NCBI RefSeq assembly: GCF_002197665.1
Contig: NZ_NBBJ01000001.1
Coordinates: 930,001 to 994,000, forward strand
From: Sphingomonas mucosissima
GTDB taxonomy: Bacteria; Pseudomonadota; Alphaproteobacteria; Sphingomonadales; Sphingomonadaceae
Length of the DNA: 64,000 nt
Reading direction: 5' to 3'
Notes under the pieces: generated by a model
The model's input: only the letters and a program-made list of their open reading frames with translations
Told to the model about the DNA's origin: nothing
Databases searched by the model: none
Translations under genes and position numbers: made by a program
Part shown: in pieces, positions 1 to 64,000 of the stretch
Layout of the letters: the number at the start of each line of letters is the position of its first letter
How positions within the stretch are numbered: the first letter of the stretch is position 1

Positions 1-311
1 CCGGGGAGATCCTCCGGCGGGCGAACGGATGTGGCGCCGGCGGCGATCGCGCGATCCCAGGCGGCCTGGATGTCGCGGGTCGAGAGGCCGAGCGGCCCGT
101 GATTGTCCCCGCGCACGAGGGCGCGGTCATCGGTGTGATGATAGAGGACGAGGGTGAAGGAATCGTCGGCAAGGCCGATCAGCACCTCCTCCAGGCCCGG
201 TAGCGCGATCCGCCTGCGTTCCGTGAAGCCGAATGCCTCACCGTAGAAGGCGAGGGCGCGCGGCAGATCCTCCACGACGAACTTGGTGAAGAGGATGCGT
301 CCGACGGTCAT
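1..311 (-). CDS. VOC (glyoxalase-like) family protein, partial
   Basis: Minus-strand gene running off the left edge; about 103 N-terminal residues are visible and the C-terminus is missing. The opening reads ILFTKFVVEDLPRALAFYGE, the usual start of a vicinal-oxygen-chelate beta-alpha-beta module, and HGPLGLSTRDI opens a second module half. VOC proteins are metal-dependent lyases, dioxygenases or resistance proteins; nothing here fixes the substrate. Its ATG overlaps the amidase stop codon (ATGA), and a GGGAGG ribosome site lies inside the amidase 3' end, so the two are translationally coupled. Confidence 0.75.
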   Translation of the reverse strand, partial: MTVGRILFTKFVVEDLPRALAFYGEAFGFTERRRIALPGLEEVLIGLADDSFTLVLYHHTDDRALVRGDNHGPLGLSTRDIQAAWDRAIAAGATSVRPPEDLP

Positions 312-1630
312 TGCGCGCCTCCCGCAGCATCGTGGATGTCTCGGGCCGCCGCAATGGCGGTGCGATCGGCGTAGAGGTCGGCGATCACCTGCACGCCGAT
401 CGGCAGCCCGTCCGCGTCCTTGCCGATCGGCACGCTGGTGGCTGGCAGCATCGGGAAGGTGGCAAGGCCGGGAAAGGCGAACTGGTGGAAGAACTGCGTA
501 TCCTCGCCGTCGATCGAGAGGCGGCGGGTGGCGAGCGGGGTGAGATCGTGCGGGAAGGCCGTCATGCCGACAGTGGGCGCGATTACGGCATCATAGGTTT
601 CGAACAGGCGACGCCACTGGCGCTGGTTGCGCGCCTGTTCGTCATGGAGGTGAAGCCAGGGTTCGAGCTCGGGCGCGGGCTCCCCTTCCGGCCGAGGTGC
701 ACGGCGCGACATGGCGACGTTGAGCATCTTCCAATAGCCGGCGTGCTGGCGTTCGAGATCGGGGAGGAGATCGTTGCTGGTGTCCACGATGGCGCCGGTT
801 TCCCGCAAGGTCGCGGCGACCCGTTCGAGTGCATCGACGATCGACTGCTGTACCCGTGCCATCGGATGGGTGGTGAGGAGCAGGAAGCGCCAGTTGCTGC
901 CGTGGCGGCGTGCCGGGGCGAGCGGGTGGTCGGCGACGATGCCGAGTGCGGTTTCGAGATCGTCAGCGTCGCGCGCCATCGGGCCGAGCACCGACAGAAC
1001 GGTGCGCGCGCCATCCGTGCCGGGCATGTAATGGCCCTCGGTGGGGATGACGCCCCAGGTGGTCTTGTGCCCCCACACGCCATTGAAGGCGGCGGGAACG
1101 CGGATCGAACCGCCGATGTCGGAGCCGAATTCGAGCGGGACCATGCCGGCGGCAAGCGCCACGGCCGAGCCGCCGGAGGAGCCGCCCGCGACCCGATCCG
1201 GCTTCACGGCATTGTTGGTGCGGCCATAGACCGGATTGTCGGACTGGAGATCAGACAAAGCGGGGGGCACGTTGGTCTTGCCCAGGATGATCGCGCCGGC
1301 CGCCTTCAGGCGTTGAACGGTGACGGCATCTTCCGCAGCGGTGAAATCGCGATGCTCGGCAAAGCCGAAGGTCGTCGGCAGGCCGGCGACGTCATAGCTT
1401 TCCTTGATCGTCATCGGCACGCCGAGCAGCGGGCCGTCGAAGCCATCAGCGATACGCGCGTCGAGCTCGGCAGCAGCGGCACGGGCGCGGTCGAAATCAC
1501 GCACCACGACGGCGTTGAGCGCACCGTCGCGTTCCTCGATGCGGGCGATCGCCGCCTCAGTCTCCGCTAGCGCCGTGGTGGCGCCGGAGCGGACCGCGGC
1601 GGCGGTTTGAAGAGCGGTGCGTTCAGTCAT
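308..1630 (-). CDS. Amidase-signature family hydrolase
   Basis: A 440-residue amidase-signature (AS) enzyme that should hydrolyse a carboxamide or related C-N bond in the cytoplasm. The Ser-cisSer-Lys triad is visible: Lys in PMTIKES, the glycine-rich GGSSGGSAVA stretch, and the nucleophile region FGSDIGGSIR. The start at MTERTAL is preferred over a longer frame because the family begins just before the helical N-terminal segment. It overlaps the VOC gene downstream and lies 105 bp after the FadJ-type gene. The substrate is unknown; AS sequences are too similar to separate aryl-acylamidase, nicotinamidase-like and allophanate-type enzymes by eye. GatA is unlikely because no gatC or gatB is adjacent. 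Confidence 0.85.
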   Translation of the reverse strand: MTERTALQTAAAVRSGATTALAETEAAIARIEERDGALNAVVVRDFDRARAAAAELDARIADGFDGPLLGVPMTIKESYDVAGLPTTFGFAEHRDFTAAEDAVTVQRLKAAGAIILGKTNVPPALSDLQSDNPVYGRTNNAVKPDRVAGGSSGGSAVALAAGMVPLEFGSDIGGSIRVPAAFNGVWGHKTTWGVIPTEGHYMPGTDGARTVLSVLGPMARDADDLETALGIVADHPLAPARRHGSNWRFLLLTTHPMARVQQSIVDALERVAATLRETGAIVDTSNDLLPDLERQHAGYWKMLNVAMSRRAPRPEGEPAPELEPWLHLHDEQARNQRQWRRLFETYDAVIAPTVGMTAFPHDLTPLATRRLSIDGEDTQFFHQFAFPGLATFPMLPATSVPIGKDADGLPIGVQVIADLYADRTAIAAARDIHDAAGGAQ

Positions 1631-1735
1631 CGGCGCGTGCTCCTGTGCCCGCCTGCCCGGCACGCGTGGCCACGCCGTTCCCTGTGGAAGAGAGGCGGTG
1701 CGACGCAGCGGCGGGCAGGGTGGGGCACGATACGG

Positions 1736-3766
1736 TCACTTCAGCGCGGCGCCCGTCTCGGCCGCGGACTTCAGGCTTTCGGCGACCTTGAAGCCATGCT
1801 TTTCAAGGCCGTCGACGATCTTCTTCAGGCCGACTTCATTCTGCGCCCAGAACATCGGGCCGCCGCGGTAGACCGGCCAGCCATAGCCCATGATCCAGAC
1901 GACATCCACGTCGCTGGCGCGCTGCGCCTTGCCCTCCTCGAGGATCAGCGCACCTTCGTTGACCATCGGGTAGAGCGTGCGTTCGACGATCTCCTGATCG
2001 GTGATCTCGCGCTTTGGCAGGTTCGACTTGGCGCGGAATTCCTCGATGATCTCGAGCGCGCGCGGGCTGGGCGTGGCGTTACGCTTCTCGTCGTAATCGT
2101 AATAGCCCGCGCCCTTCTTCTGGCCCCAGCGGCCTTCGGCGGCGAGCGCGTCGCGGATGCTCTCGATCCGGCTCGGGTCACGGTGCCAGCCGATGTCGAC
2201 GCCGGCGAGATCGGCCATCTGGAACGGGCCCATCGGCATGCCGAAATCGGTGTGGACCTTGTCGATCTGCTGCGGCGTGGCGCCTTCCATGAGGAGCTTG
2301 TTTGCCTCGATCTGGCGCGGGCTGAGCATGCGGTTGCCGATGAAGCCGTGGCACACGCCAGCGACGACGGCGACCTTCTTGATCTTCTTGGCGAGCGCCA
2401 TGACGGTGGCGAGCACGTCCTTGGCGGTCTTCTCGCCGCGCACCACTTCGAGCAGGCGCATGACGTTGGCGGGCGAGAAGAAGTGCATGCCGACCACGTC
2501 CTCGGGACGCTTCGTCACCGCGGCGATCTCGTCGACGTTGAGGTAGCTGGTGTTCGACGCGAGGATGGCACCAGGCTTCGCAATGGTGTCGAGCTTGGTG
2601 AACAGCTCCTTCTTGACGTCCATGTTCTCATACACCGCCTCGATGATGAGATCGCAGTCGGCGAGGTCCTCTAGGCTGAGCGTCGGGGTGAGGAGGCCCA
2701 TCGCCTTTTCCGGCGCGTCGGGCTTGATCCGGCCCTTGGCAGCCGACGCTTCGTAGTTCTTGCGCATCACCCCGGTGCCACGATCGAGCGCTTCCTGCTG
2801 CATCTCGACGATCGTGACGGCAATGCCAGCCGACAGGAAGTTCATCGAGATGCCGCCGCCCATCGTGCCGGCGCCGATCACGCCGACCTTGTTGATCGGG
2901 CGAAGCGGGGTCTTGGGATCGACGTCATCGATCTTGGCGGCCTGGCGCTCGGCGAAGAACAGGTGACGCTGCGCCGCGGACTGGGTGCCGGTCATCAGCT
3001 TCATGAACTGTTCGCGCTCGAACTTCATGCCCTCGTCGAAGGGCAATTCGCTGGCGGCGACGACGCAGGCGATGTTGGCGGCCGGCGCATCGAAGCCGCG
3101 CATGCGGCGGCCATGCTTCTTCTTGAACTCCTCGACCGCTTCCGGATCGGGGGCAACCGTCTTGTCGCGAACGCGCGGGATCGGCTTCTTGTCGGCAACC
3201 TCGCGGGCGAAGGCGATCGCGTCCGCCTCCAGGCTGTCTTCACCGACGACGCGGTCGACCAGGCCGACCTCGGCTGCCTTCTTGGCGGGGATCGGATCGC
3301 CGATCGCAACCATCTCGAGCGCGGCCTTCACGCCCACGATGCGCGGCAGGCGCTGCGTGCCGCCAGCGCCGGGGAGCAGACCGAGCTTGACCTCGGGGAG
3401 GCCCATTACGGCCGAAGGCACCGCCACGCGATAATGGCAGGCGAGCGCTACTTCACAGCCGCCGCCAAGCGCCGTGCCGTGGATCGCGGCGACGATTGGC
3501 TTTTCGCTCGAATCCATCATGTCGATGACTTCGTGGAGCGACGCGCCCTTCGGCGGCTTGCCGAACTCGGTGATGTCGGCGCCGGCGAAGAAGGTCTTGC
3601 CGTCGCAGCGGATCACCATCGCCTTCACCGCGGGATCGTTGATGCCCTGACTGACGCCTTCCTTCAGCCCGTCACGCACGCCGGCGCCAAGGGCGTTCAC
3701 GGGCGGCGAATCGGAGATGATGACGAGAACGTCGTCGTGGCGTTCGAAGCGGACGGGGGATGTCAT
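1736..3766 (-). CDS. fadJ: Bifunctional enoyl-CoA hydratase / 3-hydroxyacyl-CoA dehydrogenase
   Basis: A 676-residue multifunctional beta-oxidation protein. The N-terminal crotonase domain (about 1-190) carries the oxyanion-hole stretch [15 protein letters not shown] and the active-site region [19 protein letters not shown]. The central Rossmann domain starts near residue 295 with [12 protein letters not shown] (GxGxxG for NAD), followed by the 3HCDH C-terminal domains. It converts trans-2-enoyl-CoA to 3-ketoacyl-CoA through the L-3-hydroxy intermediate. No thiolase gene is adjacent, so the partner is elsewhere. FadB-like and FadJ-like proteins are hard to separate by eye; the symbol is the family label. 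Confidence 0.92.
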
Positions 3767-3828
3767 TGTGCGTTGATCTCCGATTCAGAATGGTCGTGCG
3801 GCCGGTCAAACCAGCTCGAAAGGGATGG

Positions 3829-5052
3829 TCAGTTGAGCGCCGCGTAGATCATCGTCTTCAGCTCGCGCCGAATGGGATAGATCATGCTGGGCGACAGCTG
3901 CGTCATGAACACCATCGTCAGCCGCTCCACCGGATCGATGAAGAAGGCGGTGGAGAACATGCCACCCCAATAATATTCGCCTACGCTACCCGGCATCATC
4001 GAGCGGGCAGTGTCAATCGTCACTGCGAAGCCGAGGCCAAAGCCGGTGCCGGCGTTTTGCGTTTCACTGAACAGCGATTTTGACATGGCCGAAAGATCAG
4101 CGCCGCCTGGCAGGTGGTTCTGCGTCATCAGGTCAATCGTCTTGCGACCCAGAATACGCGCGCCATCAAGCGTGCCGCCATTGAGGCACATCTGGCAGAA
4201 GCGCTGGTAATCGAGCGCGGTAGAAACCAAACCACCGCCCCCGGAAACGAGGGTGAAAGGCTTCGACCACATGCTCTCCGCGGCGCGGTCGAACATCACG
4301 CGGCCCTTGCCGGGAATCAGCGTGTAGCAATCAACCAACCGGTCGAGCTTCTCTGCCGGCACGGTGAAGCCGGTGTCGTTCATGCCCAGCGGTTTGAAAA
4401 TGCGCTGTTCGAAAAAGTCAGGCAACGACATGCCCGAGACGCGCTGCACCACCGCGCCGAGCACGTCAGTCGACACTGAATAATTCCAGCTCGTTCCCGG
4501 CGAGAATTCGAGCGGCAGCTTGCCCAACTCAGCGACGAAACCGTCGAGGTCGTAATTGCCGTGCCAATTCTCCAGCTTCAGCTCGCGATGCGCGGCATCG
4601 ATATTGGACCGGTTCTGGAAGCCATAGGTGAGGCCAGAGGTATGCCGCAGCAAGTCGACCATACGCATCGGCTCTTCGGTCGGCCGGGTCAGGAACGGCA
4701 CGCCGGCGCCGCCGCCGGCGTAGACGCCCAGCTTCTTGAACTCGGGCAGGACGTGGTGGACCGGCGTGTCGAGCGCGACCTTGCATTCCTCCACCAGCAT
4801 CATGAACGCCACCGACGTGATCGGCTTCGTCATGGAGGCGATGCGGAACATGCTGCCCTCGTTGATGGCGGCGGAGCCACCCTCCCGCGCGGCGCCCTGT
4901 GAGGAAAAGTGAACGATTTCACCATCGCGCGACACGAGCAGCTGCGTGTGCGGGAAGTGGCCCGAATCGAGGTACCGTTCTTTCAGGAAGGTATCAATGT
5001 CGCTCAGGCGCTTGCCATCAAACCCATGTTTCTCGGGTGACACGATGTTCAT
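3829..5052 (-). CDS. Serine hydrolase, class-C beta-lactamase family
   Basis: A 407-residue protein of the beta-lactamase/esterase EstB fold. The SxxK motif is SMTK (in FRIASMTKPITS) and the second motif is the Tyr of WNYSVSTD. No signal peptide is visible, so it is probably a cytoplasmic esterase or lactamase-like hydrolase, not a true beta-lactamase. A GGAGGGG ribosome site lies 5 bp before the ATG. It is divergent from the acyl-CoA ligase, which shares a roughly 115-bp promoter region, and follows the same strand as the FadJ-type gene, so a role in processing acyl esters for beta-oxidation is plausible but inferred. Confidence 0.85.
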   Translation of the reverse strand: MNIVSPEKHGFDGKRLSDIDTFLKERYLDSGHFPHTQLLVSRDGEIVHFSSQGAAREGGSAAINEGSMFRIASMTKPITSVAFMMLVEECKVALDTPVHHVLPEFKKLGVYAGGGAGVPFLTRPTEEPMRMVDLLRHTSGLTYGFQNRSNIDAAHRELKLENWHGNYDLDGFVAELGKLPLEFSPGTSWNYSVSTDVLGAVVQRVSGMSLPDFFEQRIFKPLGMNDTGFTVPAEKLDRLVDCYTLIPGKGRVMFDRAAESMWSKPFTLVSGGGGLVSTALDYQRFCQMCLNGGTLDGARILGRKTIDLMTQNHLPGGADLSAMSKSLFSETQNAGTGFGLGFAVTIDTARSMMPGSVGEYYWGGMFSTAFFIDPVERLTMVFMTQLSPSMIYPIRRELKTMIYAALN

Positions 5053-5166
5053 TGCCCCTCCATACCCCGACTTCGAATTGCGCTCTTCCTATCGCTTGAG
5101 CGGGCGGTGAATCAATCCTAACGTGAGCGCATAGTGACGCGATTTTGAATGCGGGGAGATTTCGAC

Positions 5167-6897
5167 ATGGCGACGCAACCATTGCCTGCTTCATGGCCGG
5201 CCATGTCGGTGAAGCAGGCGGAGGCGGTGCTCACCGCCCCGGGCGCGAAGTTCGAGATGGAGACGGTGGACATCCGGGGCGTGCCGACCCGAATATGGAA
5301 GAATGCGCCGCCGCATATGGCGGCGCTGGTGGCGCTTTCCCGCACTCATGGCGAGCGGCTCGCCACGATCTACGAGGATGAGCGGGTCAGTTACGACGCA
5401 CAGTTCCGCGCCATTGCGGCACTGGCGACGAACCTTGCCGCCGGCGGCGTTCAAAAGGGGGATCGCGTGGCGATCGCCATGCGCAACCTCCCGGAGTGGA
5501 TTGTCGCCTTCTTCGCCTCCACGGTGCTCGGCGCGATCGCGGTTCCGCTCAACGCTTGGTGGACAGGCGAGGAGCTAGCTTATGGCCTGACGGACTCAGG
5601 CGCGAAGATCCTGATTGCGGACGACGAGCGGTGGGAGCGGATTGCGCCACTGCGCGGGCAATTGGTCGGCCTCGGCCGCGTTCTGGTGAGCCGCGCCAGT
5701 ACGCCCCTGGACGGCGCCGAGCGCCTGGAAGACGTGATCGGTATTCCCCAGGATTGGCCGCATCTTCCATCCGGCGAGCTGCCGGCAGTCGCGCTGCAGC
5801 CCGAGGACGAGGCGACGATCCTTTATACAAGCGGCACGACGGGGCAGCCGAAGGGCGCGCTCGGCACGCACCGCAATTTCATGACCAATATTCTGTCGAC
5901 CGGTTACGCCATGGCGCGCTCGATCCTGCGCCGCGGTGATCCGCTGCCCGAACCCAGCCAGAAGGTAGCGCTAACGGTTATTCCGCTGTTCCACGCAACC
6001 GCGCTCTCTTCCGGGCTGATGGGCGCGGTAGCTGCCGGTCACACCGTCATCTACATGCGGAAATTCGATGCGGTGCGCGCCATGGAGATCATCGAGCGTG
6101 AAAAGGTGAACTCCACCGGCGGCGTGCCAACGATCGCGTGGCAATTGCTGGAGCACCCCGAGCGTCACCGCTACGATCTCTCCAGCCTGGAGACGATCGG
6201 CTACGGCGGCGCGCCGTCCGCCCCCGAACTGGTCCGCAAGATCGCCGCAGAGCTGAAGTCCGCGCCGGGTAACGGCTGGGGCATGACGGAGACGACCGCA
6301 ACCGTCACCACCCATTCCGGCGAGGATTATCTTCGCCGGCCCGAAAGCTGCGGGCCAGCTGTCGCGGTTGCGGACCTGAAGGTGACCGGTCCTGATGGTG
6401 AGGTGTTGCCTACAGGTGCCATTGGGGAGCTGTGGGCGCGCGGGCCGATGATCGTCAAAGGGTATTGGAACAAGCCGGAGGCGACCGCTGCCACCTTCGT
6501 GGATGGTTGGGTGCGTACCGGCGATCTGGCGCGCTTGGACGAGGAGGGGTTCTGCTTTATCGTCGACCGCGCCAAGGATATGGTGATCCGCGGCGGCGAG
6601 AACATCTATTCCAGCGAGGTGGAGAACGTCCTTTATGATCACCCCGCGGTCACCGATTGCGCGCTGATCGGCATTCCCCATCGCACGCTAGGCGAAGAGC
6701 CCGCCGCCGTAGTGCACCTGGCGCCCGGCGCAACCGCGACGGAGGCGGAGCTCCAGGCATGGGTGCGCGAGCGGCTTGCCGCATTCAAGGTGCCTGTCGC
6801 GATCCGCTTCTGCGACGAGATGCTGCCGCGCAATGCCAACGGCAAGATCCTCAAACGTGAGTTGAAAAGCTACTTCGAGGATCGCGTCGCAGCATGA
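5167..6897 (+). CDS. Class I adenylate-forming acyl-CoA ligase
   Basis: A 576-residue acyl-CoA synthetase that activates a carboxylic acid through an acyl-AMP. The core motifs are present: P-loop YTSGTTGQPKG (around residue 222), GWGMTETTAT, hinge motif RTGDLARLDEEG, DRAKDMVIRGGENIYS, and the C-terminal catalytic Lys in RNANGKILKRE. The ATG at 5167 is chosen because a GGGGAG ribosome site lies 8 bp upstream; a longer start 18 bp upstream has none. Length and motifs fit medium/long-chain or aromatic acyl-CoA ligases; the substrate is not evident. It sits opposite a serine hydrolase and FadJ-type gene and before a Crp/Fnr regulator. Confidence 0.9.
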   Translation: MATQPLPASWPAMSVKQAEAVLTAPGAKFEMETVDIRGVPTRIWKNAPPHMAALVALSRTHGERLATIYEDERVSYDAQFRAIAALATNLAAGGVQKGDRVAIAMRNLPEWIVAFFASTVLGAIAVPLNAWWTGEELAYGLTDSGAKILIADDERWERIAPLRGQLVGLGRVLVSRASTPLDGAERLEDVIGIPQDWPHLPSGELPAVALQPEDEATILYTSGTTGQPKGALGTHRNFMTNILSTGYAMARSILRRGDPLPEPSQKVALTVIPLFHATALSSGLMGAVAAGHTVIYMRKFDAVRAMEIIEREKVNSTGGVPTIAWQLLEHPERHRYDLSSLETIGYGGAPSAPELVRKIAAELKSAPGNGWGMTETTATVTTHSGEDYLRRPESCGPAVAVADLKVTGPDGEVLPTGAIGELWARGPMIVKGYWNKPEATAATFVDGWVRTGDLARLDEEGFCFIVDRAKDMVIRGGENIYSSEVENVLYDHPAVTDCALIGIPHRTLGEEPAAVVHLAPGATATEAELQAWVRERLAAFKVPVAIRFCDEMLPRNANGKILKRELKSYFEDRVAA

Positions 6898-6928
6898 AGC
6901 GTTGCATCGGCGAAACGAAAGGTCGTCG

Positions 6929-7654
6929 ATGCACACTCACGATTTTCTACGAGGCAGACGCAGGCACGAGCTATCGGTCGAGGAGATCACCACGATCGAA
7001 GCGGCAGTCGGCGAAGTGGAAGTAGTGCCGGCGCGAACGGCGCTGGCCGATCGCGGTGATCGCCTGAAGCATAGCACGCTGCTCGTCGAAGGTTATGCCT
7101 GCCGTTACATGGATGCCCGTGACGGTTATCGGCAAATACTGTCGTACCATGTCCCCGGCGATTTCGTTGATCTTCACAGTTATCCCACACGGTACATCGA
7201 CCATAACGTGGCAACCATTTCGCAGGCGACCGTGGCTTACATCCGCCATGATCAACTTGACGTGATCATGAGAGAACAGCCGCATCTGGCAACCCTGCTT
7301 TGGTTCAGCACCTTGATCGACGGGGCTGTGCATCGCGAGTGGATCTTCCGTAATGGAAGGCTCGACGCCGCCGGGCGCCTGGCGCATTTCATCTGTGAGA
7401 CATATCACCGTATGCACTCGGTGGGACGGGCGGCTGATGGTCGGTGCGATCTCCCGCTAACGCAGCAGGATTTGGGCGACGTCGCTGGGCTGACCAGTGT
7501 TCACGTCAACCGCGTGCTGCGACGACTGCGCGAGGAGGAGCTCGCAACCATCGCGCGCGGTCAGCTGCAGATACTCGATATTGACCGACTCGCCCGACTG
7601 GGAGAGTTCAAGGCTGATTATCTATATCTCGGGAACGGACCCTGGCAGGAATGA
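6929..7654 (+). CDS. Crp/Fnr family transcriptional regulator
   Basis: A 241-residue regulator with an N-terminal cyclic-nucleotide-binding-like beta-roll (about 20-140, including the GDFVDLHSY stretch) and a C-terminal Crp-type winged helix. The recognition region reads LTQQDLGDVAGLTSVHVNRV. The sensing domain lacks the N-terminal cysteine cluster of true Fnr, so oxygen sensing through an Fe-S cluster is unlikely. It resembles the many short Crp/Fnr proteins of sphingomonads with unknown ligands. The ATG at 6929 has AAAGG about 8 bp upstream. It begins 31 bp after the acyl-CoA ligase and may be co-transcribed with it. Confidence 0.85.
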   Translation: MHTHDFLRGRRRHELSVEEITTIEAAVGEVEVVPARTALADRGDRLKHSTLLVEGYACRYMDARDGYRQILSYHVPGDFVDLHSYPTRYIDHNVATISQATVAYIRHDQLDVIMREQPHLATLLWFSTLIDGAVHREWIFRNGRLDAAGRLAHFICETYHRMHSVGRAADGRCDLPLTQQDLGDVAGLTSVHVNRVLRRLREEELATIARGQLQILDIDRLARLGEFKADYLYLGNGPWQE

Positions 7655-7684
7655 TCGACGGCACGCTTCCACGATCCTGTCTCA

Positions 7685-8989
7685 TTGAGGCCCGTCGTAA
7701 TCAGGCGCGAGTCAGGTCTGCGATCGCCGCCTGCAGGCTTGCGCCGCGTGGCTGACGCTTTCGCTGGCTCTCCCATTTCGCTCCAGGACGGTCTTGCTGA
7801 GCAGGTGCCGGTAGTTAGTCCGCCGGAAGAGCCGCGCGTCGCCCTGCGGCGCGATCGGTTGCTCGCGGCGCTGACGCTCACGGCGGGGATGGGTCTGATC
7901 ATCGGCTTGCCGTTTGCGCTGAAGGCCGGTGCCGAATTCTTCATGCCCACCGCCGTTGCGATCGTGGTCAGCATCGCGCTGATCCCGCTGCTGGAATGGC
8001 TAGAGGCGCGCAGGCTGCCGCCGGCGATTGCCTCGTTGATCTGCGTGATCGTGTTCCTGGTCGCCGCGAACGTCGCCGTAGCCGCGATCGTGGTGCCGGC
8101 CATCGACTTCTTTCGCCTGCTGCCGACTCGGATCGATCGTATTCAGGAGAACCTGGAACCGCTGCTCGATTTGTATTCGAACCTGGAGCGTTACGCCAAT
8201 CGGACGCTGCGGCGGCTTGCGGCCGCACCGGTACGCCAGTCCCCGAGTGCCGCCGTGGCGCCGCCGAGTTCGATTCTCGAACTCGCCGCCACGTCTGCTC
8301 CGGCGGCCATCATTCAGATCCTGTACGCCGTCCTGGTCACCTTCTTCTTCCTGGCGGCATGGACGCGCACCAGAACGAAGATGATCACCAATCGCGAAAG
8401 CTTCGGGGGCGCAATGGCGACCGCCCGGGTGATCCAGGACGTGGTAGACGATGTTTCCAGCTATTTGGGGACGATCACCGCCATCAACATCGCGCTTGGC
8501 CTTGTGACGGCCGGCGCGCTTCATCTGCTCGGCATGCCGTTCCCGCTGATGTGGGGCGGAATTGTCGCGCTCTTCAACTACATACCGTATTTCGGGCCGG
8601 TGATCGCGGCGCTCCTCGTGGCGCTCGGCGGATTGATGACATTCAACGATGTGGCGACGGCGCTTGCCGCGCCGGCGATCATGTACGGCCTCCACCTGAT
8701 CGAGGCGAATGTCGTGACTCCGTTGATCGTCGGCCATCGCCTGACGATCAGCCCGGTACTGATCCTTGTATCCCTCAGCTTCTGGGGATGGGTGTGGGGA
8801 ACGGTGGGCGCGCTGCTCGCCGTGCCGCTGCTCATCATCATCCAGACGATCATCAACGGTGCAGGCAAGCCGGACATCGCCGGGTTCCTCTTCGAACATG
8901 GTACGTTGACGCGGCAGCCGACGAAGAGATCGCGAGGATTCGGGAAAAGCGAAGATGAGGTCGTTGACAGCCCAGCGCCGGTGGCATAG
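7685..8989 (+). CDS. AI-2E family transporter (PerM/YdiK-like permease)
   Basis: About 434 residues with the AI-2E exporter layout: paired N-terminal helices (TLTAGMGLIIGLPFALKAG and PTAVAIVVSIALIPLLEWL), a long loop, then a bundle of C-terminal helices containing the conserved LFNYIPYFGP stretch and LIEANVVTPLIVG. The family includes TqsA-type and Na+/H+ antiporter-like permeases; the substrate cannot be inferred. The start is uncertain: a TTG at 7685 gives the full frame, and an in-frame GTG at 7748 is an alternative. Neither has a strong ribosome site. Confidence 0.85.
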   Translation: MRPVVIRRESGLRSPPAGLRRVADAFAGSPISLQDGLAEQVPVVSPPEEPRVALRRDRLLAALTLTAGMGLIIGLPFALKAGAEFFMPTAVAIVVSIALIPLLEWLEARRLPPAIASLICVIVFLVAANVAVAAIVVPAIDFFRLLPTRIDRIQENLEPLLDLYSNLERYANRTLRRLAAAPVRQSPSAAVAPPSSILELAATSAPAAIIQILYAVLVTFFFLAAWTRTRTKMITNRESFGGAMATARVIQDVVDDVSSYLGTITAINIALGLVTAGALHLLGMPFPLMWGGIVALFNYIPYFGPVIAALLVALGGLMTFNDVATALAAPAIMYGLHLIEANVVTPLIVGHRLTISPVLILVSLSFWGWVWGTVGALLAVPLLIIIQTIINGAGKPDIAGFLFEHGTLTRQPTKRSRGFGKSEDEVVDSPAPVA

Positions 8990-9013
8990 TGGCGCGCCTC
9001 CACGCTGATCCAA

Positions 9014-9090
<77 letters not shown>

Positions 9091-9178
9091 CCTTCAAGGT
9101 GGAGGATCGTCCCTTGGGTGACGGTGCAGTTTCTGTACTGGTCGGCAGGGGATAACAGAAAGCGTCTGGATTGTTCGA

Positions 9179-9255
<77 letters not shown>

Positions 9256-9447
9256 TCCATGGGATGGCGGTTCCTCACATCTTCGATCAGTATAGCCCGA
9301 ACGGGCACTACTCGTGCGCGAGTTGCGCGGGGACGTGCATCGGGCGGGCCGCACACGGACGGGCGGCCGCTGCCGAGCGACGAGCGGGGGCTTACCTCCA
9401 GGCGATTTCCGGCTAGTCACGATCGCTTGACCGGCGGGGAGTATCAG

Positions 9448-11109
9448 GTGTCGCAACGCGTAAAGGGGTGGGGGCTGTTCAAGGCGGCGCTTGGCAGCCG
9501 CAAGACGGCCGTCATGCTGGCGCTCGGTTTTTCGTCAGGGCTGCCCTTTGTTCTGCTGATCGGCACGCTGAACGCGTGGCTTGGCGAGCTGAAGGTGAGT
9601 CTGGCGACGATCGGCGTGTTGTCCTGGATCGGCCTTGCTTACGCCTTCAAATTTCTCTGGTCGCCGCTGGTTGATCGGGCACGTCCTCCATTGCTCGCGC
9701 GGCTCGGCCGGCGGCGCTCCTGGCTCGTGCTGTGCCAGGTGTCGCTCGCGATCCTTTTATGGCTGCTGGCGCTGACCGATCCGATCAACGCCATCGGCAC
9801 TTTCGCTGGCTTGGCGGTTCTTGCGGCATTCCTGTCCGCGACTCAGGATGTCGTGCTCGACGCCTGGCGGATCGAGATCGCCGACGACGTCGCAACGGTG
9901 GAGTTGCTGTCGGCCGTGTACCAGTTGGGTAACCGCTTCGCCGCGCTCGCGGGGGGCGCCCTGGCGCTGGTGATCGCGGCGCGAACAGGTTGGCCGCTGG
10001 TCTATATGGGCATGGGCATCGCGATGCTGGTGCTTGTTGCAGCGACGCTCGCGGCGCCGGAAGCGCTGGATGTGCCCGAGGATCGCGCTCGTCCGCTCGG
10101 TGACCATGCCGCGCCCGATCCGCGCCGGCGCGCGATCGCGCTGGCGATCGTCGGCGTCGGCTGGGGCGCCGCAATCCTGCTGCTCGGCGCGTTCATGGTG
10201 GAGGCGCTCACCCCGCCGCCGCCGGGCGGGAAGGCGCCCTCGGCGGGGGATTTTACCAAATTGTGGGGCCCTTGGATCGTAGTGATGACGGTGATCGTGC
10301 CGGCATTGGTCGCCGCGTGGACAAACCGCGTGCGTCAGCCCACGCCGCAGGCCGGTCGCCGGGCGCTTGACCATTGCTATCGCGCGCTTGTCTTGCCGCT
10401 GGCTGAGCTGGTGGATCGCTTGCGCTGGGGTGCGATCGTCGTGGTGGCACTGATCCTCGTTTACCGCATCTGCGATTCGATTTGGGCGCCGTTTGCCTTT
10501 CCCTTCTATCTCGATTTCCTCGGCTACTCGAATGACGAGGTGGCTTTCGCGTCAAAGATGTTCGGCGTGCTGATGACCATCGCTGGCGTGGCGCTCGGCG
10601 GGCTGATGTTCACCACCCTCGGCCGCATGCCCACCATGCTGGCGGGCGCCGCCACCGCCGCGGCGTCGAACCTGTTGTACGCCGACCTGGCGACCGGCGG
10701 TGCGGGTATCGACGCCTTCGCCGGGTTCTTCGGCTTGTATGGGCTCGGTGCCGACGCGCGCATGGTTCGCCTGATGATCGCCATATCGGGGGAGAACATT
10801 GCCGGCGGCCTCGCTGGCGCGGCGTTCGTCGGCTACATCTCCTCCATCACGTCACGCACGTACTCGGCAGTGCAATATGCACTCCTGTCATCGCTGACCT
10901 TCCTCGTCGGCGCTCTGGGGCGTGCAGCGATGGGTGAGGCGATCGAGCAGATCGGCTATGCTCCGGTCTTCCGCTTTACCGCTCTGCTGGGGCTATTGGC
11001 GGTGGCGTTGGTCTTGGTCGAATGGTGGCGCGGTGCGCCGCGGGTTCGCGCACCGGAAGTGCCGCCGGAAGCATCGCTGGCCAACCCGGTCGAGGTTCCT
11101 AAGCCGTGA
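9448..11109 (+). CDS. MFS transporter, AmpG-like permease
   Basis: A 553-residue polytopic membrane protein with about 12-14 hydrophobic helices. The N-terminus FSSGLPFVLLIGTLNAWLGE is the hallmark of the AmpG/Sphingomonas PUP1 branch, as is the later LDAWRIEIADD. AmpG imports muropeptides (GlcNAc-anhydroMurNAc-peptides) for wall recycling; that role here is by family. The GTG at 9448 is chosen because GGGGA lies 7 bp upstream and the helices begin soon after; the frame is open 63 codons further, back to the tRNA-Asp end, but that stretch looks non-coding. Its last 11 bp overlap the convergent gene. Confidence 0.85.
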   Translation: MSQRVKGWGLFKAALGSRKTAVMLALGFSSGLPFVLLIGTLNAWLGELKVSLATIGVLSWIGLAYAFKFLWSPLVDRARPPLLARLGRRRSWLVLCQVSLAILLWLLALTDPINAIGTFAGLAVLAAFLSATQDVVLDAWRIEIADDVATVELLSAVYQLGNRFAALAGGALALVIAARTGWPLVYMGMGIAMLVLVAATLAAPEALDVPEDRARPLGDHAAPDPRRRAIALAIVGVGWGAAILLLGAFMVEALTPPPPGGKAPSAGDFTKLWGPWIVVMTVIVPALVAAWTNRVRQPTPQAGRRALDHCYRALVLPLAELVDRLRWGAIVVVALILVYRICDSIWAPFAFPFYLDFLGYSNDEVAFASKMFGVLMTIAGVALGGLMFTTLGRMPTMLAGAATAAASNLLYADLATGGAGIDAFAGFFGLYGLGADARMVRLMIAISGENIAGGLAGAAFVGYISSITSRTYSAVQYALLSSLTFLVGALGRAAMGEAIEQIGYAPVFRFTALLGLLAVALVLVEWWRGAPRVRAPEVPPEASLANPVEVPKP

Positions 11110-11530
11110 TCGGCCGGCCTTCGTCAGCGAAGGCCATCGCAACAGCCGCAGCGCTGGCCAGCACGCCGTCTACGGTCCGCACGCCAAGAAGGTCTGCCAT
11201 CAACAGATGGGCAGTTTCGGTTTGCACCTCGACGCGTGCCAGGATGGTGAGCAGGGCGGCCTCGGCATGGGTCATGCGACCGTAGCAGCACGGCGCGATG
11301 GAGATCGTGCCGGCGGCAGCCGTGGCGAGATCCACCATCAGACCACGGATCAACATCAATGGTCGCCGGAAGCGTTCGCCAAAGGCGGAGAAAACCGCAT
11401 GAGCCGCGCGCGCATCGTTCAGGCCGTGTGCGCCCATCCTTCGCATCGCGAACAGGGCGGTTCGCGCGTTTGGACAGCTGGGCAAGGGGTGCGGCAAGAG
11501 AGCAAGGGTCGCTGCTGCAGACATCGTCAT
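11099..11530 (-). CDS. Conserved hypothetical protein, DUF6628-like
   Basis: A 143-residue soluble alpha-helical protein. Conserved-looking stretches are CPNARTALFAMRRMGAHGL near the N-terminus and CCYGRMTHAEAALLTILARV in the second half, the latter with a Cys-Cys pair. I recognise it as resembling the sphingomonad family DUF6628, from memory and without a search; no function is known to me. It converges on the AmpG-like gene with an 11-bp overlap and lies upstream of folC on the same strand. Confidence 0.7.
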   Translation of the reverse strand: MTMSAAATLALLPHPLPSCPNARTALFAMRRMGAHGLNDARAAHAVFSAFGERFRRPLMLIRGLMVDLATAAAGTISIAPCCYGRMTHAEAALLTILARVEVQTETAHLLMADLLGVRTVDGVLASAAAVAMAFADEGRPITA

Positions 11531-11595
11531 GGAAGAGCCTCCTTCGCCGACAAGTCTCCTCTAATCCGCTATTGCAAGTCAATCTCAAAAGTTCG

Positions 11596-12936
11596 TCAGC
11601 TCGGGATCTCCTCGTTTAGGGCGAGCGCCTCGCCGGCAAGGTATAGCGAGCCCGCCACCAAAACGCGGTCCACAGGTACCGAGGCAAGCGCGGTGAATGC
11701 GGCCTCGACGCTCGGCGCCGTGGTGGCCGCTTCGGCGCCATTCTCAAGCGCGACAGCCGCAAGCTCCGCCGGCTGATGGTGAGCGTGCCCCGGAACTGGA
11801 ATCGCAATGATGCGCACTGATGCGGCCATGCCGATCAAGTGACGCAGCACGGCCCGCGCATCCTTGTTTGCCAGCACGCCGATGATAATCGCCGTGCGGG
11901 CTTCACGAGGCCAAGTCTGAGCGATGGCCGCAGCCGCCGACTCATTATGAGCGCCATCGAGCCATATGCCGCCCGAGGGCTCCGCGCCGGCAAGACGGGT
12001 CAACGGTCCGCGCCTCAGGCGCTGCATCCGTGCAGGCCAAAATGCGCCGCTAGTCCCCGCGGCCATATGCTCCGGGGTCATCGGCACGGCCGTTTGGTGA
12101 CGTAACATGGCCACGGCGAGCGCGGCGTTGTTTGCCTGATGGCTTCCCGCCATGTTCGGCAAGGGCAGCCGAAGCGCGCCGTTATCGTCTGAATAGGTCA
12201 AGCCGCCGGCATCCACCCCGAACGACCATGCCTCGTCGGCGCGAACGAGAACAGCGCCCTTGGCACTCGCTACTGCACGAACGGCATCGTTCGCGACCGG
12301 CAGGTAATCAAGGGTCACCAACGGCGCACCAGTCTTGGCTATTCCTGCTTTTTCGAACGCGATGCGGGCGATGGGCACGGCCGGTGTGCCTGCCTCTTCG
12401 GCCAGCAGAAACGCTTCATGGTCAATGCCGAGACCGGCGATCCCGCAAACGAGGGGCCGGACGACGTTGGTCGCGTCTAGCCGCCCGCCCAGGCCCACCT
12501 CGATCACGCAAGCATCAGCCGGCGCGCGCGCAAAGGCGAGAAAGGCGGCGGCGGTGGTTAGCTCGAAGAAGCTCGCTCCGATGTCTCCACCGACATCCAG
12601 CACTTCTTCCAGCAACACGGCAAGGGCAGCATCGTCGATCAGGGTGCCGGCAATTCGTATCCGTTCGTTGAAGCGGACGAGGTGCGGGCTGGAATATACG
12701 TGAACCCGCTTGCCGGCCGCCTCCAGTATGGCGCGCAGGAAGGCACAGGTTGAACCTTTGCCGTTGGTGCCGGCGACGTGGAACACCGGTGGGAGGCCCA
12801 GATGCGGATCTCCCAGACGGGCAAGGAGCGCCGTGATGCGCGATAGCCCAAGGACGTCTGCACCGGGCGACAACGCCCAGAGCCGCGCAAGCTGCGTCTG
12901 TACCGCTGGATCACTAGAAACGGCATGGTCGGGCAT
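11596..12936 (-). CDS. folC: Bifunctional dihydrofolate / folylpolyglutamate synthase
   Basis: A 446-residue Mur-ligase-fold enzyme that adds glutamate to dihydropteroate and then to folates. The ATP P-loop is VAGTNGKGSTCAF, followed by the folate-loop stretch SSPHLVRFNERI and the family motif EVGLGGRLDATNV; the C-terminal domain carries LDGAHN. The ATG at 12936 is preferred over a longer frame because GGAG lies 5 bp upstream and the family starts near there. It is last in the lapA-pyrF-trpF-trpB-trpA-accD-folC run, 106 bp after accD, a standard alphaproteobacterial order. Confidence 0.95.
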   Translation of the reverse strand: MPDHAVSSDPAVQTQLARLWALSPGADVLGLSRITALLARLGDPHLGLPPVFHVAGTNGKGSTCAFLRAILEAAGKRVHVYSSPHLVRFNERIRIAGTLIDDAALAVLLEEVLDVGGDIGASFFELTTAAAFLAFARAPADACVIEVGLGGRLDATNVVRPLVCGIAGLGIDHEAFLLAEEAGTPAVPIARIAFEKAGIAKTGAPLVTLDYLPVANDAVRAVASAKGAVLVRADEAWSFGVDAGGLTYSDDNGALRLPLPNMAGSHQANNAALAVAMLRHQTAVPMTPEHMAAGTSGAFWPARMQRLRRGPLTRLAGAEPSGGIWLDGAHNESAAAAIAQTWPREARTAIIIGVLANKDARAVLRHLIGMAASVRIIAIPVPGHAHHQPAELAAVALENGAEAATTAPSVEAAFTALASVPVDRVLVAGSLYLAGEALALNEEIPS

Positions 12937-13042
12937 TGGTGCTCCGGCTCTCCACGCACCTAAACGCAGGCGGGCCGTCACGACCCGCCGACGTTCTTTC
13001 ATCTAACACCACCCTCTGCCTGAGATGGCAGAAAGCCCCTTA

Positions 13043-13903
13043 TCAGGCCGCCTTACGCTCGGCGCAGAGATAGCCGATCACTGTCGCCAGCTGGTCGCGC
13101 AGCTCCTTGCGGTGAACGACCATGTCGATCAATCCATGCTCGAGATAGTATTCGCTGGTCTGGAAGTCGTCCGGCAGCTTCTCGCGAATTGTGTTCTCGA
13201 TCACGCGACGCCCCGTGAACGCCAGCGTGGCGCGCGGCTCGGCAATGTGGATGTCGCCCAGCATCGCATAGGCGGCCATCACGCCGCCGGAGGTCGGGTC
13301 CGTCAACACGACGATATAGGGCAGGCCGGCATCGTGCAGCATCTGGATCGCCACGGTGCTGCGCGGCATCTGCATCAAGCTGAGAATGCCTTCCTGCATT
13401 CGCGCGCCGCCGCTGGCCGTGAAAACGATGAACGGTGCCCGATCGGCGATTGCCGTTTCCACGCCCTGGATGAAGGCCTCACCCACGGCCTGGCCCATCG
13501 AGCCGCCCATGAAGGCGAAATCCTGCACGCCGATCACGACGCGCTGCCCCTTGATCGTGCCCCGGGCGTTGATGAACGCGTCTTGCTCGCCCGTCTCAGC
13601 CCTGGCGGCCTTCAAGCGATCCGAATAGCGCTTCGAATCGCGGAACTTCAGTGGATCTTCCGGGGCGCTTGGTGCCGAGAGTACGGTCACGCTGCCTGCA
13701 TCGAGCAGCTGTTCGAAGCGTGCCGCAGGTCCGATCCGGCCGTGGTGATCACACGATGGGCAGACCGACAGATTCTCTTCCCACTCCTTGGTGAAGACCA
13801 TCGTCCCGCAGCCCTTGCACTTGTGCCAGAGATTGTCGGGAGTTTCCTTCGTTGCCGGAACAACGAACGACAAAGCGTTGCGAACGCTGGACAACCAACT
13901 CAT
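13043..13903 (-). CDS. accD: Acetyl-CoA carboxylase carboxyltransferase subunit beta
   Basis: A 286-residue subunit that, with AccA, transfers carboxyl from carboxybiotin to acetyl-CoA to make malonyl-CoA, the first step of fatty acid synthesis. The N-terminal zinc ribbon has Cys29, Cys32, Cys48 and Cys51 (CKGC and CPSC). The crotonase-fold core includes [20 protein letters not shown] and [11 protein letters not shown]. Its ATG overlaps the trpA stop codon, so accD is translationally coupled to the tryptophan genes. Confidence 0.97.
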
Positions 13904-14691
13904 GCGATTCCCTTCCGAGCGGCGCGTACGGCGGCCGCCAAGCCTTGAACATAAGTGCGCACATGGATCGCTGCGTCGGCGCCATGACGAGCAACCAGCT
14001 CAACAATCGCTGAACCGACCACGACGCCATCGGAGACACGGGCAATGGCTCCGGCCTGTTCAGGCGTTCGCACGCCAAACCCGACCGCGATCGGCAGATC
14101 CGTTGCCGCTTTCAGCCGAGCGACAGCCGCGTCGATGGAGCCCTGCGCCGCCTGCTGGAGCCCGGTGATACCGGCAACCGATACATAATAGACAAATCCC
14201 GAGGCGCCGTTCAGGACCTCTGGCAGGCGGGCGGCATCGGTAGTCGGCGTCGCGAGCCGTATCGGGTCTATGCCTGCGCTCCGAAGGGCGGGCCCGAGCG
14301 CGTCGTCTTCCTCCGGCGGCACATCGACGCAGATCACTCCATCGACACCAGCCTCGCGCACCGCCGCGGCGAACCACTCGGCGCCCCGACGGAGCATCGG
14401 GTTGGCATAGCCCATCAGCACCAGCGGCACGTCAGGATGCCGATCCCGAAAGTCGCGCGCGATCCCGAGGATATCGGCGGTTGTCGTGCCTGCTGCCAAG
14501 CTACGGATATTCGCCGCTTGGATGGCGGGTCCGTCGGCCATCGGATCGGTGAACGGCATGCCAAGCTCGATCACATCTGCGCCACCGGCGACCAACGCGT
14601 CCAGCACGGCCGACGTATCGCCGTCTCCGGCCGTGACGAAGCAGACGAGAGCCGGATGCTCCTTGGCGAAGGCTTGAGAGAGACGGCTCAT
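13900..14691 (-). CDS. trpA: Tryptophan synthase subunit alpha
   Basis: A 263-residue TIM barrel that cleaves indole-3-glycerol phosphate to indole and glyceraldehyde 3-phosphate, passing indole to TrpB. The catalytic Glu42 and Asp53 lie in [15 protein letters not shown], and the phosphate site is GVRTPEQAG. It lies 55 bp after trpB and overlaps accD by 4 bp (ATGA). Confidence 0.97.
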
Positions 14692-14746
14692 CGCTGATCA
14701 CCAACCAGCTTTGCGTCGCTGGTCAAAGTGGCTCCACGACACGCCA

Positions 14747-15976
14747 TCATATCGCCACCCCCAGCGCATGCGCCACGGTGAAGATGTCCTTGTCACCACG
14801 GCCGCACAGATTGGCGAGGATGACCTGGTCACGCCGCATTTCCCGTGCCTTGCGGGCCACCGCTGCGATGGCATGCGAGGGCTCCAGAGCTGGAATTATA
14901 CCTTCTGTCCGACACAGAAACTGGAACGCGTCGAGCGCTTCGTCATCGGTGACGGAGGTATATTCCACGCGGCCGATGTCCTTCAGCCAGGCGTGCTCCG
15001 GGCCGATGCCGGGATAGTCCAGCCCCGCCGAAATCGAATGCGCTTCGGCAATCTGTCCGTCCTCATCCTGCAGCAGGTAGGTCTTGTTGCCGTGAAGCAC
15101 TCCTGGCGAGCCGCCCGCCAGACTTGCCGCGTGCTTCTTTCCCAGTCCTTCGCCGGCCGCTTCTACACCCAGCATGCGGACGTCCGCATCGTCCAGAAAG
15201 GGATGAAACAGTCCAATTGCGTTTGATCCACCGCCGATCGCCGCGACGAGAAGGTCGGGCAGGCGGCCGGTGCGGCTCAGCATCTGCTCACGCGCCTCGC
15301 GACCGATCACGCTTTGGAAGTCGCGAACCATCTCGGGATAAGGGTGCGGGCCAGCGGCGGTTCCGATGATGTAGAAGGTGTCGTGCACATTGGCGACCCA
15401 GTCGCGCATGGCTTCGTTCATCGCATCCTTGAGCGTGTTCGCACCTGAAGTTACGGCGCGAACTTCCGCGCCTAACAGCTTCATCCGAAACACATTTGGC
15501 TGCTGGCGTTCGACGTCTTTCGCACCCATGTAAATAACGCATGGGAGCCCGAAGCGGGCGCAGACGGTCGCGGTGGCCACGCCGTGCTGGCCCGCGCCGG
15601 TTTCGGCGATGATCCGAGTCTTGCCCATGCGGATCGCCAGCAGGATTTGGCCGATGCAATTGTTGATCTTGTGCGCGCCGGTATGGTTCAGCTCATCCCG
15701 CTTGAACCAGATTTCGGGGCCCATGCCGTCCGGCGCATTCTCCCGCAACGCATGCGTCAGCCGCTCGGCGTAATAAAGCGGCGACGGGCGGCCAACGTAA
15801 TGCTCGAGCAGGTCCTCGAACTGCGCCTGGAAAGCGGGATCGCTCTTGGCGGCGCGATACTCGCGGTCCAGATCCAGGATCAACGGCATGAGCGTTTCGG
15901 CAACATAACGGCCGCCGTAATCGCCAAAATGGCCGCGTTCGTCGGGCTGAGCCCGGAAGGAATTTGGAGCGTTCAT
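14747..15976 (-). CDS. trpB: Tryptophan synthase subunit beta
   Basis: A 409-residue PLP enzyme that condenses indole and serine to tryptophan. The PLP lysine is Lys103 in HTGAHKINN, the phosphate loop is IGGGSNAIG, and the [13 protein letters not shown] start is typical. The ATG at 15976 is chosen because it overlaps the trpF stop codon (ATGA); the frame stays open upstream but that stretch is the trpF antiphase. Normal length, no lesions. Confidence 0.97.
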
Positions 15977-16608
15977 GATGCGGCCACCGCTTGCAGGAAG
16001 GCGGTGATCTTGTCCACGCTCTTGACGCCGGGCGCGTTCTCCAACCCCGACGAGGCGTCCACCAGGGGCGCTCCCGTGCGACGGATCGCCTCTTTGACAT
16101 TCGCCGGATCGAGCCCGCCGGAAAGCGCCCAAGGCAGCAAATGCTGAAACCCGTCAAGCAATGACCAGTCGAAGCGCACGCCCATGCCGCCCGGCAGAGC
16201 GGCACTTGCCGGCGTCTTCGCGTCGAACAGGATACGGTCGGCGGCACCAATATAATCTCGCGCACCGGTCAGGTCCGCCCGGCCCTTCACGGCGACGGCG
16301 GTCCAGGTTTCCAAGCCGGTGCGTTGGCGCAGATGGCCGGTTCGCTGCGGTGCCGTTCGGTGCAGCTGAACCGCATGGAGCCGACCTGCCTGAATGGCAC
16401 GCTCCAGCAATTCCTCGTCTGGATCCACGAACACGCCGACCCGGCGCACGTGGTCCGGGGCGGCTGCCGCGAGCGCAGCGGCGCCGTCGAACGACAAGTT
16501 GCGCGGAGAGGGGGCGAAGAAAACGAAGCCGACATGAGTCGCTCCGCCGTTCACCGCAGCGGCAAGGGCCTCCACAGTAATAATCCCGCACACTTTTACG
16601 TCAGTCAC
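15973..16608 (-). CDS. trpF: Phosphoribosylanthranilate isomerase
   Basis: A 211-residue (beta-alpha)8 barrel that converts phosphoribosylanthranilate to CdRP, the third step of tryptophan synthesis. The general-base Cys sits in VKVCGI at the N-terminus, and [16 protein letters not shown] and [10 protein letters not shown] are the phosphate-binding stretches. It is translationally coupled to trpB and lies 84 bp after pyrF. No trpE, trpG, trpD or trpC lies in the window, so the pathway is split as is usual in this group. Confidence 0.95.
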
Positions 16609-16692
16609 CGTGAGACCTGCGCGTCGGCTCGAAGCTTGTCCCCGATGCCGGGCACGCTTCTCCTGGCGAATATCAAAGGTGCTTCCCTCAGG

Positions 16693-17367
16693 TCAGAGTG
16701 TCGCGACGATCGCACGAGCCGCGGCGTCGGGATCTTGCGCCTGCGTGATGGGCCGTCCAACCACCACCACGGAGGCACCGCGGTCGAGCGCCTGCCGCGG
16801 CGTGACGACCCTTTTCTGATCGCCGGTGACGCCATCGGCCGGGCGAACACCCGGCACGACGAAGAAGCCCGCCGGCCAGCACCGGTGCGCTGCCTCCACC
16901 TCTTCGCCAGAACAGACAATCCCGTCCACACCCGATCGCATGGCAAGCTCGGTTAGTCTCAGCACGTGATCATGGGCCCGCCCCTGAACGCCGGTGGCGG
17001 CCAGATCATTGTCGTCAAGGCTGGTCAGCATGGTGACCGCAACGACTTTGGTGGCGGCTGGCGCTGCCGCCTTGGCGTCCTCCATCATCGCTTGCCCGCC
17101 AGATGCATGAACAGTCAGGATCGCCGGCGCCAAACCGCTGAGCGCCTGAATGGCCTTTGCCACGGTGTTAGGAATATCGTGCAGCTTCAGGTCGAGAAAG
17201 ATCGGCAGCCCGACATGGCTCATCTCGCGGACGCCATGCGCACCATTGGCGGCAAAGAATTCGAGGCCCAGCTTGAGACCGCCGACGTGGTTGCGAACGC
17301 GCGCCGCCATCGTTTTTGCGCGCTGCAGGTCCGGCGTGTCGAGAGCGACGAAGATGCGGTTGGACAT
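16693..17367 (-). CDS. pyrF: Orotidine 5'-phosphate decarboxylase
   Basis: A 224-residue enzyme that decarboxylates OMP to UMP in pyrimidine synthesis. The catalytic Lys-Asp array is in FLDLKLHDIPNTV, the N-terminus IFVALDTPDL is typical, and the phosphate loop is VVPGVRPADG. It begins 3 bp after the lapA-like gene, so the two share a transcript. Confidence 0.96.
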   Translation of the reverse strand: MSNRIFVALDTPDLQRAKTMAARVRNHVGGLKLGLEFFAANGAHGVREMSHVGLPIFLDLKLHDIPNTVAKAIQALSGLAPAILTVHASGGQAMMEDAKAAAPAATKVVAVTMLTSLDDNDLAATGVQGRAHDHVLRLTELAMRSGVDGIVCSGEEVEAAHRCWPAGFFVVPGVRPADGVTGDQKRVVTPRQALDRGASVVVVGRPITQAQDPDAAARAIVATL

Positions 17368-17370
17368 GCG

Positions 17371-17712
17371 TCAGGCGACCTCTGGAGAATTGGATACCGC
17401 AGGCGTGGGCGGCACAGGCTGCTCGGGAATACTGGCGGGCTGGAGCGTTGACGGCATTTCGAGCGCGCGAAGATCCGCAACGGTGCGTTCGGCGGCGGCG
17501 AGCCGCTGGCGCAGCCGCCAGCGAACAGCGCGCTGATACAGAAACGTTGGCAGGAACCCCGCCAGAAACGTCACCAGCAGCAGAACCGGGAGATTCACCT
17601 CCGCAACCAGATTGCCAAACAATGAAATGGGCACCCATTTCCAATTGCCGAAGGTGAACAGGGCTGCCGCGAACGCGATCAACGCCCAGAAGAGGATTTT
17701 CAGGAACTGCAT
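17371..17712 (-). CDS. LapA-domain (DUF1049) membrane protein
   Basis: A 113-residue inner-membrane protein with two helices (about 5-23 and 41-62) followed by an Arg-rich cytoplasmic segment, RAVRWRLRQRLAAAE, predicted as a short coiled coil. This is the DUF1049/LapA arrangement; in E. coli LapA works with LapB in lipopolysaccharide quality control. No lapB is adjacent, so the role is by family. It heads the pyrF-trp-accD-folC run. Confidence 0.8.
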   Translation of the reverse strand: MQFLKILFWALIAFAAALFTFGNWKWVPISLFGNLVAEVNLPVLLLVTFLAGFLPTFLYQRAVRWRLRQRLAAAERTVADLRALEMPSTLQPASIPEQPVPPTPAVSNSPEVA

Positions 17713-17768
17713 GAACTAGGCTCCGGCATGGCGCGGACGCTATTACGACGAGCGCCCTTTGACCAGCC

Positions 17769-20054
17769 TCAGCCGACCTCGGCGCGCAACGAGGCGATCA
17801 GCGCGTTGGCCGTTTTCAGCCGCGGCTCCTCCTCGTCCAGGATCGCGTGGAATGCCCGGCGCTTGGCTGCCGTGACGATCCCAGGCTTTAGCCTGGTGTC
17901 CGGTGGCAGTGCGGAGACGATGATGTCGATCATCCGCTCGGCCCCGTGCAGCCTGCCCCAGAGATAATCGTTCTCGCGGTAGGCACGGCTGAAGAATGCG
18001 CCGAAATTGCTGAACTGTATGCCCTTCAGGGTGGCCTCCGCGCCGCCCGGTCGGATTGCCACGCAATCATCAGGCGCGATGCGATCGATTTTGACGGGAT
18101 CGAATTCGTCCACGCCAGCGCCCTGCAGCAGCGGCAGTGTCGCCAGGTCGACATAGGGAAACCCGAGATAGTGCAGCAAAAGCGTGCGTCGCGGCGCCCG
18201 TGGCAATCCGGCGAGTGCTTCGGCCATGCGCTCGTCCGTCTCGGCATCGATCCGCGTCAGAGCGAGCGATTGGGCAAGTTCATCGAGCAGGTCGGAAGCG
18301 TCGCCCTCCAAGGAGCGGACTGTGGCGCGCAGATGCTGGTGCGGCTCCGGCAATTTGCGCTCCAGATACGCTGCCAGCGAGTCATAGATCGCCTGCCGTA
18401 CACGTAGCAGCACTTCCTCGTCGTGTTCTGCCTCAAGTTCAACCAGTCGCCGCGCAAGCACGCGGAGGCGGCGGATCCTAAAGCCAATGTCGAACGTGCG
18501 GAGGAAGTCGATCGACGCCGCGCTCGATGCATCCGAAGGCTTGGCTTCATCATAGCCGCGCGACAGCAAGGCCGCCTCGATGCGGTCGCGGATCTTGGCC
18601 CAGCGCTGTGGCCCTGGCTCACCACCTGCCGCATGCAGCAGCGCGGTTATCGTCTCTACCACCCCCGCGATCTTCAAATGTGCATAGGGGGCGTAGCTGA
18701 ACCCTGCACCAGCGGCAGCGGCCATTTGCGCGCGCCGGCGCCATCCGGAGAGACGGGCGGGCGTGGGGCGGTCAAGGAAGAAGGTGCGACCGAAAAGCGC
18801 TTCCACTTCGGCTTCGATGGCAGGACGCATCGCATCGGTGATCGACCGCATCCGCTCGATGCTGCGAGAACGGGACGCGAGGTCCTCAAGATTGTCCCGT
18901 ATCGGCTGCTTGCGCGGGAGTTCGCTGATCGCCCCCAATATCGTCTGAAAGAAGCCGGGCTGTCCGTCGTTGCCCCTTGTCAGCCGGAACTTCATGCCCG
19001 GGGAGGGATCGATATAGACGAACCGGCGGTCCACCGCCCGCCGCGCAGGACGCTCGGTCAGCGCCTTGATGGCGGGCCGAAAGGGCGCGTTGGCCAGGAC
19101 CGATCCGTCGATCAGCGCCGCTTTCTCCACGGCGTTCGCGGCGGCGTGGTGCGGCAGCACGCGCTGAACAAAGGCGCTGCGGCTCGGCCAGGCAGCCGCG
19201 CGCGCTTCCAGGACTTGATCGAGCTCGGTAACGCTGAACGGCGGAAATGCGCCGGGAAAGCTCGAGGTCGCGCGTGCCGCAAACGCCAGCTCGGGGGCTG
19301 CGGCAAGCGTTTCGCAATCTCGGCCATGGTCAGAGAAAGACAGGATCAGCCGATGTTCGGTTTCCACCACCTCCGCCGGAGAATGCAGCTGCAAACGTTC
19401 AGGATGTCCTGTGAAGTCGGTCACTGTCACGAATAGATCGAGCGGCTGTCCTTCCGGCAGAAGGCGCGGGCCCCGCGGCGCCGCAGCCATGGCATCGAAT
19501 GCGTCGAGCAGCATTGCGGTGAAGCCGGGGCCATCGAACGGCGGCTCAAACCAGCGCGATCGAACGAAGTGCGAGAGTTTGGCCTGCACCTCGTCACGCG
19601 TGTCCTCGTCGAGCCCCTCCAGCTTGTCCGCACTGCGCCCCGCCGCCATCCATGCAAGGGGGAGCGCCCAAGCCTTGGAGAAGCGCGAGGCGGGCGCCGT
19701 GCCGGGCGCGATCAGCGCCTCCACATCGGCCTTCTCCAGCCAGAGGTCTGTCAGCGGATCGAGCGACTGGCCGGCACTCAGAGCCTGGGCGAGAAAGATC
19801 CCGTTGATTCCACCGGCGCTCGCACCGGCAATGATGTCGGGGAGGACACGCAAGCGGATGCCGGTATCCTGCATGACGTCATCAATTAGGTCGGCGTATA
19901 CGGCGGCGCTGGCGGACACGGCATCGCCGGCCTGGCTTGCGCGGCTGGCGCGCGCCACGTGCCAGATCTCCTTGGTGATCCCGTGCATGTAGACGGCAAG
20001 GCTGATCCCTCCATAGCAGACCAGCGCGAGCCGCAGTTCGGCGTCGCGGATCAT
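17769..20054 (-). CDS. Patatin-like phospholipase-family protein (DUF3376-type)
   Basis: A 761-residue protein with the patatin catalytic dyad: the nucleophile Ser79 in IIAGASAGGING (GxSxG) and the Asp in ALIDGSVLAN. The start LRLALVCYGGISLAVYMHGI is the oxyanion-hole region of the large patatin-related family (TIGR03607-like), which has a long helical C-terminal part (DUF3376). Likely a lipid acyl hydrolase; substrate and location are unknown and no signal peptide is visible. Its start overlaps the stop of the EEP-family gene by 4 bp, so the two are coupled. Confidence 0.85.
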   Translation of the reverse strand: MIRDAELRLALVCYGGISLAVYMHGITKEIWHVARASRASQAGDAVSASAAVYADLIDDVMQDTGIRLRVLPDIIAGASAGGINGIFLAQALSAGQSLDPLTDLWLEKADVEALIAPGTAPASRFSKAWALPLAWMAAGRSADKLEGLDEDTRDEVQAKLSHFVRSRWFEPPFDGPGFTAMLLDAFDAMAAAPRGPRLLPEGQPLDLFVTVTDFTGHPERLQLHSPAEVVETEHRLILSFSDHGRDCETLAAAPELAFAARATSSFPGAFPPFSVTELDQVLEARAAAWPSRSAFVQRVLPHHAAANAVEKAALIDGSVLANAPFRPAIKALTERPARRAVDRRFVYIDPSPGMKFRLTRGNDGQPGFFQTILGAISELPRKQPIRDNLEDLASRSRSIERMRSITDAMRPAIEAEVEALFGRTFFLDRPTPARLSGWRRRAQMAAAAGAGFSYAPYAHLKIAGVVETITALLHAAGGEPGPQRWAKIRDRIEAALLSRGYDEAKPSDASSAASIDFLRTFDIGFRIRRLRVLARRLVELEAEHDEEVLLRVRQAIYDSLAAYLERKLPEPHQHLRATVRSLEGDASDLLDELAQSLALTRIDAETDERMAEALAGLPRAPRRTLLLHYLGFPYVDLATLPLLQGAGVDEFDPVKIDRIAPDDCVAIRPGGAEATLKGIQFSNFGAFFSRAYRENDYLWGRLHGAERMIDIIVSALPPDTRLKPGIVTAAKRRAFHAILDEEEPRLKTANALIASLRAEVG

Positions 20055-20746
20055 ACCGGGTGCACATCGGCCCAGATAGGCAAGTGATCACTGGCCTTCC
20101 GGGCTGCGGCACTATGATGAACCCCGGACTCGACGATCTTCAGGTCTTCGGACACCATGATGCGGTCCAACCGGCCGACTGGGCGACGGGCGTGAAAGCT
20201 CGGTCCTGTTTCCGCAAAAGAGAAGTCCCGGCCGAAATCGCGCAGGCACCCGGCGGCGCGCGTCCATTCGTTGAGATCGCCCATCATTACCGTCGGCCGC
20301 GGATGCGTGCTCGATGCCACATGGCTAAGAATCGCGGCTGCTTGGCGACGCCGCCACAAGCCGGAGAGATCCAGATGCATGCCGATGACGCGCAGGATCG
20401 AATCTTTCACCCGAACGTCGGCCATGACAGCACCACGCGGTTCGAGTGAGGGCAGGTGGATCAACTCGCAATCAACGATCTGGCTCTCCTTGCGCACCAG
20501 GAGGGCGTTCCCGTGCCATCCCATGGAGCTTGCGCGCACGCCAAAGCCAACCGACTTCCAATCGCTATGCTCCTCCAGCAGATGCTGTGTGATCACGGCG
20601 GCGCGCCCGCCGAAGCGGCGATCCGCTTCCTGTAGGGCGATCACATCCGCGTCCACTTCGCGCAGCACTTCAAGAATGCGTTCGGGATTGCGACGGCGGT
20701 CAGTGCCGACCGCCTTTCGCATGTTGTAGCTCGCGACACGAATCAT
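20051..20746 (-). CDS. Endonuclease/exonuclease/phosphatase family protein
   Basis: A 231-residue EEP-fold hydrolase. The metal and catalytic residues are visible: Asn in ASYNMRKAVG, Glu in IALQEADRR, His in IGMHLDLSG, Asp-Asn in MGDLNEW and the terminal His in SDHLPIWADV. The substrate could be a phosphodiester in nucleic acid or a phospholipid head group; coupling by ATGA overlap to a patatin-like lipase favours a membrane-lipid role, which is inference. The ATG at 20746 fits the family start; a longer frame upstream lacks similarity. Confidence 0.85.
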   Translation of the reverse strand: MIRVASYNMRKAVGTDRRRNPERILEVLREVDADVIALQEADRRFGGRAAVITQHLLEEHSDWKSVGFGVRASSMGWHGNALLVRKESQIVDCELIHLPSLEPRGAVMADVRVKDSILRVIGMHLDLSGLWRRRQAAAILSHVASSTHPRPTVMMGDLNEWTRAAGCLRDFGRDFSFAETGPSFHARRPVGRLDRIMVSEDLKIVESGVHHSAAARKASDHLPIWADVHPV

Positions 20747-21009
20747 TGCGGTGGTGAAACGCCCTTCTTGCCGGCAGGTTGCCGCCACTGTGTCGTGTGC
20801 CGGTCACCGCATCGATGCGCCCAAGCCGCGGCGGGTGCAATGGCCGGCGCTACGAGAGCGTCACCTGGCCCTTCACCTCGCGTTTGCTTCGATCGAACAC
20901 TCGGCGCGGCGCCGCGCGTTGGGAGAGGTAGCGGCCGCGCGGATATGATCCGCCAGATCGGAGTTATGCGTTATGGCATTGATTTCCTAAGAGGTTTACC
21001 GCCGCTGCG

Positions 21010-21255
21010 ATGTTGTTCGATTATTTTACGGGCGCCACATCCGGCTGGCGTACAGAAGCAAAGATCCGGGCCCGCCGCGTGATGGGGGAGCAGGTCGATG
21101 ATCCGATCGGCTACGTCGACAAGAGGCTGACGCTCGTTCGCGTCGGTTCATTCGAGCGGCGACGCTGGGCCTATATCCGGACGCTGGTTGTTCGGTTCGT
21201 GGCAGAGGAGGAGCAGAGGCTTCGGCCCGCCCGCCGTCCACGTAGCGCCAGATGA
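21010..21255 (+). CDS. Small hypothetical protein
   Basis: An 81-residue frame with a plausible amino-acid balance (MLFDYFTGATSGWRTEAKIR at the start, then a basic Arg-rich second half) but no family I recognise. The only ribosome-site candidate, GAGG at 20991, is about 15 bp from the ATG, which is far. It ends exactly one base before the 3' end of the tRNA-Thr gene on the opposite strand. Upstream, 20747-21009 holds the divergent promoter region of the EEP gene and no other feature I can support. It may be spurious. Confidence 0.35.
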   Translation: MLFDYFTGATSGWRTEAKIRARRVMGEQVDDPIGYVDKRLTLVRVGSFERRRWAYIRTLVVRFVAEEEQRLRPARRPRSAR

Positions 21256-21331
21256 TGGTGCCGGTTGCAGGAATCGAACCCGCGACCTTCGGTTTACAAA
21301 ACCGCTGCTCTACCAGCTGAGCTAAACCGGC
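21256..21331 (-). tRNA. tRNA-Thr (TGT)
   Basis: A 76-nt minus-strand tRNA with encoded CCA. The acceptor stem GCCGGTT pairs perfectly with AACCGGC, the D-loop is AGCTCAGCTGGTAGAGC, the anticodon TGT corresponds to plus-strand 21296-21298, and the T-loop is GGTTCGATTCC. Confidence 0.96.
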
Positions 21332-21350
21332 ATGGTCGCCGGCTCATGCG

Positions 21351-22199
21351 TCAGGATACGCCGAAGGTCCAGCCTTCCGTTGCTCTGATTTCTTCGTTCA
21401 GGCCGGTCGGACGCCATAATTCTTCTCGATCGGCGCAGGCGCGCAGCCATGCGGCGGCCAGGATCGCATCTGTTGCATGGTCGTCATATCGGCTGAGCGG
21501 CACGTGCGGCGTACTGCCGAGGGCTGCCAACGCCGCGTCCAGAGCGACAGCGTCGCGCAGCTTGCTTCGGCCGCGAGGCATGCCGGCGGCGCGCGCGGCG
21601 ACGGCGGTGTAGATCTCAACCAGCACCGCGCCCCTCCGAGGTAAGGGGTCGAATGGCCAAACCGGCACTCGCCCGGCAAGATGATGAAGCATGCGCATGC
21701 CCGCAAAGCTCGCCTTGGCCACCTGCGCCGCACCGATCGCGTCGAAAACGGTGGTCGGCTTCGTCGCGTGGCCCTCCGCCATCTCGCAGGCGCGCCAGTG
21801 CAGGAAGTCCCGCTTCGTCCCGTCCGCCGCGCCCAGGTAAAAATGCCGCCCGCGGCGCTGCTCCAGAAACGAGGCGGCGCCCAGGTCCTCGTCGCTGCTC
21901 TGCGCATCGACATACGCCCACAACTCCCGCGCGCTCGTGGTCTGTGTCTCACCGGGCAGATGCGCGCCCCGCGCAACGAATGGCGCTGAAAAGCTGCAGT
22001 CGATCCCGACTAGCAAGGGCGCCTCCGCATGCACCACCAGCCAGTCCAGGATCTGGGAGCGGGACCATATTCCGTCAGGCGCATGGATGAGCCGTGGTGC
22101 CTCCGTTCCGGTTCGGCACAGCGCCAGCGCGATGCCCTTGTGCCGCCGGCCTTTGGCGCCCGACCAGTCAATTGCTGCGAATTGAGAGAAGTGTGTCAG
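21351..22199 (-). CDS. RNase H-like (DUF429-type) protein without a canonical start
   Basis: About 282 residues. The C-terminal 228 follow a GTG at 22037, but coding-like sequence continues 54 codons upstream and contains FAAIDWSGAKGRRHKGIALA, clearly part of the same protein. Acidic residues in AIDWSG, VGIDCSFS and DDHATDAILAA match the RNase H-like layout of DUF429-type predicted nucleases; that assignment is inference. The full frame begins after a stop at 22209-22211 and has no ATG, GTG or TTG before the conserved part; a CTG at 22199 (preceded by GAGAGA) or an ATT are the only candidates, or the gene has a one-base frameshift from the ATG at 22212. The 22200-22360 gap holds no other supported feature. 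Confidence 0.65.
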   Translation of the reverse strand: MTHFSQFAAIDWSGAKGRRHKGIALALCRTGTEAPRLIHAPDGIWSRSQILDWLVVHAEAPLLVGIDCSFSAPFVARGAHLPGETQTTSARELWAYVDAQSSDEDLGAASFLEQRRGRHFYLGAADGTKRDFLHWRACEMAEGHATKPTTVFDAIGAAQVAKASFAGMRMLHHLAGRVPVWPFDPLPRRGAVLVEIYTAVAARAAGMPRGRSKLRDAVALDAALAALGSTPHVPLSRYDDHATDAILAAAWLRACADREELWRPTGLNEEIRATEGWTFGVS

Positions 22200-22360
22200 G
22201 GTCGTCTCTCATCATGTCGGCTGCGCTTGGTGGTCTCTCTGCCGAGCGGGTCGGGCCACGTCGCGAACGGTGTGGACCCTTGGGCAGAATCCGTAGCCGA
22301 GGCGTGGCGCGGGTTCGTGCGGCAAGCCGAACGCGAAAGCCACGACGTCACCCCCGTCGT

Positions 22361-23776
22361 TCATTGCCCGTCGCGGATTACGTCCGCGGTGAAGCGAGCA
22401 ATGTCGAACCGGGCACTTGCGCCATCCTCGCCACGCCGGACGATCACCAACTTCTGTGAGGGCACCACCATCACATACTGCCCGCGATTGCCCTGTGCCG
22501 AATAAGTGCCGGCCGGCAGGCCTTGCTTTGGCCCGAAGAGCCACATGGTCGCGCCATAGCCCGCCCCTTCGGCCGGCTGCGGCCCGCTCGGCGCGGTCAT
22601 GTAGCGCATCCACCCGGCGGGCAGCAGGCGCTTACCCTGCCAGACGCCGTCCTGAAGCCATAACTGCCCCAGCCGGGCGAGATCGCGTGCCGTCGTGTAT
22701 ACTTGGCTGGAAAGGATGAAATTGCCCTGCCAGTCAGTACCCGCGGTGGTGTGCTGCATTCCCAGCGGCTCGAAAAGCCGCTGCGGCCACCTGGCATAGC
22801 GCTTGTCGTTGTTCATCGCAGCCCGCACGGCGCGGGCGGCAAGCATGATATCGTTGTTGGCATAGCGAAAACGCGTGCCCGGCTTCACTTCGAGCGGCCA
22901 TCCCGCGGCCTGCTCCGTCACCGTGGTTCCGCCGAAGTAGATCGCGTCGGTTCGATTGCCATAATGGTCGCTGTGCAGACCCGACGACATCCGCAGCAGC
23001 TGATCGAGCGTGATGCTGCGCCGGGGATCACCGGCGACCCGCCATTCCGGGACCTGGGCCGGCTTCTGCGGGTCGATACGCAGCTCCTGCACCGCGATGC
23101 CCACCAGCGTGCCGGCGATGCTCTTCGCCACGGACCATGTGCGATTGGCAACGAACGGACCAAAGCCGCTGGCGTATTTCTCGCCCACGATGCGGCCGTC
23201 GCGAAGCACGACCACGCCGACCGTCTCGCCCTTGTACGTCGCCCGATCGAATGCCTTGTCGATTGTGGCAGCAAGCGCGACGGAGGAGCGCGGAGCGATG
23301 CCGCCGTCTCCCAGCGGCCACGGACGGGCGTCGGCCGGGGCTGGCAGCTGCCCCTGCCAGGTTCCGGCCGGCCACAGCCGCGCGGTCCCGCCGATCGGCG
23401 CCAGTACGCAGCCGAGGCCAGGTGCCCAATCCGCGCGCCGCGGGGGCAAGTCGCCCGGGAAGGACACCAGCACGCTCCGGGCCTTGCGGTCCACCGTTGC
23501 TTTCAGCCGCGGCAGAAGCGGCTGGTATTCGGAATAGATACCGCGCAACTCCAGCGCTTCGACCTGCGCCTCCGTCCGTCCAGCTGCGATCACTCCTTCG
23601 CATAGCGCCTGCGCCTTGTACCCGGCGGCAAGGGCATTCTCATATGCGGTCGATCGCTCGGCGGCGATCACCTGGGCGGACGCGGGCGACGAAAGCAAGC
23701 CAAGCGCCACCACAGCCCCCGGGAGCGTCCTGGAGAGGACCCGCGCTACTCGGTACCGAAGGGTAAAGCGCGTCAT
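22361..23776 (-). CDS. Exported serine hydrolase, beta-lactamase-related
   Basis: About 471 residues with a signal peptide: basic N-region, hydrophobic core and cleavage near SSPASAQV. The catalytic SxxK is SVAK in RTWSVAKSIAG and the second motif is YAN in RFRYANND. It is therefore a periplasmic or secreted class-C-like esterase or peptidase, unlike the cytoplasmic paralogue at 3829. Several upstream starts are open (ATG at 23791 and 23824, TTG at 23839 preceded by GAGGA); 23776 gives the most canonical signal peptide. No neighbour explains its substrate. Confidence 0.8.
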   Translation of the reverse strand: MTRFTLRYRVARVLSRTLPGAVVALGLLSSPASAQVIAAERSTAYENALAAGYKAQALCEGVIAAGRTEAQVEALELRGIYSEYQPLLPRLKATVDRKARSVLVSFPGDLPPRRADWAPGLGCVLAPIGGTARLWPAGTWQGQLPAPADARPWPLGDGGIAPRSSVALAATIDKAFDRATYKGETVGVVVLRDGRIVGEKYASGFGPFVANRTWSVAKSIAGTLVGIAVQELRIDPQKPAQVPEWRVAGDPRRSITLDQLLRMSSGLHSDHYGNRTDAIYFGGTTVTEQAAGWPLEVKPGTRFRYANNDIMLAARAVRAAMNNDKRYARWPQRLFEPLGMQHTTAGTDWQGNFILSSQVYTTARDLARLGQLWLQDGVWQGKRLLPAGWMRYMTAPSGPQPAEGAGYGATMWLFGPKQGLPAGTYSAQGNRGQYVMVVPSQKLVIVRRGEDGASARFDIARFTADVIRDGQ

Positions 23777-23923
23777 GTGCGCAATTGCCATTGTTTGTTG
23801 AGGCACGCCAATCTTCCCCACCATTGCACCGAGCTTCAACTATTCTTCCTCTTCAAAATCGGCCACGCCCAGAGACGCGCTGCCATTCGCCGAAATGGCC
23901 AAACAACGCACGTCCGCTAGTGG

Positions 23924-26218
23924 CTACACCACGATCCGTACCGGCACACTCTTCCCGGCGGGCGTCTTCGATTCCTCGTCGTGCCAGCTCAGCGGCACCA
24001 GCGGGTTCATTTCGGGATAATAGCCTCCGATGCATCCGCGCGGCAGCAGAAAGGGCGTGACCGTCAGTCCGCCGACCTGCCGGTCCATGCCATCGTCGGC
24101 ATCGCTGGCGAGCCCGACGATCTGCCCCTGCTTCAGTCCCGCGGCGGCGATATCGTCCGGGTTCATGAGCAGAACATCGCGCGTCCCCTCGATCCCGCGC
24201 AGACGATCGGAATAGCCATAGATGGTGGTGTTGAACTGATCGTTGGAGCGCAGCGTCATCAGCCGCCAGCGCCCGTCCTTGTCCTCCGTGCCCCAGCTGT
24301 TCAGCTTCTTAGGCAATGTGAAGTCTGCCTTGCCGCTCTTCGTCTTCCACACCCGCTCACGCGCGGAATTACCGCGGTAGAAGCCGCCCGGCGTGAAGAC
24401 CCGTTTGTTGAAGTCGTGAAACTGCTCGGGATAGGTTTCCTCGATGGCGTCGCGGACCAGGCCGTAATCGGCGACCCAGTCGTCCCAGCGCACTTTCGGG
24501 TTCGGCGGCAGCGTTGCCTTCGCGAGCCCGGCGACGATGGCGGGCTCCGACTTCAGGTCCGGCGAGGCGGGCGTGGCGCGACCGATGGAGCCATGAATGC
24601 AGCTGAGGCTGTCTTCCATCGTGACAGCCTGCGCCCCCGTTACCTGCATGTCCTCTTCCGAGCGACCAAGGCAGGGCAGCAGATAGGCGACCTGGCCATT
24701 GATCAAGTGGCTGCGGTTCAGCTTGGTGGCGATCTGAACGGTGAGGCGCAGCGTTGTCCAGGCAGCCTCCATCCGTTCCTGCTCCGGGATCGCACGAAGG
24801 AAGTTTCCGCCCAAGCCAATGAAGGCTTTCACCTCTCCGCTCTGTATCCCCTCGCACACATGCACCGTGGTTCGGCCCTCATCACGGGGCGGCTCAAAGC
24901 CATATTGCTCCGCCAGCCTGTCGAGCGGCACCAGCTCGGGCTTCTCCGAGATTCCCACCGTGCGCTGCCCCTGAACGTTCGAGTGGCCGCGTACCGGCGA
25001 GATGCCGGCGCCGTCTCGGCCGATATTCCCCTTCAGCAGGAACAGGTTGACCAATTGTTTGATGTTGTCGCTGCCATGGACGTGCTGGGTCAGCCCCATG
25101 CCATACATCGCGATCGATCGCTTCGCCTCGATATAGACGTCTGCGGCAGCTTCGATGTCGGCGCGCACGAGGCCGCTCTCTTGCTCGATTTGCTCCCAGC
25201 TGGTGCCATCCACATGCGCCTTTAGCGCGTCAAAGCCGTCTGTATGCTGCTCGATGAAGTCCACATCCAAGACGTGGATCTTCTCCGCAGCCCAGCGCTC
25301 GGCCTCCTTCGCAAATACGTGCTTCATCATGCCGGTGATCGCAGCGATATCACCGCCGGTCTTCACCTGGAGATACAGGCAGGAGATCGGCGTTGCTGCG
25401 GGCGTGAGCATTTCTTTGGGGCTCTGCGGGTTCTTGAAAACCTCCAACCCTTTTTCGCGGATCGGATTGAAGGTCACGATCTTGCAGCCGCGCTTCACTG
25501 CTTCCTGTAGCGGGTGAAGCAGGCGAGGGGAGTTGGTCCCGGGATTCTGCCCGAAGAAGAAAATCGCATCGCACAGGTCGAAATCCGAAAGGATGCAGGT
25601 GCCCACCGGCGATCCCGTCACATCTTTGAGGGCGACGGAGGTGGTCTCATGGCACATGTTGGAGCTGTCGGGCAGATTGTTGTGCCCGTAGAGCCGCGCG
25701 AACAGCGCGTACATGTAGCTCGTTTCCAGGCTTGCCCGGCCCGAGGAGTAGAAAATGGCGGACTTGGGGTCGATCGCCTTCAACTCACGGCCGATCGCGT
25801 CGAACGCCTCGTTCCAGCTGCACGGCACATATTTGTCCGTTGCATGATCGTAGCGCATCGGATGCGTCAGCCGCCCGGTCTGCTCCAGATCGTAATCCTT
25901 CCAGCCCTTCAGCTCCGTGACGGTATGTTCGGCAAAGAACTCGGGGGTGCAGCGTCTGCTGGTCAGCTCCCACAGCGTCGCCTTGGCGCCGTTTTCGCAG
26001 AATTCGAACGTGTGCGGATGCTTGGGCTTCGTCCATGCGCAGGAGACGCACATGAAGCCGCCGGGCTTGTTCTGGCGCCGCAGCGCGTCAAGCGCGGCGG
26101 GCTTCGGCCGTTCACGCAGCGCTGTTTCCACGATGCCGCGCACCGAACCCCAGCCGCCCTCCGTGCCTGAATAATGGACGGTGCCCTGTTCCGCGCCCTT
26201 GTCCCGTTCCGTGCCCAT
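23924..26218 (-). CDS. FdhF/YdeP-family molybdopterin oxidoreductase
   Basis: A 764-residue bis-MGD (DMSO reductase superfamily) protein of the YdeP type. The N-terminal region has CVSCAWTKPKHPHTFEFC, then the cofactor domains (IFYSSGRASLETSYMYALFA; FFGQNPGTNSPR) and a C-terminal molydopterin-dinucleotide-binding domain (LRSNDQFNTTIYGYSDRLRG). YdeP proteins resemble formate dehydrogenase alpha subunits but their reaction is not established; E. coli YdeP is linked to acid resistance. No electron-transfer partner gene is adjacent and no Tat signal is visible, so it is probably cytoplasmic. GAGGAG lies 7 bp before the ATG. It depends on molybdate, which the modABC genes 9 kb away would supply. 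Confidence 0.88.
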   Translation of the reverse strand: MGTERDKGAEQGTVHYSGTEGGWGSVRGIVETALRERPKPAALDALRRQNKPGGFMCVSCAWTKPKHPHTFEFCENGAKATLWELTSRRCTPEFFAEHTVTELKGWKDYDLEQTGRLTHPMRYDHATDKYVPCSWNEAFDAIGRELKAIDPKSAIFYSSGRASLETSYMYALFARLYGHNNLPDSSNMCHETTSVALKDVTGSPVGTCILSDFDLCDAIFFFGQNPGTNSPRLLHPLQEAVKRGCKIVTFNPIREKGLEVFKNPQSPKEMLTPAATPISCLYLQVKTGGDIAAITGMMKHVFAKEAERWAAEKIHVLDVDFIEQHTDGFDALKAHVDGTSWEQIEQESGLVRADIEAAADVYIEAKRSIAMYGMGLTQHVHGSDNIKQLVNLFLLKGNIGRDGAGISPVRGHSNVQGQRTVGISEKPELVPLDRLAEQYGFEPPRDEGRTTVHVCEGIQSGEVKAFIGLGGNFLRAIPEQERMEAAWTTLRLTVQIATKLNRSHLINGQVAYLLPCLGRSEEDMQVTGAQAVTMEDSLSCIHGSIGRATPASPDLKSEPAIVAGLAKATLPPNPKVRWDDWVADYGLVRDAIEETYPEQFHDFNKRVFTPGGFYRGNSARERVWKTKSGKADFTLPKKLNSWGTEDKDGRWRLMTLRSNDQFNTTIYGYSDRLRGIEGTRDVLLMNPDDIAAAGLKQGQIVGLASDADDGMDRQVGGLTVTPFLLPRGCIGGYYPEMNPLVPLSWHDEESKTPAGKSVPVRIVV

Positions 26219-26306
26219 CACCGTCTCCTCGCTTGATGACAGAACCACCGAGCACCGGCGAGGATGCATGGCGATCGCCTGTCAGGCCAGCCGATGCGCC
26301 GAGCCG

Positions 26307-27635
26307 CTATCGTCCGGACTGCCGGCGCGCTGACCAAAAGGCGAGCCGCTTACGAATCTCGCGCTCGAATCCTCGCTCGTTGGGCTGGTAAAGCGCTTCC
26401 GGGGCGCTGGCCGCGATGTCGTCGGGATAGAATTCCTGACCGGAAAAGGCGTCGGGCCGGTCGTGATCATACTGATAACCGTCGTGATATCCCAGCTCCT
26501 TCATGAGCGCGGTTGGCGCATTGAGGATGTGCTTGGGCGGCGGCAACGAGCCCGTCTTTCGCGCCAGCGCGGCCGCTTTGTCGAACGCAAGATAGGCCGC
26601 GTTGGACTTGGGTGCGGTCGCCACATAAGCGATCGCCTGCGCCATGAAGAGCCGGCCTTCCGGCAAGCCGGTCCGCTCGAATGCCTGCCACGCGGTCAGC
26701 ACCTGAACCATCGCCTGCGGATCGGCCATGCCGACATCTTCCGACGCCGCGCACAACAAGCGGCGAAAGACCACCGCCGGATCCTCACCGCCCGCCAGCA
26801 TCCGCGTCGCCCAGTACATGGCAGCGTCCACGTCGCTGCCGCGCAAGCTTTTGTGAAAGGAGCTGAGCATGTTGAAATGCTCTTCCTGCCCCTTGTCGTA
26901 CAGGGGCGCGCGCGCCTGCACGATCTCCGCCAATCGCTGAACATCGAGCGGGTGATCGGTGCCGATCGCGAACAGATCATCGCAAAGCCCCAGCAGATAA
27001 CGCGCGTCGCCATCCGCCATTCCGATCAATGCCCCGCGTGCGACGGGATCGAGCGGCAACGGCTTCCCGAAGTGCTGCTCCGCGCGGACTATCACTTGCT
27101 CCAGATCGTCCTCGCCGAGCCGCTTCAGCGTGAAGACCTTGGCACGCGAGAGCAAGGCGGACACCAGGCTGAAGCTGGGGTTTTCCGTCGTCGCGCCGAT
27201 CAGCGTGAACGTTCCGTCTTCCAGCGCCGGCAGCATCGCATCCTGTACGGGGCGGGAGAATCGGTGCAATTCGTCAATGAACACGGCAGTGGCGCGGCCG
27301 GTCGCCCCCCGCAGCCCCGCCGCGGCCGCGATTGCCTTTCTCAAATCCGCCAGTCCCGTCGACACGGCGGACAGCTGCATGAATTCATATCCGGCCTCAC
27401 GCGCGATCAGGCGCGAGATGGTCGTCTTGCCCACGCCGGGCGGGCCCCACAGGATCATCGACGATAGCCGGCCAGCCGCGATCATACGGCCGATCGCGCC
27501 GTCGGGCGCAGTCAGGTGTTGCTGCCCCACCACATCGGCAAGCGTGGAAGGACGCAGGCGTTCGGCCAGGGGAGCGTCCGCCGCTGGTGCGGCGCTTTCG
27601 GCCTGCGTTCCGAAACCGGCGAAGAGATCAGCCAT
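26307..27635 (-). CDS. rarA: Replication-associated recombination protein A (AAA+ ATPase)
   Basis: A 442-residue clamp-loader-like ATPase acting at stalled replication forks. It has Walker A GPPGVGKTT, Walker B VFIDELHRF, sensor 1 in IGATTENPSF, and the RarA C-terminal helical domain with DVDAAMYWATRMLAGGEDP. The start MADLFAG at 27635 is the typical N-terminus; an ATG 9 bp upstream is an alternative. Divergent from the PadR gene across 94 bp that contain an operator-like repeat. Confidence 0.95.
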   Translation of the reverse strand: MADLFAGFGTQAESAAPAADAPLAERLRPSTLADVVGQQHLTAPDGAIGRMIAAGRLSSMILWGPPGVGKTTISRLIAREAGYEFMQLSAVSTGLADLRKAIAAAAGLRGATGRATAVFIDELHRFSRPVQDAMLPALEDGTFTLIGATTENPSFSLVSALLSRAKVFTLKRLGEDDLEQVIVRAEQHFGKPLPLDPVARGALIGMADGDARYLLGLCDDLFAIGTDHPLDVQRLAEIVQARAPLYDKGQEEHFNMLSSFHKSLRGSDVDAAMYWATRMLAGGEDPAVVFRRLLCAASEDVGMADPQAMVQVLTAWQAFERTGLPEGRLFMAQAIAYVATAPKSNAAYLAFDKAAALARKTGSLPPPKHILNAPTALMKELGYHDGYQYDHDRPDAFSGQEFYPDDIAASAPEALYQPNERGFEREIRKRLAFWSARRQSGR

Positions 27636-27692
27636 GCGGCTCACATAGGCGCTGCGCCGAAACTTTCCCAGCAGGGTTGACGCGCGCGACCC

Positions 27693-27715
27693 AAGATATA
27701 TCTTGTAACTATCTT
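27693..27715. promoter_or_regulatory. Operator-like repeat upstream of the PadR gene
   Basis: A perfect 12-bp palindrome AAGATATATCTT (27693-27704) is followed at 27710-27715 by another TATCTT, so TATCTT half-sites recur 11 bp apart, one helical turn, and AAGATA/TATCTT also form a wider inverted pair. It is AT-rich in a GC-rich genome, lies 15 bp before the PadR ATG and directly abuts its AAGGAG ribosome site. PadR proteins commonly repress their own promoter, so autoregulation is the natural reading; it could also affect rarA. Confidence 0.5.
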
Positions 27716-27729
27716 AAGGAGTGTTTGAC

Positions 27730-28479
27730 ATGGAAACCGAAGAAGCGACGGGCAGGGGCGCCAAGCGGGTCGGACCTCGTCGCGCTGCCGCGCGAAAGGC
27801 TGCACGTGAGGCGGGCGCCGGCGAGAAGAAGCGCATGGGTCGGGCTGCTCGTGTTGCGGCTGGCGTTGCCGCCGCGGCCGCCGCGGCCGGCGGTGCAGCT
27901 GCTGCGCGCGGCGGGAAAGTCCGCGGGCCTAAAGCCGGCGTTGGTCCCAAGGCAGCCAAGGCCCGTGCCGGCCGCGCTGCGGGCAAGGGGATGGGCAAGC
28001 TCGTCGGCCTGCGTCGCGCCCGCATGTTCGACAATGGCGAGCTTCGCCTCGTGCTCCTGAAGCTGATCGCGGATGAGCCGCGTCACGGCTATGAACTGAT
28101 CAAGTCGATCGAAGAACTGGCCGGCGGCGGCTACGCGCCCTCGCCGGGCGTCATCTATCCCACGCTCACCATGCTCAGCGAAAGCGGGCACGTGGCGGGC
28201 GACGATGATGGCGAAGGCCGTCGTCGCTTCTCCATCACCGGTGCCGGCAGCGCCGAACTGGTCGAGAACGAAGAGCGGGTCGGCAAGCTGTTCACCCGCC
28301 TGTCCACGGTCGGGGAAAAGCACAAGCGCACCGATGCAACGCCGGTGCGCCGTGCGATGATCAACCTGAAGGTCGCGCTTCAGGATCGCCTCGGGCAAGG
28401 CGAGACCAGCGATGAAACGCTGCTTCAGGTCGCAGCGTTGATCGACGAGGCCGCGCAGAGGATCGAGCGCCTCGGCTGA
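27730..28479 (+). CDS. PadR-family regulator with basic Ala/Lys/Arg-rich N-terminal tail
   Basis: A 249-residue protein. Residues 99 to about 185 form a PadR winged helix (LKLIADEPRHGYELIKSIEE, then PSPGVIYPTLTMLSESGHV) with a C-terminal helical dimerisation arm. Residues 1-98 are a low-complexity tail rich in Ala, Gly, Lys and Arg, with stretches such as AAARKAAREAG and GPKAAKARAGRAAGKG, resembling histone H1-like tails. PadR proteins usually start near the winged helix, so the tail is an addition that may bind DNA non-specifically. The ATG at 27730 is chosen because AAGGAG lies 9 bp upstream; a GTG 9 bp earlier would sit on that site. Confidence 0.88.
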   Translation: METEEATGRGAKRVGPRRAAARKAAREAGAGEKKRMGRAARVAAGVAAAAAAAGGAAAARGGKVRGPKAGVGPKAAKARAGRAAGKGMGKLVGLRRARMFDNGELRLVLLKLIADEPRHGYELIKSIEELAGGGYAPSPGVIYPTLTMLSESGHVAGDDDGEGRRRFSITGAGSAELVENEERVGKLFTRLSTVGEKHKRTDATPVRRAMINLKVALQDRLGQGETSDETLLQVAALIDEAAQRIERLG

Positions 28480-28488
28480 TTGCTGATC

Positions 28489-28516
28489 GCCCGGCGGCCC
28501 AGAGTCGCTGCCGGGC
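28489..28516. terminator. GC-rich hairpin between convergent genes
   Basis: GCCCGGCGGC (28489-28498) pairs with GCTGCCGGGC (28507-28516) with one mismatch and an 8-nt loop, between the stop codons of the convergent PadR gene and ispZ. Neither strand has a clear U-tract, so it is at best a weak bidirectional terminator. Confidence 0.4.
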
Positions 28517-29127
28517 TATTCCTGCGGCGGGATGGTCGCGGGTGCGTCGCCCGCCTGTAGGCCATGCCGCATCAGCATCGGCACGTTGGCGATCGCGAAT
28601 ACCAGCGTCAGCGGGATCGCGCCCCAGAGCTTGAAGCCGACCCAGAAGTCAGTGCTTGTGTTCCGCCACACGGTTTCGTTCAGCACGGCCATGAACACGA
28701 AGAACAGCGCCCAATTCCGCGTCAGCTTGCGCCAGCCCTCTGCGGTCAGCCCAGGATAGGCACTCTCCAGCAGCATTTGTAGCAGCGGGCGCCCGGTCGC
28801 GAGGCCGATGCCCAGCGTTGCCGCGAAGATGGCGTAAACAAATGTCGGCTTCATCTTGATGAAGCGTTCGTCCTGGAACCAGATCGTCAGCCCACCGAAC
28901 ACGATCACCAGCGCGCCCGAGATCAGCAGCATCGGCGGGATGTGCCGGGTTTTCCACCAAGAGATGGCAAGCGCGACAACCATCGCGAGCATGAATGCGC
29001 CGGTCGCGGCGATGATGCGTGCGATGGCTGGGCCCGGCGTCAGGAAATTGAACGCGAAGAACACGAGCAGCGGCCCGTAATCGAGCGCCAGCCGCAGGCC
29101 GGGGGAAGGTTTGCGCGCTTCGGTCAA
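28516..29127 (-). CDS. ispZ: Inner-membrane septation protein A
   Basis: A 203-residue polytopic membrane protein (YciB/IspZ family) with about six helices and the family stretches LDYGPLLVFFAFNF, KPTFVYAIFAATLG, LTRNWALFFVFMAVLNE and FWVGFKLWGAIPLT. Family members contribute to envelope integrity and cell division, by a poorly defined mechanism. It follows ftsY by 107 bp on the same strand, a typical alphaproteobacterial arrangement. Confidence 0.93.
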   Translation of the reverse strand: MTEARKPSPGLRLALDYGPLLVFFAFNFLTPGPAIARIIAATGAFMLAMVVALAISWWKTRHIPPMLLISGALVIVFGGLTIWFQDERFIKMKPTFVYAIFAATLGIGLATGRPLLQMLLESAYPGLTAEGWRKLTRNWALFFVFMAVLNETVWRNTSTDFWVGFKLWGAIPLTLVFAIANVPMLMRHGLQAGDAPATIPPQE

Positions 29128-29234
29128 GTTATACTCCGTTCGCCTGCCGCGCGGCAGCAGGCGTTCTTCTATCCCCGCCGTCGTACCAGCAGGGTCACGA
29201 CATGATCACAACAGCCGAGCGTCGCCGGGGTTCA

Positions 29235-30164
29235 TCACCCGCGATCGACGCCGGCGATGATGCGGCTCACCTCATTGGGATCGAACGGCCGCAGATCGTT
29301 CATCGATTCGCCAACGCCGATGGCATGGATGGGCAGGCCATAACGCTCCGCCGCTGCCACCAGCACGCCGCCGCGTGCAGTGCCGTCGAGCTTGGTCATG
29401 ACGAGGCCCGTCACACCCGCCACTTCCTTGAACACCTCGATCTGGCTCAACGCGTTCTGCCCAGTGGTTGCATCGAGCACGAGCACCACGTCATGCGGTG
29501 AGGCGGGGTTGATGCGGCCCAGCACGCGCCGGATCTTGGCCAGTTCGTCCATCAACTCGCGCTTGTTCTGCAGGCGCCCCGCCGTGTCGACGATCAGCAC
29601 GTCGATGCCGGTCTCGGTCGCCTTCTTTACGGCATCCCAGACGATGCCGGCCGCGTCGCCGCCCTCGGGCCCCGTCACGATCGGCACGCCGACCCGCTCG
29701 GCCCAGGTTGCAAGCTGGCCGATGGCCGCGGCACGAAACGTATCGCCCGCCGCCAGCATCACGCCATAATCCTGCTCCATGAACAGGTGCGCCAACTTGG
29801 CGATCGTAGTGGTCTTGCCCGACCCGTTCACCCCAATCACCAGGATCACCTGCGGCCGGGGAAAGGCATCGATCTCCAGCGGCTTGGCGACTTGCGCCAG
29901 CACCTTTTCCACTTCCTCGGCTACGACCAGTCGGATGCCGAGCTCCTCCATGTTGCGCTCGAAGCTGCCCTCCGCCAGCCGGGTGCGGATGCGCGTGGCA
30001 GTCTGGGGGCCGAGATCCGACGCGATCAGCGCTTCCTCGACCTCGTCGAGCGTTTCCTCGTCCAGCCGCGCGGTGCCGAGCCCCGCGAGATTGCCGACCA
30101 GCCGGTCGGACGTGCGGCGGAAACCGCCAAGAAGCTTGTCATGCCAGGAACGCTGGTCAGTCAT
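29235..30164 (-). CDS. ftsY: Signal recognition particle receptor FtsY
   Basis: A 309-residue SRP GTPase that docks SRP-ribosome complexes at the membrane for co-translational insertion. The NG domain shows GVNGSGKTTTIAKLA (G1), DTAGRLQNK (G3), TKLDGTARGG (G4) and the helical N domain before it. It lacks the long acidic A domain of E. coli FtsY, as is common in alphaproteobacteria. Its ATG overlaps the mtaB stop by 4 bp. Confidence 0.97.
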   Translation of the reverse strand: MTDQRSWHDKLLGGFRRTSDRLVGNLAGLGTARLDEETLDEVEEALIASDLGPQTATRIRTRLAEGSFERNMEELGIRLVVAEEVEKVLAQVAKPLEIDAFPRPQVILVIGVNGSGKTTTIAKLAHLFMEQDYGVMLAAGDTFRAAAIGQLATWAERVGVPIVTGPEGGDAAGIVWDAVKKATETGIDVLIVDTAGRLQNKRELMDELAKIRRVLGRINPASPHDVVLVLDATTGQNALSQIEVFKEVAGVTGLVMTKLDGTARGGVLVAAAERYGLPIHAIGVGESMNDLRPFDPNEVSRIIAGVDRG

Positions 30165-31405
30165 GCAGGAATCCCAATGAGGTGATCGTGGGCAGCGTCT
30201 ATGATGGATACGGAACGGACGTCCCCGATCTTTCCCATCCGAACGGCCGATAGGGCAGCATCAGCACTAGGCAAAGCCGTTGTGGCATGATCCTGCGGAG
30301 CTAGGCTTGGATCGACTAGCCGTATCTCGGCAAAATTCTCGGCGTGGCCGCGGTCGCCCGGCTTCTCTATCACGATTCGCTGCGTGGTGCCGACCAGCGA
30401 TGCAAGCCAGCTGCGCCGCCGCCGGTCAGCCGCTTCGCGAAGCTGGGCAGCGCGGGCTCGCGCCACCACCGGCGATACCTGCGGCATGCGCGCGGCGGGC
30501 GTACCGGTGCGCGGCGAATAAGGAAACACATGGGCATGAACGATGTCGCAATCGTCGATCAGCGCCAGCGTATTGGCAAACGCCGCCTCGCTCTCCGTGG
30601 GAAAGCCGGCGATCAGGTCTGCACCGACAGCAATGTCGCGCCTTGCTTTCAGCCGCTCCACGGTGGCGATCGCCTCCGCGCGCAGATGCCGCCGCTTCAT
30701 GCGCTTCAGGATCAGATCGTCCCCCGCCTGCAGCGACAGGTGAACATGCGGCATCACCCTCGGCTCCCCCGTGATCAGCTCGAATAGCCGGTCGTCGATC
30801 TCTATCGTGTCTAGCGAGGAAAGGCGCAGGCGCGGCAGCGCCGGCACGCCGACAAGCACCGCCTCGACCAACGCGCCAAGCCCGCCGTCATAGCTCGTCA
30901 GGTCAACGCCGGTCAGCACGATCTCGCGCGCGCCCTGCTGCACGAGCTCGGCGGCTGCGGAAACGACCTGGCCGACAGGCTCCGAACGGCTTGGCCCGCG
31001 CCCCATCGGGATCGCACAAAAGGTGCAGGCATGATCGCACCCATTCTGCACGCCCAGAAACGCGCGCGCGTGCCGGCGGGCGGGCCTTTGATTGGGGAAG
31101 GCCCCCCACGTTGCGGGCAGCAGCTTCGCCGCATTGGGCACCACCCGGTCGACCTCGGGCATGGCGGCGAACGCGTCGTGGTCCATCTCCGATGCGCAGC
31201 CGGTAACGACGATCTTTGCCTCCGGCCGATCGCGGCGTGCCCGCCGGATGGCCACGCGCGTCTGCCGCATGGCTTCGTTTGTCACACCACAGCCGTTGAT
31301 CACCACCATATCGTCGGCACCGACGAGCGCGCGAATCGTTTCGCTCTCGGCAAGGTTCAAACGACAGCCCAGCGTGATCACATCGGGCGAACGGGAGGGA
31401 AGCAT
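30161..31405 (-). CDS. mtaB: tRNA t6A37 methylthiotransferase MtaB
   Basis: About 414 residues; a radical-SAM methylthiotransferase that converts t6A37 to ms2t6A37 in ANN-decoding tRNAs. The three N-terminal cluster cysteines are in TLGCRLN, INGCGV and VTGCASE, and the radical-SAM CxxxCxxC is CDHACTFCAIPMGRG. The short N-terminus ending in TLGCRLNLAESE fits MtaB more than MiaB or RimO. The ATG at 31405 overlaps the start codon of the divergent DUF924 gene by 2 bp; a GTG at 31381, immediately before ITLGCRLN, is a credible alternative. Confidence 0.9.
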   Translation of the reverse strand: MLPSRSPDVITLGCRLNLAESETIRALVGADDMVVINGCGVTNEAMRQTRVAIRRARRDRPEAKIVVTGCASEMDHDAFAAMPEVDRVVPNAAKLLPATWGAFPNQRPARRHARAFLGVQNGCDHACTFCAIPMGRGPSRSEPVGQVVSAAAELVQQGAREIVLTGVDLTSYDGGLGALVEAVLVGVPALPRLRLSSLDTIEIDDRLFELITGEPRVMPHVHLSLQAGDDLILKRMKRRHLRAEAIATVERLKARRDIAVGADLIAGFPTESEAAFANTLALIDDCDIVHAHVFPYSPRTGTPAARMPQVSPVVARARAAQLREAADRRRRSWLASLVGTTQRIVIEKPGDRGHAENFAEIRLVDPSLAPQDHATTALPSADAALSAVRMGKIGDVRSVSIIDAAHDHLIGIPA

Positions 31406-31994
31406 GAGGGGCGATCTAGGGGCCGAGCACGCGATAGTCCACGATGCGGCGCAGGAGGTGCTGGACTTCTGGTTCGCGCTGCCGATGGAAAAGCAGTTCG
31501 CCAGGGACGCGGCACTGGACCAGGAGATCGCCGAGCGGTTCGGCGCCTTGCGCGACACGGTGTACCGGACGGAGGCGGAAGATTGGCGCGACGGCCCGGA
31601 TCAGCTGCTCGCCGCGATCGTGCTGCTCGATCAATTTTCCCGCAACATTTATCGTGATTCGCCGCGCGCCTATGAGGCGGATGCGCTTGCGGTGGCGCTG
31701 TGCCAACTGGCAATCGAGCGCGGCTGGGAAGCGCGTTACGCCCCGGAGGAGCGCGCCTTCCTGTACATGCCATTGATTCATGCAGAGGACATCGCGTTGC
31801 AACGGCTCAGCGTCGCCAAGTTCTCCGAGCTTGGCGGCGACAACCTGTCCTATGCCATCGGGCATCTCGAGATCGTTGCGCGATTCGGGCGCTTCCCGAC
31901 CCGCAATGCGGTGCTCGGACGCCAGACGACGCCGCAGGAACGCGCGTATCTCGACGATGCCGACGCCGACAGTTTCGGGCCGCCGAAGGGATAA
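31404..31994 (+). CDS. DUF924 family protein
   Basis: A 196-residue all-alpha protein with the DUF924 signature: EVLDFWFAL at the N-terminus, AAIVLLDQFSRNIYRDSPRAY in the middle, and LSYAIGHLEIVARFGRFPTRN. The family has a TPR-like fold and no established function. The ATG is backed by GGGAGGGA 4-5 bp upstream, which itself lies inside the mtaB 5' end on the other strand. Confidence 0.88.
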   Translation: MRGDLGAEHAIVHDAAQEVLDFWFALPMEKQFARDAALDQEIAERFGALRDTVYRTEAEDWRDGPDQLLAAIVLLDQFSRNIYRDSPRAYEADALAVALCQLAIERGWEARYAPEERAFLYMPLIHAEDIALQRLSVAKFSELGGDNLSYAIGHLEIVARFGRFPTRNAVLGRQTTPQERAYLDDADADSFGPPKG

Positions 31995-32065
31995 GACCCA
32001 TGCGTCGAGCAGGGCGTCGCTAAGTGAGGCGCGGCGGCGAGCGCCTCCTCGGCGATGCTAGCCGG

Positions 32066-32863
32066 TCACGCTCCCCGGAACACTGCCTCACGCTTCTCTA
32101 GCAGGGCCGCCACGCCTTCGCGGTGGTCGGCGGTGGCATGGCTCACCGCCTGTGCCGTAGATGCCGAATCAAGCGCCTGATCATAGGTGCTCGTCTGCCC
32201 CTGCCGCAGCAGCGACTTGGTCAGGCGGAGCGAATGCGGGGGCAGGGCAGCGATTTTGCCGGCGAGCGCAAGCGCTTCGTCCATCAGGCTATCATGCGAT
32301 ACCACGCGGCTGACGAGCCCCCATTCGGCGGCCGTGTTCGCATCCACCACGTCGCCGGTGAAGAACAGCTCGGCTGCCCGGCTCATCCCGATCGTCCGCG
32401 GCAACAGCCAGGAGCCGCCATCGCCCGGCACTAGCCCAAGTTTCAGGAAGGTGACGCCGAACTTCGCCTTGTCGCTGGCGATGCGGATGTCCGCCATGCA
32501 CGCCACGTCGCAGCCGAGGCCGATCGCCGGGCCGTTGACCGCAGCGATCACCGGCATGTCGAGCGAGAACAGCGCCCGCGCGATACGGTGGATGTTGCGC
32601 TGATAATGGCTGCGGATGCCGAGCCCCGAACCGGAGAACGGCCCCGCCGGGTCCGCCATCTTCTTGATGTCGCCGCCGGCCGAAAACGCTCGTCCCTCCC
32701 CGGTCAGGATGACGCAGCGGATCGACATGTCAGCGTTCAGCGCGTCGCACGCGGCACGCACCGCCTCGCCATCGCCATCCGCACCCAGCGCGTTCATCGC
32801 GTCGGGTCGATTCAGACGAAGGATGGCGATTGCGCCGCGGATCTCGGTGGTAACAAAGGTCAT
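32066..32863 (-). CDS. Enoyl-CoA hydratase/isomerase family protein
   Basis: A 265-residue crotonase-fold protein. Oxyanion-hole stretches AFSAGGDIKKM and GPAIGLGCDVACMADIRIAS are clear. It lacks an obvious pair of catalytic Glu residues in the positions of classical hydratases (the region reads FLKLGLVPGDGGSWLLPR), so isomerase or another crotonase reaction is possible. It starts 13 bp after the paired acyl-CoA dehydrogenases and surely shares their transcript. The ATG at 32863 fits the family N-terminus; an open frame upstream is antisense noise. Confidence 0.88.
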   Translation of the reverse strand: MTFVTTEIRGAIAILRLNRPDAMNALGADGDGEAVRAACDALNADMSIRCVILTGEGRAFSAGGDIKKMADPAGPFSGSGLGIRSHYQRNIHRIARALFSLDMPVIAAVNGPAIGLGCDVACMADIRIASDKAKFGVTFLKLGLVPGDGGSWLLPRTIGMSRAAELFFTGDVVDANTAAEWGLVSRVVSHDSLMDEALALAGKIAALPPHSLRLTKSLLRQGQTSTYDQALDSASTAQAVSHATADHREGVAALLEKREAVFRGA

Positions 32864-32876
32864 GGATGATCTCCGG

Positions 32877-34028
32877 TCAGCGCAGGCCCAGGCCGCGGGC
32901 GATAATACCGCGCAGGATTTCGCGCGTGCCGCCGCGCAGCGAGAAGCTCGGCGAGTTCCCCGTGTTATGAGCAAGAACGGCGATGAAATCTGAAGTGGAT
33001 GCGGTGTCGGGTTCGGCATCCACCAGGTTGCGCGCGATGTCCCCCAGTTCCTGCTCGAAGGTCGCGCCCAGGTCCTTCACGATCGCTGCGTGGGTACCGG
33101 GGTTCTCGCCAGCTTCAAGCATGGCGGCGACGCCGCGCGACAGGCGCCGCAGGGTGACGAGATGAGCGGTCAATCGGCCGAGCGCCAGTTCGGCAGCCTC
33201 GCTGGTCGAGCCCTGAAGCGCGCCGATCAGCTCGATGAACAGCTGCATCGATGAAAGAAAGCGCTCCGGCCCGCTCCGCTCGAAGGCGAGTTCGCTCATC
33301 ACCTGTTCCCAGCCCGCGCCTTCCGTCCCGATCAGGGCGGAGGAGGGGAGGAACGCATCCTCGAAATGCACCTCGTTGAAATGGTGCTGTCCGGCCAGAT
33401 CGATGATCGGGCGGATGGTGATCCCGTCAGTAGCCTTCAGGTCCACGAGCAACTGGCTTGTTCCGGCCTGCCGATCGGCCGCCGTTCCACTCGTACGGCA
33501 GAACAGGATCATATAATCGGCGTGGTGCGCGCCGGTGGTCCACAGCTTCGTGCCCGTCACGTGCCAACCGCCGTCCACGGGAACCGCGCGGGTGCGGGTC
33601 GCGGCCAGGTCCGAGCCGGAATCGGGCTCGCTCATGCCGATGCAGAAGACGGTTTCGCCAGCCGCGATGCCGGGCAGGATCGTCTGCTTCTGCTCCTCGG
33701 TGCCGTATTTCAGCAGGCTCGGGCCGCTCTGGCGATCAGCGATCCAGTGCGCCGCGACGGGCGCGCCGGCCGCTAATGTTTCTTCCACCACGACATAGCG
33801 TTCGAAAGCACTGCGTTCGTGGCCGCCATATTGCTTAGGCCAGGTCATGCCCAGCCAGCCGCGCTGGCCAAGCTTGCGGCTGAAATCCCGGTCGAAGCCG
33901 TTCCAGCTATCGGCTCGCTGCAGAGGGGACCGATCGGCGAGCACGTCGGTCAGGAAGGCACGAACCTCCGCGCGAAGCGTTTCGGCTGCCTCGTGAACCG
34001 GCGGGGTTGGAAAACGAAGCGCTGTCAT
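32877..34028 (-). CDS. Acyl-CoA dehydrogenase (large-type subunit)
   Basis: A 383-residue FAD-dependent acyl-CoA dehydrogenase with the middle-domain signature GMSEPDSGSDLAATRTRA, the GWLGMTWPKQYGG stretch early on, and a C-terminal four-helix bundle ending in LRGGTREILRGIIARGLGL. It introduces the alpha-beta double bond. It overlaps the next dehydrogenase gene by 4 bp, so the two are likely to form a heteromeric enzyme, as known for FadE26-FadE27-like and IpdE-like pairs in steroid and bile-acid side-chain degradation. Confidence 0.92.
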   Translation of the reverse strand: MTALRFPTPPVHEAAETLRAEVRAFLTDVLADRSPLQRADSWNGFDRDFSRKLGQRGWLGMTWPKQYGGHERSAFERYVVVEETLAAGAPVAAHWIADRQSGPSLLKYGTEEQKQTILPGIAAGETVFCIGMSEPDSGSDLAATRTRAVPVDGGWHVTGTKLWTTGAHHADYMILFCRTSGTAADRQAGTSQLLVDLKATDGITIRPIIDLAGQHHFNEVHFEDAFLPSSALIGTEGAGWEQVMSELAFERSGPERFLSSMQLFIELIGALQGSTSEAAELALGRLTAHLVTLRRLSRGVAAMLEAGENPGTHAAIVKDLGATFEQELGDIARNLVDAEPDTASTSDFIAVLAHNTGNSPSFSLRGGTREILRGIIARGLGLR

Positions 34029-34996
34029 GCCGCCACCACCATCGGCCAATAGCAGTCTCGTCCGGCGCTGAGCGCGCGCTTGCCCAGCGCCAGCGTCCAG
34101 TGCCGCTGAGTCCCGAACTCGTCACGCCACGCCCACAAGGCGGTGGTAAAGCGATGCAACGCATGCTCGCGGGTGAAGCCGATTGCACCATGAAGCTGGT
34201 GGGCAATCGCAGTGGACTTGCTTGCCGCCTCGCCGATCCGCGTGCGCGCGACAGCCACGGCGAAGGTGAGGTCGCCGCCAACCGCGTAAGCGTCGGCGGC
34301 GTGATCCGCCGCGGCAGACGCCGCCGCCACTTCGCCGGCCAACTTGGCGAGCTCCTGCTGGATCGCCTGGAACTTTGCGAGCGGCCGGCCGAACTGTACG
34401 CGGCTCGAAACGTGCTCGACCGTCAGCTCGAGCACGCGCTCCAATGCGCCAGCCATCTGCAGGGCGCGGGCAAGGGCGCCAAGCTCTAGCAGCGGCACCG
34501 CGGCCGCTGCGCCTGCGTTTCCTTCCGGTATCGACAGTTGATCACGTGGGTGGCCAGCGACATTGGTGCTTTCTGCCGCGACGGGTAGGTCCGCGTGCCG
34601 CTGCAAGCCGCCGTCGGTCGCCACCACGACGGTGTTCGCAAACCGGCCCCACGGCACCCGCGCGTTTGCGCGCTCGGCCAGACCGACCGGCCCTTCCGCC
34701 AGCGGCAGGCCCGCCGACGCGAGCGCCGCATTGGCGACAATGGTTTCGGGGAGCGGCAGGGCAAGGGCGTGGCGGCCGGTCTGGCGGATCAAGGCAAGCG
34801 CCTCAGTGGCCGGTATGCCGAAGCCCCCGTGTTCCTCGGGCACCAGAGCCAGCGGGAGGCCGCTTTCCTCGATCGCCGCCCAGGCCGCGTCGGCCCAGCC
34901 GCCGTCGCGTCCGGCACCTTCGATCGCGTCGCCGTGCGTCGTGAACAGCCGCTCCGCCGTATCGGCGAGCATCGCCCCGACGTCGTTCAACTCCAT
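34025..34996 (-). CDS. Acyl-CoA dehydrogenase family protein (short partner)
   Basis: A 323-residue acyl-CoA dehydrogenase-like protein. The C-terminal bundle is conserved (RVQFGRPLAKFQAIQQELAKL; AHQLHGAIGFTREHALHRF), but the middle FAD/substrate domain is reduced: there is no clear copy of the SEPxxGSD motif. This is the pattern of the second subunit in heterotetrameric dehydrogenases, which contributes structure and part of one FAD site. The start at 34996 (MELNDVGAML) is chosen over an upstream open frame that does not resemble the family. Confidence 0.88.
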   Translation of the reverse strand: MELNDVGAMLADTAERLFTTHGDAIEGAGRDGGWADAAWAAIEESGLPLALVPEEHGGFGIPATEALALIRQTGRHALALPLPETIVANAALASAGLPLAEGPVGLAERANARVPWGRFANTVVVATDGGLQRHADLPVAAESTNVAGHPRDQLSIPEGNAGAAAAVPLLELGALARALQMAGALERVLELTVEHVSSRVQFGRPLAKFQAIQQELAKLAGEVAAASAAADHAADAYAVGGDLTFAVAVARTRIGEAASKSTAIAHQLHGAIGFTREHALHRFTTALWAWRDEFGTQRHWTLALGKRALSAGRDCYWPMVVAA

Positions 34997-35140
34997 TGCC
35001 CCAGCCGGTCCTGCTTGTGCATGGCCGCTCCTCTCCATTTGCCCTGTCGCTAAGCAACGATCCGGTGCTTGTCCACCTGACACTGCGGCTGGTCGGATCG
35101 CGTTGCCAGCGGTACGAAGGGGCAGTCAGAGGAGATCCGC

Positions 35141-35896
35141 TTGCGCCTGCTTTCCGCATTGCTCGTGCTGCTCTCGCTGCTCGCGCCGTCAGCTTGGGCG
35201 CAGCAGCGCGGCCCGCTGGTTCTCGCCGCCGCGAGTATGCAGGAGGCGCTGAGCGCAGCTGCGGACGCCTGGGAAAGGAAGGGCCATGCACGACCGGTGC
35301 TGTCCTTTGCGGCATCGTCGGCGCTTGCGCGGCAGGTCGCTGCCGGGGCGCCAGCCGATCTCTTCATCTCCGCGGATCAGGAATGGATGGACGATCTTGC
35401 CCGGCGCGACCTGCTGGCGCCCGGCACGCGGGCAAACCTCGTTGGCAATCGGTTGGTGGTGGTGGCCGGCCCCGAGGAGCGCTCACTTGCCAAGCTTCGG
35501 GGAACCGCGTTGGGACAGCAGCTGGCGGCTGGTCCTCTCGCCATGGCTGATCCTGACGCTGTTCCATCCGGCCGGTATGGCAAGGCCGCGCTGGAGCGGC
35601 TCGGCGCCTGGCCGATCGTCGCGCCACGCATTGTCAGGGCCGAGAGCGTCCGTGCCGCGCTGGCGCTCGTGGAGCGCGGCGCGGCTCCCTACGGGATCGT
35701 CTATCTCACCGACGCTCGCTTGTCGCCGAAGCTGCGCATCGCCGGCATCTTCCCGCACGGCAGCCATCCGCCAATTGTCTACCCGATCGCCCGGCTGAAG
35801 AGCGCGCGCAATGACAAGGCCGAAATGTTTCGCAAGTTCCTGATCTCCGCCCAGGGGCAGCAGATCATGGGCCGATACGGCTTTACCGCGCCTTGA
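35141..35896 (+). CDS. modA: Molybdate ABC transporter substrate-binding protein
   Basis: A 251-residue periplasmic protein that captures molybdate (or tungstate). It has a signal peptide cleaved near SAWAQQ and the ModA start VLAAASMQEALSAAADAW, plus FAASSALARQVAAGAPADLFISAD. The TTG start at 35141 is supported by GAGGAG 6 bp upstream; no ATG fits. First gene of modABC, overlapping modB by 4 bp (TTGA). No ModE-type operator was recognised upstream. Confidence 0.93.
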   Translation: MRLLSALLVLLSLLAPSAWAQQRGPLVLAAASMQEALSAAADAWERKGHARPVLSFAASSALARQVAAGAPADLFISADQEWMDDLARRDLLAPGTRANLVGNRLVVVAGPEERSLAKLRGTALGQQLAAGPLAMADPDAVPSGRYGKAALERLGAWPIVAPRIVRAESVRAALALVERGAAPYGIVYLTDARLSPKLRIAGIFPHGSHPPIVYPIARLKSARNDKAEMFRKFLISAQGQQIMGRYGFTAP

Positions 35897-36579
35897 CGGA
35901 TGAGCTCGAAACAATCGTTCGCCTCTCCCTGCTGATCGGGGGAGTGGCGACAGCCGGTACGCTGCCGGTGGCGTTTGCGCTCGCCTGGCTGCTCGCCCGC
36001 GGGCGCTTTCCCGGCAAGCTTCTGTTGGATGGCTTGGTACACCTTCCCCTCGTCGTGCCCCCAGTTGTCACCGGGTGGCTACTGCTAATCGCCTTCGCCC
36101 CGGCAGGTCCGCTGGGTATGCTGCTGGAGCGCTGGTTCGGCGTCTCGATCCTGTTCCGCTGGACGGGTGCGGCGGTGGCCGCAGCGATGATGGCTTTGCC
36201 CTTGATGGTTCGGGCGATTCGCTTGTCTATTGAAGGCGTTGACCAGCGACTTGAACAGGCCGCGCGAACATTGGGCGCGGGTCCATGGCGAACCTTTGCC
36301 ACCATCACCCTGCCGTTGGCGCTACCAGGCGTGCTCGCCGCAGCGATGCTCGGCTTCGCCCGGTCACTGGGTGAGTTCGGCGCCACGATCACCTTCGTGT
36401 CCAACGTCCCCGGCGAGACGCAGACGCTGCCGCTCGCGATCTATGCTGCCCTTCAGCGGCCCGGCGGCGAGGCCACGGTCTGGAAACTAGCGGGCATCTC
36501 CATCGCCATAAGCCTCATAGCTCTGATCGCTTCGGAGCTTCTTGGGCGGCGGCAGGGGCGGCGCCTCCATGTCCTTTGA
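35893..36579 (+). CDS. modB: Molybdate ABC transporter permease
   Basis: A 228-residue integral membrane protein with about five helices and the permease EAA loop (EGVDQRLEQAARTLGAGPWRTF) that docks the ATPase. It starts with TTG overlapping the modA stop and overlaps modC by 11 bp, so the three genes are tightly coupled. Confidence 0.93.
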   Translation: MTDELETIVRLSLLIGGVATAGTLPVAFALAWLLARGRFPGKLLLDGLVHLPLVVPPVVTGWLLLIAFAPAGPLGMLLERWFGVSILFRWTGAAVAAAMMALPLMVRAIRLSIEGVDQRLEQAARTLGAGPWRTFATITLPLALPGVLAAAMLGFARSLGEFGATITFVSNVPGETQTLPLAIYAALQRPGGEATVWKLAGISIAISLIALIASELLGRRQGRRLHVL

Positions 36580-37171
36580 GGTAGACGTCACCGCGCGGCG
36601 CGGTGACGCCGTCGTGGGCGCGACGTTCCAAGCCGGTGAAGGCAGCACCGTGCTTTTCGGCCCTTCCGGCGCGGGAAAGACCAGCCTTCTGATGATGATC
36701 GCGGGCTTGTTGCGGCCGGACACCGGCCGCGTACGTGTCAGCGGACAGGTGCTTTTCGATGCGGCCCGCCGTATCAACGTGCGGCCCGAGGATCGCCGCG
36801 CGGGCGTCGTGTTTCAGGAGCCGCGGCTGTTCCCGCACCTCTCCGTTCGGCGGAACCTCCTCTATGGCGCGGCCAGCGCGGAAGGGCTCGAAGAGATCGC
36901 CACGCGGCTCGATATCGCGCACCTGCTCGATCGTTGGCCAAGAACCTTGTCGGGTGGCGAGGCGCGGCGCGTCGCGATCGGGCGGGCGCTGTTGCGTGAT
37001 CCCGACTTCCTGTTGCTCGACGAGCCGCTTGCCTCGCTCGATCGCGCGCGCAGAGAGGAGGCGATGCTGATGATCGAGCGCGTACGGGATGAAACACGGC
37101 TGCCGATGCTGATCGTCACGCACGATCCCGAGGAAGCGGAGCGGCTCGGCCGTCAGATCATCCGGATGTGA
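36569..37171 (+). CDS. modC: Molybdate ABC transporter ATP-binding protein, short form
   Basis: A 200-residue ABC ATPase with Walker A FGPSGAGKTS, signature LSGGEARRVA, Walker B FLLLDEPLASLD and switch His in VTHDPEEAE. Usual ModC proteins are about 350 residues with a C-terminal TOBE/MOP regulatory domain; here the protein stops straight after the ATPase domain, so regulation by bound oxyanion must be absent or handled elsewhere. The last 14 bp overlap the convergent protease gene. The ATG at 36569 lies inside modB. Confidence 0.92.
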   Translation: MSFEVDVTARRGDAVVGATFQAGEGSTVLFGPSGAGKTSLLMMIAGLLRPDTGRVRVSGQVLFDAARRINVRPEDRRAGVVFQEPRLFPHLSVRRNLLYGAASAEGLEEIATRLDIAHLLDRWPRTLSGGEARRVAIGRALLRDPDFLLLDEPLASLDRARREEAMLMIERVRDETRLPMLIVTHDPEEAERLGRQIIRM

Positions 37172-37787
37172 CGTCCTGCGGATGATTGGGCACGAGGATG
37201 AGCGTGCGCCCCTCAACCCGCCACGACTTCAGACGCGACAGGAAGTTCATGCCCAGCACATCCGTGTTCCCGAACGCTGGCGACACCACCACCGGCACAT
37301 CGCGCGCCACGATGTTGCCGAGCTTCAGCTCATCGACCGCGGAGGTCTGCGCGCGAATCGTCCCGTTCGCGGTGCGCAGCAACATCGGAAAGACCGCGTC
37401 GCGCACCTCCAAACCCGCCTGCGACGCCGTGTCGAGCGACAACGCCGTCACGGTCGCCCCGCTGTCGATCAGCATGCGCCGGGTGATCCCGCCGAAGCGA
37501 ACCGATGCCCAGAAATGCCCGTCGGGGCTCATGCGAATGCGGGTTTCCTCGCCCGCGACTTGCTGGCCGGAAAGGTCGAGCATTTCCGCCACGCGGCCAA
37601 GATACGGATCGAAGCGCTCGCGCTGTCCAAGCACCAGCACAAAGGCGCCGATCAGGAGCACCCATGTCAGCACCCCCACGACCGGCCCGATCACCGGTAG
37701 GCGGCGGAGGAACCCGGCGATCACCACGACCGCAAGGAGCCCAAGGATCAGGGGAAGATGGGGAGCGAGATCGGCCAGAGCGGGCAT
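37158..37787 (-). CDS. Membrane-anchored retropepsin-like aspartic protease
   Basis: A 209-residue protein of the bacterial clan AA (TIGR02281-like) family. Two N-terminal hydrophobic helices (about 10-25 and 36-55) anchor it; the periplasmic domain contains the single catalytic triplet LIDSGATVTALS and the flap-like region, then GNTDVLGMNFLSRLKSWRVEG. Such proteins act as dimers, each giving one Asp. Substrate unknown. The start at 37787 precedes the first membrane helix. It converges with modC with a 14-bp overlap. Confidence 0.85.
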   Translation of the reverse strand: MPALADLAPHLPLILGLLAVVVIAGFLRRLPVIGPVVGVLTWVLLIGAFVLVLGQRERFDPYLGRVAEMLDLSGQQVAGEETRIRMSPDGHFWASVRFGGITRRMLIDSGATVTALSLDTASQAGLEVRDAVFPMLLRTANGTIRAQTSAVDELKLGNIVARDVPVVVSPAFGNTDVLGMNFLSRLKSWRVEGRTLILVPNHPQDVTSG

Positions 37788-37909
37788 GGCAACGATATAG
37801 GAAGCCGCACCGCGATCTTCGATGCTTCGACGCCATGATTCGCAAACGCCGTAGTTACCCGCCCAAGCCAAGCGATGAGGCGCTGCCGCATCGGCCACAA
37901 GCCGCCATG

Positions 37910-37941
37910 AAAAAAGGGACCGCTCGAACCGAGCGATCCCT
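37910..37941 (-). terminator. Rho-independent terminator of rplM-rpsI
   Basis: On the minus strand AGGGATCGCTCG pairs with CGAGCGGTCCCT (plus 37915-37926 with 37930-37941; one G-U pair, 3-nt loop), followed by a run of six U (plus 37910-37915). It lies 50 bp after the rpsI stop codon. Confidence 0.9.
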
Positions 37942-37990
37942 TCTTTCTTCGAGAAGCCCCAGCGCCGCCAGGCAGCGCCAGAAACCCAGA

Positions 37991-38542
37991 TCAGCGCTTC
38001 GAGAACTGGAAGCTACGACGTGCCTTGGCGCGGCCGTACTTCTTACGCTCAACGGTGCGGCTGTCGCGGGTCAGGAAGCCCGCTGCCTTCACCGGGGCGC
38101 GCAGCGCCGGCTCATACTTGGTGATCGCCTGGCTGATGCCGTGCTTCACCGCGCCGGCCTGACCCGAAAGGCCACCGCCCTTGACGGTGCAGATCACGTC
38201 ATACTGGCCCTCGCGCTCGGTGATGCCGAACACCTGGTTGATGACGAGACGCAGCGTCGGGCGTGCGAAATAGACTTCCTGATCACGGCCATTGATCGTG
38301 ATCTTGCCCGAACCCGGCTTCAGCCACACGCGGGCAACGGCGTCCTTACGACGGCCGGTGGCGTAAGCGCGACCATACTTGTCGAGCTCCTGCTGGCGCA
38401 GCGGCATGGTCGGCTGGACCTGAACCGGAGCAGCGCCCTCGGTGGTTGCCTCGGCAGGGGCCGTATCGGAAGACGCCGGAGCCTGAGCAGCCTGCTGCGT
38501 CAGTGCGGCGAGGTCGGAAAGCGACTGGCGATTGTCGGACAT
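37991..38542 (-). CDS. rpsI: 30S ribosomal protein S9
   Basis: A 183-residue S9. The conserved domain starts near residue 57 ([20 protein letters not shown]) and ends with the typical basic SFQFSKR tail that reaches tRNA in the P site; [17 protein letters not shown] is the C-terminal signature. About 55 residues precede the core, Ala/Gln-rich and acidic, longer than in E. coli S9 (130 residues). Start overlaps the rplM stop by 1 bp (TAATG-like), giving the universal rplM-rpsI pair. Confidence 0.97.
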
Positions 38543-39021
38543 TATGCGCCCACCTTGTTCTTGCGGCTCATGCCGGCGATGTCGAGGACCTCAGGGTTCT
38601 GCGCTTCATGCGGGTGCTCTGCGCCCTTGAAGATGCGCAGGTTGCGCATCTGCTGGCGGCCGAGCGGGCCGCGCGGAATCATGCGCTCCACGGCCTTCTC
38701 GAGCACGCGCTCGGGGAAGCGGCCTTCCAGCACCTTGGCGGCGGTGACGCCCTTGATACCGCCGGCATAACCGGTGTGCTTGTAATAAATCTTGTTCGCC
38801 AGCTTGTTGCCGGTGAAGCGCACCTTGTCGGCGTTGATCACGATGACATTGTCACCGCAATCGACGTGCGGGGTGAACGACGTCTTGTGCTTGCCGCGCA
38901 GGACGTTGGCGATCACAACCGCCGCACGACCAACCACCAGATCGGTGGCGTCAACAATATGCCACTTCTTTTCCACCTCGGCCGGCTTGGCCGCCTTGGT
39001 GGTCTTCATCAGCGCCTTCAT
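38542..39021 (-). CDS. rplM: 50S ribosomal protein L13
   Basis: A 159-residue L13 with the core [20 protein letters not shown], the [19 protein letters not shown] stretch and [21 protein letters not shown]. It is the first gene of the rplM-rpsI operon; the 178-bp region upstream must carry the promoter. Confidence 0.97.
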
Positions 39022-39199
39022 GGGCTATGGACCTTTGCAATAAACGAAGACGCCGCCCCCAATCAGAGCGCGGCGTGACACGGGCGCTCTGATGCAGGAG
39101 CGAAGGAAAGTCAACGTTTGCGCCGCTTTCCCGACGGGTATCAGAATACCGCGGTGATAACGAGGCCGAGTAGCGCCGCAGATATCAAGCTTGCCGCGC

Positions 39200-41602
39200 T
39201 CAGAAAAACAGCTTTCGGAAGCTCAGGCGCACAGAGCGCCCTAACGGATCCAGCAGCCCCGGCTGATACCCGATCGATACCGACCCCGCGGCATCGCGCA
39301 CATCGATCCGTTGGTTAAACAGGTTGTTGACCGCGAGCGTCACGCGGGATCCGCGGAAAAACGGGACGCGCTGCACCAGCGAGCGCTGCTGGCTCAAATC
39401 GGCAAAGATCCGCAGGTTGGCGGTGAACAGCGCGCCGAAGTTGAGATCGTCAGGGGAGGGCGCGCCGCGCGGGTCGGCGAGAATGTTGGTGCCACTTTCC
39501 CAGGTGCCGTTCAGCCGCACGCCGATGCCGTTGCGGTTGTACCCGGCATTGAACTCGATTTCGTGGCCGGGGCGGCCGCCACGTGCGCCTACGGCCGATC
39601 CGTCCAGCAAGTCGAGCTCGGGCACACCTGGCCGGGTCCGGATTGTATCTTCCAGGCGCCAGGTATGGAACACGCTCAGCTGAACGCGCCCGGCCCGCCC
39701 GCCGCCAAAGCTTCCGCCACCAAAGCCTCCGCGCCCGCCACCACCGAAGCCGCGCGCGCCAGGGGTGCGGATGCCACTCTCGCTGGTGCCGGCCTCGCGC
39801 GCGCGCCGGAACTGCTCGCGCGCCGCTGTGCGACGCTCCTCGATCTGTTCCGGGGTGAGCGGCTGCCCATCCGGGCCGACCGGCGGCGGCGGTTCCAGTG
39901 CTTCGGACCAGTTGAAGCCCCAGCGGATCTGCCGCTGCCGGCTGCTCTCGATATTCACCGGGCGATTGTCGATGCGCAACAGGGTTCCGGCGGCATCGCG
40001 CTCGAACCGGCCGGGGAACGCCGCTTCGATCTCCGGCGTCGCCGTCGGGAAGCTGGCGATCGGATTGTTGATCCGGCTGTCCGTGTAGTTGACCAGCACC
40101 GTCAGGTCGGTGCCGGAAATCGGCTTGGCGGTCAGCCCAAGCTTCACGACGCGCCGGCTATCCGCGCGAAGGTTCGGGTTGCCTCCTTCGATGGTGGTGG
40201 CGTCGACGGTTTGGCCGGTGGTCAGATCGAACACCCGAACGTTGGGCGTGATGATCACTGGATTGCCGAGCTGCTGGATCGTGGGGGCGCCTTCTTCGTG
40301 CGTCACCGAGCCGATCAGGCGAATGGCGTCGACCGGCCGCCAGTTGAAGCCGTAACCTACCGCCCCCAGCGCGCCGAAATCGGAAAGCTGGTCCACGGCG
40401 CCGTTCACGTTGACGCTCAGCGCGCCGACCGGGCTGTTCTTGAGGATCGGCAGATCAACATTCGCCTGACCGTTGAACTGGTCGCGGGAAAGATCGGTCG
40501 CGGTGAACATATCCGCCCGGCGCGACTCGCTACTGATATCGCGCATCGAAACGCCGGCCTTCAGCGTCGCGGTGAGCGGCCCCGCGGGTAGATCGACGAC
40601 GCGACCGTTGAGCGTTGCCTCCGTCTGCAGAAGCTCCGTTATCGAACTCGCGCGGTCGCGGCGGACGGCGACCCCCGTGTCGCGATCGGTGAGCGTTGTC
40701 GTCCAATCGCGGGTATATCCGCCGTCGAGCGACCAGCGCCATGTCGCCAGATCCCCATTCAAGGCATAGCTCAGCACGCCGGTGCGGGTCCGCGCCTCGC
40801 GCAGCAGCCGTTGCCCGTCAGACGCACTGCCCAGCGCCGCCAGCGTGTTGGCGCCCTGCAGCTCGCCATTCAGCGTGGCGGACACATTGCCGAAGATGGT
40901 GCGATTGTACGTCGCGTTCAGCTTTGCCGCGTCACTGGCCGACAGCAATGTCCGGTTCGGGTCGGCGTTCACCAGGTTGCGGTCGGTTTCGAAGAGGGGA
41001 TTGCTGCGGGTGTACTCGCCGTCCACGCTGAAGCGGCTGCCGCTGGTCAGGCGCAGGTAATTGAGGTCGACTTCGTGGACCTGCCTGCCGCCGTCGGTCG
41101 CCAAACTGGTGTCGGCCTCGGCGGTGATGGCGGTGAAGCGCCGCCGCAGCACGATGTTCACCACCTTCTGGTCCGCGCGATACCCGTATTTGAGCGCGAC
41201 TTCTTCCGGCAGGATGTCGACGCGCTGAATCGCCTCGGGCGGCAAATCGCGGATCTCGCGAAAGCCACTGATGCGGCGTCCGCTCAGGAGCACCACCGGT
41301 CCGCCGCCGCCGCCGCGGCCCTGGATGCTTCCGGTCAAGGGCGCGAGTTCCTGCAGCAACTCGCCGATGTTGCTGGCGCCATAGGCGCGGATGTCACGTC
41401 CGCTCAGCACCACCTCGGGCGTGATGTCACCGATCACGGAGCCGCGCGGCACACGGCTGCCGGTGACGACGATATCGTCCTCGAGTTCCAGCTCTTCGTC
41501 CGCGCCTGCCGCCGGTGCCTCCTGGCGGGAGGGCGCTTCTTGAATAGCCGGCGCAGCGGACGCGGTGGAAAGGCTGATGAGGGGCAGAAGCCATGCGGGC
41601 AA
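39200..41602 (-). CDS. TonB-dependent receptor
   Basis: About 800 residues: a signal-like hydrophobic start ending near STASAAPA, a TonB-box/plug entry DDIVVTGSRVPRG, a plug domain (SNIGELLQELAPLTGS, then RVDILPEEVALKYGYRADQKVVNIV), and a 22-stranded barrel ending in SVRLSFRKLFF with the terminal Phe. A Gly-rich run lies around residues 640-665 in a late extracellular loop. The start is uncertain; a TTG at 41602 has GGGAG 7 bp upstream, whereas the longest frame (GTG at 41674) has no ribosome site. Substrate unknown; no adjacent enzyme suggests one. The 178 bp to rplM show no supported gene. Confidence 0.88.
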   Translation of the reverse strand: MPAWLLPLISLSTASAAPAIQEAPSRQEAPAAGADEELELEDDIVVTGSRVPRGSVIGDITPEVVLSGRDIRAYGASNIGELLQELAPLTGSIQGRGGGGGPVVLLSGRRISGFREIRDLPPEAIQRVDILPEEVALKYGYRADQKVVNIVLRRRFTAITAEADTSLATDGGRQVHEVDLNYLRLTSGSRFSVDGEYTRSNPLFETDRNLVNADPNRTLLSASDAAKLNATYNRTIFGNVSATLNGELQGANTLAALGSASDGQRLLREARTRTGVLSYALNGDLATWRWSLDGGYTRDWTTTLTDRDTGVAVRRDRASSITELLQTEATLNGRVVDLPAGPLTATLKAGVSMRDISSESRRADMFTATDLSRDQFNGQANVDLPILKNSPVGALSVNVNGAVDQLSDFGALGAVGYGFNWRPVDAIRLIGSVTHEEGAPTIQQLGNPVIITPNVRVFDLTTGQTVDATTIEGGNPNLRADSRRVVKLGLTAKPISGTDLTVLVNYTDSRINNPIASFPTATPEIEAAFPGRFERDAAGTLLRIDNRPVNIESSRQRQIRWGFNWSEALEPPPPVGPDGQPLTPEQIEERRTAAREQFRRAREAGTSESGIRTPGARGFGGGGRGGFGGGSFGGGRAGRVQLSVFHTWRLEDTIRTRPGVPELDLLDGSAVGARGGRPGHEIEFNAGYNRNGIGVRLNGTWESGTNILADPRGAPSPDDLNFGALFTANLRIFADLSQQRSLVQRVPFFRGSRVTLAVNNLFNQRIDVRDAAGSVSIGYQPGLLDPLGRSVRLSFRKLFF

Positions 41603-41787
41603 GGAGGTGCTCCCGATAGGGTAAACGTCGATGAGCGGAATGAACGACGATTGTGCCGGCCGTGTCCCCGCCACGCGGTCAATCGTCGCAAATTGTCGCG
41701 GCAGGCCAGCGTCGGGCCGCGATCGCCGCCGGCCGCTTGGGATCGGCTATCCCTGCGTGTACGTTGGCGAGCAAGGAGCAGCAATCG

Positions 41788-42444
41788 ATGGATGATGTCA
41801 CGCCGCCGTCCGACACCAAGCTCACCCAATCCAAGCAGCGCTGGGCATCCGAGCGGAAGTTCATCACGGATACGGATGCGCCAAAGGCTGCTGATCGCCT
41901 GCCGCCCGGGCAGCATCTCGTGCGCGACTGGCCGGTGCTGGACTTGGGGCGCCAGCCGGATGTGTCGCTCGATCGCTGGCGCTTGCATGTGCGCGGCCTG
42001 GTCGCGCGTCCGCTGACGCTCGACTGGGCGGCGTTCCAAGCCTTGCCGCAGGGCACCCGTCGTTCCGACATCCATTGCGTCACCACATGGTCGCGGTACG
42101 ACAATGATTGGACTGGGGTCGCGACACAGGCGCTACTCGACGCCGTGGAGCCGCGCGAGGAAGCCCGCTTCGTCATGCTTCACGGCTATGACGGCTATAC
42201 CACCAACGTCCCGCTGGAGGACTTTGCGCGCCCTGACGCCATGATCGCGCATAGCTGGCAGGGGCAAGCCTTGTCGCGCCCGCATGGTGGGCCGGCGCGC
42301 GTGATCATCCCGCATCTGTACTTCTGGAAAAGCGCCAAGTGGATCAGCGCCATCGAGTTCCTCGGCAGTGACCGGCCCGGGTTCTGGGAAGTGAACGGGT
42401 ATCACATGCGCGGTGATCCCTGGGCAGAGCAGCGGTACAGCTAG
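41788..42444 (+). CDS. Sulfite-oxidase-like molybdopterin protein
   Basis: A 218-residue soluble protein of the sulfite oxidase/YuiH family. The molybdenum-ligand Cys is in DIHCVTTWSRYDNDW; other family stretches are LRVHVRGLVARPL-like (RLHVRGLVARPLTLDW) and HGYDGYTTNVPLEDF, LYFWKSAKWISAIEF. It carries a single Moco domain without the C-terminal dimerisation domain or heme, and no Tat signal, so it is probably cytoplasmic and not MsrP. The substrate is unknown. AAGGAG lies 9 bp before the ATG. It opposes the TonB receptor and converges on ctaA. Confidence 0.87.
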   Translation: MDDVTPPSDTKLTQSKQRWASERKFITDTDAPKAADRLPPGQHLVRDWPVLDLGRQPDVSLDRWRLHVRGLVARPLTLDWAAFQALPQGTRRSDIHCVTTWSRYDNDWTGVATQALLDAVEPREEARFVMLHGYDGYTTNVPLEDFARPDAMIAHSWQGQALSRPHGGPARVIIPHLYFWKSAKWISAIEFLGSDRPGFWEVNGYHMRGDPWAEQRYS

Positions 42445-42475
42445 GCCGACCGGGAAAGGCCGGACAAGTGCCGTT

Positions 42476-43516
42476 TCAGGCCGGGCGACGGCCGATCGCG
42501 TGCGCCGACGCTACCACAGCGATCAGCAAAACGGCCGCATTCACCTGGTGCGCAACGGCGATACTGATCTCGACCCCGGTCAGCAGCGTCGCGATCCCGA
42601 GAACGATCTGCAAGCCTACGAGCAGGATCACGGCGCCCCAGGCGGCGACCGCACCTTCGCGCCGCGCGCGCGCCGCCAGCCATACGACGGCGATCGCCGC
42701 CACGAAGGCGAACCACCGGTGGACGAATTGCACCACCACCGGATTGTCGACCACGTTCTTCCACAAAGGGTCGACCATCGGTGTGTTGCCGGGGAACAGC
42801 GTGTCGCCCATCAGCGGCCAACTGCTGAACGCATAGCCCGCGTTCAGCCCCGCGGTGAACGCTCCCAACGCGATCTGAAGCGCCAGCAGCAGCAACGCAG
42901 CCGCCGCCAGCGGAGTCAACCGGGCAGGCACGGCAAGAGGATCACGCGCAAGATCACGCAGGTCCAGCGCCGTCCACACCACGCCGCCGAGGATCAGCAA
43001 CGCAGCAGAGAGGTGGACGGCCAGCCGGACATGGCTCACGTCGGTGCGAACGGACAGCCCCGATGCCACCATCCACCAGCCGATCGCCCCCTGCAGACCG
43101 CCCAGCGCGAGCAGCGCCAGCAGACGCGGCATATAGCCGGCCGGAACTTGGCGTCGAATAGCGAACCACAACAGCGGAAGCGCAAAGGCGAGCCCGATCA
43201 CGCGGCCGAGCAGCCGGTGTACATACTCCCAGAAGAAGATCGTCTTGAACCCGCTAAGGGTCATGCCGTTATTGATTTGCTGGTATTCTGGGATCCGCTG
43301 GTAGTTCGCGAATTCAGCCTGCCACTGCGCCTCGTTTACCGGTGGGATGATGCCGGTCAGCGGCTTCCACTCAGTGATCGATAGCCCCGACTCGGTTAGG
43401 CGCGTGATCCCGCCCACGGCCACCATCAAAACGATCAGCGCAGCAACGGCGTAGAGCCACCGAGCGAGTGCGAGGGGACGGGCAGAAACACGAAAGCCGG
43501 GGCTGGGCTTGAGCAT
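42476..43516 (-). CDS. ctaA: Heme A synthase (COX15/CtaA)
   Basis: A 346-residue inner-membrane protein with eight helices that oxidises heme O to heme A for aa3-type cytochrome oxidase. Conserved stretches are GGITRLTESGLSITEWKP with the glutamate, FWEYVHRLLGRVIG, RLAVHLSAAL and QFVHRWFA, whose His residues bind hemes. Type-2 (proteobacterial) length. The ATG at 43516 has AAAGGG upstream and starts shortly before the first helix. It lies apart from the cytochrome oxidase operon, as in many relatives. Confidence 0.93.
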   Translation of the reverse strand: MLKPSPGFRVSARPLALARWLYAVAALIVLMVAVGGITRLTESGLSITEWKPLTGIIPPVNEAQWQAEFANYQRIPEYQQINNGMTLSGFKTIFFWEYVHRLLGRVIGLAFALPLLWFAIRRQVPAGYMPRLLALLALGGLQGAIGWWMVASGLSVRTDVSHVRLAVHLSAALLILGGVVWTALDLRDLARDPLAVPARLTPLAAAALLLLALQIALGAFTAGLNAGYAFSSWPLMGDTLFPGNTPMVDPLWKNVVDNPVVVQFVHRWFAFVAAIAVVWLAARARREGAVAAWGAVILLVGLQIVLGIATLLTGVEISIAVAHQVNAAVLLIAVVASAHAIGRRPA

Positions 43517-43583
43517 GGCGCCCTTTAGGATCCCCAGCGAGCGGGGGCAATGGCGCATCCGGTTGCCGAAAAGTTGTTGGTGT

Positions 43584-43597
43584 GATGTTGTAACCTC
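43584..43597. promoter_or_regulatory. Zur-box-like imperfect palindrome before merC-like gene
   Basis: GATGTTGTAACCTC matches its own reverse complement at 10 of 14 positions and resembles the alphaproteobacterial Zur consensus (GATGTTATAACATC-like) that I recall. It lies 28 bp before the ATG of the MerC-like gene, a promoter position. Inference only. Confidence 0.35.
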
Positions 43598-43624
43598 GCG
43601 GAGGTGGCGCTATCTGGCAGTCAG

Positions 43625-44014
43625 ATGCCGACCACCGCTCTCCTTGCCTCGCCGTCCAGGCTCGACCGGATCGCGATCATCGTGTCGGGGCTTTGCGTGG
43701 TACACTGCATCGCCAGTGCGATGTTGCTGGCGATGCTCTCCGCGCTTGGAGGCCTGTTCGTTGATCCGCTGGTCCATGAGGTTGGACTGGCGCTCGCCAT
43801 TGCTCTGGGCGCGTTTGGCCTGGGGCGTGGTGCGCTTCGGCACGGATATCTGCTGCCGATCTCCGTTGGTTCGCTTGGACTCGGCGTGATGGCCGGTGCC
43901 TTGTCCCTTCCTCATGATGCCGGGTTGGCGCATGATGGTGAAGCGCTGTGGACCATCATCGGAGTGGCGATCCTTGCCCTAGGGCATGATCTGAATCGGC
44001 GCGCCGGCGGCTGA
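43625..44014 (+). CDS. MerC-domain inner-membrane protein
   Basis: About 129 residues with four hydrophobic helices. The MerC metal-binding signature is the Cys/His motif CVVHC in IVSGLCVVHCIASAML. MerC proteins move mercuric ions in mer operons, but isolated copies without merR or merA, as here, often lie near zinc-regulated genes. An in-frame GTG at 43604 would add seven residues. It ends 3 bp from the convergent methyltransferase gene. Confidence 0.82.
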   Translation: MPTTALLASPSRLDRIAIIVSGLCVVHCIASAMLLAMLSALGGLFVDPLVHEVGLALAIALGAFGLGRGALRHGYLLPISVGSLGLGVMAGALSLPHDAGLAHDGEALWTIIGVAILALGHDLNRRAGG

Positions 44015-44017
44015 CGA

Positions 44018-44854
44018 TTAACCTTTCTTTCCCAGCGCCGTCGCAAGCGATGCGGTGGCACTGCCGCGACGGGCTGGCGCGGGCTGATCGGGAGAGGGCG
44101 ACCACCCCGTCAGGAAGATGATCTCGAAGCGCTCTGGCGTGCGGCCATCCGGATCGGCAGCCTCCGCGAAAGCGCCGGCCGCGTGCGCAAGCGTGTCTCT
44201 ACCGATTGGCTGGCGCCCCACGAGCAGATTGGTCGCGGCCATGCCGCGCAAATCGCCCAGCAGCCTGCCGAGATCGCCATATCTCACGCGCAACGTTTCC
44301 GTGTCAGCCACGGGCAACGCAAAGCCCGCGCGCATCAGAAGGTCGCCGGCGGACCGCACGTCAATCTGCGGGTGAAGGCGCGCAACTGGCCGCTCGCTTT
44401 CCGCCGTGCGCAGCGCCGCCCGAAGGGTCGAGAGTGATCCTGCGCCAAGCAGCGCGCCCATGAACAAGCCATCTGGGCGAAGAACTCGCCGCGCCAGCGA
44501 CAGCGCGCCGGGAACGTCGTTGATCTGATCAAGAACGCCGGCCGAAATGACCAGGTCGAACGATCCGTCGGCGAAGGGCAGGCGATCTTCATCTGCCTGG
44601 ACGCCATGGCCGTGCCGGGCGAACCCCAATCCCGCATCCAGTCGTGCGACGCGAGCGCCACCGGGCGCGGCGAAGCTGGCATCGAAGCTGCCGAGATCCA
44701 GCACGTCAGTAAAGGTTCGCTTCACACTTTGGAGGCGCTCCATGATGCCGTCGAGCATTGCAGCACGGACAAAGTCGTGCGCGCGATAGTGCGGCGCTGC
44801 GCGATCGCGGCGCCTACGCCGAGCAGATCGATCAAAGATTTCCGGTGCGGTCAT
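44018..44854 (-). CDS. SAM-dependent methyltransferase (NDUFAF5/BioC-like)
   Basis: A 278-residue class I methyltransferase. After a basic N-terminus (FDRSARRRRRDRAA) the SAM fold shows the VLDLGSFDASFA motif I region and DRLPFADGSFDLVISAGVLDQIND (motifs II-III). This architecture beside comF, grxC and nit matches the alphaproteobacterial relatives of NDUFAF5, a protein-arginine hydroxylase-type assembly factor of complex I, so methyl transfer is not assured. It is divergent from comF by 45 bp. Confidence 0.85.
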   Translation of the reverse strand: MTAPEIFDRSARRRRRDRAAPHYRAHDFVRAAMLDGIMERLQSVKRTFTDVLDLGSFDASFAAPGGARVARLDAGLGFARHGHGVQADEDRLPFADGSFDLVISAGVLDQINDVPGALSLARRVLRPDGLFMGALLGAGSLSTLRAALRTAESERPVARLHPQIDVRSAGDLLMRAGFALPVADTETLRVRYGDLGRLLGDLRGMAATNLLVGRQPIGRDTLAHAAGAFAEAADPDGRTPERFEIIFLTGWSPSPDQPAPARRGSATASLATALGKKG

Positions 44855-44899
44855 GCGGAAGGCTTGTGCGCAGATCGCTCAGCCGCGACAAGCGCCGCG

Positions 44900-45625
44900 A
44901 TGCTGTCCCGGCTCCTTCGACCGGCCATTGCCTTGGCGCTGCCGCCCCGCTGCGCGGGGTGCGGCGCCATTACGGACAGCGACCATCGCTTCTGCGCGGA
45001 ATGCTGGGGTTCGCTCCGCTTTCTTAGTCCACCCTGGTGCGCGGCCTGCCACCGCCCGCTCGAGTATGATCAAGGGCCCGACACACGGTGCGGCCCCTGT
45101 CTTGCTCGCCCGCCCGTTCATGCCGGCGTCGATGCTGCCGTTGCTTATGGGCCGGTCGCGCGCACCCTTGCCCTGCGTCTCAAATACGGCGGCAGGGCAT
45201 CGCTGGCGCAAACAGCGGCCCGTCATATGATCCGTCACCTGCCAGACGACGCTCACCTTCTTGTCCCGGTACCGCTGCACCGCTGGAGGATCTGGTCTCG
45301 CGGCTATAATCAGGCCGGATTGATCGCTGCCGCTCTTTCCCGTGAGAGCGGTATCTCCTGGGACGGCGATCTGCTGGTAAGAAGCCGACGGACACCGGTC
45401 TTGCAAAACATGGGAGGCAATGCGCGCCGCCGGGTGGTTCGAGGGGCATTTGCCCTGGCGCCGAAGCACAGGCCTCGGGTTGCCGGTCGGCACATCGTGC
45501 TGGTTGACGATGTTTATACCAGCGGCGCAACCACCGACGCCTGTGTCAGCACGTTGCGCCAAGCAGGCGCGGAACGCGTCTCGGTTCTTTGCTGGGCGCG
45601 CGTGATCGACACAGGGCCAGATTGA
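44900..45625 (+). CDS. ComF family protein (phosphoribosyltransferase-like)
   Basis: A 241-residue protein with an N-terminal zinc-ribbon (RCAGCG, RFCAECW, WCAACHRP, RCGPC) and a C-terminal PRTase domain with the PRPP motif VLVDDVYTSGATT. ComF is linked to DNA uptake and single-strand processing in competent bacteria; in non-competent species its role is unclear. First of the comF-grxC-nit-DUF1178 run. The ATG at 44900 is chosen because the family starts at MLSRLLRPA. Confidence 0.88.
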   Translation: MLSRLLRPAIALALPPRCAGCGAITDSDHRFCAECWGSLRFLSPPWCAACHRPLEYDQGPDTRCGPCLARPPVHAGVDAAVAYGPVARTLALRLKYGGRASLAQTAARHMIRHLPDDAHLLVPVPLHRWRIWSRGYNQAGLIAAALSRESGISWDGDLLVRSRRTPVLQNMGGNARRRVVRGAFALAPKHRPRVAGRHIVLVDDVYTSGATTDACVSTLRQAGAERVSVLCWARVIDTGPD

Positions 45626-45656
45626 CATTCGTGCTGGGCAACCACACGTCAGGTCG

Positions 45657-45920
45657 ATGGCACAGGTAGAAATCTACACAAAGGCGTGGTGCCCGTATTG
45701 CGTACGGGCCAAGCAACTGCTCGCCAGCAAGGGCGTCGAACCGGCGGAGTTCGACATCACGCTTGGCGGCGCAAAGCGGGTGGAAATGATCCAGCGTGCT
45801 GGAGGACGGACAACGGTTCCGCAGATTTTCATCAACGATCGGCATGTCGGCGGGTCTGATGACCTCGCCGCGCTGGAGCGTGCCGGCAAGCTCGACGCGC
45901 TGCTCGCCGACGCACCATGA
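45657..45920 (+). CDS. grxC: Glutaredoxin 3
   Basis: An 87-residue thioredoxin-fold dithiol glutaredoxin with active site CPYC (Cys12, Cys15), the cis-Pro in TTVPQIFIN and the glutathione-binding GGSDDL. It reduces disulfides and protein-glutathione mixed disulfides in the cytoplasm. It overlaps the nitrilase-like gene by 4 bp. Confidence 0.95.
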   Translation: MAQVEIYTKAWCPYCVRAKQLLASKGVEPAEFDITLGGAKRVEMIQRAGGRTTVPQIFINDRHVGGSDDLAALERAGKLDALLADAP

Positions 45921-46741
45921 AGGCCGCCATCCTGCAGATGACCAGCGGGATCGATCCCGCAGCAAATGCAGCGACGCTTGCCACGGCAGTTCGGACAGCG
46001 GCTGAACGTGGTGCAGCCATGCTCTTCACGCCCGAGATGTCGGGGCTGCTGGATCGGGACCGCGCGCGGGCGGCCGAGTCGATTGTGGACGAGAAGGACG
46101 ACCGCGTTCTCGCGACGGTGCGGGAGGCCGCGGCGAAATCAGGCCTTTGGGTGAACCTCGGCAGCCTAGCGCTGCGTGGGAGCGCCGACCGATTGGTGAA
46201 CCGTGGCTTCGTGATCGACGGAACGGGGGCCATCCGCGCACGCTACGACAAGCTTCATCTGTTCGACGTGGATCTGCCAACGGGTGAAAGCTGGCGCGAA
46301 TCCGCCGCTTATGCGGCCGGCACCGGCGCCGTGGTGGTAGATACGCCGCTGGGCAGCTTGGGATTGTCGATCTGCTATGACCTGCGCTTTCCGGATCTCT
46401 ACCGCGCGCTGAGCGACGCGGGCGCCACAATCCTGTCCGTTCCCGCGGCGTTTACGCGCCCCACTGGCGCTGCCCATTGGAACATATTGCTGCGCGCTCG
46501 CGCGATTGAATGCGCATCATTCGTGATTGCCGCGGCGCAAACGGGCAAGCACGAGGATGGGCGCGAGACCTATGGCCACTCGCTGGCTGTCAATCCGTGG
46601 GGCGAGGTTCTCGGTGACATGGGGGAGGGAGCCGGTGTCGGCTTTGTCGAGGTGAACCCGGCCAAGGTGCTGGAGGTGCGCCAGCGGATTCCGGTCATCG
46701 CCCACCGGCGCAGCATCCCGGCGGTTACGGTCGCGCAATGA
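45917..46741 (+). CDS. Carbon-nitrogen hydrolase (Nit-family amidase)
   Basis: A 274-residue nitrilase-superfamily enzyme. The catalytic triad is visible: Glu40 in LFTPEMSG, Lys in ARYDKLHLFDVD and Cys in GLSICYDLRFPDLY. The HLFDVD and RFPDLY context is typical of NIT1/NIT2-type deaminated-glutathione amidases, which repair glutathione that was transaminated by mistake. Translational coupling to glutaredoxin on one side and DUF1178 on the other (4-bp overlap) suits a glutathione role, which is inference. Confidence 0.92.
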   Translation: MKAAILQMTSGIDPAANAATLATAVRTAAERGAAMLFTPEMSGLLDRDRARAAESIVDEKDDRVLATVREAAAKSGLWVNLGSLALRGSADRLVNRGFVIDGTGAIRARYDKLHLFDVDLPTGESWRESAAYAAGTGAVVVDTPLGSLGLSICYDLRFPDLYRALSDAGATILSVPAAFTRPTGAAHWNILLRARAIECASFVIAAAQTGKHEDGRETYGHSLAVNPWGEVLGDMGEGAGVGFVEVNPAKVLEVRQRIPVIAHRRSIPAVTVAQ

Positions 46742-47166
46742 TCGTCTTCGATCTGCGCTGCCGTGGCGGCCATGTGTTCGAAGCCTGGTTTGCGTCGTCC
46801 GCGGCCTTCGAGGATCAGCGGGGCCGGTCTCTCGTGCAATGCCCGGTGTGCACTGACACAGACGTCGAGAAGGCAGTCATGGCTCCGAATGTGGCGCCGA
46901 AGGGCAACTCCCGTGCGACGGTCTCGCCCGATACCGTCAAAGCTGTACTGAGCGCGCTCGCCGTTGCGCAGCGCCAGGCGCTCGAAGGCTCCCGTTGGGT
47001 GGGGAAAAGCTTCGTGTCGGAGGCCCGTGCGATGCACGTGGGTGATCGAGAGCTGGAGCCGATCCACGGCCAGGCAACGCTCGAGGAGGCAAAAGCCCTG
47101 GTTGACGAAGGCGTGTCGGTCGCGCCGCTACCGTTTCCGGTGCTCCCGCCTGATCAGGCGAACTAA
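46738..47166 (+). CDS. DUF1178 family protein
   Basis: A 142-residue protein with the DUF1178 start FDLRCRGGHVFEAWF, a Cys pair CPVC at about residue 37 suggestive of a zinc ribbon, and IHGQATLEEAKALVDEGV near the C-terminus. Function unknown. Coupled to the Nit gene by a 4-bp overlap; the cluster is conserved in alphaproteobacteria, which is from memory. Confidence 0.88.
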   Translation: MIVFDLRCRGGHVFEAWFASSAAFEDQRGRSLVQCPVCTDTDVEKAVMAPNVAPKGNSRATVSPDTVKAVLSALAVAQRQALEGSRWVGKSFVSEARAMHVGDRELEPIHGQATLEEAKALVDEGVSVAPLPFPVLPPDQAN

Positions 47167-47234
47167 GACGGGTTATACGCGCAACGATCGACTGGATTGA
47201 CCCGTTCGCGCCGGCGCCGTAGCTAGACGCGGAT

Positions 47235-47311
47235 GCCCCCGTAGCTCAGCAGGATAGAGCGACGGTTTCCTAAACCGCAGGTCGTGCGTTCGAATCGCGC
47301 CGGGGGCACCA
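47235..47311 (+). tRNA. tRNA-Arg (CCT)
   Basis: A 77-nt cloverleaf with encoded CCA. The acceptor stem GCCCCCG pairs with CGGGGGC, the anticodon loop TTCCTAA gives CCT (reads AGG), and the T-loop is CGTTCGAATCG. Confidence 0.95.
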
Positions 47312-47367
47312 GCGGCTCATCAAGGAGTCTTTCCGATCTGGACCTGGTGGGGCTGCCGACGAGCATG

Positions 47368-47395
47368 GACGGGCGCCCCGCTTCGGGCGCCCGTC
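47368..47395. terminator. Perfect 11-bp hairpin downstream of tRNA-Arg
   Basis: GACGGGCGCCC (47368-47378) pairs perfectly with GGGCGCCCGTC (47385-47395) across a 6-nt loop, between the plus-strand tRNA-Arg and the minus-strand SWIB gene. It has no U-tract on either side, so termination is likely but not textbook. Confidence 0.5.
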
Positions 47396-47405
47396 GGCTA
47401 CCCGA

Positions 47406-47687
47406 TCACGCCTTAACGTGAGCCGAGATGTACTTGTTCATCTCGAACATGGTCACCTGGTCCTTGCCGAAGACCTTCTTCAAATTGTCGTCGGCGAGGA
47501 TCTCCCGCTTGTTCTCGGGATTCTGCAGGTCCTTTGACTTGATATAAGCCCAGACCTTGCTGATCACCTCACTGCGCGGCAGCTTGTCGGTGCCGACGAT
47601 CGCGCCGAGCTCGGGCGAGGGCTGAACTGGGGCGTGGATGCCGCCGGTCTTGGCCTTGCCCTCCTCAGTCTTGGTCTTCGTAGCCAT
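47406..47687 (-). CDS. SWIB/MDM2 domain protein
   Basis: A 93-residue protein; after a basic N-terminus (ATKTKTEEGKAKTGG) a complete SWIB domain runs from about 20 to 90 (LPRSEVISKVWAYIKSKDLQ, REILADDNLKKVFGKD, MFEMNKYISAHV). SWIB domains occur in eukaryotic chromatin remodellers and, in bacteria, as small stand-alone proteins or topoisomerase I C-termini; function in bacteria is not settled. AGGAAGGA lies 7 bp before the ATG. It is divergent from fghA. Confidence 0.92.
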   Translation of the reverse strand: MATKTKTEEGKAKTGGIHAPVQPSPELGAIVGTDKLPRSEVISKVWAYIKSKDLQNPENKREILADDNLKKVFGKDQVTMFEMNKYISAHVKA

Positions 47688-47874
47688 TGCTGTCCTTCCT
47701 GTTGCGCCGGTCATTCGGCATCTCGCGGAATCACGCCGTTTCGCAGGCGTGATGGCCTTTGTGCGCTGCCGGGCGCGGCTTGTCACCTCCCGACAACGCG
47801 CTGCCGGGGCAAAGCTTGGCGCGCGTTCCAGCCTTCGGCTAAGCAGCCGCCGATTACAGAGCTGCGGAGAGAGC

Positions 47875-48705
47875 ATGGAAACGCTTAGTGAGAGCCTCGC
47901 CTTTGGCGGCACGCAGGGCGTGTATCGCCACGCCTCGGACGTTACCGGCACCGACATGACCTTCTCGCTCTATATGCCGCCGCACGCCAAGGGCACGCGC
48001 CTTCCGGTGCTTTGGTATCTGTCGGGTCTCACCTGCAGCCATGCCAATGTCACGGACAAGGGCGAGTATCGCCGCGCCTGCGCCGAACACGGCATCATCT
48101 TCATCGCACCGGATACGAGTCCGCGCGGAGAGGACGTTCCGAACGATGATGACTGGGCGTTCGGCCAAGGTGCGGGCTTCTACGTTGATGCTACAGAGGA
48201 ACCCTGGGCCGCCAATTTTCGCATGCGCAGCTACATCGAAGACGAATTGCCGGCGCTGATCGCACGCGAGTTTCCCGCCGCGGACTTGGCCCGGCAAGGG
48301 ATCACCGGTCACTCAATGGGTGGGCACGGTGCGCTGACGATCGCGCTGCGCAATCCGGAGCGTTTCAAAAGCGTCTCGGCATTTGCACCGATCGCGTCGC
48401 CGATGTCCTGCCCGTGGGGGGAGAAGGCGTTGAACGGATATCTGGGCCCTGATCGCGCCACCTGGGCTGAATATGACGCTTGTGCCCTGATCGCGCAGGG
48501 AGCCCGCCTCGGTGCACTCTTGGTGGATCAAGGCGATGCTGACGGATTTCTGGCGGAGCAATTGAAGCCCGCGCTGCTTGAGCGTGCTTGCGCCGAGGCC
48601 GGGATCGATCTCAGCCTTCGCATGCAGGCCGGCTATGATCACAGCTACAACTTCGTTTCGACGTTCATGAGTGATCACATCGCCTGGGCAGCCGCGCGTC
48701 TTTGA
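47875..48705 (+). CDS. fghA: S-formylglutathione hydrolase
   Basis: A 276-residue alpha/beta-hydrolase (esterase D family) that hydrolyses S-formylglutathione to formate and glutathione in formaldehyde detoxification. The nucleophile is in TGHSMGGHGA, the family motifs YLSGLTCSHANVTDKG and APDTSPRG are clear, and the catalytic His is in GYDHSYNFVSTFM. The partner formaldehyde dehydrogenase is not in the window. GGAGAG lies just before the ATG at 47875. Confidence 0.95.
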   Translation: METLSESLAFGGTQGVYRHASDVTGTDMTFSLYMPPHAKGTRLPVLWYLSGLTCSHANVTDKGEYRRACAEHGIIFIAPDTSPRGEDVPNDDDWAFGQGAGFYVDATEEPWAANFRMRSYIEDELPALIAREFPAADLARQGITGHSMGGHGALTIALRNPERFKSVSAFAPIASPMSCPWGEKALNGYLGPDRATWAEYDACALIAQGARLGALLVDQGDADGFLAEQLKPALLERACAEAGIDLSLRMQAGYDHSYNFVSTFMSDHIAWAAARL

Positions 48706-48707
48706 AG

Positions 48708-48731
48708 AAAAAGCGGGCCCGAAGGTCCGCT
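48708..48731 (-). terminator. Rho-independent terminator of the TonB receptor
   Basis: On the minus strand AGCGGACC (plus 48724-48731) pairs with GGCCCGCT (48712-48719) around a TTCG tetraloop with one G-U pair, followed by five U (48708-48712). It lies in the 82-bp gap between fghA and the receptor, oriented for the receptor transcript. Confidence 0.85.
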
Positions 48732-48787
48732 CAGGTGTTTGCAATCGCGCTCCGGTGGCGCGCAGCCGTCCGGAGCACGACCGCCGG

Positions 48788-51700
48788 TCAGAACTTGAAC
48801 CCAGCCGCCACGCCGTACCGGCGGGGTTCCACCGTGAAGACGTTGGTGAAAAGGCCCGACGACTGATCGGTGACGAACAGGCCGGTTATCGCGTCATTGC
48901 CGGTCAGGTTGCTGACGAATGCTCGTACGTAGAAGCGCTCGTCCGGGCCGTTAAGCTGGATCTGAGCATTCACCACTTCATAGCCCGGGATGCGATCGAT
49001 CGGGTTCAGGTTGAAGATGGTGCCATATTGGTCACCGGTGTAGTTCAGGTCGGCACGCGGGACGAGCGTGTAGTCACCGATGTCGAAGGTGTATTGCGCG
49101 CCGACTGCCCATTTGTAGGTCGGGCTGTTCGGCAGGCGATTGCCCTTTACCTCGACGGGGTTGCCATCGAGCAGCACCGAAACCGGCGCACTCGTGGCGA
49201 TCTGCTGAGCCTGCAGGAACTTGCAGGCGCTGAACGCGCCGTAGGTGCCGTTGGCAAGCAGCGGAACTGAGCCGTTCAGCCCCAAACGCGCGTTGCTCGC
49301 GTCGACGAACCCGCGCGCGGCCGATGCGTTGCCTGCCGCATTCGGCAAGACCACGCAATTGTATGCGCCGGCCAGATCCTTGATGATCACCGAGTCATTT
49401 CGGCCGCCGGAAACGTCACGAGGATTGGTCAGCAGGCGGCTGTTGGCGACTTCGGTCTTGAGGTAGCTGAGGTTGGCGTTGATCACGAACGCTGGCGTCG
49501 GGCTGATAACCGCTTCCGCTTCCACGCCGTAGATGTTCGCGCTGATGTTGTCGTTCACCGAGGTGCGCGCCACGATCCGGGTGAGCTGCAGATCCTTGTA
49601 CTTGTAGTAGAAGCCCGTGACGTTCAGCCGCAGCGCGCCATTGCCGAAGGTGTTCTTGCTGCCGATTTCAAACGAGTCGACCGTTTCGGGCCGGAAGGTC
49701 GTCGGCACGGCGAACAAAGGGGACAGCGGCGGGTTGATGCCGCCCGACTTGTAGCCGCGCGAGTAGGACGCATAGATCAAGTTATCAGGAGTGATCTGAT
49801 AGTCGAGCACGGCGCGACCGGTCATGCGCGAGTAGCTGACCCGGGCCTCCGCCCAGGGCTGGGCGCCTGGGATGGTAGCATCGAAGTCCGGGCCGTTGTT
49901 GAAGGCAGGACGGGCGTCCGTCGTGCCGATTGGGAGAAGGGCATTGGCAAAGGTGGTGCGGGCGCGAACGAACTTCTTGTCGTTATTGTAGCGTGCGCCC
50001 AGCGTGAGTTTCAGCTGGTCGTTGAACTCGAAATACGCCTCGCCGAAGATACCGTACGAGTCCAAGGTGAACTTGTCGGAATTGCTGCGGAAGAATGGCG
50101 AGGCGAGGAAAGAACTGGTGGTACGGCCAGCACCGGCTCCTGAAATTGTGCCCACCAGGCCGGAAAGATAATCCAGGCCGACGTTGTTCACGAAATAGTC
50201 GACGTCGCGTGCCGTCGCCTTGGTGTAGATGCCGCCCAGCAGGAAGTTGAACATTCCGTCGAACGAACTGTCGACATGCACTTCGCCGACCCAGGCCTTG
50301 GTGCGCGAGGTAGAACGGTCGAAGTCCAGGCTCTGCTGGAAACAACCGATCGTTTCGCCGCCATAGACACCCACACCGCTCGGGCCGCCGTTGGATTGGC
50401 AGACGCCGCCCTGCGGGCCGTTGGGGATCAACGCGTTACGGAGCCCGGCGAAGAGCGGATTGTAGATCGGTGAGGCCGGATTGCCGACTGCTTCCAGCGT
50501 GGCGAAGCCCGGCGCGTTGGAGCCGAGGCCGCTGACCAGAAGGTTATAGTCCGACGTAGCGTTAAGTTCGCTGCGTGTATGCCCCGCTGTCAAGCTGACA
50601 GCGATGTTGCCGAAATTGTGATAAGCCTTCAGTGTGTAGATCTGATCTTCGGTCTTCCATGTCGGCGTATAGTCTGCGGTCACCGCGCGGAAATCACGCG
50701 GATTGATCGCGTTGGCGAAGGCGTCGGGCGTGGCCGGAATACCTGGGCTGCCAATGCTTCCCAGACCGAACGGGGCGAGCAACGGCCGTGTACCTGCGAG
50801 CGTCGCCAGGAAGGTCGGCACATAGGCAGCACTGCTGGTGGGAAGCGTTACTGACGCATCGGCAAGGAAGATCGGCAGGCCCTGGATCGACTCCGTGGCG
50901 CCGCCCAGCGTTGAATTGGCGTTTGTCGTGCCAAAGGCGCGGCGGGTCGGGAGACAGCCCAGAATGCCGGTCGGATCGCGGTCGCACAGCTGCTTCTGCA
51001 AGCGCGAGCGGTCGTCATCCTCTCGGCTATATTGCGCGATGAAGTCGACCCGCGTGTCCGGCGACGGTTCCCACGACAGGGTACCGCGCACCGAATACAT
51101 GTCGCGTCCGTCGAAGCTTTTGTTGTTGAAGGTGTTCTTGATGTAGCCGTCGCGGTTCAGGTAATATCCTGCCACGCGCACGCCAAACGTATCGCCGAGC
51201 GGCACGTTGATCATGCCCTTGATGCGCTTTGAGTCGTAATTCCCGTATTCGAACTCACCGGCCGCGCGGAAGCCCGATAGATCGGTCTTCGCGGTGATGA
51301 TGTTCACCACGCCTGAGGTCGCATTGCGCCCGAACAGCGTTCCCTGCGGGCCGCGCAACACCTCGATGCGCTCGATGTCGTAGAACTCGCCTTCCAGAAT
51401 GCGTCCACCGACAGGCTGCTCATTCAATGCGATGCCGGTTGCGGAATCGCAGGTCACGCCGACGCAAAGGTCGCCGATGCCGCGGATCGTGAAGGTATTG
51501 GTTGCGAACTGCCCCTTGGTGAAGGTGACGTTCGGCAGCGTTTGTTGTAGGGCAAGGGGGTTGACGATCTGCTGCCGTTCGAGGTTTTCAGCAGTGAATG
51601 CTGACACCGCGATTGGCACGTCTTGGAGGCGCTGCGACTGGCGCTGAGCCGTGATGACGATGTCGGCATAGCCGCCCGCGGACTGGGGATCCGAGGTGCG

Positions 51701-51829
51701 CGCTTCCTCGCCAGGGCCGTTGGTCGGCGCAGTGTTCTGTGCCGAGCTGACCGCCCCGGTTTGTGCATATGCTGGCGTTGCGCCCACGATCGCGATAGCG
51801 GACGCGGCGAGTAAATAGGATTTTCTCAT
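48788..51829 (-). CDS. TonB-dependent receptor
   Basis: A 1013-residue outer-membrane receptor with a signal peptide ending near TPAYAQTGA. The TonB box is DIVITAQRQ, the plug has RLQDVPIAVSAFTAENLERQ and VLRGPQGTLFGRNATSGVVN, and the C-terminus RRYGVAAGFKF ends in Phe. This is the large CirA-like family that expands in sphingomonads for uptake of oligosaccharides, aromatics or metal chelates; substrate unknown. Expression is probably from its own promoter in the 218-bp region upstream, which it shares with folE; a possible operator AATTTCGTT...AAACGGAATT lies there at 51911-51933. Confidence 0.92.
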   Translation of the reverse strand: MRKSYLLAASAIAIVGATPAYAQTGAVSSAQNTAPTNGPGEEARTSDPQSAGGYADIVITAQRQSQRLQDVPIAVSAFTAENLERQQIVNPLALQQTLPNVTFTKGQFATNTFTIRGIGDLCVGVTCDSATGIALNEQPVGGRILEGEFYDIERIEVLRGPQGTLFGRNATSGVVNIITAKTDLSGFRAAGEFEYGNYDSKRIKGMINVPLGDTFGVRVAGYYLNRDGYIKNTFNNKSFDGRDMYSVRGTLSWEPSPDTRVDFIAQYSREDDDRSRLQKQLCDRDPTGILGCLPTRRAFGTTNANSTLGGATESIQGLPIFLADASVTLPTSSAAYVPTFLATLAGTRPLLAPFGLGSIGSPGIPATPDAFANAINPRDFRAVTADYTPTWKTEDQIYTLKAYHNFGNIAVSLTAGHTRSELNATSDYNLLVSGLGSNAPGFATLEAVGNPASPIYNPLFAGLRNALIPNGPQGGVCQSNGGPSGVGVYGGETIGCFQQSLDFDRSTSRTKAWVGEVHVDSSFDGMFNFLLGGIYTKATARDVDYFVNNVGLDYLSGLVGTISGAGAGRTTSSFLASPFFRSNSDKFTLDSYGIFGEAYFEFNDQLKLTLGARYNNDKKFVRARTTFANALLPIGTTDARPAFNNGPDFDATIPGAQPWAEARVSYSRMTGRAVLDYQITPDNLIYASYSRGYKSGGINPPLSPLFAVPTTFRPETVDSFEIGSKNTFGNGALRLNVTGFYYKYKDLQLTRIVARTSVNDNISANIYGVEAEAVISPTPAFVINANLSYLKTEVANSRLLTNPRDVSGGRNDSVIIKDLAGAYNCVVLPNAAGNASAARGFVDASNARLGLNGSVPLLANGTYGAFSACKFLQAQQIATSAPVSVLLDGNPVEVKGNRLPNSPTYKWAVGAQYTFDIGDYTLVPRADLNYTGDQYGTIFNLNPIDRIPGYEVVNAQIQLNGPDERFYVRAFVSNLTGNDAITGLFVTDQSSGLFTNVFTVEPRRYGVAAGFKF

Positions 51830-52047
51830 CGATCTCCCCTCCTGGGACCGCGCCCGCTCTATGGCGGTGTCACGGTGTTTGATGGCCCGGTGAAGAAGGT
51901 AACGTCAGAAAATTTCGTTCGTCAAACGGAATTCGAAAGGATTTAATTGTCGTCCGATCAATAGTGTCTGAAATGAAACAGTAGCGGAGTTGAACCTATG
52001 CTTCAGTGCAGCATGGACTTTCCGCAACGCACAAAGGCTGATTGTTC

Positions 52048-52677
52048 ATGAATTGCAATGACTCTCCGGAAGATGGCGACTTGGTGGGCGAGGACGGGAA
52101 GATCGTCGTCCCTGACGATGTCGCAAACGCAATACGAACGCTGATCCGCTGGGCCGGTGATGACCCTGCACGAGAAGGTCTGGTCGATACACCGCGGCGC
52201 GTAGCGCGCGCCTGGAAGGAATATTGCGCCGGTTACGCAGAAGATCCCTCGCGCCACTTGGCCCGGATCTTCGAAGAAGTGGGGGGCTATGACGAGATCG
52301 TTCTCTTGCGGGACATTCCCTTCCAGTCCCATTGCGAGCATCACATGGCGCCGATCATCGGGCGGGCGCACATTGCGTATCTTCCACGAAACCATGTGGT
52401 GGGCATCTCGAAGCTCGCGCGTGTCCTCCATGCGTTCGCCCGCCGCTTGCAGGTTCAGGAAAGGCTCACCGCCGAAGTCGCCGATTGCATCTGGAATAAT
52501 TTGAAGCCGCAAGGCGTCGCGGTCGTCATTGAAGCCAGTCACGCATGCATGACAGCGCGAGGTGTGCGCACCCCGGGCGTGTCGATGGTGACGAGCAGGA
52601 TGATGGGCGTGTTTCGTGACGATGAACGCAGCCGCAAGGAAGTGCTCGCGCTCATGGGCATGCAAGGGCGCGGATGA
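52048..52677 (+). CDS. folE: GTP cyclohydrolase I
   Basis: A 209-residue enzyme that converts GTP to 7,8-dihydroneopterin triphosphate, the first step of folate synthesis. The zinc ligands are in [11 protein letters not shown] and [11 protein letters not shown], and [16 protein letters not shown] and [15 protein letters not shown] are family signatures. The ATG at 52048 is used; a TTG two codons earlier also fits. Overlaps the SDR gene by 4 bp. Confidence 0.95.
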
Positions 52678-53435
52678 CGCGAACGGTTCTTGTCACGGGC
52701 GGCGCCAAGCGACTTGGCGCGTCGATCGCGCGCGCTTGCGCGGCTGCGGGCTGGCATGTGCTGGTTCATTACGGCACGTCGGCTGACGAGGCGCAGGCGC
52801 TTGCGGCTGAACTCAACGGTGCCGCGATCGGCGGCGATCTGGAGAACACAGCGGAGATCGGCGCTTTCTTCGAGCGCGCCCGCGCCGCCGCCGGTGGGAC
52901 GATCCACGCCCTGGTCAACAGTGCCTCGCGGTTCGAGGAAGACCGGCCCGAGAGGATCGATCCGCAGTTAGCCGCGCGGCTGTATGCGGTGAATTGTACC
53001 GCCCCGGCGCTGCTTGCGGCTGCTGTTGCCGATCAGCATGATCTGGACGCGGGCGCGGTCGTGAACCTCCTGGATCAGAAACTCAGCAATCCGAACCCGG
53101 ACTTTTTCTCCTACTCACTGACCAAATATGCGCTGGCCGGCGCAACCGAGATGATGGCGATGGCCTTCGCGCCACGCGTTCGCGTGAATGCCGTCGCCCC
53201 GGGGCTGACGCTGCCGAGCGGCGACCAAAGCGCGGCGGAGTTCGACCGGGTTTCGCGTGAGAACCTGCTGCGCCGTCCGGTGGGGGCTGAGCAGGTCGCC
53301 GCGGCTGTGCTTTACTTGCTGGACGCCGAGAGCGTCACCGGGCAGACGCTCTACGTCGATAGCGGCCAACGCTTCCTCAAGCGCGAGGGAGATGTGATGT
53401 ACGAAGGCAGGGAGCGGGCAGCGGCGGGTGGCTGA
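52674..53435 (+). CDS. SDR oxidoreductase, pteridine/dihydrofolate reductase-like
   Basis: A 253-residue short-chain dehydrogenase with the PTR1-like nucleotide motif VTGGAKRLG (NADPH-preferring, with Arg), an Asp in [12 protein letters not shown] and the catalytic YSLTK (YxxxK). These features match pteridine reductases and FolM, which reduce dihydromonapterin or dihydrofolate. It lies between folE and folB with 4-bp and 8-bp overlaps, so it probably acts in folate or tetrahydropterin synthesis and may replace FolA; a FolA gene is not in the window. Substrate inferred. Confidence 0.85.
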
Positions 53436-53778
53436 GTACACGATTATCCTTGATCGCTTCGACGTGGCGATCCGCTTGGGCATCCATCCGCATGAGGCAG
53501 AGCCGCAGCGCGTGCGCCTCTCCGTCGAGATGACCGTGTCCTATCCTGCGCCGCCCGCCGCGGACTCGATTTCGGAAGTTCTCGATTACGACTTCCTCCG
53601 CGACGGCGTTCACCAACTCGCCAGGGGCGCGGGCTTTGCGCTCCAGGAAACCTTTGTAGACGCAGTGGCGGAGCTCTGCCTTGCCGATCCGCGCGTGCGG
53701 CAGGTGAAGGTGCGATCAATGAAGCTCGATGTCTATCCCGACGCTCAGGTCGGATGCGAGGTCATCCGCACACGCTGA
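53428..53778 (+). CDS. folB: Dihydroneopterin aldolase
   Basis: A 116-residue FolB that cleaves dihydroneopterin to hydroxymethyl-dihydropterin. Motifs: VAIRLGIHPHEAEPQRV, YDFLRDGVHQLA, FVDAVAELCLADPRVRQVKVRSMKLDV with the pterin-binding Glu and Lys. It starts with GTG inside the SDR gene and ends 63 bp into a truncated minus-strand frame. Confidence 0.9.
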   Translation: MAEYTIILDRFDVAIRLGIHPHEAEPQRVRLSVEMTVSYPAPPAADSISEVLDYDFLRDGVHQLARGAGFALQETFVDAVAELCLADPRVRQVKVRSMKLDVYPDAQVGCEVIRTR

Positions 53779-53913
53779 CGGTTCAACCGCCTGCGCGTCC
53801 CGCAAGGGGGTGCATCCGCCTTTCACGCAGGCGGCATGAGCCTCGACCAGCCGCTTGCCAGTGATGACGATGTCGCCGCTCGCGGCCTGTAACAGGAACA
53901 ACAGGGTCAGCAT
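53716..53913 (-). pseudogene. 5' remnant of a secreted TonB-transducer-like gene
   Basis: A 65-residue frame: a hydrophobic MLTLLFLLQAASG start, then DIVITGKRLVEAHAACVKGG and CTPLRDAQA, after which it reads antisense through the folB 3' end to a stop. From memory, this opening belongs to a longer sphingomonad family of predicted TonB-like transducers with TPR-like repeats (about 400 residues), so the gene looks cut off at about 53785. A strong GAGGAG lies 6 bp before the ATG. An alternative is a genuine small secreted protein. The 104 bp upstream to leuA hold nothing else I can support. Confidence 0.5.
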
Positions 53914-54017
53914 CCGCGACTCCTCAAGAGCAGATGCCGATCCTTTCATCCCGCCACGCCGCAGGCAAGCGCGTTAACGTCGTTTTTGCCCGCAAGATCA
54001 ACGCGTCGGGAAGGTGC

Positions 54018-55676
54018 CTATGTGCGATTTGCCGCGCTTAGGACGGCGCGCACGCTTGCCGTGGCGACGTCCGTGTCGATGCCAACACCCCAAATGGTTC
54101 TGCCCTCAGCGGTGCGGCACTCAATATACGCCACCGCCTGCGCTCCCGCGCCATGACCAATGGCGTGTTCGGCGTAATCGACCACGTCCAGCGCAGGGCC
54201 GGTCGATTCGGCCAGCGCAGCGACCACGCCAGAGATGAGCCCGTTGCCCCGGCCCGAAAGCGAGCGCTCCTCACCGTCGATTGCGACCCGGCCGACGAAC
54301 AGGCGGTCGCCGACGCTGCCGGTTTCCTCATAGTCGCGAAGCACAAAGCGGTCGCTGTCACCCGGGAGATAGGTGCGCTCGAACGCGCCCCAGATGTCCG
54401 CGGCGTTGAGTTCGCGGCTGGTTTCGTCGGCGAGCGCCTGCACATGGCGGCTGAAGTCCGCTTGCAGTCGCTTGGGCAGCTTCAAGCCCTTGTCCTGCTC
54501 GATCACCCAGGCGACGCCGCCCTTGCCCGATTGCGAGTTGACGCGAATGACGGCCTCGTAACTGCGGCCGAGATCGGCGGGATCGATCGGGAGGTACGGC
54601 ACTTCCCACAGATCGTCATTGCGAGCAGCCTGGGCCGCAAAACCCTTCTTGATCGCGTCCTGATGGCTGCCCGAAAAAGCGGTGAAGACGAGGTCACCGG
54701 CATAAGGCGTGCGCGGGTGGACGGGAATGTTGGTGACATATTCCACCGTCTTTGCGACGCCGTCGATGTCGGAGAGATCCAACCCCGGATCAACACCTTG
54801 GGTGTACATGTTAAGCGCAACTGTCACCAGGTCGCAGTTCCCGGTGCGCTCGCCATTCCCCAACAGGCACCCCTCGACGCGATCGGCACCCGCCATCAGC
54901 CCCAGTTCCGCCGCCGCAACGCCGGTCCCACGATCATTATGGGTGTGAAGGCTGATCACCACGGCATCGCGGCTCGGGATGTTGCGGCAGAAATATTCGA
55001 TCTGGTCGGCATAGACATTTGGCGTCGCGCACTCGACCGTGGCTGGCAGGTTCAGGATCAGCGGATGCTCGGCGGTGGGCCGGAGAACGTCCATGACAGC
55101 CGCGCAGACCTCGATACTGAAATCCACTTCTGCGGTGGAGAAGGTCTCGGGACTATATTCGAAATGCCATTCCGTTCCCGGGCGCTTGGCGGCTTCGTCG
55201 CGCAGGACCTTCGCGCCTTCGATTGCGATCGATTTCACCTCGTCGCGGCTCATGCCGAAAACGATCCGCCGCCAAGCCGGGCTAACGGCGTTGTAGAGGT
55301 GAACGATCGCTGCGTGCGCGCCTTCCAGGCTCCGGAAGCTGGTCTCGATCAGGTCCCGGCGCGATTGCGTCAACACCTGGATCTTTACGTCTTCCGGCAC
55401 CCGATCCTGCTTGATCAGGCCGGAGATGAAGTCGAACTCGGTCGCTCCGGCAGACGGGAAGCCGACCTCGATCTCCTTCAGCCCGATCTTCACCAGAAGG
55501 TCGAAGAAGCGCGTCTTCTTTTCGGCGTCCATCGGATCAATGAGTGCCTGATTGCCGTCGCGTAGATCGGTGGACAACCAGCGCGGCGCACGCGTGATCG
55601 TTTTTGACGGCCACTGCCGGTCGGGCATGTCGATGGTGGGAAACGGGCGATACTTGGTCGATGGGTCGCGCAGCAT
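54018..55676 (-). CDS. leuA: 2-isopropylmalate synthase
   Basis: A 552-residue enzyme that condenses acetyl-CoA and 2-oxoisovalerate, the first committed step of leucine synthesis. DRE-TIM barrel signatures are [15 protein letters not shown] (the metal DRD/RDG stretch), [51 protein letters not shown]; the C-terminal regulatory domain for leucine feedback spans about 430-552. This long form (LeuA2 type) is typical of actinobacteria and many proteobacteria. The ATG at 55676 follows an attenuator-like leader. Confidence 0.95.
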
Positions 55677-55692
55677 GAATAGGCTCGCTCTG

Positions 55693-55772
55693 CTAAGGGG
55701 CTTCTGGGTTCCACTGGCCCTTAGGCGCGTCGCGATGCCCGTGGGCACGCGTGGGTGTTCGCGCCTAAGGGC
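55693..55772 (-). promoter_or_regulatory. Leucine attenuator structure upstream of leuA
   Basis: On the minus strand segment A GCCCTTAGGCGCG (plus 55760-55772) is perfectly complementary over 13 bp to segment B (55717-55729) across 30 nt. Segment C, GCCCCTTAG (55693-55701), can instead pair with B (CTAAGGG/CCCTTAG plus a GGGC/GCCC extension). The leader peptide stop codon lies inside A. A:B and B:C are mutually exclusive, the standard attenuator logic: a ribosome stalled at the Leu codons leaves A free to hold B and free C, while a ribosome at the stop codon covers A and lets B:C form. No U-tract follows B:C, so control could be at translation or by Rho. Confidence 0.7.
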
Positions 55773-55809
55773 GCGTAAGTCGAAGCAGAAGGCCAGTCGC
55801 GCAGATCAT
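55765..55809 (-). CDS. leuL: Leu operon leader peptide
   Basis: A 14-codon frame, [14 protein letters not shown], with Leu codons at positions 7, 8, 9 and 11 (CTT, CTG, CTT, CTT). Four Leu codons in 14, clustered, directly before the complementary segments upstream of leuA, is the classical leader peptide pattern. GAGG lies 2 bp before the ATG, a short spacing, so translation may be weak. It starts 133 bp upstream of the leuA ATG. Confidence 0.72.
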
Positions 55810-55928
55810 CGCCTCTTGGTTGCCCGATCAGGCATTCGAAGTCCAGCGACAAAGAAATTTGACGGTTTCGTAATTGTTTGTGCGGCAAATGGCGGCGCGC
55901 CGGACGGCCGACCAAGAGGGAGTTCAGC

Positions 55929-56324
55929 GTGAGGCAGCTACTGTACATCAGCACGGCCACACCGGGCGCCGCCATCGACATCAGTGGAATTCTTGCCACG
56001 TCGCTGCGCAATAATCGCCGAGATGGGGTAACTGGCCTGTTGTGGACGGATGAGCGCCGGTTCCTCCAGGCTCTGGAGGGATCCGAAGACGCTATCCAGA
56101 GCGCGCTTCTGCGGATCAAGTTCGACACCCGCCATCGCGGGATTGTGGTTCTGCAAGATCGCGCCATCGCCATCCGCGAATTCGGCGCGTGGGAAATGGC
56201 ACGGCGCGGCCCGGCCGATACTGCCGACGCGTTTGATGGACGCATGCGACAGTATCTTTCCGGGGCCTCGCCGTCGGTTCGCGGCACGTTCGAAGGGCTG
56301 ATCGCCGCTCGACGTGCCGCCTAG
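55929..56324 (+). CDS. Short BLUF-domain blue-light photoreceptor
   Basis: A 131-residue BLUF protein that binds FAD and senses blue light. The flavin-contacting residues are in place: Tyr6 in LLYIS, Asn29 in SLRNN and Gln47 in RFLQALEG, spaced 23 and 18 apart as in short BLUF proteins. There is no attached output domain, so it must act on a partner protein. The GTG start is chosen because GAGGGAG lies 6 bp upstream and the domain begins there. It ends 3 bp from the convergent yceI-like gene. Confidence 0.9.
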   Translation: MRQLLYISTATPGAAIDISGILATSLRNNRRDGVTGLLWTDERRFLQALEGSEDAIQSALLRIKFDTRHRGIVVLQDRAIAIREFGAWEMARRGPADTADAFDGRMRQYLSGASPSVRGTFEGLIAARRAA

Positions 56325-56327
56325 TGA

Positions 56328-56963
56328 TCATTTTTCGAAGGCAGCGGTGATCTTCAGCTTCACTTCGTCAGAGACCATGGGAATGCCATAGCCGATCTTG
56401 AACTCGCTGCGGCGAATCGCACCGGTGGCGGTGAAGCCGACATTCTCCTTGCCGCCCATCTGCGCCGGCATCTTGCCTGCGCCATAGAAGCTTGCCTCCA
56501 GCGTAACTGGACGGGTGACGCCGTTCAGCGTCAGATTGCCCTCGATGCGGGCGCTCTCGCCGCTTGGCGTGACACGCGTCGAAACAAAGCGCGCTGGCGC
56601 TGGCGCAGCGCCGAAGAAGTCGGCCTGCTTGCCGGCATCCGCGGGCTTCAGCAGATGCTTGGTCAGGCCAGCGCTGGCGGTGGTGACCTCCGCAACCGGG
56701 ATGGTCACGTCCACCTTGGCTGCCGCGGGATTCTTTGGATCAAGCGTAAGCGTGCCGGTTACGTTGCCGAACAGCCCGAAATAGGGCGAGAAACCAAGGT
56801 GATCGACGGTCCATTCCACCAGCGTGTGGCCCGGATCGGCCGTGTAGGTTCCGCCCGTGATCGCGGCGACGTTCTTGGTGCCCGGCGCGCTGCTCGGCGC
56901 TTGCTGCGCTACAACGGCGCCGGTCAGAAGGGCAGAAAATAGGAAAGCGTGTGCGATGCGCAT
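56328..56963 (-). CDS. YceI family protein
   Basis: A 211-residue exported lipocalin-like protein with a signal peptide (cleavage near VVAQQAPS). The YceI fold is clear: YTADPGHTLVEWTVDHLGFS, GLFGNVTGTLTLD, PVAEVTTASAGLTKHLLKPADAGKQADFFGAA and RSEFKIGYGIPMVSDEVKL. YceI proteins bind polyisoprenoids in the periplasm; the E. coli member responds to alkaline pH. Monocistronic by position. Confidence 0.9.
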   Translation of the reverse strand: MRIAHAFLFSALLTGAVVAQQAPSSAPGTKNVAAITGGTYTADPGHTLVEWTVDHLGFSPYFGLFGNVTGTLTLDPKNPAAAKVDVTIPVAEVTTASAGLTKHLLKPADAGKQADFFGAAPAPARFVSTRVTPSGESARIEGNLTLNGVTRPVTLEASFYGAGKMPAQMGGKENVGFTATGAIRRSEFKIGYGIPMVSDEVKLKITAAFEK

Positions 56964-57047
56964 GATAAAGGCTCCCGAACCGTTTCACGTTTGAAACCAC
57001 AACGCGCTCCGGCAGGAAAGCTCCTCACGTAAAACAACCCGTTTCCA

Positions 57048-57797
57048 TTATTTTTCGATCCCCACCGTCAGGTCGAATTTGATGCGCACCCACACGCCGA
57101 TCATCGGCTTTCCATTCACCCGCGGCGGGCGGACGAGGAACTGCCAGGATGCGCGGCGAAGCCCACGGGCGATGCCGGAGCCAGGCGTTTCGCCCATCTC
57201 ACGACAATCATCTACGCGGTTCCGCTCCGCGGTCCGGCAGGCGATTACGCCCCATCCGCTCTCCTGACGGGCTGGCAAGTACGTCGCGAGCTCGGCACGG
57301 GTGGGCTCACGAACCCACTCGGCCGCATATAGTGTCTCGCCGCCGGGTCCAGCGCCCGGGACGCCCTGGTCGCTGCCGCTATCGGCACCTCCCGCGGATT
57401 TGCCTCCCGCCTCCACGGCCGCCGATGGAATCCGCCCGATGTCGGCTCCGGCATAATCGGCGCGCGAAAGGTTGATCACGCCCGGCAGCTCGATCGGCGG
57501 GGGTGGAAGGGTCGGCGGTGCAGGGGGCAACGGCCTCCGTTCGGCCCGCTGGGTCTGCTCTTGTCGGCGCTGTTCCGTCCGTTCCGAGCTACGCTCCTGC
57601 GCCGGTGCAGGGCTGCCGACGTCAAAGGTCGACAGCGGGCGCTCGTCGCCAGGCGGCAGAAGCGGAATCCCCCCCATTTTGATCAGCACGAGGATCAGCA
57701 ATCCGACGATCGTAAGGGCGAGCCCGATCGATGCCGCGCGATCGCGCGCAGAAGGCTTAGCCCGATACGCCGTATAGGTGGGAGACGCCGCGCGCAT
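57048..57797 (-). CDS. Conserved membrane protein with Pro-rich periplasmic domain
   Basis: A 249-residue protein: a cytoplasmic basic N-terminus, one transmembrane helix (about 24-41, IGLALTIVGLLILVLIKMG), a Pro/Glu/Arg-rich linker (RPLPPAPPTLPPPPIELPG), then a globular periplasmic domain with a conserved-looking end, FLVRPPRVNGKPMIGVWVRI. The linker and topology resemble TonB, but the TonB C-terminal signature is missing; it may be a sphingomonad-specific envelope protein. Two Cys residues in the C-terminal domain could form a disulfide. No function can be assigned. Confidence 0.75.
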   Translation of the reverse strand: MRAASPTYTAYRAKPSARDRAASIGLALTIVGLLILVLIKMGGIPLLPPGDERPLSTFDVGSPAPAQERSSERTEQRRQEQTQRAERRPLPPAPPTLPPPPIELPGVINLSRADYAGADIGRIPSAAVEAGGKSAGGADSGSDQGVPGAGPGGETLYAAEWVREPTRAELATYLPARQESGWGVIACRTAERNRVDDCREMGETPGSGIARGLRRASWQFLVRPPRVNGKPMIGVWVRIKFDLTVGIEK

Positions 57798-57943
57798 CGC
57801 TGCGCGCCTAGCGGGTTGGGGAAGTACCTACAATCCAGCGCTTACTTCGGCGAACCACGGGTTGAGTCCGGGCCCGCCGAGTTGCCGAATTGCCGAGCTG
57901 CTCCCCAGCTAGCGGAGAGGTCCGCTCGGCAATCTCGCAAATC

Positions 57944-59090
<1,147 letters not shown>

Positions 59091-59098
59091 GAAAACTG

Positions 59099-59614
59099 CT
59101 ATGCCGCATCCTTGCCGCGCGCGATGGCGACAATGCCGGTGCGCGCGACTTCGATCAGGCCGACCTCGCTCATCAGCTCGACGAATTTGTCGATCTTCTC
59201 GGTCCCGCCGGTGACTTCGAAGACGAAGCTGGATGTCGTCGCATCGACCACTCGCGCACGATAAACATCCGCCAGCCGAAGCGCCTCGATCCGATGGTCG
59301 CCGACACCGCGCACTTTCACCAGCGCCAATTCGCGCTCGACATGCGCGCCCTCGGCGGTGAGGTCGCGGACCTTGTGAACCGGCACGAGGCGATCAAGCT
59401 GCGCCACGATCTGCTCCAGCATCGGCTTGCTGGCGGACGTCACGATCGTGATCCGGCTCACCGCCTTGTCCACGGTGATCTCGCTCACCGTCAGGCTTTC
59501 GATATTGTAGCCGCGTGCGGTGAACAGCCCGGCGATCCGCGCGAGAATGCCCGGCTCGTTGTCGACGATGACAGCAAGCGTGTGCCGCTCTGCCGTTTCC
59601 GATTTGATATGCAC
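59099..59614 (-). CDS. ilvN: Acetolactate synthase small (regulatory) subunit
   Basis: A 171-residue regulatory subunit with an N-terminal ACT domain (TLAVIVDNEPGILARIAGLFTARGYNIESL) and a C-terminal domain starting near residue 80. It binds valine and makes the large subunit feedback-sensitive. It lies 81 bp after ilvB, and a CT-rich hairpin sits in that gap. Confidence 0.96.
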   Translation of the reverse strand: MHIKSETAERHTLAVIVDNEPGILARIAGLFTARGYNIESLTVSEITVDKAVSRITIVTSASKPMLEQIVAQLDRLVPVHKVRDLTAEGAHVERELALVKVRGVGDHRIEALRLADVYRARVVDATTSSFVFEVTGGTEKIDKFVELMSEVGLIEVARTGIVAIARGKDAA

Positions 59615-59622
59615 TGTCTTTT

Positions 59623-59659
59623 CCTTCTCCCCCTCTCACGGCGGAGAGGGGCGGGGAGG
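59623..59659. repeat. Hairpin repeat between ilvB and ilvN
   Basis: CCCCTCTC (59630-59637) pairs with GAGAGGGG (59644-59651), extended by CCTTCTCC and GCGGGGAGG flanks. Similar GAGAGGGG hairpins are common in alphaproteobacterial spacers. It may reduce readthrough or stabilise the upstream ilvB message. Confidence 0.45.
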
Positions 59660-59695
59660 TTAGGTCTTGATAGAGGTTGCTTGCGGCGGGTCGTA

Positions 59696-61441
59696 TCAGA
59701 CCAGCGCCTTCGCCTCGTCATCCATGGTGCCCGATACTTCGTTGGCCTGCAGGATCATGTCAGTATGGGCGGCGCCGCTCGGGATCATCGGGAAGCAATT
59801 GGCAAGCTTCGCCACCATGCAGTCCACCATCACAGGGCCGTCATGAGCAAGCATCTCGGCAATCCCCGCGTCCAGCTGGTCCGGGTGCTCGATGCGAATG
59901 CCCTTCCAGCCATAAGCCTCGGCCAGCCTCACGAAATCGGGAAGCGAGTCCGAATAGCTTTCGGCATAGCGGCTCTCATAGGTGAGTTCCTGCCACTGGC
60001 GGACCATTCCCATATATTCGTTGTTGAGGATGAAAACCTTCACCGGGAGGCGATATTGCGTCGCCGTCGCCAGCTCCTGGATGTTCATCTGGATCGAGGC
60101 TTCGCCGGCGATGTCGATGACGAGCGCATTCGGATTGCCGAGCTGCGCGCCGATCGCTGCCGGCAGGCCATAGCCCATCGTTCCTAGCCCGCCCGAGGTC
60201 AGCCACTTGTTCGGCTTTTCGAAGCCGAAATGCTGGGCCGCCCACATCTGATGCTGGCCGACTTCCGTGGTGATGATCGGTTCTCGGGCGTGCGTCGCCT
60301 CCCACAGCGCACGGACGGCGCGCTGCGGCATGATGACTTCATTGTCCTGCGGGAAGTTCAGGCACTGGACGGCGCGCCAGCCCTGGATCCTCCGCCACCA
60401 TTCCGCGGTGTCGGGCTTGGGATGCTGCCGCGCCTTCCAGATGCGGACCATGTCCTCCATCGCGTGGCCGGCATCGGCAACGATGCCCAGATCGATCCGC
60501 ACCGTCTTGTTGATGCTCGACCGATCGACGTCGATGTGAACCTTGCGGCTGTTCGGGGAAAAGGCATCGAGCCGCCCGGTGACGCGATCGTCGAAGCGCG
60601 CGCCGATCGCGATGATCAGGTCGGCCTGGTTCATCGCCATATTGGCTTCATAGGTGCCGTGCATGCCCAGCATGCCGAGGAACTGCGGCGAGCTCGCCGG
60701 AAAGACGCCGAGGCCCATCAGCGTCGAGGTGACAGGCGCGCCCGTCAGCCGGGCGAGTTCGTGCAACAGCAGCGACGCCGCCGGGCCGGAATTGATGATT
60801 CCGCCACCGGTGTAGAAGATCGGGCGTTCGGCAGCGGCCAGCATGTCGATCGCTTGCTCGATATCGCTTCGGTCCGCCTTCAACGCCGGGCGATAGGTCT
60901 TGTGCTGGATCGGTCCCGGCTTCTGGTAGGCGGCAGTTGCCACCTGAACGTCCTTGGGGATGTCGATGACGACCGGCCCGGGGCGCCCGGAGGTGGCGAT
61001 ATGGAACGCCTCGTGAATGACGCCGCCGAGCAAGGCGGGGTCCTTCACCAGATAATTATGTTTCGTGCAGTGCCGAGTAATCCCGACGGTGTCGGCCTCT
61101 TGGAACGCATCCGAGCCGATCAGCGCGGTCGGCACCTGGCCCGTGATGACGACCATCGGGATCGAATCGAGCAAAGCATCGGTGATGCCGGTAACTGCAT
61201 TGGTCGCGCCGGGCCCCGACGTAACCAGAACAACGCCAGGCTTGCCCGTCGAGCGCGCATAGCCCTCCGCAGCATGGGTCGCGGCTTGCTCGTGACGAAC
61301 CAGCACGTGCCGGATCCGGCCCGACCGGAACAGCGCGTCATAAATCGGAAGGACGGCGCCACCTGGATAGCCGAAGATGACGTCCACGCCGAGATCGCAC
61401 AGCGCCTCGACCAGGATGTCTGCTCCGCTCTTCTCAGTCAC
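59696..61441 (-). CDS. ilvB: Acetolactate synthase large subunit
   Basis: A 581-residue TPP enzyme making acetolactate and acetohydroxybutyrate. The cofactor Glu51 is in RHEQAATHAAEGYAR; FAD-domain stretches follow; the TPP-Mg motif reads GEASIQMNIQEL with ILNNEYMGMVRQW. The motif is usually GDG or GDA at this place; Glu447 replaces the metal-ligand Asp. The GTG start at 61441 is supported by AAGGA 8 bp upstream. First gene after miaA on this strand; ilvN and ilvC follow. Confidence 0.96.
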   Translation of the reverse strand: MTEKSGADILVEALCDLGVDVIFGYPGGAVLPIYDALFRSGRIRHVLVRHEQAATHAAEGYARSTGKPGVVLVTSGPGATNAVTGITDALLDSIPMVVITGQVPTALIGSDAFQEADTVGITRHCTKHNYLVKDPALLGGVIHEAFHIATSGRPGPVVIDIPKDVQVATAAYQKPGPIQHKTYRPALKADRSDIEQAIDMLAAAERPIFYTGGGIINSGPAASLLLHELARLTGAPVTSTLMGLGVFPASSPQFLGMLGMHGTYEANMAMNQADLIIAIGARFDDRVTGRLDAFSPNSRKVHIDVDRSSINKTVRIDLGIVADAGHAMEDMVRIWKARQHPKPDTAEWWRRIQGWRAVQCLNFPQDNEVIMPQRAVRALWEATHAREPIITTEVGQHQMWAAQHFGFEKPNKWLTSGGLGTMGYGLPAAIGAQLGNPNALVIDIAGEASIQMNIQELATATQYRLPVKVFILNNEYMGMVRQWQELTYESRYAESYSDSLPDFVRLAEAYGWKGIRIEHPDQLDAGIAEMLAHDGPVMVDCMVAKLANCFPMIPSGAAHTDMILQANEVSGTMDDEAKALV

Positions 61442-61521
61442 CTTGTAATTCCTTCCGATCGTTGTGCTGCATGGCAGCAGCAGGTTGGGGCGCTACGGTG
61501 CAAAAAGTTGCGCGTCAACGC

Positions 61522-62442
61522 CTAATGTTGAAATATTCTTTCAATTCCGGGTTTGTCGACTGTCTGCACTCGTGCCCAGTGTCCCGGAAACTGGTGCCGA
61601 AACCACGTGAATTGCCGCTTCGCATAGCGTCTCGTCGCGAGCGCGATCCGGGCGCGGGCTTCTCCTTCGTCGATCTCCCCGCGCAGGAATGCGGCAATCT
61701 CTTCCACCCCGATCGCGCGCCGAATGGGTGCCGACGGAGGGATTTCAGTGCGCTGAAACAAGGCCTTAACCTCCGCAACGGCCCCGTCCGCGAACATTGT
61801 TGTAAGTCGTGCTTCGATCCGCGCGTTCAACCCCGCCCGATCCGGCAGAATGATCAGCGGCACGAGCGATACCTGATCCGCGATGCCGCCCGACCGCTCC
61901 GCCTGCCATTCGTGCAGCGAGCGGCCTGTCGAGCGTACCACTTCCAACGCACGGGCCACCCGCGCGCTGTCGGCTGGCGCCAAGCGCCGCGCCGCCACCG
62001 CGTCTTCAATGCAAAGCGCTGCATGCGCCTGTGCAACGGGAAGGGCGCGCACCTCCTCCCTGATCTCCGGATCGATCGGCGGCACGGGGGCGATGCCGTC
62101 CAGCAGCGTGCGCATGTACAGTCCCGTCCCGCCGGTCAGGATCGGCAAGCGTCCTTGTGCGATCACTTCATGGATCGCCGCGCGCGCATCGTCTGCCCAT
62201 TGCGCCGCCGAATATGGCGCCGCGCCGTCGACATGGCCGTAGAGGCGATGCTCCGCTTTCGCCTCATCCTCGATCGTCGGTCGTGCGGTAATGACGCGCA
62301 GATCGCGGTACACTTGGCTGGCATCTGCGTTGATGATCATGCCACCGGTATGCTGCGCCACGGCCAAGGCGCAGGATGACTTGCCGCTCGCGGTCGGCCC
62401 TGCAATGAGCGCCAGCTTCGGAAGGGAAACGCGTTTGTTCAC
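61522..62442 (-). CDS. miaA: tRNA dimethylallyltransferase
   Basis: A 306-residue enzyme adding an isopentenyl group to A37 of UNN-decoding tRNAs. P-loop LIAGPTASGKSS, NADASQVYRDL, ILTGGTGLYMRTLLDGI and the C-terminal RRYAKRQFTWFRHQ are diagnostic. The start is GTG at 62442 with AAGG upstream; it overlaps the start of serB on the other strand by 8 bp. Confidence 0.95.
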   Translation of the reverse strand: MNKRVSLPKLALIAGPTASGKSSCALAVAQHTGGMIINADASQVYRDLRVITARPTIEDEAKAEHRLYGHVDGAAPYSAAQWADDARAAIHEVIAQGRLPILTGGTGLYMRTLLDGIAPVPPIDPEIREEVRALPVAQAHAALCIEDAVAARRLAPADSARVARALEVVRSTGRSLHEWQAERSGGIADQVSLVPLIILPDRAGLNARIEARLTTMFADGAVAEVKALFQRTEIPPSAPIRRAIGVEEIAAFLRGEIDEGEARARIALATRRYAKRQFTWFRHQFPGHWARVQTVDKPGIERIFQH

Positions 62443-63328
62443 TGCAACCTTGATAGCAGCCGGTCGCCTGTCGCCCCAAACCCTGTCGAGCGCCGTTGAG
62501 CGAATGGCCGGCGCCGGGTGCGAGCCGGACCAATGGGTCTGGATCGATGAAGGCGACGCCGCCGATATCCCCTTTGCCTCGGCGATGGAAGCGGCACGCT
62601 CCGCGCTTGAGGGGGCCTTTGCGGGGGTAGACGTGGTCGTTCAGCCCAGCGGCGGGCGCGAGAAGCGCCTGCTCGTGGCGGACATGGACTCGACCATGAT
62701 CACCGTCGAATGCATCGACGAACTGGCGGATTATGCCGGCATCAAGCCGCAGATCGCGGAGATCACCGAGGCGGCGATGCGCGGGGAACTGGATTTTGCC
62801 GCCGCGCTCGATGCCCGGGTCGCGCTGTTGAAGGGGCTAGATGCTGCCGCGATCGAACGCTGCCGAAACGAACGCGTGCGCCTGATGCCCGGCGCGAGCA
62901 CGTTGGTCCGCACCATGCGAGCACGCGGCGCGACCACCATCCTGGTGTCCGGTGGCTTCACGGCGTTCGCGGAGCCGGTCGCCGCCGAGATCGGCTTCGA
63001 CCGCGCGATCGCGAACCGTCTCGACGTGGCCGACGGCCAATTGGCGGGCACCGTCGCCAAGCCGATTGTCGACTCCGCCACCAAGGAGCAGACCCTCCGC
63101 GCGGCGCGAGCAGATCTGAACCTGCCGGATGATAGCACGCTCGCCGTGGGTGACGGCGCGAACGATCTTGCGATGATCAACATTGCGGGTCTTGGCGTCG
63201 CTTATCACGCCAAGCCGGTCGTCGCCGCGGCCGCTGCAGCGCGTATAGACCACAATGATCTGACGTCCTTGCTTTGGGCGCAGGGGATCGCACGCTCGCA
63301 GTGGGTCGACAGCACCCGTTCGGTATAG
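62435..63328 (+). CDS. serB: Phosphoserine phosphatase
   Basis: A 297-residue HAD-family enzyme that makes serine from phosphoserine. HAD motifs: VADMDSTMI with the nucleophile Asp, VSGGFTAFAEPVA, the Lys in ATKEQTL, and VGDGANDLAMI. An N-terminal ACT-like region precedes the core, as in SerB. The TTG start at 62435 is chosen because GAAGGGA lies 7 bp upstream and no ATG fits; the longer open frame upstream lies in miaA. Overlaps the divergent miaA start. Confidence 0.93.
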   Translation: MFTATLIAAGRLSPQTLSSAVERMAGAGCEPDQWVWIDEGDAADIPFASAMEAARSALEGAFAGVDVVVQPSGGREKRLLVADMDSTMITVECIDELADYAGIKPQIAEITEAAMRGELDFAAALDARVALLKGLDAAAIERCRNERVRLMPGASTLVRTMRARGATTILVSGGFTAFAEPVAAEIGFDRAIANRLDVADGQLAGTVAKPIVDSATKEQTLRAARADLNLPDDSTLAVGDGANDLAMINIAGLGVAYHAKPVVAAAAAARIDHNDLTSLLWAQGIARSQWVDSTRSV

Positions 63329-63404
63329 CTCCTGCCGGCCCTGAACTGCCGACGATGCTGGCTGCAATCGCTACGTCCAGAGGCCGGAATAGCCGTTGCC
63401 CCTC

Positions 63405-63418
63405 TGTAATCGGTTACG
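63405..63418. promoter_or_regulatory. LacI-type operator before the LacI regulator gene
   Basis: TGTAATCGGTTACG is a near-palindrome with the central CG typical of LacI-family operators; GTAATCGGTTAC matches its reverse complement at 10 of 12 positions. It lies 41 bp before the start of the LacI-family gene, so autoregulation is likely. Confidence 0.5.
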
Positions 63419-63458
63419 TAGATCCGCTGACAATCGTGCGGCGGCAGAGGATGGGGGA

Positions 63459-64000
63459 ATGACACAAGCCACGATCCGCGATGTGGCGCGCCGGGCTGCC
63501 GTGTCGGTCGCATCGGTATCACGCGCGCTGAATGGCGCGGCGAACGTTCATCCGGATACGCGTGCCCGTGTCATCGCCGCGGCCGACGCGCTCGGCTATG
63601 TGCCCCACGCTGGCGCACGCAGCCTCAGCCTTGCCCGCTCGCACGCAATCGGTGTGGTGCTACCGGATCTGCACGGCGAATTCTTCTCCGAGATCATTCG
63701 CGGGCTGGACCGGGAGGCAAGTGCGCGAGGATATCACCTTCTGCTTTCCAATATACAGGACGGTCGGGACCACGTGATTCAGGCGCTTCGCGCGGTGCGT
63801 GGGCGTGTCGATGGACTCGTGGTGATGGCGCCGCACGTCGATCCGGCGGCGCTTGCCGCCATGCTGCCGGGCAGCCTGCCAAAAGTGATGATCAACACGC
63901 CCGCATCCAAGGGCGGAAGCACGCTGCGCGTCGACAATCGCGGCGGCGCGGAGGCGATCACGCGGCACTTGCTTGATATCGGCCGCCGTCACATCGTTCA
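63459..64000 (+). CDS. LacI-family transcriptional regulator, partial
   Basis: About 180 residues visible; the C-terminus is beyond the right edge. The N-terminal LacI helix-turn-helix is TIRDVARRAAVSVASVSRAL followed by the hinge and a periplasmic-binding-protein-like effector domain beginning IGVVLPDLHGEFFSEIIRGLD. The effector is probably a sugar but is unknown. The ATG at 63459 has AGAGG about 8 bp upstream. The target genes lie outside the window. Confidence 0.88.
   Translation, partial: MTQATIRDVARRAAVSVASVSRALNGAANVHPDTRARVIAAADALGYVPHAGARSLSLARSHAIGVVLPDLHGEFFSEIIRGLDREASARGYHLLLSNIQDGRDHVIQALRAVRGRVDGLVVMAPHVDPAALAAMLPGSLPKVMINTPASKGGSTLRVDNRGGAEAITRHLLDIGRRHIV

Follow-up and report, generated by a model that had tools for sequence, protein, structure and literature searches.

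A conserved leucine-codon leader upstream of leuA in Sphingomonas mucosissima and other Alphaproteobacteria

The leuA locus and its leader

The window, by which we mean the whole stretch of 64,000 nucleotides of the Sphingomonas mucosissima contig that was analysed, carries on its minus strand a leuA gene whose product matches the TIGR00970 (leuA_yeast) profile with an E value of 9.2e-236. The genes ilvB (59696-61441), ilvN (59099-59614) and ilvC (57944-58963), assigned by Pfam, are located a few kb upstream on the same strand, and an ORF without a Pfam match (57048-57797), a YceI gene and a divergent BLUF gene lie between them and leuA. No leader peptide is obvious by eye ahead of ilvB. A plasmid-borne leuA of Sphingomonas parapaucimobilis is 86% identical to that of the window and is annotated with YceI and BLUF genes alongside, the same as in the window.

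Upstream of leuA, the initial annotation had described a 14-codon frame with four leucine codons in five, which ends inside a segment (A) that is perfectly complementary over 13 bp to a second segment (B). Both observations are confirmed. The frame runs from 55809 to 55765 on the minus strand and contains CTT CTG CTT followed by CGA CTT, and A (GCCCTTAGGCGCG, 55772-55760) reads as the reverse complement of B (CGCGCCTAAGGGC, 55729-55717) without a mismatch. The 181-nt leader fold is more stable than all 200 of its dinucleotide shuffles (z -3.65). The features of the locus are as follows.

55840..55845, minus strand: -35-like hexamer TGGACT, 36 nt ahead of the leader ATG, chosen by its position as in relatives
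55765..55809, minus strand: leader ORF of 14 codons, predicted to be leaderless or nearly so from the reading of the frame, its relatives and promoter-like hexamers
55777..55791, minus strand: leucine control codons CTT CTG CTT (CGA) CTT, the proposed anti-Shine-Dalgarno strand (5' side of a pairing termed P0)
55760..55775, minus strand: A self-hairpin CGCGCC-CUUA-GGCGCG overlapping the UAG stop, a family-specific alternative structure
55762..55771, minus strand: A strand of the conserved 10-bp A:B helix (13 bp in the window, 55772-55760)
55731..55751, minus strand: hairpin P2 between A and B, from folding of the window and of the linker in relatives
55718..55727, minus strand: B strand of the A:B helix (13 bp in the window, 55729-55717)
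55684..55706, minus strand: 3' side of P0, with CAGAAG (55706-55701) and AGCAGAG (55694-55688), both complementary to the leucine codons
55692..55701, minus strand: C, the third segment of the initial annotation, GCCCCTTAGC, complementary to B in the window and not conserved
55691-55684, minus strand: purine-rich presumed leuA ribosome-binding region AGAGCGAG, within the 3' side of P0
54018..55676, minus strand: leuA, 2-isopropylmalate synthase of the TIGR00970 leuA_yeast type, with its start at 55676

Conservation of the leader frame

Related leaders were collected within the genus by leader DNA, where 64 of the 101 genomes have a match at E 0.01 in their leuA upstream region, and within the family by LeuA protein, which finds this leuA in 136 of 199 genomes, 90 of the 136 being taken. 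Among the loci so obtained (L001-L120), one was dropped as a duplicate (L031 = L001), five (L079, L098, L104, L111 and L113, with the core matched at 20-21 of 24 bases) for want of a located leuA start, and two (L112 and L120) because they lack the core. Of the 112 leaders left, 30 (L001-L030) were picked by leader DNA similarity and are hence biased, and 82 were picked by LeuA protein.

The core CTTCGACTTACGCGCCCTTAGGCG, or a close form of it, is present in 112 of the 114 distinct leaders of genus and family with a located leuA start, and in these the frame core ends in RLxRP and a stop codon, or has its stop at most three codons further on. The stop lies at the same position, inside A, in 82 of the 112; in the other 30 it has become TGG (26), CGG (3) or CAG (1), and every one of these 30 has a replacement stop no more than three codons downstream, a count that kinship prevents from being read as 30 independent events. 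Codon use is close to frozen, with CGA in 111 of the 112 leaders, CTT or CTA as the last leucine codon in all 112 and CCT or CCC also in all 112, and the two codons preceding CGA encode leucine in 106/112 and 96/112. The replacement stops, the near-frozen codons and the leucines at the preceding positions suggest that the leader frame is very probably selected as a frame, and that part of its sequence is also selected at the base level. Four leaders (L060, L080, L114 and L117) have few leucine codons ahead of the RL core, which counts against the explanation that we favour below.

The heptamer CGACTTA (55782-55776) is almost invariant in the family, in spite of its position outside A:B and the availability of synonymous codons; in other families, a leucine codon often replaces CGA, but CTTA is mostly retained. 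The sole explanation that we can offer for this constancy is a partial complementarity to ribosome sites of the TAAGG type.

The A:B helix and local hairpins

Each of the ten A:B pairs is intact in 106 to 112 of the 112 leaders, and one of them is A-U in 83 and G-C in 29 and is broken in none. In the family alignment (A1, 69 of 98 listed segments), 99.3% of the A:B cells are paired, and 23 cells are changed on both sides compared with 5.2 in shuffles; RNAalifold recovers the same ten pairs unaided. A class-wide joint alignment (A2, 58 of 66) gives 97.4% paired cells, with changes on both sides in 8 of the 10 pairs and 78 double-changed cells compared with 25.3 in shuffles. In these controls, and in that for the A hairpin below, relatedness is still included in the counts. 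Two leaders (L062 and L110) in which B is apparently misplaced were kept in the tables and excluded from the alignments.

The linker between A and B, which forms the hairpin P2 in the window, folds better than shuffled sequence in the relatives (mean z -1.45, 112 leaders). The self-hairpin of A, which is mutually exclusive with A:B, also covaries in the family (19 double-changed cells compared with 7.2 in shuffles); as a class-wide feature it was ruled out, as just 69% of its cells pair across the class.

Based on the frame, its leucine codons, the stop within or just after A and the retention of A:B with compensatory changes, the element very probably regulates leuA through a leucine leader peptide. 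The initial annotation had named conserved leucine codons and compensatory changes in A, B and C as what to look for in relatives; these are found for the codons, A and B and not for C.

The transcript start

In 103 of the 112 family leaders, the first hexamer of the best promoter-like pair lies 35-40 nt ahead of the leader ATG, its commonest form being TGGACA (43 leaders); in 101, the second hexamer stops 7-11 nt short of the ATG. The scores average 7.2, compared with 5.6 in shuffled sequence. From the position of these hexamers in most relatives, the leader ORF is predicted to start at, or within a few nt of, the transcript start and is thus probably leaderless or close to it. For the window, inspection by eye reveals just the first hexamer, and the -10 is weak; the best-scoring pair lies elsewhere and is also weak (score 6), and a consensus scan finds no promoter. 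The short ribosome-site spacing, which the initial annotation had cited as leaving the exact mechanism open, may not matter for a leader ORF that is nearly leaderless.

Distribution in the Alphaproteobacteria

A covariance model built from the family leaders (R1) matches 44 of 387 alphaproteobacterial genomes, six of which belong to the family. Among 24 R1 loci outside the family, the nearby gene is 24-29% identical to the LeuA of the window in 21 and about 59% identical in two, and no such gene was found in one; in several of these genomes, the neighbour was identified as a leuA of the TIGR00973 type. In an unbiased sample of TIGR00973 leuA genes (76 alphaproteobacterial genomes match, of which 70 were used), the strict form of the element precedes leuA in 33 of 70 regions compared with 3 of 350 shuffled regions, and the relaxed form in 46 of 70 compared with 22 of 350. 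The core of these leaders is mostly CTTA...GCCCCTGA and their B reads TCAGGGG, and the stop again usually falls within A. A second model, R2, has matches in 96 of 289 alphaproteobacterial genomes (74 of 218 genera), some genomes of the class having contributed sequences to it. Over 299 genomes of the phylum, R2 matches 73, all in the class save one weak match (E 0.007), and an occurrence outside the class was ruled out, since the two matches among 184 genomes of the class to which that weak match belongs (the class of G832) both have E >0.005, which is about chance level.

A third set of 60 loci was taken from genomes that had not been used to build R2, the loci being chosen as R2 matches. The element and a leuA motif are both present in the fetched stretch in 50 of the 60, the other ten having no leuA motif there; in at least three (L329, L332 and L364), A and B had been placed away from the model core. 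A second copy of the element in the genome was also ruled out: besides the leuA leader and the antisense image at its own position (E 0.004), a whole-genome search gave seven hits, each with E >1.

The same leader thus stands before two leuA families of about 26% identity, TIGR00970 in the family of the window and TIGR00973 in many other Alphaproteobacteria. Within family f19, the element precedes a TIGR00973 leuA in g128 (G405 and G519; loci L231 and L229) and a leuA about 59% identical to that of the window in g292 (G599 and G667; loci L169 and L170). The occurrence of two leuA families behind one leader in f19 implies that exchange between leader and gene took place repeatedly, or in at least two lineages, whether by substitution of the gene downstream of the leader or by capture of the leader.

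The element does not correspond to a described Rfam family, which was ruled out for lack of a covariance-model match in Rfam 15: over 54000-58500, the search gave merely a sub-threshold Xist_exon1 hit (57704-57645, E 0.87), and 26 loci, including the region of the window (L001), gave no match at E 0.5. It is a strong candidate for an RNA family outside Rfam 15 that is present in many Alphaproteobacteria.

Predicted pairing of the leucine codons with the leuA ribosome-binding region

In the free fold of the window, the leucine codons pair with a stretch downstream of B that includes CAGAAG (55706-55701). This pairing, P0, was assessed in the relatives by permutation, the leucine-codon stretch of each leader being compared with the 34 nt before its own leuA and before the leuA of other species. 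Over the 112 family leaders, P0 is 16.54 for own pairs and 14.80 for permuted ones (z 7.1, 0/3000), and among the corresponding tests upstream sequence gives a z of 0.2, the A-B linker 0.6, B -0.8, A 1.8 and the first codons of the leader 3.3. When permuted within four groups, namely the genus and three sets formed by leader features, which are not a phylogeny, P0 keeps a z of 5.9 (0/3000), with controls at 0.5 and 0.7. Taken singly, the three other groups give z values of 4.7, 3.4 and 4.4, and the genus of the window gives -0.7. In this genus (33 leaders), own and foreign sites are equally complementary (15.33 and 15.65), and P0 is weakly better than in shuffled sequence (mean z -0.29, se 0.20; upstream control 0.59); both results count against the explanation that we favour.

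P0 recurs outside the family. In a second sample with the other leuA family (n 45), it has a z of 4.5 (0/3000; controls -0.8 to 1.4), with 10 bp in L199 and 8 bp in L219 as examples. In the third set, which lies outside model building (n 49), the z is 2.9 (5/3000; controls -0.1 to 2.0), where the 1.5-2.0 reached by some of the controls, set against the 2.9 of P0, tells against the favoured explanation. Pairing of the leucine codons with the leuA site is therefore well supported by sequence comparison for the family at large and unproven for the genus of the window. At the level of the family, the leuA initiation region appears to have the leucine-codon run, and not B, as its partner.

Eight plasmid-borne leuA regions, whose start codons were set by simple rules (the choice for L126 may be wrong), include three with an unusual exact match between codons and site (L121 and L123, 0/500 shuffles; L124, 0.026). 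An exact match in every relative is thereby ruled out, as L122, L125, L126, L127 and L128 lack it. In L121 (Rhizobium sp. AB2/73) and L123 (Cupriavidus metallidurans), a leader-like stretch and the leuA ribosome site share 11-nt exact complements, which suggests that the same design may exist beyond the main range of the element. By organism, the exact codon-to-ribosome-site matches measure 11 nt in a betaproteobacterium, 11 nt in a Rhizobium and 9 nt in one Microbacterium leuA region.

Folding with a stalled ribosome

Stalling was modelled by masking a 29-nt ribosome footprint in the leader fold. With the window masked on the first, second or third leucine codon of the run, A:B stays at 0.98-1.00 and the pairing of the leucine run with downstream sequence drops from 0.67 to at most 0.04; the unpaired fraction of the leuA site is 0.29 in the free fold, 0.46-0.53 for these three positions and 0.35 with the ribosome at the stop. 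With longer upstream sequence in the fold, the openness of the site in the window is 0.20 without a ribosome, 0.38 and 0.56 for stalled positions and 0.31 at the stop.

Across the 112 leaders, the mean opening of the site rises from 0.43 to 0.52 for a ribosome stalled two codons before the last leucine and is 0.45 at the stop, while a control stretch goes from 0.49 to 0.54 (a gain of 0.046 compared with 0.092 for the leuA site). For 50 other leaders, the site goes from 0.43 to 0.54, with 0.48 at the stop, and the control from 0.45 to 0.49. The predicted accessibility effect thus has the right sign and a modest size. Against it, stalling opens the site further than a ribosome at the stop does in just 68 of the 112 family leaders and 27 of the 50 others.

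A proposed translational attenuation model

Comparison of the leaders supports, at the sequence level, the ORF, the placement of its stop, the A:B helix and a species-matched complementarity between codon run and leuA site as parts of the element in family and class. Hence, we favour translational attenuation, in which the leucine codons of a near-leaderless ORF double as an anti-Shine-Dalgarno strand, and we hold this to be slightly better than an even guess. A short, (nearly) leaderless ORF would end in leucine codons, with its stop in the 5' strand of A:B. When leucine is plentiful, the ribosome would complete the ORF and depart, and A:B would fold with P2 in its loop, bringing the leucine-codon strand against the leuA ribosome-binding region and covering the site by P0. 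When leucine is scarce, the ribosome would stall on the leucine codons and block P0, with A:B still possible; the leuA site would then be open and leuA translated, so that leucine starvation would induce leuA. We infer the stalling, the sequestration of the site and the direction of regulation, as well as the choice of translation over transcription as the regulated step and the action of P0 in the genus of the window.

Alternative explanations

A transcriptional mechanism that depends on Rho is the first alternative to be considered. Full translation of the leader would expose the C-rich stretch between B and leuA, at which Rho would terminate, and a stalled ribosome would refold the leader and prevent this. 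The initial annotation had pointed out that a U-tract is missing, which holds for nearly all leaders: five consecutive T in the 12 nt that follow B occur in just 2 of the 112 family leaders and in none of the 50 others, and a scan of 55500-56100 finds no terminator on the leuA strand, the single terminator-like site being on the plus strand (55581-55595). This scarcity of U-tracts would fit Rho, as would the composition of the B-to-leuA stretch (C 0.35, A 0.25, G 0.23, T 0.17), but the C-richness may just reflect a GC-rich genome, and the species-matched pairing between leucine codons and leuA site would be left unexplained; we regard Rho as an unlikely explanation.

A protein or ligand that binds the RNA, with the near-invariant CGACTTA...CCC as its recognition site and the ORF as secondary, could account for why CGA and the last leucine codon hardly vary in spite of synonymous codons and of the position of CGACTTA outside the A:B pairs. 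A protein has also been proposed for the actinobacterial LEU element, as stated in the available text of Seliverstov et al. (PMC1262725). However, the replacement of every lost stop suggests that the reading frame itself is selected, and outside the family CGA often gives way to a leucine codon, which makes such a binding site improbable.

The scheme of the initial annotation had a ribosome at the stop covering A, so that B would pair with C and block leuA, whereas stalling would let A:B form and free C. The window taken by itself is consistent with this: a ribosome mask placed on the stop codon brings the pairing of B with downstream sequence to 0.52 and leaves the leuA site less open than masks on the first three leucine codons do. 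Moreover, masking the last leucine codon gives 0.47 for A:B, 0.37 for B with downstream sequence and a site that is 0.42 open, a predicted fold nearer to this scheme, which slightly lowers our confidence in translational attenuation. The relatives speak against C. The longest exact complement to B at its position, 7 nt in the window, is at most 5 nt in 104 of the 112 leaders, 6 nt in six and 7 nt in two, and in L002, the best other leader of the genus search (81% DNA identity), the position reads GCCCATAGC and the pairing is broken. Over the 112 leaders, B fits the downstream sequence of its own species no better than that of permuted species (z -2.2 in the middle stretch and -0.8 around the ribosome site), and within the genus B pairs downstream less stably than shuffled sequence (mean z 0.64). 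As B shows no excess complementarity to the stretch before leuA in the relatives, C is not a conserved part of the element, and the B:C helix was ruled out as a conserved structure. The third segment thus exists and pairs in the window, and the proposal of a leuL/leuA-type attenuator stands as far as a leucine leader-peptide regulator is concerned; the three-segment switch lacks comparative support and is, in our judgement, quite improbable.

One leader of another family (L258, genome G524) has eight T directly after B and looks terminator-like, unlike nearly all other leaders, which counts against translational attenuation. An intrinsic terminator was rejected on the window scan and the lack of U-tracts, with L258 as an unexplained exception. 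A classical transcription attenuator with A:B or another hairpin as its terminator, to which the leader peptide, the overlapping helix and L258 would conform, is accordingly very improbable, given those same negative results and the wrong logic for induction by starvation that would follow from A:B forming during a stall on the first leucine codons.

Relation to known systems and significance

The enterobacterial leuL leader (Leu_leader in Rfam) has leucine codons in a short ORF before leuA and acts through alternative RNA folds. The element described here has the same type of ORF before leuA and alternative folds, but no intrinsic terminator, no conserved third segment and no Rfam match. In translational attenuation of the ermC type, an antibiotic-stalled ribosome in a leader ORF opens a covered ribosome-binding site; the logic of a stall that opens a site would be the same, with the difference that the covering strand would here consist of the very codons on which the ribosome stalls. 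Vitreschak et al. reportedly predicted branched-chain attenuators in alphaproteobacteria in 2004, and part of the present finding may therefore already be in print. A literature search over titles and the openings of abstracts, with subscription papers mostly outside its range, found no description of an alphaproteobacterial leuA leader, and the accessible portions of PMC4117421, PMC10117765 and PMC2965389 do not mention one.

The description closest to the present element is that of the LEU element before actinobacterial leuA, which has a base stem formed by the run of leucine codons and the Shine-Dalgarno box of leuA, as described in the accessible text of Seliverstov et al. 2005, where the other elements of an attenuator are said to be missing (PMC1262725). 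According to the same text, mutation of the leucine codons had no influence on regulation, which led the authors to doubt codon-based sensing (PMC1262725). This objection would by analogy bear on the alphaproteobacterial element too, and counts against the favoured explanation. As far as that text goes, the two elements share a leucine-codon ORF upstream of leuA; a base stem of leucine codons and leuA site would be a second likeness, one of topology, which is strong here over family and class and not significant within the genus of the window. The LEU element is described with a pseudoknot and in Actinobacteria, whereas the present one is found in Alphaproteobacteria and has a covariation-backed inner structure, A:B over the stop codon, as well as a family-specific A hairpin. 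In Sinorhizobium meliloti, also an alphaproteobacterium, trpL encodes a leader peptide that likewise has 14 residues; it is leaderless, as the present one is predicted to be or nearly so, and is described in the accessible text as a transcription attenuator that also gives rise to a small RNA (PMC10117765), in contrast to the present leader, in which no terminator is seen.

If the favoured explanation is true, the element would represent compact amino-acid sensing without a terminator or a third RNA segment, both of which would be dispensable because the codons that read leucine are also the strand that covers the gene start. Tentatively, and with somewhat less than even confidence, the leaders may form a class of alphaproteobacterial leucine switches whose codons for sensing leucine also serve as the anti-Shine-Dalgarno strand, with the stop inside the partner helix and two leuA families served, as a general and repeatedly used design. 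The same regulatory leader before two distant leuA families would be a case of gene replacement or leader capture, and small ORFs ahead of leuA would, if this holds, gain a function.
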